The translations under genes and the position numbers were made by a program. From a virus, in IMG/VR virus record IMGVR_UViG_3300047548_000369, positions 1-21,844 of that record: DNA of 21,844 bases; one strand, written 5' to 3'. Shown here piece by piece: positions 1 through 21,844 of this stretch. Numbering within the stretch: the stretch's first letter is position 1; each line of letters opens with the position of its first letter. The notes under the pieces were generated by a model that was not told the origin of the DNA, did no database searches, and saw only the letters and a program-made list of their open reading frames with translations.

Positions 1-306
1 AGACTTTCCCGCCGCCCCATCCCCATCCGGGCCAATCGGCCAACCATCGACACCGATGGTGGGTTTGTACCGTATGCCGAGGTCATCAGCGGTCTTCTTT
101 CGGTGACATTCAACACAAAGCATTTGAAGGTTGCCATCCTCGTTGCTGCCCCCCATAAAGATCGGCTGGATGTGATCCATCTCGACACCTGGGGTGACCA
201 GGCCATTGTCCTCGCACATCTTGCAAAGCGGCTGGCCTTGCATGATGCGTGATCGCAATCGCTGCAAGGTGCGACCTCTTGGCCGTTCTACTGTCTGTTT
301 GTTCAT
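1..306 (-). CDS. HNH endonuclease, C-terminus cut by window edge
   Basis: The frame opens at ATG 306 after a strong AAAGGA ribosome site 6 bases upstream and runs off the left edge, giving 102 residues. Visible motifs are C28-x2-C31, D44-H45, N59 and C64-x2-C67-H68. This is the zinc-finger plus His-Asn-His layout of HNH endonucleases, which cut DNA with one metal ion. In many tailed phages a small HNH protein of this kind sits immediately before the small terminase gene and assists packaging. The leftward direction and its place at the end of the module fit that role, but no terminase is visible. A stand-alone or homing HNH nuclease is the alternative. One base separates it from the VRR-NUC gene. 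Confidence 0.85.
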   Translation of the reverse strand, partial: MNKQTVERPRGRTLQRLRSRIMQGQPLCKMCEDNGLVTPGVEMDHIQPIFMGGSNEDGNLQMLCVECHRKKTADDLGIRYKPTIGVDGWPIGPDGDGAAGKS

Positions 307-307
307 G

Positions 308-676
308 TTAGTCCTTTGCAAGCCATTCGTGCAAGAAACCTTTGGCCTGTTCTGCTGATGTAGCCACCCTAACAATGGCCCCCACTCCTTCAAGCTGCAC
401 CCCCACTGCCTGCTGATCTGGGCTGATCTTGCCTTTGCCATCAGGTCGTTTGAACTCGATGGCAAGTGTTGGACGATTCAAACCAAAGACCAGCACATCA
501 GGAACACCCGCCAGCATCCCCTCTTGGGTAAGCCGTATGCGCTGGGTAGCCGAGACATCACCCCCATTGGGTACGCTGAATATCACCACCTCGGGGTAGA
601 ACGTGCGAACGTGCTGCACGAATTTAATCTGCTCGATTGATTCGGTTGATTTCCTTTTGATAAATGGTTTATTCAT
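308..676 (-). CDS. VRR-NUC domain nuclease
   Basis: This is a 122-residue protein. The whole length matches the VRR-NUC family, a PD-(D/E)XK nuclease fold found in FAN1 and in phage stand-alone proteins that can cut branched DNA. Visible residues are E14, the N37-G-G loop, G57-V-P-D60, the core E74-F-K76 and Q88 after a lysine-rich turn. The start at 676 is preferred because it overlaps the upstream stop as TAATG and has GGTGGGA upstream. An in-frame ATG at 688 has a poorly spaced site. It probably resolves replication or recombination intermediates or trims DNA before packaging. It sits between the primase module and the HNH gene and is probably co-transcribed with both. Confidence 0.85.
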   Translation of the reverse strand: MNKPFIKRKSTESIEQIKFVQHVRTFYPEVVIFSVPNGGDVSATQRIRLTQEGMLAGVPDVLVFGLNRPTLAIEFKRPDGKGKISPDQQAVGVQLEGVGAIVRVATSAEQAKGFLHEWLAKD

Positions 677-1155
677 TATTCCCACCATTCTTTCACATTA
701 AATGCCTGTGCTACCTGTTTTGGTTTGTAGTTGTCACATCGATGCTTGATATCGATTGGAATATATGAGCGTTGGCCTCCATTGCATTGCCAGCCCATAT
801 ATTCAACTCTTGCCCATCCGTTTTTGATTTTGACAATATCAAACATCCAGTGATTTGCGATATGGTTTTCTCGCCTGATTTTGTCGAACTGATCTGATGG
901 CATGTTGACCGTGTGCAGGTGCTGGGTCATGTGCTGGCACATGTTGCAGGTGATGCGATCATCATCGACCCAGGTGTCAGGATCTGCCAAAAAATGATGA
1001 CCCACCCCCCCTGTTGTTTTTTCCAGACATTTGGAGGACACCCCCCCATCCCTGCCAGTGATGGTGTGTGGATTTAAAACAACAGTAGGACCAGTGGTAG
1101 GTGTAGGCCTACTTTGCCTATGGAGGGCTAATAGTTGTTTTGAGTGGTGTTGCAT
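676..1155 (-). CDS. Cys-containing phage protein, function unknown
   Basis: This is a 159-residue protein I do not recognise. The first 45 residues are low-complexity, rich in Thr, Pro and Gly. The C-terminal part carries C70-x2-C73, C124 and C140, four cysteines that could hold one zinc ion. The spacing (CNMCQH then RCDNY) resembles the short phage zinc domain of form C-x2-C-x-H...C-x-x-[YF]. The same pattern is seen in the 61-residue protein at 6939. It lies between the primase-helicase and VRR-NUC genes and shares a TAATG junction with the latter. Upstream lies a 126-base AT-rich gap with repeats. The stretch 1083-1091, inside its first codons, carries one copy of the repeat. Confidence 0.7.
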   Translation of the reverse strand: MQHHSKQLLALHRQSRPTPTTGPTVVLNPHTITGRDGGVSSKCLEKTTGGVGHHFLADPDTWVDDDRITCNMCQHMTQHLHTVNMPSDQFDKIRRENHIANHWMFDIVKIKNGWARVEYMGWQCNGGQRSYIPIDIKHRCDNYKPKQVAQAFNVKEWWE

Positions 1156-1281
1156 GGTGCTCTATCCCCTTTTCTATCCTTTATTTGTTTCTTTATATAT
1201 AGGTCCTACTAGTCCTACTAGTACTAGAAAGCCATATAAATCAAGCACTTGTACATGGTTGGACCATAGTAGGACATGGGA
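1083..1281. repeat. TAGTAGGAC repeat cluster in an AT-rich gap
   Basis: The core TAGTAGGAC occurs at 1267-1275 (+ strand) and twice in direct tandem on the - strand at 1203-1211 and 1212-1220. The near copy CAGTAGGAC occurs at 1083-1091 (+ strand). The perfect palindrome GTAGGCCTAC sits at 1103-1112, and a small inverted repeat (ATGGT-TGG-ACCAT) at 1255-1267. Positions 1156-1281 hold no gene and are AT-rich, including TTTATATATAGG. The leftward TATATA lies directly downstream of the tandem pair. Possible roles are activator sites for a leftward promoter, or iterons of an origin next to the primase gene. The sequence alone does not decide. Confidence 0.55.
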
Positions 1282-3636
1282 CTACAGGTTAAATTCATTG
1301 AACTTTGGAGCGACCAGATACTTGGACACGCCATTGCTTTTGCGAGTTGCACACCTTTTGTCGTTCTTGAGCATAGTACCTAGTCGGGTAACGTCCCCCC
1401 GTGATGGGTTGCGCAAACCGATGTAGATTGCCACATCAGTTGATGTTAACCAGACCCACTTGGATTGATCCGCGGACCAATTCAAACCTGTTTCGAGCAT
1501 CTCGCGCACAGGATCGATGGCTGTGAATTTCTCGTTGTATTCGTTGAGTTGCATCAGTTGGTCTTCATCCAAAAACCAAGATTCGCCAACATCGTAGAAG
1601 GTCTTGACCTCGGCCCAAAGCTGCTGCATGTCGATCTGGTGCTTGTGGTTTATGTCTTCACAATAGATGGTCCAATATCGACGGTTGCCTGTTTGGTCAG
1701 ATAAAAATCCTTCATCATTAACCGATGCGAAAAATACAGTTTGCCGCGGTTTGCTGGTATTTTTTCGATCATATGGCAAACGATATATATCGCGATCTGA
1801 TGTCAAAAATGATTTGAGCGCCGCAATATCTGATTTTCTAAATGTCGCATCCAACTCGCCAAGCTCAACCATCCAATAAGATGTGGCCTGCCTGATTGAA
1901 TCAGGATTATCTGGCCGCAGTGTCATGCCATCTTTTGCCAGTGCTGATGTTGCCAAACTCTTAAACCAAGATGTCTTACCGATGCCTTGCTTGCCCAGCA
2001 GCGTGAGCACGCCATGGGCGCTGACCCCATTGTGTTGATAAAGTGCAGCCACAGCACCGATGGCCCATTTGCGCATCATCACTTCTTTGAGTGATCTATT
2101 GGTGGCTGTAATGGTGTCCATCCATGACTGGATGCGGCTGACACCATCCCACGGTTTTGATTCGATCCAGTCAATGGCAGGATGAAAAGGGTTTTGCAAA
2201 GAAAGCTGCTTCATGTATTCGGCCACAAGTGCATGTGGCAGACCTGCCAATATTGCTTGGCTAATCATGTGAGTGACCGCGGCGTTGGCTTCATAACCGC
2301 GCATAACCTCAAGACCTGGCACGTAGGCCACCTCTTCACCGGCCATGACATTCATGGAATATTTGACCCCCAAGAAACGCGACAAGGCTGCAAAGTTTTC
2401 CAATGTGTTCAGGGGTTTTGGCGTTTTGCCCCTCGACATATGCGGCCAAACCAATTCTTTGGGTCTTTCAACCACTGCGACTTGATCTGGTGATTCGGGC
2501 TCGGCCTGTTTGTCTGTGGGCTTTTGTGACTTGATTCCAAAATCCTCTTGGGCTGAGACTTTGACGTTTTGATAGGCGATGGCGTGCCGCCCTGTCTCAA
2601 TGGCATATGCCTTGATGGCCTCGGCCACCTTGCCGCCGTGTTCAAAATGGCAGTAAATGTCAAAGGCATCGCCAAACCGCCCAGACTGGCATTCGCTGCC
2701 CAAACCCGCCGCGGCATCGGATTCTGAAAGGCTGACCCAGTGGCCATCGTCATATGCTTTTGTGGCGTAGGTGCTGCCCGTTTGGTAAACGCTGCGCCAA
2801 CTGTTGCCGCGGCCTTTTTCATACTGGCATGACATCAGCACTTGGTCGAGTGAGTTTTCTTTGTTGAATGCATCAATGATGCTGCTGTCATCGCCGCGGA
2901 TGGCCTGTCGTGCGGCCATTCTTATCTTGGCATCAGCCGCGGCTTGCTGGGCTTGTTCAGCCTGAAGGGCATCACGTTTCTTGATGATCTTGACATAGAC
3001 GCTGACAGCGCCAGCCGAGGGGACAAGGGCTGGACCGTCTTGGCGTTTGCTTTTGTAAAACAGAGGCTTGCCATCGGTACCTCGGTGCTGTGGCGGGACA
3101 TTTGGCAGATAAACGGGCTGCCCTGCTCTGGCCAGTGAGTGATCGACCTTAACCCCCAATCGCTCCTCGGCTGCATCAAAAAACGCTCTTTGGAGCATTC
3201 GCCATGTCTCAAAGTTAACACCTTTGGCAAGTGGGATCATGCCGCGCCATTTCTTGTTTGACTCGCTGGCGCTGCTTGAACTGTAGATCAGCATGGCGGT
3301 GTCATCGCCTGCAAAAATCTTCAGAGCATCTTCAACATCATCAAGGCTTACATTGCCCTGATCGACATCGAGGGCAAGCAGGTGATAAGTGCCATGTTCC
3401 TCTTGGACGCTGTGGGTGCGTGCGTCATGCTCGATGTAAGACGATGGGATGATGGCCAGCGCGTCTTCTTTTGGCTTTGCACCAGGCTCAAGGGCAAAGA
3501 TGTCATCGAGTGTGATGGTCTTGTATTTTTGGCCAGGATTGTTCTTGAGTGTCAGCCGTGAACCTTGTATCAGCAAGACCTTGGGCGATTCTCTGACCAA
3601 TCCTTGCGCTGTGGTGGATGCGTTGGATGTGGTCAT
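1282..3636 (-). CDS. Primase-helicase: prim-pol-like domain plus VapE-type ATPase
   Basis: This 784-residue protein combines primer synthesis and DNA unwinding. The N-terminal third looks like an archaeo-eukaryotic primase/prim-pol domain: LALD90-V-D92, the Ser-rich strand at 119-124 followed by R131, and D165-H166 with the AGQPVYLPNVP stretch that follows the active site in phage primases. Residues 485-660 match the virulence-associated E (VapE, DUF5906-like) superfamily 3 helicase region: the WDGVSR entry at 495-500, Walker A GKQGIGKT 547-554, a Walker B-like WMVELGELD near 587-595, and a TGNRRYW sensor/arginine finger near 648-654. The start is preceded by GGGAAG and overlaps the upstream stop as ATGA. 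It is the replication initiator candidate of this phage. Its own primase may reduce reliance on host DnaG. Confidence 0.88.
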   Translation of the reverse strand: MTTSNASTTAQGLVRESPKVLLIQGSRLTLKNNPGQKYKTITLDDIFALEPGAKPKEDALAIIPSSYIEHDARTHSVQEEHGTYHLLALDVDQGNVSLDDVEDALKIFAGDDTAMLIYSSSSASESNKKWRGMIPLAKGVNFETWRMLQRAFFDAAEERLGVKVDHSLARAGQPVYLPNVPPQHRGTDGKPLFYKSKRQDGPALVPSAGAVSVYVKIIKKRDALQAEQAQQAAADAKIRMAARQAIRGDDSSIIDAFNKENSLDQVLMSCQYEKGRGNSWRSVYQTGSTYATKAYDDGHWVSLSESDAAAGLGSECQSGRFGDAFDIYCHFEHGGKVAEAIKAYAIETGRHAIAYQNVKVSAQEDFGIKSQKPTDKQAEPESPDQVAVVERPKELVWPHMSRGKTPKPLNTLENFAALSRFLGVKYSMNVMAGEEVAYVPGLEVMRGYEANAAVTHMISQAILAGLPHALVAEYMKQLSLQNPFHPAIDWIESKPWDGVSRIQSWMDTITATNRSLKEVMMRKWAIGAVAALYQHNGVSAHGVLTLLGKQGIGKTSWFKSLATSALAKDGMTLRPDNPDSIRQATSYWMVELGELDATFRKSDIAALKSFLTSDRDIYRLPYDRKNTSKPRQTVFFASVNDEGFLSDQTGNRRYWTIYCEDINHKHQIDMQQLWAEVKTFYDVGESWFLDEDQLMQLNEYNEKFTAIDPVREMLETGLNWSADQSKWVWLTSTDVAIYIGLRNPSRGDVTRLGTMLKNDKRCATRKSNGVSKYLVAPKFNEFNL

Positions 3637-3851
3637 TTTTCTTCCCTATTCTGAAAGAAAAATCGCAAACTCATTGCTTTCGCTGAAGACTCATAAAGAG
3701 ACACATAAAATTCATGCCCGTTTTCACAAGTCCAATACGCATCTTTTTCTTTGTCTTGTGTCATTCGATGGCACGCGCAAACTGGGCAATTGACTGAAAT
3801 CACATCCTTTAAATTGATGTTTATGTGATGCACTGTGGTGAGACTTGCCAT
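3633..3851 (-). CDS. Small zinc-ribbon protein
   Basis: This is a 72-residue protein with C22-x2-C25 (plus C27) and C42-x3-H46, a one-zinc ribbon. The end is basic and aromatic. It overlaps the primase-helicase start by four bases (ATGA), so the two are translationally coupled, and it may act with the primase as a template-binding accessory. That role is inference, since zinc ribbons of this size also occur as regulators. No good ribosome site is seen at ATG 3851; the nearest GGAG is about 14 bases upstream. It is the first gene after the branched hairpin at 3875-3947, so its expression may depend on read-through or on a promoter hidden there. Confidence 0.7.
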   Translation of the reverse strand: MASLTTVHHININLKDVISVNCPVCACHRMTQDKEKDAYWTCENGHEFYVSLYESSAKAMSLRFFFQNREEK

Positions 3852-3865
3852 ATCTTTTGGACTCC

Positions 3866-3947
3866 AAATAAAAAGCCCAGGTCAACCCTCCTCTAGCGGT
3901 GCTAGTTGGCAGACACGTGAAACTCGTGCAGGAGGGTTGGCCTGGGC
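3866..3947 (-). terminator. Long branched hairpin with T-tract (terminator or attenuator)
   Basis: The arms 3875-3892 and 3930-3947 are complementary over 18 positions. The only imperfect pair, 3882/3940, is G-U in a + strand RNA and A-C in a - strand RNA. Inside are two further hairpins: 3893-3905 (CTAGC-GGT-GCTAG) directly against the outer stem, and 3914-3928 (CACG...CGTG, 7-base loop). Together they make a three-way junction. On the - strand the outer stem is followed by TTTTTATTT (3874-3866), as in a rho-independent terminator. It lies between the DUF6378 gene and the zinc-ribbon/primase genes, so it could separate or attenuate the two blocks. Confidence 0.75.
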
Positions 3948-4000
3948 CTGTTTCATAAATCGCTGCCAAGCGATGCCGGAACTTTACACCAATTTTTAGA

Positions 4001-4261
4001 TCACTTCAATCTGTTCGCCACCAGAGTTGCATATCCAGCGATGTCTGCCCATGAATCCACATAGTTTGGATCGCCGTTGATGATGCGTGCCATTTTGTGG
4101 CAGATCATGTCAAGAGCCTCGCGCTGGTCATAGTTCAAATTGAGCCAATCGTCATTCATGTGCAAGACTTTTTTCAGTGCCTGGGAGGTGGCGGCATTGT
4201 CTTCAAAACTGCCATAACGCTGGCCGCGCTCTTGGAGGATGTTGTCGATGTGCATGGTCAT
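4001..4261 (-). CDS. DUF6378-like phage protein
   Basis: This is an 86-residue protein. The pattern ERGQRYGSFEDNA, then a Gln-Arg-Glu helix (YDQREALDMICHKMARI), then DPNYVDSWADIAGYATL is what I know as the DUF6378 family, short all-helical phage proteins resembling the MazG-like all-alpha fold. The acidic and His/Lys positions (E, D in WADIAGY; KMARI) would suit a nucleotide-binding helical bundle, but no function is established. The start at 4261 is chosen because it overlaps the upstream stop by ATGA and has GGGA just upstream. A longer in-frame start at 4339 would overlap the HTH gene by 80 bases and is unlikely. It precedes the branched hairpin. Confidence 0.8.
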   Translation of the reverse strand: MTMHIDNILQERGQRYGSFEDNAATSQALKKVLHMNDDWLNLNYDQREALDMICHKMARIINGDPNYVDSWADIAGYATLVANRLK

Positions 4262-4437
4262 TTCCCGCAGACAGGGCAAGGGGGGTTTTCGCGCCGATAG
4301 GCCATTAGTCGATAAATCGACTGTGGGCTGATTCCGCAAATAAGGGCAGCATTCCTGATCGACATGCCCTCATTGACCAGCGCCAGCGCCTGGGCTGTGC
4401 GTGATGGCTTTTTTTGGTGATCGTGTGGTTTTTTCAT
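4258..4437 (-). CDS. Small helix-turn-helix protein, divergent from early operon
   Basis: This is a 59-residue protein. Residues 10-45 form a Hin/resolvase-type helix-turn-helix (AQALALVNEG-MSIRNAALICGIS-PQSIYRLM). The protein ends with a C-P-V-C-G-K tail that could bind metal or dimerise. It is the first gene of the leftward unit, divergent from the early operon across a 96-base control region holding the palindrome TTGTTGTCAACAA. This is the usual position of an autoregulating phage repressor, so it is a candidate binder of that palindrome (inference). The start at 4437 leaves 4 bases after AGAGG. ATG 4440 leaves only one and is less likely. Confidence 0.72.
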   Translation of the reverse strand: MKKPHDHQKKPSRTAQALALVNEGMSIRNAALICGISPQSIYRLMAYRRENPPCPVCGK

Positions 4438-4478
4438 CATGCCTCTGTGTGTTGCTGATATTTTTGATTGTACATGGT

Positions 4479-4493
4479 TTTGTTGTCAACAAG
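4479..4493. promoter_or_regulatory. Candidate operator, copy 1 (TTTGTTGTCAACAAG)
   Basis: The core TTGTTG-T-CAACAA (4480-4492) is a perfect 13-base inverted repeat around one central base. Weaker outer symmetry comes from ACATG at 4472-4476 and CATGT at 4494-4498. The exact 15-base sequence recurs at 11072-11086 before the DUF2815 gene. Here it lies in the divergent region between the HTH gene and the early operon. It overlaps where the -35 box of the rightward promoter should be. A dimeric DNA-binding protein is the expected ligand. Confidence 0.7.
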
Positions 4494-4497
4494 CATG

Positions 4498-4506
4498 TGC
4501 TACTAT
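4498..4506 (+). promoter_or_regulatory. Candidate extended -10 promoter of the early operon
   Basis: TGC-TACTAT is a good extended -10 element (TG-N-TANNNT) of a sigma-70 type promoter. It lies 30 bases before the start at 4537 and just downstream of the palindrome. No good -35 box is present at 16-18 bases, but extended -10 promoters can work without one. A protein bound to 4480-4492 would cover the -35 region and so could repress or activate. Confidence 0.5.
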
Positions 4507-4536
4507 GCGGCCACAAACAAACGAAAGGAACGACCG

Positions 4537-4692
4537 ATGAATGCTCAAAAACTGGCCCACACTATTGGGGCCATCAGTTTTTTTATGTTGTGGGGCTTTT
4601 TGTGTTGGGGCTTGATACAGCAAGACTGGCCACAGGTAACAGCCTTTGCTGCGCTGCTTTGCGCAATCAATAGCACCAGGGTAAAAAAATGA
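4537..4692 (+). CDS. Small inner-membrane protein, first early gene
   Basis: This is a 51-residue protein with two hydrophobic stretches, about residues 9-27 (GAISFFMLWGFLCWGLI) and 33-45 (VTAFAALLCAINS), and a basic C-terminal tail RVKK. It is probably one or two membrane passes. ATG 4537 is chosen over a longer upstream frame because AAAGGAA lies 7 bases before it and the promoter candidate would otherwise be inside the gene. It is the first gene of the rightward operon, so it is probably made earliest after infection. Its stop overlaps the next start by ATGA. The family is not recognised. Early membrane microproteins in phages often affect superinfection or host envelope functions, which is inference here. 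Confidence 0.72.
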   Translation: MNAQKLAHTIGAISFFMLWGFLCWGLIQQDWPQVTAFAALLCAINSTRVKK

Positions 4693-5012
4693 AACGCAAA
4701 ATCATTTTGTCTTTGCTGGTAATTTCTTGTTCGGCCCATGCACAGTTCCGCACAGGCAATCAATTACTGTCCGATATGCAAGAGTCTGCTGGGTACACCA
4801 AAGGCTTGTCTATGGGTTATGTAATGGGTGTCACTGATGCAGGCAATGGCATCAACCATTGCCCACCATCAAATGTGACTGCTGGGCAGATCAACGACAT
4901 GGTGCGCAACACATTAATCGACACACCAGAGGTGCGGCATGTACATGCCGCGACCATCATTGAGTTTGTTCTCAATAAAACATGGCCATGCAAGAAGGGG
5001 AAATCACTGTGA
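4689..5012 (+). CDS. Rap1a/Tai-like periplasmic protein
   Basis: This is a 107-residue protein with a clear Sec signal peptide: basic MKRK, a hydrophobic core, and cleavage after A-H-A near residue 18. The mature part matches what I know of the Rap1a/Tai fold: Y-x-x-G-Y-V-M-G-V-x-D-A, a Cys in NHCPP, V-T-A-G-Q, a helix with P-E-V-R-H, and a final W-P-C. The two cysteines are the usual disulphide pair. Founding members are periplasmic immunity proteins that inhibit type VI secretion amidase effectors; many phage relatives have no known function. Placement as second early gene, coupled to a membrane microprotein on each side, suggests an envelope task such as protecting the infected cell. Confidence 0.8.
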   Translation: MKRKIILSLLVISCSAHAQFRTGNQLLSDMQESAGYTKGLSMGYVMGVTDAGNGINHCPPSNVTAGQINDMVRNTLIDTPEVRHVHAATIIEFVLNKTWPCKKGKSL

Positions 5013-5113
5013 TAAATAAATTGGTTTTGATTGGCGGATTTGTTGCCTCTGCCACTGTGTCCATCACTGTGATGTGGTGGGTGTGGACTTTAATTTTTTG
5101 GATCATGTCATGA
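5009..5113 (+). CDS. 34-residue single-pass membrane protein (GTG start)
   Basis: The frame begins at GTG 5009, overlaps the Rap1a-like stop as GTGA, and ends at TGA 5111-5113, where the next start overlaps as ATGA. The ribosome site AGGGG (4996-5000) is 8 bases upstream. The peptide is one long hydrophobic segment (LVLIGGFVASATVSITVMWW then TLIFWIM) with K4 near the amino end, so it is a single-pass membrane protein. Exact four-base coupling at both ends and the ribosome site argue that it is real despite its size. The function is unknown. It groups with the two preceding envelope-directed genes. Confidence 0.65.
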   Translation: MINKLVLIGGFVASATVSITVMWWVWTLIFWIMS

Positions 5114-5262
5114 ATCAATGTCAAAAAATGTTTGAAGCTGTTATGCGCACCAAAGGCCATACAGATTTCACCCAAAAGAATGGCCGTTATATCAATGTAA
5201 ACCTTCAGACACGTTGGAATTACTTTAGAACGGGCTGGCAAATGAAAGAGGCAACGTCATGA
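5110..5262 (+). CDS. Small phage protein, function unknown
   Basis: This is a 50-residue soluble, basic protein with the sequence core FEAVMRTKGHTDF, then NGRYINVNLQTRWNYFRTGW. I have seen similar short proteins in phages of Burkholderiales but know no function. The start at 5110 is set by the ATGA overlap with the membrane microprotein, with a weak GGA about 7 bases upstream. An upstream in-frame ATG at 5074 would lie deep inside that gene. The many aromatic and basic residues near the end could bind nucleic acid (inference only). It is coupled to the next gene by ATGA at 5259-5262. Confidence 0.65.
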   Translation: MNQCQKMFEAVMRTKGHTDFTQKNGRYINVNLQTRWNYFRTGWQMKEATS

Positions 5263-5726
5263 CAAAAGACGAAGCACTCGACTTGGCGTTGAAGACGTTG
5301 AGATCAGTAGCAGGTGAACTATACAGAGTCACCTCGTACTGCGATACATATGACGCACTTGCCGAAACGAACAATGCAATTATGGATATTCAGCAAGCCC
5401 GTTTAGCACATGTGCAGAAACGCCCACAGAATTGCGGTACAGGCTATTGCAGTTGCGTTGAATGCGTGATGGAGCCAGCACCTGTGCAGGAGCTGATCTA
5501 TCAAATGCAAATGATGGACGGCAAGTGGATTGATCAAGCAAAACAAAGTTACGAATACAACAAGGCGCACGGCCACACAGTGCGAATTGTCTACACCACC
5601 CCACCCGCAGCACAGCGGCAATGGGTTGGACTGACGGATGAGGAGATTGGTGCGCTGGATTACAGCGGCACACGGGCAAAGTTTGTTAAAGCCATCGAAG
5701 CCAAAATCAAGGAGAAGAACACATGA
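5259..5726 (+). CDS. 'MTKDEALDLAL' phage protein with Cys cluster
   Basis: This 155-residue protein starts with the helix MTKDEALDLALKTLRS and a second helix ending QQARLAHVQK, the same N-terminal module as in the protein at 6085. It then has C-G-T-G-Y-C-S-C-V-E-C (about residues 59-69), a dense cysteine patch that may bind metal, followed by repeated 'PVQE' text and a C-terminal region with a W-V-G-L-T-D-E-E-I motif common at the ends of Burkholderiales phage proteins. The overall make-up is modular. The function is unknown. AAGAGG precedes the ATGA-coupled start. Its 3' end carries the GGAGAAGAACACATGA junction that is repeated at later gene borders. Confidence 0.7.
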   Translation: MTKDEALDLALKTLRSVAGELYRVTSYCDTYDALAETNNAIMDIQQARLAHVQKRPQNCGTGYCSCVECVMEPAPVQELIYQMQMMDGKWIDQAKQSYEYNKAHGHTVRIVYTTPPAAQRQWVGLTDEEIGALDYSGTRAKFVKAIEAKIKEKNT

Positions 5727-6088
5727 GCAAGCACACATTGGGGCCGTGGACGATTTATCCGGAAACAGACGGAACGGAAATCTGCGCCGTTGACTACATT
5801 CCCGGCCTTCCGATCCGTCAAATTATTGCGCGTCCTGATAGGAGCGCAAACTGGATTGCAAACGCCCACTTGATCGCAGCAGCACCTGATCTGCTGGAGG
5901 CGTGCCAGACGTTCGCAGAATGGCTGCGGCGTGAAGATGCAGGCTTTGACCATAAGACCCACAACCGCGAAACGCCTGAAGGCGAGGCAGCGTGGCGCGA
6001 GTGGTTCTACGGAAACATCGCCATTTTCGGTCTTGCGCAAGAGCAGGTCCGCGCTGCCCTCGCCAAAGCAACAGGAGAGAAACTATGA
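5723..6088 (+). CDS. 'MSKHT-GPW' family phage protein
   Basis: This is a 121-residue protein. The start MSKHTLGPWTIYP, the middle ANAHLIAAAPDLLEAC and the end VRAALAKATG belong to a very common but uncharacterised group of phage and prophage proteins. The N-terminal half is a compact domain built around GPW and the ANAHLIAAAPDLL helix; the second half has a charged helix (EWLRREDAGFDH). No catalytic residues are known. Base composition is noticeably richer in G and C than in the flanking membrane genes, which suggests a separate origin. GGAG lies 8 bases before the start, and the gene is joined at both ends by ATGA overlaps. Confidence 0.75.
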   Translation: MSKHTLGPWTIYPETDGTEICAVDYIPGLPIRQIIARPDRSANWIANAHLIAAAPDLLEACQTFAEWLRREDAGFDHKTHNRETPEGEAAWREWFYGNIAIFGLAQEQVRAALAKATGEKL

Positions 6089-6390
6089 CTAAAGAAGAAG
6101 CATTGGACTTGGCGCTGGAGGCGATACAAAGCGACCTCGGCACTTACAACATTCCACCAACTTCCAAGATGCTGGAAGCCATCACCGCCATCAAGCAAGC
6201 CCGTTCAGCACCTGTGCAGGAGCCTGTGGCGACCTGGCAGCGTGGCGAGAAGCAGCGCGCCAGCAGATCCTCACGACGCCAGCGCATCGAAGAACTATTG
6301 CGTGAGCGAGTCAAGCCGCTTGCGATTGCGCACGAGGTCGGGGTGACCGAGACGCGAGTCAGACAGATCAGAAAGGAAATGGGTTTATGA
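6085..6390 (+). CDS. 'MTKEEALDLAL' module fused to a helix-turn-helix
   Basis: This is a 101-residue protein. Residues 1-50 repeat the module of the protein at 5259 (MTKEEALDLALEAI, then AIKQAR, then PVQEPV). Residues 60-101 are different: a basic linker (QRASRSSRRQR) and a helix-turn-helix of form IEELLRERVKPLAIAHEVGV-TETRVRQIRKEM, probably a DNA-binding domain. A shared module with different partners points to duplication followed by domain swapping. It may be an early regulator. The start at 6085 is fixed by ATGA and a GGAG 8 bases upstream; an in-frame upstream ATG at 5992 lies inside the previous gene. Confidence 0.72.
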   Translation: MTKEEALDLALEAIQSDLGTYNIPPTSKMLEAITAIKQARSAPVQEPVATWQRGEKQRASRSSRRQRIEELLRERVKPLAIAHEVGVTETRVRQIRKEMGL

Positions 6391-6662
6391 GCACAGACAA
6401 TTACGCAAGCGAAGAAGACACCGCAGAACTGCTGCGAGTGGGCCAACTGCCAAAGCCTTTGCGACTCGCCGCTATGTTGGAAAAAACAATGCAGTGGCCG
6501 TTGCACGGTAAGTCTGCGGACTGCCTGCGCGAGATGTATGAGCTGCTGCAACGCTGCGAGAACGAGATGCGCTACGCAGGATTCGACAAGCTGGAAGCTG
6601 ACAACGTTGCGAAGAACGCCGTGTACGAGCAAGTGAAAGAGCTTTTGGAGAAGAGCACATGA
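6387..6662 (+). CDS. Acidic helical phage protein, function unknown
   Basis: This 91-residue, acidic, mainly helical protein begins MSTDNYASEEDTAELL and ends KELLEKST. I do not recognise it. Heptad-like leucines in the first 35 residues and near the C-terminus could support dimerisation. Two cysteines (C47, C57) are not arranged as a metal site. It is coupled by ATGA at both ends. Its last codons are one of the four junction repeats (6647-6662). Codon choice is GC-rich, like the two genes before it. Confidence 0.65.
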   Translation: MSTDNYASEEDTAELLRVGQLPKPLRLAAMLEKTMQWPLHGKSADCLREMYELLQRCENEMRYAGFDKLEADNVAKNAVYEQVKELLEKST

Positions 6663-6802
6663 CAGCTTCTGACTACTGCAAACAGTGCAATGCACCACAC
6701 GCTCCATCCATCAACGTACTCGCAAGATGTGGCACATGCGCTGTCATCAATGGGAAGTTGCCGCCAACAAAGTTTGTAGAAAAAGCAAAGGAAATTAAAT
6801 GA
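6659..6802 (+). CDS. 47-residue zinc-ribbon microprotein
   Basis: The frame runs from ATG 6659 (ATGA overlap, GGAG 8 bases before) to TGA 6800-6802. It encodes C7-x2-C10 and C24-x2-C27 separated by 13 residues, a classic four-cysteine zinc ribbon, followed by a basic tail (KFVEKAKEIK). It is the first of four such microproteins in about 830 bases. The function is unknown; likely uses are binding nucleic acid or a host enzyme. Four-base coupling on both sides supports it as a real gene despite its length. Confidence 0.65.
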   Translation: MTASDYCKQCNAPHAPSINVLARCGTCAVINGKLPPTKFVEKAKEIK

Positions 6803-6936
6803 GAAAAAGCCTGCACCTGACAACCGAGTTTTTCCCGCGCAAGTGGCCGTGCTTTGCTGTTGGATTTTTCTCCGGCGGCAACGAGTTTGTGTTGCACCTG
6901 TATTTAATCTGTTTTCGTATTCGATGGGGGTATTGA
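6799..6936 (+). CDS. 45-residue hydrophobic/aromatic microprotein
   Basis: The frame opens at ATG 6799 with a strong AAAGGAA 5 bases upstream and ends at TGA 6934-6936. The peptide is rich in Phe, Trp, Tyr and Arg: MRKSLHLTTEFFPRKWPCF, then a GFFSGGNEF turn, then LHLYLICFRIRWGY. Alternating hydrophobic and charged residues at the end suggest beta strands or one membrane-associated segment rather than a standard helix. I do not recognise a family. It is coupled by ATGA to the preceding zinc ribbon and is followed after 2 bases by the next gene. Confidence 0.6.
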   Translation: MRKSLHLTTEFFPRKWPCFAVGFFSGGNEFVLHLYLICFRIRWGY

Positions 6937-6938
6937 TT

Positions 6939-7124
6939 ATGAGCAAGATCAAAACCCAACATTGCGATCAGTGCAAACACGCCACCATGAGGGCGCTGCC
7001 TAAGCCAACGCTGATCTGCGCCATGCTGCACAAACCGCGCTTTTATGCGCCTGTGCACTGGCTAAGGGACTCTTGGGGCTGGAAGCGCAAGTGCGAAGAT
7101 TTTTTGGAGAAGAACAATGGATGA
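6939..7124 (+). CDS. 61-residue Cys/His microprotein
   Basis: ATG 6939 is preceded by GGGGG 8 bases upstream. The protein has C9-x2-C12-x-H14, C28 and C52, with aromatic residues between (HWLRDSWGWKRKC). This C-x2-C-x-H...C...C-x-[DE]-[FY] pattern resembles the second half of the larger protein at 676-1155, so both may carry the same small zinc fold. The function is unknown. It ends with LEKNNG, encoded by a junction repeat, and overlaps the next gene by 8 bases. Confidence 0.65.
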   Translation: MSKIKTQHCDQCKHATMRALPKPTLICAMLHKPRFYAPVHWLRDSWGWKRKCEDFLEKNNG

Positions 7125-7296
7125 CAAACCAATTTGTCCGCACTGCGGACACGTTGAGCCCGACGCTTGGGAGATTGACTTTGGCGGTTGCGATGGAGGC
7201 GCTGAAGTGACCTGCCACAGTTGTGGTGAAGACTATTTCTTGGAGCGCATTGTTTCGTTCTATTACAAGAGCGCCAAACTTAAGGAGAGCACATGA
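7117..7296 (+). CDS. 59-residue zinc-ribbon protein
   Basis: ATG 7117 gives a protein with C7-x2-C10-G-H12 and C33-x2-C36-G, two zinc knuckles of one ribbon resembling those of many phage 'restriction alleviation, Lar-like' proteins (start KPCPFCG, second knuckle V.C..CG). The spacing of 22 residues between knuckles and the following aromatic-acidic strand fit that layout, but the resemblance is weak and the role is inference. GGAG sits 7 bases before the start. A competing ATG at 7121 in another frame gives only 29 residues without motifs and was not chosen. Confidence 0.65.
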   Translation: MDDKPICPHCGHVEPDAWEIDFGGCDGGAEVTCHSCGEDYFLERIVSFYYKSAKLKEST

Positions 7297-7370
7297 CCTG
7301 GTGGATGTACCTTATCGGCATTGCTCACACGCTTGTTTATGTGTGGGCTTTTTGGAGCAAAAAGAAATGA
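7293..7370 (+). CDS. 25-residue membrane microprotein
   Basis: The reading frame from ATG 7293 to TGA 7368-7370 encodes MTWWMYLIGIAHTLVYVWAF followed by WSKKK: a single hydrophobic helix with a positive C-terminal end. It is joined to both neighbours by exact ATGA overlaps and has AAGGAG 6 bases upstream. At 25 residues it could be a fortuitous frame, but coupling, ribosome site and membrane-like composition all support translation. The function is unknown. Confidence 0.5.
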   Translation: MTWWMYLIGIAHTLVYVWAFWSKKK

Positions 7371-7486
7371 ACGAATGTAAACATCGATGGCTGCTGACAC
7401 CATCACCACATCGCACGCAATATCACTACCAATGCGCCAGGTGTGGCCAAGTCGCATGGACAGAGGTAAAGGAAAAGCAAACATGA
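7367..7486 (+). CDS. 39-residue zinc-finger microprotein
   Basis: ATG 7367 overlaps the previous stop (ATGA) and the frame ends at TGA 7484-7486, overlapping the glutaredoxin start. The residues MNEC4-K-H6-R-W, then C23-x2-C26-G-Q, form the pattern of a short phage zinc knuckle (E-C-x-H-x-W...Y-x-C-x-x-C-G), a type I know from many uncharacterised phage proteins of 40-60 residues. The function is unknown. It is one of the Cys-rich microprotein set between 6659 and 7486. Confidence 0.65.
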   Translation: MNECKHRWLLTPSPHRTQYHYQCARCGQVAWTEVKEKQT

Positions 7487-7716
7487 ACATCACGATATAC
7501 ACAAAGTCAGGCTGTCCAAACTGCGACACAGCCAAGGCGCTTTTGAAGGCCAAGGGACTGCAATATAGCGAGGTTGATGTCGAGGTGGGGGATCGCTTGG
7601 CAATACTGCTGAACAGTTATCCAGAGGTTCGGCAAATGCCTCAGATCTGGATCAACGATCAAAGGGTTGGTGGCTTGGCTGGCCTGCAAGCTGCACTTAA
7701 AAAGGTTGGGCTGTAA
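7483..7716 (+). CDS. Glutaredoxin
   Basis: This is a 77-residue protein with the complete small glutaredoxin/NrdH layout: strand NITIYTK, active-site C11-P-N-C14, a YSEVDVE second strand, the cis-proline loop Q-M-P53-Q-I-W, and R-V-G-G before the last helix. It reduces disulphides using glutathione or a thioredoxin-reductase-type donor. In phages it usually supplies electrons to ribonucleotide reductase, but no reductase gene is in this window. The start at 7483 is set by ATGA and AAAGGA upstream; a longer in-frame start at 7387 would lie within the zinc-finger gene. Confidence 0.88.
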   Translation: MNITIYTKSGCPNCDTAKALLKAKGLQYSEVDVEVGDRLAILLNSYPEVRQMPQIWINDQRVGGLAGLQAALKKVGL

Positions 7717-7718
7717 AC

Positions 7719-7994
7719 ATGATCGACACCTATTTCGACCGTGCATCTTGGCCCACCTGGATGACCCTAAATCAGCAGTCGCCGCATTGGGAAGATCCCC
7801 GATATTTTGACCATCAGCTTTATTCGACCATGATCGCCCGCAATGTGGCCGAGGCCAAAGCCAATGTGCGCAGCCTGATTAACAACAGGGTGTCTTGGCA
7901 TCGCGTTGAGATCGGCAATGGAATCACCTTGGGTGATCCCGAGAGCGTATTCAAGCCCGATGGCACATTCAAAACAGAATGGAAATTTTCATGA
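7719..7994 (+). CDS. Phage protein, function unknown
   Basis: This is a 91-residue protein I do not recognise. It is rich in Trp (W11, W14, W24) and ends with a beta-like stretch (VEIGNGITLGDPESVFKPDG). The central part is a helix (TMIARNVAEAKANVRSLINN). No cysteines, signal or membrane segment are seen. It starts 2 bases after the glutaredoxin stop, without an obvious close ribosome site, so it probably depends on coupling. It ends in an ATGA overlap with the next gene. Context places it at the entry to the DNA-handling block. Confidence 0.65.
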   Translation: MIDTYFDRASWPTWMTLNQQSPHWEDPRYFDHQLYSTMIARNVAEAKANVRSLINNRVSWHRVEIGNGITLGDPESVFKPDGTFKTEWKFS

Positions 7995-8164
7995 CCAACA
8001 CCGACAAACTGCCTGCGCTGTCTCGCAAGATGGCGCACGAACTCTCAAACCTGCTGTATCTGACAAAAGATGATTTCTTTCATGCTGACCAATGGCAAGC
8101 GGCCATGGCTGCACTCGACAATTATTTGAACGAACTAAACAAGGATAAATATGACAAACCCTGA
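7991..8164 (+). CDS. Small helical phage protein, function unknown
   Basis: This is a 57-residue protein starting MTNTDKLPALSRKMAHEL, all helical by appearance, with a basic and acidic mix and no metal-binding cysteines. The start at 7991 is fixed by the ATGA overlap with the previous stop. Its 3' end overlaps the DUF2800 gene by 14 bases, and the ribosome site for that gene (AAGGA) lies inside it. The two may act together, but the family is unknown to me. Confidence 0.62.
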   Translation: MTNTDKLPALSRKMAHELSNLLYLTKDDFFHADQWQAAMAALDNYLNELNKDKYDKP

Positions 8165-9158
8165 CCACGCCCAGCGCCAGCACGCCCGAATGAGTGCCAG
8201 CAAGATTTCCAGGGTGGCTGTCTGCCCTGGGTCACTGCTGGCCGAGGAAGGGCTGCCAAATAGCACCAGTGAGGCTGCCCAGCGAGGCACTGACATTCAT
8301 GAGATCGCCGAGCAGATACTGCGCCAGCAGCCTGTGACTGGTGTTGATGCCGAAATGATCGCCATCGCGCAAAAGTATGTCACCACGGCCATGGAGCAAA
8401 CAGCCCACGCCAAGAAACACTACATCGAGTTGGATGTGACCGAGGCGCTGAAAACCATCCACGAATCGCTCGGTGGCACTGCTGACCTGATCGCCATCGG
8501 TGGTGGCATCATGACTGTGTGCGACCTCAAGACTGGCCGCATCGAGGTGTCGCCCGAAAACAATTTGCAGTTGATGACCTATGCGCTCGGCGCTGCCATT
8601 GCCCTGAATGCACCGCCGACAGTGACTGTGCGCTTGGCCATCTATCAGCCCGATCATGGTGGCTGGCGTGAATGGTCATGCACTTATGCAGATCTGATGG
8701 CCTGGAAGGAAAAACTGCGCGATCTGGCAGTGGCTGCACATGAACCCAATGCGCCAAGGAACCCCGATCAGGATGCCTGCAAGTATTGCCGCGCCAAAAC
8801 CCAATGCGATGCCCTGCGCAATGTGGCCGTGAATGCGGCCAAACAGGAATTCGCTTTGGGCATCACGCCTCAGCAACTGGAAGATGCCGCCCTGTGCAGC
8901 ACATGGGCAGACGCTGTGCAAGATGCGGCCAAAAAGCAACTGGCCGATCAGCCCGAGTCGATCAAGGGCTGGGCCATGAAGCCTGGTGCGCGAATGACCA
9001 AATTCAAAGATGAAAAGATGGTGGCCGAATTGTTCAAGGGCAAGCCTGAGGCATTCAGTCTGAAGTCGGCCAGCGCCATCCTGAAATTGGGTCTGGAAGT
9101 GCCAGAGGCCATGATCGAGGAAACCCGCAAGGCTGCATCACTGGTGAAGATCAAATGA
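8151..9158 (+). CDS. DUF2800 protein, Cas4/RecB-like iron-sulphur nuclease
   Basis: This is a 335-residue protein. HARMSASKISRVAVCPGS at 11-28 and RGTDIHEIAE at 45-54 are the DUF2800 signature. The nuclease core of the PD-(D/E)XK/RecB type is visible: H50, the GTAD112 strand, D125-L-K127-T-G and Q140. C25 together with C210-x2-C213-x5-C219 makes the four-cysteine iron-sulphur cluster known from Cas4 and AddB. It probably digests or processes DNA ends for recombination or replication. In phages this family commonly sits with DUF2815 and an SNF2-type helicase, as here. AAGGA precedes the start by 5-6 bases. It overlaps the next gene by ATGA. Confidence 0.85.
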   Translation: MTNPDHAQRQHARMSASKISRVAVCPGSLLAEEGLPNSTSEAAQRGTDIHEIAEQILRQQPVTGVDAEMIAIAQKYVTTAMEQTAHAKKHYIELDVTEALKTIHESLGGTADLIAIGGGIMTVCDLKTGRIEVSPENNLQLMTYALGAAIALNAPPTVTVRLAIYQPDHGGWREWSCTYADLMAWKEKLRDLAVAAHEPNAPRNPDQDACKYCRAKTQCDALRNVAVNAAKQEFALGITPQQLEDAALCSTWADAVQDAAKKQLADQPESIKGWAMKPGARMTKFKDEKMVAELFKGKPEAFSLKSASAILKLGLEVPEAMIEETRKAASLVKIK

Positions 9159-9820
9159 CCCCGCTGATTCAAAAAGCCGTGCGTTATGCACCAGAGCCTG
9201 AAACAGCTTTGTGGTTTGATGTCGGTCAAATGCAAAGTACTTTGTCAACAAAAGTACCAGCCGAATTTTTGATGAATCTGCCATCAAAACGCACTGGAAT
9301 TGCTGGGCTTGATACATCAGGCAAAGACTTCATGTTGATGCTTGCCAAAGGCGATCAATCGGTGACTGTAAGCGGGTGTTCAATGTATCACGGGGGTAAG
9401 TATTTTCCACCATATGCTTACATTGCTACCGATGATGGTTTTAAGGTTTATCGTCAAGATAAGCAGATCAAATTGGATGATGTGAAGCCAGTTCATCGCA
9501 TGGTTCTTGCAGTGCTCATCAAACTAGCACAATATTCTGCTGGTTATCAGGCAATACCAAAAAGAACATTTATCAATCAAAAAAGAAATGCCAAAGGAAA
9601 GCCTGCATTGACATTCGACTGGCACACAGTTGTTATTGAGCAGCCAAAACAAAAAAATGATTCGCAAGGTGGTACTCACGCAAGCCCAAGAAGGCATCAG
9701 GTAAGAGGCCATTGGCGTACATATAAATCAGGTAAAAAAGGCTGGGTCAAAGAGTGCTGGAAGGGTGATGCAAGTAAGGGTGCTGTTTTTAAAGACTATA
9801 AATTGAGAGATCAAAATTGA
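9155..9820 (+). CDS. Unknown protein inserted in the recombination block
   Basis: This 221-residue protein lies between the nuclease and the helicase. Residues 1-125 are mixed alpha/beta without known motifs. Residues 170-218 contain HASPRRHQVRGHWRTYKSGKKGWVK and a GDASKGAVFKDY ending. That text (HASPR..R.GH.R, W.....GD.SKG...KDY) recurs in uncharacterised phage and plasmid proteins. It is strongly basic at the C-terminus, so nucleic-acid binding is plausible. The codons are clearly more A/T-rich than in both neighbours, suggesting separate acquisition. Both junctions are four-base overlaps (ATGA, TTGA), so it is fully integrated into the operon. It carries a palindrome at 9237-9257. Confidence 0.65.
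   Translation: MTPLIQKAVRYAPEPETALWFDVGQMQSTLSTKVPAEFLMNLPSKRTGIAGLDTSGKDFMLMLAKGDQSVTVSGCSMYHGGKYFPPYAYIATDDGFKVYRQDKQIKLDDVKPVHRMVLAVLIKLAQYSAGYQAIPKRTFINQKRNAKGKPALTFDWHTVVIEQPKQKNDSQGGTHASPRRHQVRGHWRTYKSGKKGWVKECWKGDASKGAVFKDYKLRDQN
9237..9257. repeat. Palindrome containing TTGTCAACAA inside a gene
   Basis: The arms GTACTTT (9237-9243) and AAAGTAC (9251-9257) are perfect reverse complements around GTCAACA. The centre TTGTCAACAA is shared with the two exact operators at 4479-4493 and 11072-11086. It could be a weak internal binding site of the same regulator, or chance. Confidence 0.35.
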
Positions 9821-11049
9821 CTGCATTGACCCTCTATCCCCACCAACAAACAGCCCGCGATTTTCTGCTGACCCGCAAACGCTGCATTCTCGCTGACAGT
9901 CCAAGGGTGGGGAAGACCCTCGCGGCTGTGGCAGCCGCCATGCAGCACCTGCCCGTGCTGGTGGTTTGCCCTGCTGTGGCCAAACCCGTTTGGCAAAAGG
10001 CATTCAAACATTTTGGCATCGATGCTGTGATCGTCAATGGCCGCGAGATGGCCGCAGGCTGTGTGCCAGGTGGTGCGCTGATCGTCAATTACGATTTGCT
10101 GCCCTACATGACCGCAATGCAGGGATGGCAAACGCTGGTGATCGATGAGGCCCACCGCATCAAGACACCCACCGCCAAACGCACCAAAGCGGCCATGAAG
10201 CTGATGAAAGCCACGCCCAATGTGTTTGCACTGTCGGGCACGCCTGTGCCAAACAGACCCATCGAGATCTGGCCGCTGCTGCACGGTCTGGGCATTTACA
10301 AAGGGTCTTGGATCAAGTTTGCTTATCGATACGCCAAGGCATGGCAATCGCCTTGGGGCTTTGATGTGTCAGGGGCCAGCAACTTGCCCGAACTCAAAAA
10401 AGCACTGGCCCCCCATGTTTTACGCCGCACAAGGGCTGATGTTTTCCAAAACTATCAGCAGCCAGTCATCAGCATGATCGAGTTGGATCTGCCCATCGAC
10501 CGCAGGGAAAAACAATTCGATGCCGAGGTGCTGGTGCAAAACCCCAACCTGATCCTGGCGCTCGATGGCCTGTCAGAGATCATGCGCGAGGGAGGCATCA
10601 GGAAAGTGCCTCTGGCGCTGGATTTCATCAAAGGCAAGCTGGACGATGACCCATCAGAATCGCTGGTGGTCTTTGCCTGGCACAAAGATGTGGCCGCCAT
10701 GCTGCACGATGGCCTCAAGGATTATCAGCCTGTCATGGTTACTGGTGAAACCCCAGCAGCAGATCGGCAAAAGCACATCGACGCATTTCAATCAGGCGAG
10801 GCCAAGGTCATCATCGGCAACATCGCCACGCTGTCTGAGGGTGTTGATCTGTCCAGGTCATCCACCGTGATCTTTGTCGAGGCGACATGGGCCACCAGTG
10901 CATTTGAGCAAGCATCTGCCAGGGTTGAAAACATCCAGAAATTTGGCATCGCGCCTGCTGTGTATATCCTGACCACGCGCAACAGCTTGGACCACACGAT
11001 CTTGGGCAAAGTGCTCAAAAAACTGGACATCATCGAACAGATCCTGTGA
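9817..11049 (+). CDS. SNF2-type DEAH helicase/translocase
   Basis: This is a 410-residue protein with a TTG start overlapping the previous stop as TTGA. Motifs in order: Q-like LYPHQ 6-10, Walker A DSPRVGKT 27-34, DEAH 110-113, SGTP 140-143, then the second RecA lobe with VVFAWHKDVAAML, VTGETP, the FQSGEAKVIIGNI strand, LSEGVDL and the motif VI region QASARVENIQK. This is the compact SNF2-like helicase of phages, an ATP-driven DNA translocase used in replication or recombination. The usual second arginine of motif VI (Q-x-x-x-R-x-x-R) is replaced by Asn. It follows the nuclease and precedes the ssDNA-binding gene, completing a coherent block. Confidence 0.87.
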   Translation: MTALTLYPHQQTARDFLLTRKRCILADSPRVGKTLAAVAAAMQHLPVLVVCPAVAKPVWQKAFKHFGIDAVIVNGREMAAGCVPGGALIVNYDLLPYMTAMQGWQTLVIDEAHRIKTPTAKRTKAAMKLMKATPNVFALSGTPVPNRPIEIWPLLHGLGIYKGSWIKFAYRYAKAWQSPWGFDVSGASNLPELKKALAPHVLRRTRADVFQNYQQPVISMIELDLPIDRREKQFDAEVLVQNPNLILALDGLSEIMREGGIRKVPLALDFIKGKLDDDPSESLVVFAWHKDVAAMLHDGLKDYQPVMVTGETPAADRQKHIDAFQSGEAKVIIGNIATLSEGVDLSRSSTVIFVEATWATSAFEQASARVENIQKFGIAPAVYILTTRNSLDHTILGKVLKKLDIIEQIL

Positions 11050-11071
11050 TCTGTGGTATGCTGTAGCATGA

Positions 11072-11086
11072 TTTGTTGTCAACAAG
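11072..11086. promoter_or_regulatory. Candidate operator, copy 2 (TTTGTTGTCAACAAG)
   Basis: This is an exact copy of the 15-base palindrome at 4479-4493, located in the 73-base gap between the helicase stop and the DUF2815 start. It is again flanked by short CAT/ATG repeats (CATG 11067-11070, TCATA 11087-11091). An inverted repeat ATGCT-GT-AGCAT (11058-11069) lies next to it. AT-rich CATATTTAAAC follows and may be part of a promoter. Exact conservation between the only two sizeable intergenic gaps in the first 8 kb of this operon implies one regulator. Confidence 0.68.
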
Positions 11087-11122
11087 TCATATTTAAACCT
11101 CTAAACCGTAAGGAACCGAAAA

Positions 11123-11701
11123 ATGTCAACACGATTTGTAACCGGGAAAGTCCGTTTGTCTTATGCCAAGATCATGCGTCCAGGCAAAAACGAAATGAAT
11201 GGCAAGAATGAATATTCTGCTGTCGTGCTTGTGCCCAAGACCGACACAGACACGATCAATGGCCTCATGGCTGCGGCCAAGGCTGCCATTGACAAGAAGT
11301 TTGGTGGCACGCCGCCCAAGGGCTTGAAAAACCCATTGCGCGATGGCGACACATTCATCAAGGATGATGGCAGCCCAATGGGTGCTGAATACAAAGGCCA
11401 TTTGTTCTTCAACTGCAAGATCGATGCTGACCGAAACAAGCCATCGATCATCGACATCAATGGCCGCGAACTGATCGATCCTGATGCTGTGGTGTCTGGT
11501 GATTACGTCAAATTGTCAGTCAATGCTTATGCTTACGATGCTGTCGGCAATAAGGGTGTGGCCTTTGGCCTGAATAATGTCTTGCTGGTGGCCAAGGGTG
11601 ATCCACTTGGCGCACCTCGCATGAGTGCAGCCGATGAATTCGGCATCGGTGGTGGTGGCGCTCAGGCCCCCGCAGTGGCCGATGATGACAATTGGGCTTG
11701 A
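11123..11701 (+). CDS. DUF2815 ssDNA-binding protein
   Basis: This is a 192-residue protein. The opening VTGKVRLSYAKIMRPGKNEMNGKNEYSAVVLVPK, the repeated GLMAAAKAAIDKKFG helix and the HLFFNCKIDADRNKPSIID stretch are the DUF2815 family, phage single-stranded DNA-binding proteins with an OB-like fold. The end is Gly-rich and then acidic (AVADDDNWA), a tail like that through which ssDNA-binding proteins contact partners. It likely coats single strands made by the helicase and nuclease just upstream. It has its own leader: TAAGGA upstream of ATG, and a palindromic operator 36 bases further up, so it may be transcribed separately at high level. Confidence 0.87.
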   Translation: MSTRFVTGKVRLSYAKIMRPGKNEMNGKNEYSAVVLVPKTDTDTINGLMAAAKAAIDKKFGGTPPKGLKNPLRDGDTFIKDDGSPMGAEYKGHLFFNCKIDADRNKPSIIDINGRELIDPDAVVSGDYVKLSVNAYAYDAVGNKGVAFGLNNVLLVAKGDPLGAPRMSAADEFGIGGGGAQAPAVADDDNWA

Positions 11702-11784
11702 TCGAATCACCCCGCAAGTCTTGGACACGCAGACTCTAAAGTGATGTGGGAGCAGGTGGAAGCCCTGCGCCTCAAAGGACAAAC

Positions 11785-11931
11785 ATGAACCAAGAAACAA
11801 AAACCAAATACATGAACATCAGGATTCCACCAACCTTGCTGGATGCCCTGAAAAAAGAAGCCGAGCAAAACACACGCACAGTGGCCTCGCAAGTGCTGCA
11901 TATTCTCAAAACCCATTTCAATCAAAAATGA
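11785..11931 (+). CDS. Ribbon-helix-helix DNA-binding protein
   Basis: This is a 48-residue protein of the Arc/CopG type: strand KYMNIRIPP, helix LLDALKKEAEQN, turn TRTV, helix ASQVLHILKTHF. Such proteins dimerise through the strand, which then sits in the DNA major groove. AAAGGA lies a few bases before ATG 11785. It could be an Arc-like regulator of this operon and is a second candidate, besides the HTH protein at 4258-4437, for binding the TTTGTTGTCAACAAG palindromes. The 83 bases before it hold no convincing gene. It overlaps the following gene by ATGA. Confidence 0.82.
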   Translation: MNQETKTKYMNIRIPPTLLDALKKEAEQNTRTVASQVLHILKTHFNQK

Positions 11932-12461
11932 CCGATTCCCAAAAACGAAAAAAACGAACAATCACGATTCAAACGATTGAAAGCCTCATGCAGCGCACCA
12001 GTGTTGAAGGCGACTGCATCGAATGGTCTGGTTATGTTTATGCTGGCAATAATCCCCAGGTAAGTCACGCTGGAAAGATGGTCGCAGTTCGCAAGTTGGT
12101 GATGTTGCTCAATGAGCGCAAAGTGCCTGCTCGGGCATATTACAAAACCACATGCGGCAATGATTTGTGCGTCAGGCTTGAACACATAAAAGTTGTGGAC
12201 CATAAAAAGCACATGCTGATGATGGCAAAAAATGTTCGGCATAACGCACCAACCAGGATCGCAAAACTGCAAGCCGCAGCCATTGGCCGCCGCAAACTGT
12301 CTGATGACCAGGTAAATGAAATCGTCATGTCTGCTGGGTCTAGCAGAGAATTGGCCATTGAGTATGGAGTCAGTAAAAGCACGATTGCAAAAATCAAAGG
12401 TTATCGTGCCAGGCGCGTTGTCAGTACCAGCTTGAACCCGTTTGTGGGCTTGATGCGATGA
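11928..12461 (+). CDS. HNH-like zinc domain fused to helix-turn-helix, probably not a nuclease
   Basis: This is a 177-residue protein. C30-I-E-W-S-G-Y, then C76-G-N-D-L-C81-V-R-L-E-H86 correspond to the WEWTG...H-x-C-D-N-P-L-C-V-N-P-E-H text of phage HNH homing-type nucleases. The zinc ligands are kept, but the histidine normally two residues before the first C (the metal-activating His) is replaced: YYKTTC. Residues 124-158 form a helix-turn-helix (LSDDQVNEIVMSAG-SSRELAIEYGV-SKSTIAKIKGYR). It may therefore be a DNA-binding regulator derived from a homing nuclease rather than an active enzyme. It is coupled by ATGA at both ends. Confidence 0.72.
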   Translation: MTDSQKRKKRTITIQTIESLMQRTSVEGDCIEWSGYVYAGNNPQVSHAGKMVAVRKLVMLLNERKVPARAYYKTTCGNDLCVRLEHIKVVDHKKHMLMMAKNVRHNAPTRIAKLQAAAIGRRKLSDDQVNEIVMSAGSSRELAIEYGVSKSTIAKIKGYRARRVVSTSLNPFVGLMR

Positions 12462-12934
12462 AGTTGAAAACCACATACAGCCTGATGGATGAATTGCTGG
12501 CATCCAAAGATCAGCCTCTTTCAGAGGAAAAGATCAAGCATCAACTGTCGATGATGCAAAATGGGATGAATGCGTTGGAGAAATCACCAAACCCCACCGA
12601 ACGTGACTGGGAGGTGGTCAGCGATGCCGTGAATATGCTCGAAACGATGGTGGAACTTGGAGCCTGTGAGGATGGCTCTGGACTGTTGCAAGACGCAATC
12701 GAGGCCATGGCATTGGCAGGGCAAAGACACACACAGCATGGCGTGATTCGCCTCGATGCCAAGGGCATTGTTACCCTGCGTGCAGTTCTGGAAGATTACG
12801 CCATGGTCATCCAGGCGATGTCGGCCAGATCGATGATCCATTGCCACCGAGTCACCGAAAAGAAGATGCACGACATCATCAAAGGCAAGGCAAGGCCGCA
12901 AGATGTTGTTGTAAAAAAGACACGCAAAAACTAG
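12458..12934 (+). CDS. Phage protein, function unknown
   Basis: This is a 158-residue, almost wholly helical protein with no signal, membrane segment or metal site. It starts MKLKTTYSLMDELLASKDQP and has long helices (KHQLSMMQNGMNALEK, RAVLEDYAMVIQAMSARSM) and a basic end (KKTRKN). I do not recognise it. The helical content and methionine-rich faces suggest a partner-binding protein. The start is fixed by the ATGA overlap with the HNH-like gene. It ends the second coupled block; the next gene has its own promoter candidate and leader. Confidence 0.62.
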   Translation: MKLKTTYSLMDELLASKDQPLSEEKIKHQLSMMQNGMNALEKSPNPTERDWEVVSDAVNMLETMVELGACEDGSGLLQDAIEAMALAGQRHTQHGVIRLDAKGIVTLRAVLEDYAMVIQAMSARSMIHCHRVTEKKMHDIIKGKARPQDVVVKKTRKN

Positions 12935-12951
12935 GGTTTGTCCTGGGTTGC

Positions 12952-12978
12952 TTGATGTTGTGTTATTTCGTGTAGAAT
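12952..12978 (+). promoter_or_regulatory. Candidate promoter before 13012
   Basis: TAGAAT at 12973-12978 is close to the sigma-70 -10 consensus. It is preceded by an AT-rich run and TTGATG at 12952-12957, a fair -35 match at a short spacing of 15 bases. The 77-base gap after 12934 holds nothing else. GGAG at 13000-13003 gives a typical leader of about 25 bases before ATG 13012. Confidence 0.4.
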
Positions 12979-13011
12979 ATCAAACATCAGCAACCAAACG
13001 GAGAAAACGAC

Positions 13012-13224
13012 ATGAACCAAATTTATACAAGCAATGGCAGCCTGATCGTTGAACATGTCATCTGGTCTGGTGTCCATAAGGCAATCAAACATGCGGATGG
13101 CAAAGTTGAAATTTTTTATCGAACAAACGATGAACAGAAATTTCGTAAAACAGGCTGGGGAAAGCGTGCAGCCCGTGACTTTGAAAGTTTCCTTGCAAAA
13201 GTAAAAGCCCAATTAGCAGCCTAA
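13012..13224 (+). CDS. Small basic phage protein, function unknown
   Basis: This is a 70-residue, strongly basic protein: N-terminal beta-like stretch (QIYTSNGSLIVEHVIWSG), a second strand pair (GKVEIFYRTND) and a helix with KTGWGKRAARDFESFLAKVKAQL. The composition suits DNA binding, but no family is recognised. GGAG 8 bases upstream of ATG 13012 and a separate promoter candidate indicate independent expression. A 6-base-stem hairpin follows the stop. Confidence 0.65.
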   Translation: MNQIYTSNGSLIVEHVIWSGVHKAIKHADGKVEIFYRTNDEQKFRKTGWGKRAARDFESFLAKVKAQLAA

Positions 13225-13234
13225 TCACCAACCA

Positions 13235-13249
13235 GGGGCCACTGGCCCC
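13235..13249 (+). other. Short GC-rich hairpin GGGGCC-ACT-GGCCCC
   Basis: A perfect 6-base stem with a 3-base loop lies 11 bases after the stop at 13224. No T-tract follows on either strand, so it is not a standard terminator. It may stabilise the upstream mRNA end or pause transcription before the MazG group. Confidence 0.5.
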
Positions 13250-13275
13250 ATCACTTAACCAACGAAAGAAACGAA

Positions 13276-13458
13276 ATGAAACCCTCACACACACAGACCC
13301 CTCGCACATTGGCTGATTGCACCTTTCAGCAGGGATATACAAGCATTTACCCAATGGCTCACAGAGAGCCAGCCTGGGAGAAATTTGCAGGTGTTGCCCT
13401 GGCAACATTTATCGGAATTGGCTTGGCAGCCCTGTTGGTGGCATGGTGGTCATCATGA
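13276..13458 (+). CDS. Small membrane protein
   Basis: This is a 60-residue protein. Residues 1-35 are soluble; the C-terminal FAGVALATFIGIGLAALLVAW (about 38-58) is one transmembrane helix, ending WSS. The topology is probably N-in or a tail anchor. The leader AACGAAAGAAACGAA has a weak ribosome site but resembles the leaders of 4537, 11123 and 13012. Its stop overlaps the MazG gene as ATGA. Function unknown. Confidence 0.65.
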   Translation: MKPSHTQTPRTLADCTFQQGYTSIYPMAHREPAWEKFAGVALATFIGIGLAALLVAWWSS

Positions 13459-13757
13459 GTTATGCAGATGTCCAGATGAAGATCATTCAATGGTCTGAGG
13501 CACGCAAGATCATCCCAAACAGCACGCCACAGGTTCAACTGCTCAAGGCAGTCGAGGAATTGGGAGAACTGGCCGCCGCAACTATGCGAGGCAATCGCCC
13601 AGGCATGGAGGATTCAGTCGGTGATGTGATGGTCTGCCTAGTCAACTATTGCGCCCTTTCAGACATCGATCTGGTCCAGTGCATGAAAAATGCCTATGAC
13701 GAAATCAAAGATCGAAAAGGTACGATGTCGCCAAATGGCATTTTCATCAAAGAGTGA
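13455..13757 (+). CDS. MazG-like nucleotide pyrophosphohydrolase
   Basis: This is a 100-residue protein of the all-alpha NTP pyrophosphohydrolase group. LLKAVEELGELAAATMRG (29-46) holds the E34-E35-x2-E38 metal site, and EDSVGDVMVCLVNY (52-65) holds the second acidic site D53...D57. Such enzymes cut NTPs or dNTPs, or the alarmone (p)ppGpp, to the monophosphate. Phage copies may remove modified nucleotides or damp starvation signalling. The start at 13455 is fixed by the ATGA overlap; a longer in-frame start at 13317 lies in the membrane gene. It is expressed near the end of the early operon. Confidence 0.85.
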   Translation: MSYADVQMKIIQWSEARKIIPNSTPQVQLLKAVEELGELAAATMRGNRPGMEDSVGDVMVCLVNYCALSDIDLVQCMKNAYDEIKDRKGTMSPNGIFIKE

Positions 13758-13759
13758 CC

Positions 13760-13897
13760 ATGTTCAAATTCTGCAATAAATGCGAACGTGACAGGCTCAC
13801 TGATGGAGGCGTGCAGACTAGTTCCAGCCGTTGGCTTTGTGCCAGGTGCTGGGTCGCATTCATGCAAAAAAAAAACCAGGGCATAAAGCCCTGGTGA
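13760..13897 (+). CDS. 45-residue zinc-ribbon protein ending inside a terminator
   Basis: ATG 13760 lies 2 bases after the MazG stop. The protein has C5-x2-C8 and C27-x2-C30 with a basic end. This is again a four-cysteine ribbon, matching the set at 6659-7486. The last codons (QKKNQGIKPW, stop at 13895-13897) are made of the A10 run and the CCAGGGC/GCCCTGG stem that terminate the opposing late operon. So the DNA carries both a coding end and a terminator. It is the last rightward gene. Confidence 0.62.
   Translation: MFKFCNKCERDRLTDGGVQTSSSRWLCARCWVAFMQKKNQGIKPW
13866..13894 (-). terminator. Leftward rho-independent terminator of the late unit
   Basis: The stem CCAGGGC (13876-13882) and GCCCTGG (13888-13894) pairs perfectly with a 5-base loop. 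On the - strand it is followed by ten T (13875-13866). This ends leftward transcription coming from the endolysin gene, whose stop is 51 bases upstream. Rightward, GCCCTGG is followed by TGAATT, with no T-tract. Confidence 0.85.
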
Positions 13898-13905
13898 ATT
13901 CCCAA

Positions 13906-13934
13906 CTGGAGTTACTGCATAGCAGCAATTCCAG
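13906..13934. other. Second hairpin between the converging units
   Basis: CTGGAGTTACTGC (13906-13918) and GCAGCAATTCCAG (13922-13934) pair at 12 of 13 positions in a + strand RNA (counting one G-U; A-C is the mismatch), with an ATA loop. It has no T-tract. It sits next to the terminator stem and could act with it as a double barrier or protect the mRNA ends. Confidence 0.6.
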
Positions 13935-13944
13935 CATACATCAA

Positions 13945-14451
13945 TCAAGACAGAAAAAGTGCTTTTTCAGCCTCGCGTCTTTTGACAAGACCAGGCAGCA
14001 CTCGACCTCCACCTTTTGTCCATTGCATGAATGCCTCGGCTGCACCTTCCCAGTCGCCTCTGTTTGACTTCATGCGAATAGTTGACCTTTGCAAATTTCC
14101 TAGACCAGCATTAAAGGCAAAGCTGACCAAAGCGTCAAAGCGGCCTTGATGCCCAGCACAGCCGGGAATAAGTCGTAAAACACCAGATTCAAAAATTGCG
14201 ATGTCAGACGCGAACAATTCTTCAATCTCTGATTTGCTCCAAACACGGGCATCTCCTTCTCTCAATGGCATTTCCTTGCGAATCATTGGTGCTGATTTTC
14301 CTTCCACACGCACCATTGGCAGCCTTATCTGTTCTTGATACAGCACATGGCCATATCCAATGGTCCAAATGTGTGCTGGGCATAAATAAGGTTTACTCAT
14401 GCACCCCTCGAATCGGTGCATTAGATCTGCGCCAATTTTAGAGAGCCTCAT
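13945..14451 (-). CDS. Endolysin, GH24 lysozyme with E-C-T triad
   Basis: This is a 168-residue muramidase of the T4/P1/P21 lysozyme family that cleaves peptidoglycan. E15 (RFEG), C24 (YLCPAH) and T30 (WTIGYGH) give E-x8-C-x5-T. The position of Cys is Asp in T4 but Cys in P1 Lyz. FAFNAGLGNLQRSTI (111-125) and LPGLVKRREAEKALF (152-166) complete the family pattern. About 35 extra residues (36-70) follow the active-site hairpin. There is no signal or anchor segment, so release needs a holin. The start at 14451 is chosen for the ATGA overlap with the holin gene; a longer start at 14481 overlaps more. Confidence 0.88.
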   Translation of the reverse strand: MRLSKIGADLMHRFEGCMSKPYLCPAHIWTIGYGHVLYQEQIRLPMVRVEGKSAPMIRKEMPLREGDARVWSKSEIEELFASDIAIFESGVLRLIPGCAGHQGRFDALVSFAFNAGLGNLQRSTIRMKSNRGDWEGAAEAFMQWTKGGGRVLPGLVKRREAEKALFLS

Positions 14452-14972
14452 TTCTTGTTCCAATTGCGAGAGCCAAACCAAAAACCAATGATTCCGCCAA
14501 GGATTGCCATTTCATCAGGGCTGAAGATGATGTCCGCATACCGCAGCACATCATCCATGCTGTTAATCAGGCCAGGATTGCTCCAAAGGTAAAAACAAAG
14601 AAACGCATTGATGGCCACCAGTTCAGCGACAAAAATGTAAGTCACTGTTGGTCTGACAGTGCCAACGTAATTCACAACCCAGGTCGATGCCTTGGCCAAT
14701 ACAGCCTTGTCGTGTTCTTGCGCACCCTTAACCATCCCTGCTTCAGCTTCGGCCATCTGCGCCTGAGTCTGCATTGCCACCTGTTCGGTGCGGATTTCCT
14801 CAACCCGAGCCTGGGCAGCAAAGCCTGCTGCGGCCAGTGCAAGTTCACGCTCAGTCTGGACTTGTGCCAGCCGTAATTCATGGGCTTGGTCTGCTTTGTT
14901 TTGGAAGTATTCCAGCAGCTTGGGCAGACCAGAGATCAGCAGACCTCCAAGAGTTGAGAACAGTGAAAGCAT
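14448..14972 (-). CDS. Holin, 3-TM (gene-transfer-agent type)
   Basis: This is a 174-residue protein. It has an amphipathic N-terminus (MLSLFSTLGGLLISGLP), a long charged coiled coil (about 20-95, rich in Gln, Glu, Ala) and membrane segments around 100-130 (VNYVGTVRPTVTYIFVAELVAINAFLCFYL) and 155-168 (MAILGGIIGFWFGSRNW). The final G-F-W-F-G-S-R is the hallmark of the holin-of-3TMs family. It forms holes in the inner membrane at the lysis time and lets the adjacent endolysin through. AAGAGG precedes the start; it shares TAATG with the upstream gene and ATGA with the endolysin. Confidence 0.82.
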   Translation of the reverse strand: MLSLFSTLGGLLISGLPKLLEYFQNKADQAHELRLAQVQTERELALAAAGFAAQARVEEIRTEQVAMQTQAQMAEAEAGMVKGAQEHDKAVLAKASTWVVNYVGTVRPTVTYIFVAELVAINAFLCFYLWSNPGLINSMDDVLRYADIIFSPDEMAILGGIIGFWFGSRNWNKK

Positions 14973-15589
14973 TATTGGCCTCTTTTGGTTAGCATGGCGC
15001 TGGCGATCTCCAGCATGAAACGAACTTGATCGATGTTTTCTGGCTGCTCAGTCCAGCCGACAGTGATCTGGCCAACAAACCTGTGGCTGTCTGGTGGCAC
15101 ACTGATTCTGCAAGTGTACGAAACACCTTTTTCTAAATACCACAACCCGACCTCTGACTGGGCATATCGATATTCCCCGCATGGTACTTCGTTGGTCATC
15201 AATTTAACGACATCAGCATTGTTTGATGGGTTTTGACTGAAAAGACCAACGTCAATGTCCTCGATAGTTTTGTCGCGGCCATCTTTTGTATAGGCTTTGT
15301 AAAGGACTCGGCTGTTAAAAAGTGGATTGACTTTGAAAACAGCCACCACTGTTGCGCCAGTCTTTTTCAGCAACATCGAACTGGCATCATCGGCCCTTGC
15401 TGTATTGATCTCTGGCAGTTTTTTGGATTCTTTATATGCATCCCTCATGAACTCTTGGTTTTGCCAGAGAAAATAACCAACAAAAGCCACGATTCCCATC
15501 ACCAGGATTGCAAACAACTTGAAAGGACTGTCCACATAGGCCAGCACCTTATCCAGCGTTGTGTTGCCACTGGCTTTGTCTTTGCTCAT
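14972..15589 (-). CDS. Membrane-anchored protein of the lysis cassette
   Basis: This is a 205-residue protein. Residues 1-20 are cytoplasmic-like; FKLFAILVMGIVAFVGYFLW (about 23-42) is one membrane helix; the remainder is a soluble, probably periplasmic, domain with two cysteines (CGEY, TCRI) that could form a disulphide. No lipobox or known fold is recognised. It lies between the holin gene and a second anchored protein, both sharing start/stop overlaps with it, so it is a candidate lysis regulator (antiholin) or functional replacement for spanins. That role is inferred from position only. Confidence 0.65.
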   Translation of the reverse strand: MSKDKASGNTTLDKVLAYVDSPFKLFAILVMGIVAFVGYFLWQNQEFMRDAYKESKKLPEINTARADDASSMLLKKTGATVVAVFKVNPLFNSRVLYKAYTKDGRDKTIEDIDVGLFSQNPSNNADVVKLMTNEVPCGEYRYAQSEVGLWYLEKGVSYTCRISVPPDSHRFVGQITVGWTEQPENIDQVRFMLEIASAMLTKRGQ

Positions 15590-16035
15590 TTTTTGATGTA
15601 CGTCACATAAATATATGCGCCGTAAATTAGCAGGGCTGCAAGAATGATTGTTGCCAGGCCAATCACCAGATATTCAATCAGCCTTTCCATCTTGGCTTTG
15701 CGAATCCTGATGGCTTTGATCGCCGCCTCCTTCTCTTCCCTGCGCCTGCGTGCTGCTGCTGCTTGGAACTTTTGCCAATCAGCCCACATGCCAGGTCTGC
15801 CTGCATAAACCATGCGTTCGCGCAATTCCTCTTCTTGCTGCCTGAATTGCTCGAGCGCCATGAACTCTTCAAGATCTGAGCCTCCGCCTTTTTTGGTTAC
15901 AGCTTCTTGAATCTTGGCCTTGTTGTCAAAGTAATCAAAGACCTTTGAGCCAAGAGCCGACAATTCCTTGCCATTCGCCAAAGCACCTTTTATTACAGCA
16001 AAGGCCGCATTAGCAGCAGCAATTTCGGCAAGCAT
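15586..16035 (-). CDS. Coiled-coil, tail-anchored membrane protein
   Basis: This is a 149-residue protein. The N-terminal MLAEIAAANAAFAVIKGALANGKEL, the middle LEEFMALEQFRQQEEELRERMVYAGRPGMWADWQKFQ and the following Arg-rich helix match a protein I know from many freshwater and marine phages, without known function. The C-terminus is one membrane helix (IGLATIILAALLIYGAYIYV) with a KK end, giving an N-in tail anchor. GGAG lies 7 bases upstream. It is in the lysis cassette; a role in timing or as an inner-membrane adaptor is possible. Confidence 0.7.
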   Translation of the reverse strand: MLAEIAAANAAFAVIKGALANGKELSALGSKVFDYFDNKAKIQEAVTKKGGGSDLEEFMALEQFRQQEEELRERMVYAGRPGMWADWQKFQAAAARRRREEKEAAIKAIRIRKAKMERLIEYLVIGLATIILAALLIYGAYIYVTYIKK

Positions 16036-16134
16036 CTAAAGACTCCAAAACAAGGGCACTATTATGCTTGTGCACCAAACGACAAACCCAACAAGAATGG
16101 CCGCAGCGATGAACGATACGGCCCAATCCTTCAT
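16036..16134 (-). CDS. 32-residue membrane microprotein
   Basis: The frame from ATG 16134 to TAG 16036-16038 encodes MKDWAVSFIAAAILVGFVVW followed by CTSIIVPLFWSL, one long membrane helix with a short charged N-terminus. It fills the gap between two genes exactly: 2 bases after the stop of the XhlA-like gene, and its stop abuts the next ATG. The ribosome site is weak (GGA). Tight packing and composition support it as a real small gene of the lysis cassette. Confidence 0.6.
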   Translation of the reverse strand: MKDWAVSFIAAAILVGFVVWCTSIIVPLFWSL

Positions 16135-16136
16135 GG

Positions 16137-16343
16137 TTAGAGTCCAAGCAGTTTTTTTACAAAATCGGCGGCCACACCTGGTCCCAATAGAACAGCAGCG
16201 ATCACTGCATAAAGCAGATATTCAATCTTGGCCATTCGCTTAGAGCCTGATTCAAAAGACTTTTGAATCCCCTCATACCGATGAGCGCAAACCTGTTCGT
16301 GTGTTGTCAATCTGGCCTCTGTTGCGTCAATCTGCTCCGACAT
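16137..16343 (-). CDS. XhlA-like small lysis membrane protein
   Basis: This is a 68-residue protein. A charged N-terminal helix (MSEQIDATEARLTTHEQVCAHR) is followed by a linker and a C-terminal membrane helix (YLLYAVIAAVLLGPGVAADF) with a short basic end. This layout matches the haemolysin XhlA-type or antiholin-like small proteins of phage lysis cassettes. GGAG is 7 bases upstream of ATG. It likely associates with the membrane and tunes the holin. The exact family assignment is tentative. Confidence 0.65.
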   Translation of the reverse strand: MSEQIDATEARLTTHEQVCAHRYEGIQKSFESGSKRMAKIEYLLYAVIAAVLLGPGVAADFVKKLLGL

Positions 16344-16347
16344 CGTT

Positions 16348-16710
16348 TCACTCCATTGCGGCCAGTTGGTTTTGAAGATCGGCGATCTGCGCTGTCAGTG
16401 CATCTTTTTGAGCCTGAATTTGTGCGGCCTGTTCAGCCGCAATCGCATCGATCTGCTCTTGCGTCATCGGCACCACAGCGCGGCTCGAAACAACGCGCTT
16501 GTTCTCGGCATCGATGGTCAGGGTTTCCTCGCCGTACACTTCATGCTCGCCCAAGGGTGCAGAAGCATCGTGCTCGGGCCACCACGCACAGTCGGACACG
16601 CCCAATGCGGGATCAGTCCACGACAGGTCGGCAAGTGAATCAACATGAAGCCCCAGCAAGAAAACTGGGATCGACTCGCGGGTTGCTGTTTGGTTTTGGA
16701 TTTTGATCAT
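16348..16710 (-). CDS. Tail-associated protein with coiled-coil C-terminus
   Basis: This is a 120-residue protein. Residues 1-70 are beta-like with many Trp (LSWTDPALGVSDCAWWPEHD) and TLTIDAENKRVV. Residues 82-120 are a coiled coil (TQEQIDAIAAEQAAQIQAQK then ALTAQIADLQNQLAAME). Proteins of this layout often follow phage tail fibre genes as assembly factors or fibre-base parts, which fits its place directly after the glycine-rich adhesin gene. No sure family is recognised. The ribosome site is weak. Confidence 0.6.
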   Translation of the reverse strand: MIKIQNQTATRESIPVFLLGLHVDSLADLSWTDPALGVSDCAWWPEHDASAPLGEHEVYGEETLTIDAENKRVVSSRAVVPMTQEQIDAIAAEQAAQIQAQKDALTAQIADLQNQLAAME

Positions 16711-16719
16711 CTTGTGCTT

Positions 16720-17568
16720 TCAATAAAACCATTCGATTACCAGCAGTCCGCTGCCGCCGCCGCCTTGACCGAATACATCGTTACTTTCTGCACCACTTCC
16801 GCCGCCGCCGCCAGCTCCGCCGCTTTTTGTATTTCCTGATCCTGCTGAAGCGGTCACATGGGCAGATGCCGACGATGCGCCAAATGGGTAATTCGTCAGA
16901 TCAGTGGATTCAGTCATGAGCGATGTGACTACAGCATTAGCAGAAACCACACTACCTGCGATTGCCCCAGCACCACCACCACCAGTGGCTGCGCCCTCTG
17001 TGGTGTTTACTGTTCTGCCAAGACCACCACTGCCGCCGCCGCATCCCCAACCACTGCCATCAAAAACGCCGGGTTGACCGCCATTCCCACCAGCGCCATT
17101 GGGACCAGCAGCACCGCCGCCCAAATAAATTGATGAAGAGAAATTTATCCCGTTGCCGCCCTTGAAGTTGTAATCACCACCAGAGCCTTGGCCACCTTGT
17201 CCAGCGCCAAGTCCACCCAAAGTGCCTCCTTGACCGACCAAGTAGTAGCCTGGAAAACTTGCCACCGCACTGCCTCCGTTTCCAGCGCCCTGACTAACAG
17301 AACGCCATTGGACGGGAGAAGCCCTGACAATCTTAGTTGCAGCACATCCGCCGCCGCCTCCTCCAGTTGACGAGGTTCCAAGTGCTCCGCAAAGACCTCC
17401 TGCACCGATTGCTGCGACCCGCATAAAACGTGCATTTGCAGGTGGCAGAACTACGCTTGGAGTAACAATATCAGTAAGCGCCCTGAAATAGGTTGATGTT
17501 TCTGCCTGCACCAATCGAGGCTTGGCCAGTGGGCTCCCCAAAGGGTTGCCAAGTGCTAGTACCGACAT
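16720..17568 (-). CDS. Glycine-rich tail adhesin
   Basis: This is a 282-residue protein. The first 60 residues look like an attachment domain ending in ANARFMRVAAIGAGG. About 65-275 is a Gly/Ser/Ala-rich domain with many GGGG and GxGGxG runs, and the end is GGGGSGLLVIEWFY. This end (G-L-[LV]-V-I-E-W/Y) and the glycine framework match phage receptor-binding adhesins built on polyglycine helices, as in the tail tip of some coliphages. It is probably the host-range protein. Such genes often recombine. It is separated from the upstream gene by 2 bases and has no clear ribosome site, so it probably depends on coupling. Confidence 0.75.
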   Translation of the reverse strand: MSVLALGNPLGSPLAKPRLVQAETSTYFRALTDIVTPSVVLPPANARFMRVAAIGAGGLCGALGTSSTGGGGGGCAATKIVRASPVQWRSVSQGAGNGGSAVASFPGYYLVGQGGTLGGLGAGQGGQGSGGDYNFKGGNGINFSSSIYLGGGAAGPNGAGGNGGQPGVFDGSGWGCGGGSGGLGRTVNTTEGAATGGGGAGAIAGSVVSANAVVTSLMTESTDLTNYPFGASSASAHVTASAGSGNTKSGGAGGGGGSGAESNDVFGQGGGGSGLLVIEWFY

Positions 17569-17570
17569 AA

Positions 17571-17981
17571 TCAGAAATTCGTGAATTCGGCTTTGAACAC
17601 GATGCCGCCAGCCAGCGCCACTTGGGAGCCGACATACAGGCGATCACCAGCCTCAAGACGCAATGGTGCAGATTCACTGTAAGCAGGGAACACCGTCTCG
17701 GGAATCGCAGTGGTGACCGCCACCGTGTGAGCAGCCATCAACTCGCTGTCGATCAGGCGTTGTGTTGTGCCGCCATCTTTGCTGATGAACAGCACCAAGG
17801 ACGATGCTGTAACCGTAGCGCGAGGGATCGCAGTCAGGCGCGTCACGATCGCGCCATCAGCGCCAGCGGTTGCCAGCAGCACTGTGTTGGCTGGCGTGTC
17901 GGTCATTGTCGCAACGCCAGTCACAACTGCTGTAGCTGTCTTTGGAGTTTGTGCAAATGGAGCCGTGAAAGTATTGGCCAT
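17571..17981 (-). CDS. Small virion/tail protein
   Basis: This is a 136-residue, beta-rich protein. FAQTPKTATAVVTG, LLATAGADGAIVTRLTAIPRAT, LVLFISKDGGTTQRLIDSEL and LRLEAGDRLYVGSQVAL form regular strands, a jelly-roll or decoration-type layout. I have seen this sequence type in tail-end regions of phages of Burkholderiales. It is probably a trimeric structural protein of the tail or fibre. AAAGGA lies 8 bases upstream of ATG. Confidence 0.68.
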   Translation of the reverse strand: MANTFTAPFAQTPKTATAVVTGVATMTDTPANTVLLATAGADGAIVTRLTAIPRATVTASSLVLFISKDGGTTQRLIDSELMAAHTVAVTTAIPETVFPAYSESAPLRLEAGDRLYVGSQVALAGGIVFKAEFTNF

Positions 17982-17993
17982 GATGTGAGTCCT

Positions 17994-18404
17994 TTAAAAA
18001 GAAAGAGAAATGGCCTGCACCTGCGCAAGCACGATGGGGTCTTCAAATGGAGGGCTGCTGGACTTCAACTCAGTCCAGTTTGCGCCCTCGACCGGGGTGA
18101 CGCCGAGGTTGATGGTCTTGGCGATCCATATCTTGCCACCATTGCTGACAGATTGTCCGACTTGATATGTTGTGCCAGCGGCATAGTTGCCTTTGTAGTT
18201 TGCAGCACCAACAGCCGCCGTTGCTGCGGCTTCCGCTGTGGCGGCATCGGCGGCAGCAGAAACGGCGTCTGCGTTGACATTCACCGCCAAGGCATTGGCC
18301 TCGGTCGCGAATGCGGGCAATGCGCCGAGGAATGCGTCACCTCGCGCGGAGAAGTTCGTTGGGTCGTCGCGACTCGGCGGCGTGGGCAATGGTGTGATGG
18401 CCAT
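17994..18404 (-). CDS. Tail protein with carbohydrate-binding-like repeat
   Basis: This is a 136-residue protein. The N-terminal part is common to many phage tail proteins (PPSRDDPTNFSARGDAFLGALPAFATEANALA), followed by an Ala-rich helix or coiled coil. The C-terminal YKGNYAAGTTYQVGQSVSNG then IWIAKTINLGVTPVEGANW has the spacing of carbohydrate-binding module 5/12-like domains. It probably contacts the cell surface or links the adhesin to the tail tip. AGAGGA lies 8 bases before the start. Confidence 0.72.
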   Translation of the reverse strand: MAITPLPTPPSRDDPTNFSARGDAFLGALPAFATEANALAVNVNADAVSAAADAATAEAAATAAVGAANYKGNYAAGTTYQVGQSVSNGGKIWIAKTINLGVTPVEGANWTELKSSSPPFEDPIVLAQVQAISLSF

Positions 18405-18417
18405 TTGGGGCGTCCTC

Positions 18418-19314
18418 TTAAGTTAGGCCTTCGACCTCGATCCTGCACCAGCTCTTGGTTGGGTAGGCGATGTCGATGGAAAAATCACGGTAAAAACCGT
18501 AAACGATCAGCGGCGAATAATCCACCGCCTCAGACCCGATGTACACAGAGGGCACGGCACGGATGTCGGCCAAGATGCGTTGCACCGCGTTCATCTGTCC
18601 GTTGTTGATCAGGAACTGGCCGGACATGCGCTTGCTGTAAGCGCGGCGCACGAATGTCGTGAGGCCAGTATCGTTGTCGGTGTCCTTGCGGCTGTAGTCG
18701 ATGATGCCCACAGAAGCGCCCTGCTCCATGCCCTCTTCGCCCAGCTCGTAGACTGTGCCCACCAACAATTCGCCAATCGCCACGCTGCCGCCGCTGGTGA
18801 GCGTCATTGTGATCTGGCCGCTGGAATAAGGCGGCAAGTCCGTCAGCACCACCTCGGCCAGTTGCACAAAGGGCTCGAAAAAATAGGTGTACCAATCGAA
18901 CACAATCGACCCGTCCAAGTCCACTGTGCGCGTGTAAATTGGAGGGCTTGCCCCAGCGTTGCGCATCTCAATCGTGACACTAGTTCCAACCAGGTCAATC
19001 ATGGCCAAGCTGTTGACAATGCCAGGGGCAATCGTCACCACCAATGGGCTTGTGGATGTGGTTGCCGTGCTGACCTGCCCGTCAAACATCGCATGTTTGT
19101 TGTCTGGTCCGAGTTGCGCCCAGAATGTCGAACCAACCACATCCGGGATGTTGTTTAAGTTGGTGTTTACCAGGCTGATGTAATAGTGCGATCCATAGTC
19201 AACCTTTGCATCCTTGGAATATGTGGTCGCAGATGACCATGCGGCATATGCTTCAGTAGCATTACTCGCAAGAATCATTGCGTCCGTGACTGTGGTCGGC
19301 TTAATTACTTTCAT
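18418..19314 (-). CDS. Tail tip / minor tail protein
   Basis: This is a 298-residue protein right after the tape measure gene, starting MKVIKPTTVTDAMILASNATE at ATG 19314 (ATGA overlap). An upstream start at 19377 would sit inside the tape measure gene. Residues about 20-70 (YAAWSSATTYSKDAKVDYGS and YYISLVNTNLNNIP) resemble the carbohydrate-binding module 5/12 pattern also seen in the next protein. The remainder is beta-rich. The GIIDYSRKDTDNDTGLTTFVRRAYSKRMSG stretch resembles phage distal tail/baseplate hub text. It is probably a tail-tip component. Confidence 0.72.
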   Translation of the reverse strand: MKVIKPTTVTDAMILASNATEAYAAWSSATTYSKDAKVDYGSHYYISLVNTNLNNIPDVVGSTFWAQLGPDNKHAMFDGQVSTATTSTSPLVVTIAPGIVNSLAMIDLVGTSVTIEMRNAGASPPIYTRTVDLDGSIVFDWYTYFFEPFVQLAEVVLTDLPPYSSGQITMTLTSGGSVAIGELLVGTVYELGEEGMEQGASVGIIDYSRKDTDNDTGLTTFVRRAYSKRMSGQFLINNGQMNAVQRILADIRAVPSVYIGSEAVDYSPLIVYGFYRDFSIDIAYPTKSWCRIEVEGLT

Positions 19315-21844
19315 ACGGTCACAGTGTCCAGAGGTTGGTCGATGTCGGTGCGGACTGTCAAGCCGCGAACATCCCAATTATCCTGCAATCTGGCGATTTT
19401 GGCAGTGTTTGTGGCCGTGCTTCTTGTCTCATATCGCATCATGCTGACTTCATCGCGCAAAGCCCTAATCTCGGCAGCCACCTCATTGCCGCCAAATATG
19501 TTGGCTGTGGCTGGCGCTGTGTAGATTTGGCTGGTGCGAGGATCAAACAACTCTGGCCCATGTTCGCCTACCAGGGCTGGCCCTGTCATGTATCCGCCAG
19601 ATGCGAATCCGCCTGCGGAAGTTGTATCGATCTCAGCCTGGGCATTTGCAATGGCCGCATTCAGCAATGCTTGTTCTGCAACATAAGCCGATTCTCTCGC
19701 AGCAGCAATGGCCATAGCCGCTGCCGCATTTGCCTCTGCTTGCACTGCGGCCATTTCTGCTGATAACCGATCAAGGCGGCTTGCCATGATGCCTGTCAGG
19801 TTGTTGATTGAAATATCGACTTGGCCCATTGTGGCCAATATATCGTTGAATGTTGATTGTGCAATTTCTTCCGCTGTTTGGACTCTGGCTTGATAGGTTT
19901 CCTCAGATTCAAACATTTTTTGCAAAATCTCGACCTGGGGGGCTGCTTCAATAAGACCAAGTAGGGATGTCTGCTGTTCTGCCATCAGGTCAGTCAACCC
20001 TGCATAAGAACTTTGTAGATCCAAAAGTGCAACAAATTGCTTTTGATCCGTTTCTGGATTAAGACTCTCAAGCAATGTCCTGAAATCGCCTCTTGTTTGC
20101 AGTGCTGCAATTTGTGCTTGGCCAAAACCTGCGGCCTCCAAAGCCTGCACCACACCTCTGGCTGTAATGCCTGCTTGTTCTTCTTTGGAATAGAAATTGG
20201 CCACAAAGCCTTGAGTCTTTTGCACCAGTGCATCTAAGCCACCAGCCAATTCAATAATTCCCTGTCTTGCCGCGATTGACGATGTTGCAAAGTTGCTAAA
20301 TGCCCCACCAAACTGGTTGAGCATCTCGCTGGCAGTCTGAATTTGCATCAATCTATTGAGTGCCTGAACAGCAGTTTCGCCTGCCAATTTCAAACCAGAT
20401 GTGCCAATGATGATGGCGGCCATTGCCTCTTCAGCAGCCCTCAAAACACCTTGGATTTTTTCTTGTCGCTGCTCATCTGTAAGACCATCGAGCATCAAAC
20501 CGATTTCAGCAAGATCGGGATGCAATTGGTCAGACAATGTATAAGTAAATGTTTCTAGGCCAGTGGTGTATGCGCCCAAGGCTTGTGCTGCTGCCAGGCT
20601 CTTGTTCCTGATGGCCGTAAATGCCGCATTAATGCCTTCAGTGGTTTCTGTGACCCGTTTGTTTGTAATGCTGTAATCGGGACCAGAGAAAAGAGAGCCA
20701 CCACGCCTGTTGAGGTCATACTCTTGCAAAGATCCGCCCAACGTGCCAGTAATACCGCCACCGACTGTTCGGTTGGATCGCATCATTCCCAATGCATTGG
20801 CGGCCACCAGTGCGGCTGCCACATAAGGCATTGCAGTTGCAGCCATTTGACCCGCTGTGAGGCCAGCCGACACACCGCCCATGCCTGCTGCGCTGTATGC
20901 GCTTGCGGCTGCCGTAACGCTGCCGCCACTCATGGTGGTCATGAAACCTGTTGCAATGCTTTGCCCGATAGCACTCATGCTCACACCGCCCAAAGTGATG
21001 GCCGATGAAAGACCACCAGCCGCTGCCGAGCCTGATGTGCCCATGCCCATCAAACTCAACACCACATTGGAAGCACCCTGGGCAATCGGCTGGATGATTG
21101 GTCGCAGCACCAGGGTTTTGAACATGTTAATCAATGTGTCTTTTAGGTTGGCTCCAAAATCCTTGCCAGATTCAAAACCACGCATCAAGGCATCGGTCAG
21201 GCTGCTTTCAATGTTGTCAGTTGTCTTTTCCCACTCTTTGCTTGTTTCCTTGGCTGCAGTCAACATGGCATTGTTTTCGGTCAAGTCTGCCTGCTGGCGC
21301 AAAAGTCGAGCCTGTTCTGCCAGTTGTTCGTTGCCTTCAAAAGTAGCCGCTGCAAATTCAAGATCTGTTGCAGTTGATCGCATTACAGCCACTTGCCGTT
21401 CTATTACAGCAGCTTTGCCCAAACGCAATTCTTCGTTTTGCTCAATCAACGAAACCACAGTTGCACGCATGGATTCTGTGGTTTTGTTTTGCTCTTCATT
21501 CAATTTTTCAGATAAAGCAATGGCCGCCTGCTGCGTCTTTGCCATGTCTTTCATTTCAGCATTGATGCGCTCAGTGTTCAGCAATTCTTCCAGGCTTTGC
21601 GTAATCTTGATTTTTTGTGCATCGTTCAGCTTCAGGGTCCCAGACTGGATGTCTTGCATGATCTTCAATGCAAGTTTTTGGCTGTCTGATAATTTTTCTG
21701 TTTGCTGTTGCTCAAACAGCATCGCACCTGTTTTGTCTTCAATATCGTTAACCAACTTGGTATAGATTTCTTCTTGTTTTTTGAGTTGCTTCGCTCTTTC
21801 TTTTTCGGCATCAGTCAATGCTTTGGTGCTGACAACTGCCTTGG
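19311..21844 (-). CDS. Tail tape measure protein, N-terminus cut by window edge
   Basis: At least 843 residues are encoded. The frame continues past the right edge: the codons before residue Leu at 21816-21818 read KAVVSTKA, so the beginning is missing and a TTG at 21818 is not the real start. It has long coiled coils (TDAEKERAKQLKKQEEI; LSDSQKLALKIMQDIQ; IEQNEELRLGKAAVIERQ), a membrane-prone Gly/Ala segment (about 21130-20770), and a C-terminal YMTGPALVGEHGPELFDP, a hallmark of tape measure proteins. It sets tail length, so the phage has a long tail, and enters the cell envelope at injection. The end overlaps the next gene by ATGA. Confidence 0.9.
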   Translation of the reverse strand, partial: KAVVSTKALTDAEKERAKQLKKQEEIYTKLVNDIEDKTGAMLFEQQQTEKLSDSQKLALKIMQDIQSGTLKLNDAQKIKITQSLEELLNTERINAEMKDMAKTQQAAIALSEKLNEEQNKTTESMRATVVSLIEQNEELRLGKAAVIERQVAVMRSTATDLEFAAATFEGNEQLAEQARLLRQQADLTENNAMLTAAKETSKEWEKTTDNIESSLTDALMRGFESGKDFGANLKDTLINMFKTLVLRPIIQPIAQGASNVVLSLMGMGTSGSAAAGGLSSAITLGGVSMSAIGQSIATGFMTTMSGGSVTAAASAYSAAGMGGVSAGLTAGQMAATAMPYVAAALVAANALGMMRSNRTVGGGITGTLGGSLQEYDLNRRGGSLFSGPDYSITNKRVTETTEGINAAFTAIRNKSLAAAQALGAYTTGLETFTYTLSDQLHPDLAEIGLMLDGLTDEQRQEKIQGVLRAAEEAMAAIIIGTSGLKLAGETAVQALNRLMQIQTASEMLNQFGGAFSNFATSSIAARQGIIELAGGLDALVQKTQGFVANFYSKEEQAGITARGVVQALEAAGFGQAQIAALQTRGDFRTLLESLNPETDQKQFVALLDLQSSYAGLTDLMAEQQTSLLGLIEAAPQVEILQKMFESEETYQARVQTAEEIAQSTFNDILATMGQVDISINNLTGIMASRLDRLSAEMAAVQAEANAAAAMAIAAARESAYVAEQALLNAAIANAQAEIDTTSAGGFASGGYMTGPALVGEHGPELFDPRTSQIYTAPATANIFGGNEVAAEIRALRDEVSMMRYETRSTATNTAKIARLQDNWDVRGLTVRTDIDQPLDTVTV

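Follow-up and report, generated by a model that had tools for sequence, protein, structure and literature searches.

Our analyses support an apparently undescribed family of phage RNAs of about 110 bases. In the window, by which we mean the whole 21,844-nucleotide stretch analysed (IMG/VR virus record IMGVR_UViG_3300047548_000369), a branched hairpin before the primase module is one half of a larger element of the leftward strand (about 3974-3866). The first-pass annotation placed the hairpin itself correctly at 3866-3947, while the upstream half (3974-3948), complementary to the inside of the hairpin, was missed, and with it the two-part pairing of the leader. We consider it on balance probable that this leader RNA combines an intrinsic terminator with a c4/CI-like antisense RNA directed against its own 5' end, and thereby exerts feedback on early genes. 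It is probably an RNA switch setting the amount of phage replication and recombination gene products.

Structure of the element in the window

Read along the minus strand, the element comprises a sigma-70-like promoter, a hairpin exposing the segment b, a single-stranded segment a, the outer stem, a U-tract, a ribosome-binding site and a start codon (Table 1). Within the outer stem follow a hairpin carrying a' in its loop, the unpaired b' and a second hairpin; a is complementary to a' and b to b', in colinear order. The element lies in a leftward operon, behind a 60-aa HTH ORF and a DUF6378 ORF and before a 72-aa zinc-ribbon-like ORF and the primase-helicase gene. Neither a tRNA nor a known Rfam family was found at this place in the window.

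The fold of positions 3947-3875 bears out the 18-position outer stem enclosing two hairpins, as well as the leftward orientation of the T-tract, both described in the first-pass annotation. The stem consists of 7 bp, the mismatch C3940.A3882 and 10 bp, and the hairpins have 5 bp each, with loops of 7 and 3 nt; as had been claimed, a + strand version would carry G.U at the position of the mismatch. The description of the structure as having almost no unpaired bases needs correction at the junction, where 7 bases (CTGCCAA, 3912-3906), important for the pairing described below, are unpaired. The minimum free energy (MFE) of the 82-nt fold is -42.9 kcal/mol, against a mean of -22.1 for dinucleotide shuffles (z -7.1; 0/200). 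As in intrinsic terminators, in which a G+C-rich stem directly precedes a U-tract, a GC-rich lower stem of 7 bp runs directly into TTTTTATTT, and this arrangement is kept across the family.

Table 1. Features of the element and its operon in the window (all on the minus strand)
Feature	Position	Strand	Basis or remark
-35-like hexamer TTGAAG	4004-4009	-	Sequence; spacing to the -10 is 17 nt; weak when taken by itself; shares bases with the DUF6378 ORF end
-10-like hexamer TAAAGT	3981-3986	-	Position conserved in the family
Predicted transcript start	about 3974	-	
Target hairpin AUCGC-UUGGCA-GCGAU	3959-3974	-	Helix 1 covaries
b, UUGGCAG	3969-3963	-	Complementary to b'
a, UGAAAC	3950-3955	-	Complementary to loop a'; swap test 0/100,000
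Outer stem, 5' arm (7 bp, mismatch C3940, 10 bp)	3930-3947	-	Fold z -7.1; covariation
Hairpin 1, foot pair G3929.U3913	3913-3929	-	Covariation
a', GUUUCA, in the loop of hairpin 1	3923-3918	-	
b', CUGCCAA, unpaired junction	3906-3912	-	Covaries with b in L016, the L308 copies, AH02 and Lbo240-yong2
Hairpin 2, CUAGC-ACC-GCUAG	3893-3905	-	Double changes in 4/4 pairs
Outer stem, 3' arm (mismatch A3882)	3875-3892	-	Same evidence as 5' arm
U-tract TTTTTATTT, terminator tail	3866-3874	-	Sequence; same place in the family
GGAG and ATG of the first gene	3865-3862; 3851-3849	-	
First gene, 72-aa zinc-ribbon-like ORF	3633-3851	-	ORF list; weak Pfam Zn_ribbon_RlmA
Second gene, 784-aa primase-helicase, VapE-like domain	1282-3636	-	Pfam PF05272, E 3.8e-54

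Relatives, covariation and genomic context

About 90 related loci (numbered L below) were found in uncultivated phages of IMG/VR through pattern and covariance searches. Three pattern scans were made, the third matching 97 stretches, 80 of them listed, and a covariance model, R1, was built from 23 loci. R1 matched all 56 newly listed loci at E-values, which are rough for covariance models, of 1e-11 or better, and additionally recovered L016 and another copy in L214, neither of which had been picked by the patterns; it also matched the + strand of the window, because the element is palindromic. Members occur in two named phages with a recorded host, Pseudomonas phage AH02 (L343:29519-29628; MZ501271.1), whose host is Pseudomonas koreensis, and Plectonema phage Lbo240-yong2 (L342:2995-3101; OP828577.1). 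Searches with the hairpin sequence returned L002 or chance matches only, the search for relatives of the 72-aa ORF gave only L002, and a scan of genome contigs gave two loci, both without the RNA. Under strict filters no R1 member was found in 398 Pseudomonadota genomes, where a loose DNA pattern matched at about chance level, nor was there any match in Methylophilaceae phage P19250A and several other named phages. When 14 family loci were compared with Rfam, no family was found at the element, a single match to a microRNA model falling below the cut-off.

In L002 the element is identical over about 120 nt, loops included, and the neighbouring 72-aa ORF is 74% identical in protein. L094 differs in the primase N-terminus and the neighbouring genes, yet the element is present with matched changes: two C-G pairs of the outer stem are replaced by U-A, one A-U pair of hairpin 2 by G-C, and a/a' changes from UGAAAC/GUUUCA to UGUAAC/GUUACA. 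Several copies may occur in one record. L214 carries two near-identical copies of the RNA, 11169-11280 (+) and 12407-12518 (-), in inverted orientation about 1.1 kb apart and with the same upstream sequence. The 41.7-kb phage record G420 (L308) has three copies, at 801-911 (-), 3510-3615 (-) and 7764-7871 (+), with three different a/b sets, each of which pairs best with itself.

Compensatory changes in relatives, proposed earlier as a check on the structure, are strongly present in the family alignments. With 23 sequences aligned without reference to structure, 94.7% of cells pair and covariation is 0.708 against 0.222 in shuffles, a signal destroyed by sliding the helix partners; with 56 distinct sequences aligned to R1, an alignment that leans towards the model, the values are 0.781 and 0.203, shuffle tests of this kind being inflated by relatedness among the sequences. 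All helices covary, with double changes in 15 of the 16 outer-stem pairs. The helix cells contain 158 G.U but only 6 A.C combinations when read on the minus strand, the foot pair of hairpin 1 is G.U in 56/56 members, and the outer stem is interrupted by a non-pairing position in 41/56. The excess of G.U over A.C, together with the kept G.U pair, argues for an RNA of the minus strand and against the DNA cruciform that had been envisaged for replication.

The pairing of the leader with the interior of the hairpin was assessed separately, the a-a' pairing not being part of R1. Across 36 distinct loops, the longest stretch of Watson-Crick pairs that a forms with its own a' has a mean length of 6.08, compared with 3.30 for swapped partners, and a run of 6 is reached by 81% of own loops and 1.7% of swapped ones; the observed sum was reached in 0/100,000 permutations. 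Because the search patterns prescribed b and b', these two were counted only in loci where that was not so. There b covaries with b': UUGGUCG/CGACCAA in L016, UUGGCGG/CCGCCAA and UUGGCCG/CGGCCAA in two further copies of G420, and UUGGCGG/CCGCCAA in AH02 and Lbo240-yong2. Within the GCCYTAG group, paired change of a-a' is fast, at 0.38 against 0.03 and 0.13 in the outer stem, hairpin 2 changing nearly as fast as a-a'. The end of a lies 0-3 nt from the foot of the outer stem in 56/56 members.

The surroundings of the element are similarly constrained. Ahead of the b hairpin, a -10-like hexamer occupies a constant position in all 63 distinct upstream regions, as opposed to 19-25/63 in control windows, and in 71/78 the distance from the end of the model to the start codon is 8-17 nt. 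Most of the downstream genes, called by eye and in a PHROGs scan of one representative, belong to replication or recombination; they include DUF1376/primosomal-like proteins, primases, helicases, HNH proteins and small ORFs preceding replication genes. Behind the element of Lbo240-yong2 comes a bet and exonuclease module, and in AH02 the element stands behind a ninB-like gene. Since a tyrosine integrase was found in only 1 of 33 carrier records, many of which are fragments, a role in lysogeny like that in P1 or P4 is not indicated.

Comparison with C4 and other regulatory RNAs

The closest likeness is to C4 antisense RNA (RF01695), which comprises P1/P7 c4 and P4 CI RNA, together with its target, c4-a1b1 (RF03163). 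In the C4 consensus, two hairpins are enclosed by a 17-bp stem; the loop of one hairpin holds a', and b' (UgCcAA) comes next, unpaired. The target presents b in the loop of a hairpin (UUUGGCAG), with a behind it, as the leader of our element does. The C4 match of P4 (CI RNA) spans 8507-8420 and that of the c4-a1b1/isrK target 8705-8615, ahead of the alpha primase. P4 CI RNA pairs with two such targets, leading to termination in the replication operon (PMC4825925), and P1 c4 blocks ant (PMC12197685). The two-part complementarity of a' and b' to a target is thus common to both; nevertheless, the order within the stem is a' hairpin, b' and extra hairpin in the element, whereas C4 has the extra hairpin first, then the a' hairpin and b'. 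Moreover, the target directly adjoins the element but lies some 150 nt away from C4, and the body of the element, unlike that of C4, directly precedes a U-tract; few of its carriers have an integrase. The C4 model, with which P4 scores 74.9 bits, matched neither the window nor any of the 14 family loci, even when E-values as high as 1 were allowed. Because this model fails and the hairpin order differs, we regard the element as a variant built on the C4 plan, outside the C4 family.

Two further Rfam families are of interest here. IsrK/SeqA RNA (RF01394) is likewise a leader RNA with a b-hairpin-plus-a target and a terminator hairpin, but is devoid of an antisense body, whereas the element unites target and antisense body in one RNA. 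The int-alpA RNA (RF02996) occupies the same place in L011 (5271-5336) and L014 (4572-4637), between the DUF6378 gene and the primase gene, although its structure differs and neither model matches the other's loci at that place; there is no int-alpA match at the element in the window. A weak int-alpA match between the same two genes occurs in L013 (5280-5320), and another match in L310:1762-1828 (-). In L011 an inner ATTGAACCA of int-alpA looks complementary to GGTTCAGATGG at the primase start, as does TTGACC to GGTCAA in L013, and int-alpA may be an antisense regulator too.

A regulatory model, its alternatives and its implications

We propose that transcription would start at the b hairpin and that, while the 3' arm of the terminator is still to be made, the nascent RNA would pair b with b' and a with a', giving an anti-terminator form; once the 3' arm is made, outer stem and U-tract could form and transcription would stop. 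Within one molecule the two forms should be mutually exclusive, because only 0-3 nt separate the end of a from the foot of the stem, which measures 16-17 bp and bears the a' loop on its top. On geometric grounds, a would be unable to reach the a' loop, some 16 bp away, once the stem has formed, and its pairing with a' would therefore either exclude the stem in cis or take place in trans. The terminated RNA, of about 107 nt, would expose a' and b' and could pair with a and b of a new leader, freeing the a' and b' of the latter and favouring its terminator. A build-up of the RNA would shut off the downstream replication and recombination genes, which low levels would permit. Termination in vivo, readthrough, action in trans and feedback are what we infer from the features described above.

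Predicted folds of the nascent RNA are in keeping with the first steps of this scheme. Just before the 3' arm, b-b' is part of the MFE structure in 43/56 members and absent from it in 13/56, and a median of 6.5 nt of the 3' arm is enough for the outer stem to replace it. In the window, the nascent fold up to b' reaches -21.1 kcal/mol, whereas local folds alone give -15.1. At full length the terminator is strongly favoured, and the anti-terminator form would depend on kinetics, which lie outside MFE models. The earlier proposal of an attenuator before the primase operon is best retained as the reading with most support, to which the near-fixed, short distance from U-tract to start codon and the replication and recombination genes downstream now contribute.

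In a purely cis-acting attenuator, a-a' and b-b' would form the anti-terminator, the choice of form would be set by a protein, the speed of RNA polymerase or another signal, and the released RNA would be inactive in trans. Such an arrangement is possible but rather unlikely: it agrees with the nascent folds, with mutually exclusive helices that all covary and with a target directly adjoining the body, but the rapid paired diversification of a-a' and the three self-preferring sets of G420 fit intermolecular recognition better, a point that is suggestive only, and a protein-binding motif was not identified.

An improbable alternative is a trans-acting small or self-dimerising RNA with other phage or host mRNAs as its main targets, a and b serving dimerisation or turnover and the gene behind being a bystander. 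The near-fixed spacing to the downstream start codon speaks against a bystander, and no exact second two-part target was present among the matches listed, which held only the element's own complement and mismatched matches; on the other hand, the promoter-like box and the terminator of its own would yield a discrete RNA, in which, once the stem has formed, a and b pair only between molecules. More improbable still is an ordinary intrinsic terminator insulating the upstream operon. Although it would explain the stem and the U-tract, the covarying leader pairing, the conserved hairpins and the unpaired junction speak against it, as does the start codon, which comes about 12 nt after the U-tract and so leaves no room for a separate promoter.

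A DNA structure, either a cruciform or a replication origin, read by the primase was rejected as scarcely credible: despite the position upstream of the primase and the inverted repeats just behind the VapE-primase gene in some related loci, G.U exceeds A.C on one strand, a G.U pair is invariant and many members precede non-primase genes. The repeats themselves, of the type TCTCTACCCTA...TAGGGTAGAGA (L003:6169-6260, L004:6165-6456 and L006:6170-6259), are a possible replication origin. Equally hard to sustain is the put-like antitermination element suggested earlier, which, like put RNA of HK022, would act in cis on RNA polymerase and make it read through later terminators; this too is a structured RNA in an early phage leader, but here the stem passes directly into a U-tract, as a terminator does, and what is conserved is the complementarity of the element to its own 5' end.

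The attenuation of plasmid rep genes in pT181 and pIP501 offers a parallel to the feedback model: binding of an RNA shifts the leader from the anti-terminator form to the terminator. In those plasmids the antisense RNA is transcribed from the opposite strand, whereas that of the element would be the terminated leader itself. We suggest, tentatively and with less assurance than for the feedback model, that a terminator acting as antisense RNA against its own leader, so that each terminated molecule makes the next transcript terminate, is a new class of regulatory RNA. If so, early genes would be governed by a switch, on/off or copy-sensing, that reinforces itself and has a/b specificities that are orthogonal even inside one phage, and its users would largely be phages with no recognised tyrosine integrase.

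Our results add to phage gene control a strongly covarying RNA family absent from Rfam, which spans about 90 IMG/VR loci as well as a Pseudomonas phage and a phage infecting a filamentous cyanobacterium. They also extend the c4/CI antisense plan, described so far in a small number of temperate phages and satellites, to phages that mostly have no recognised integrase. If the feedback model is true, the element would be a compact, RNA-only switch whose specificity is altered by paired base changes, and mutual sensing by co-infecting phages, or by copies within the same phage, would become directly testable.
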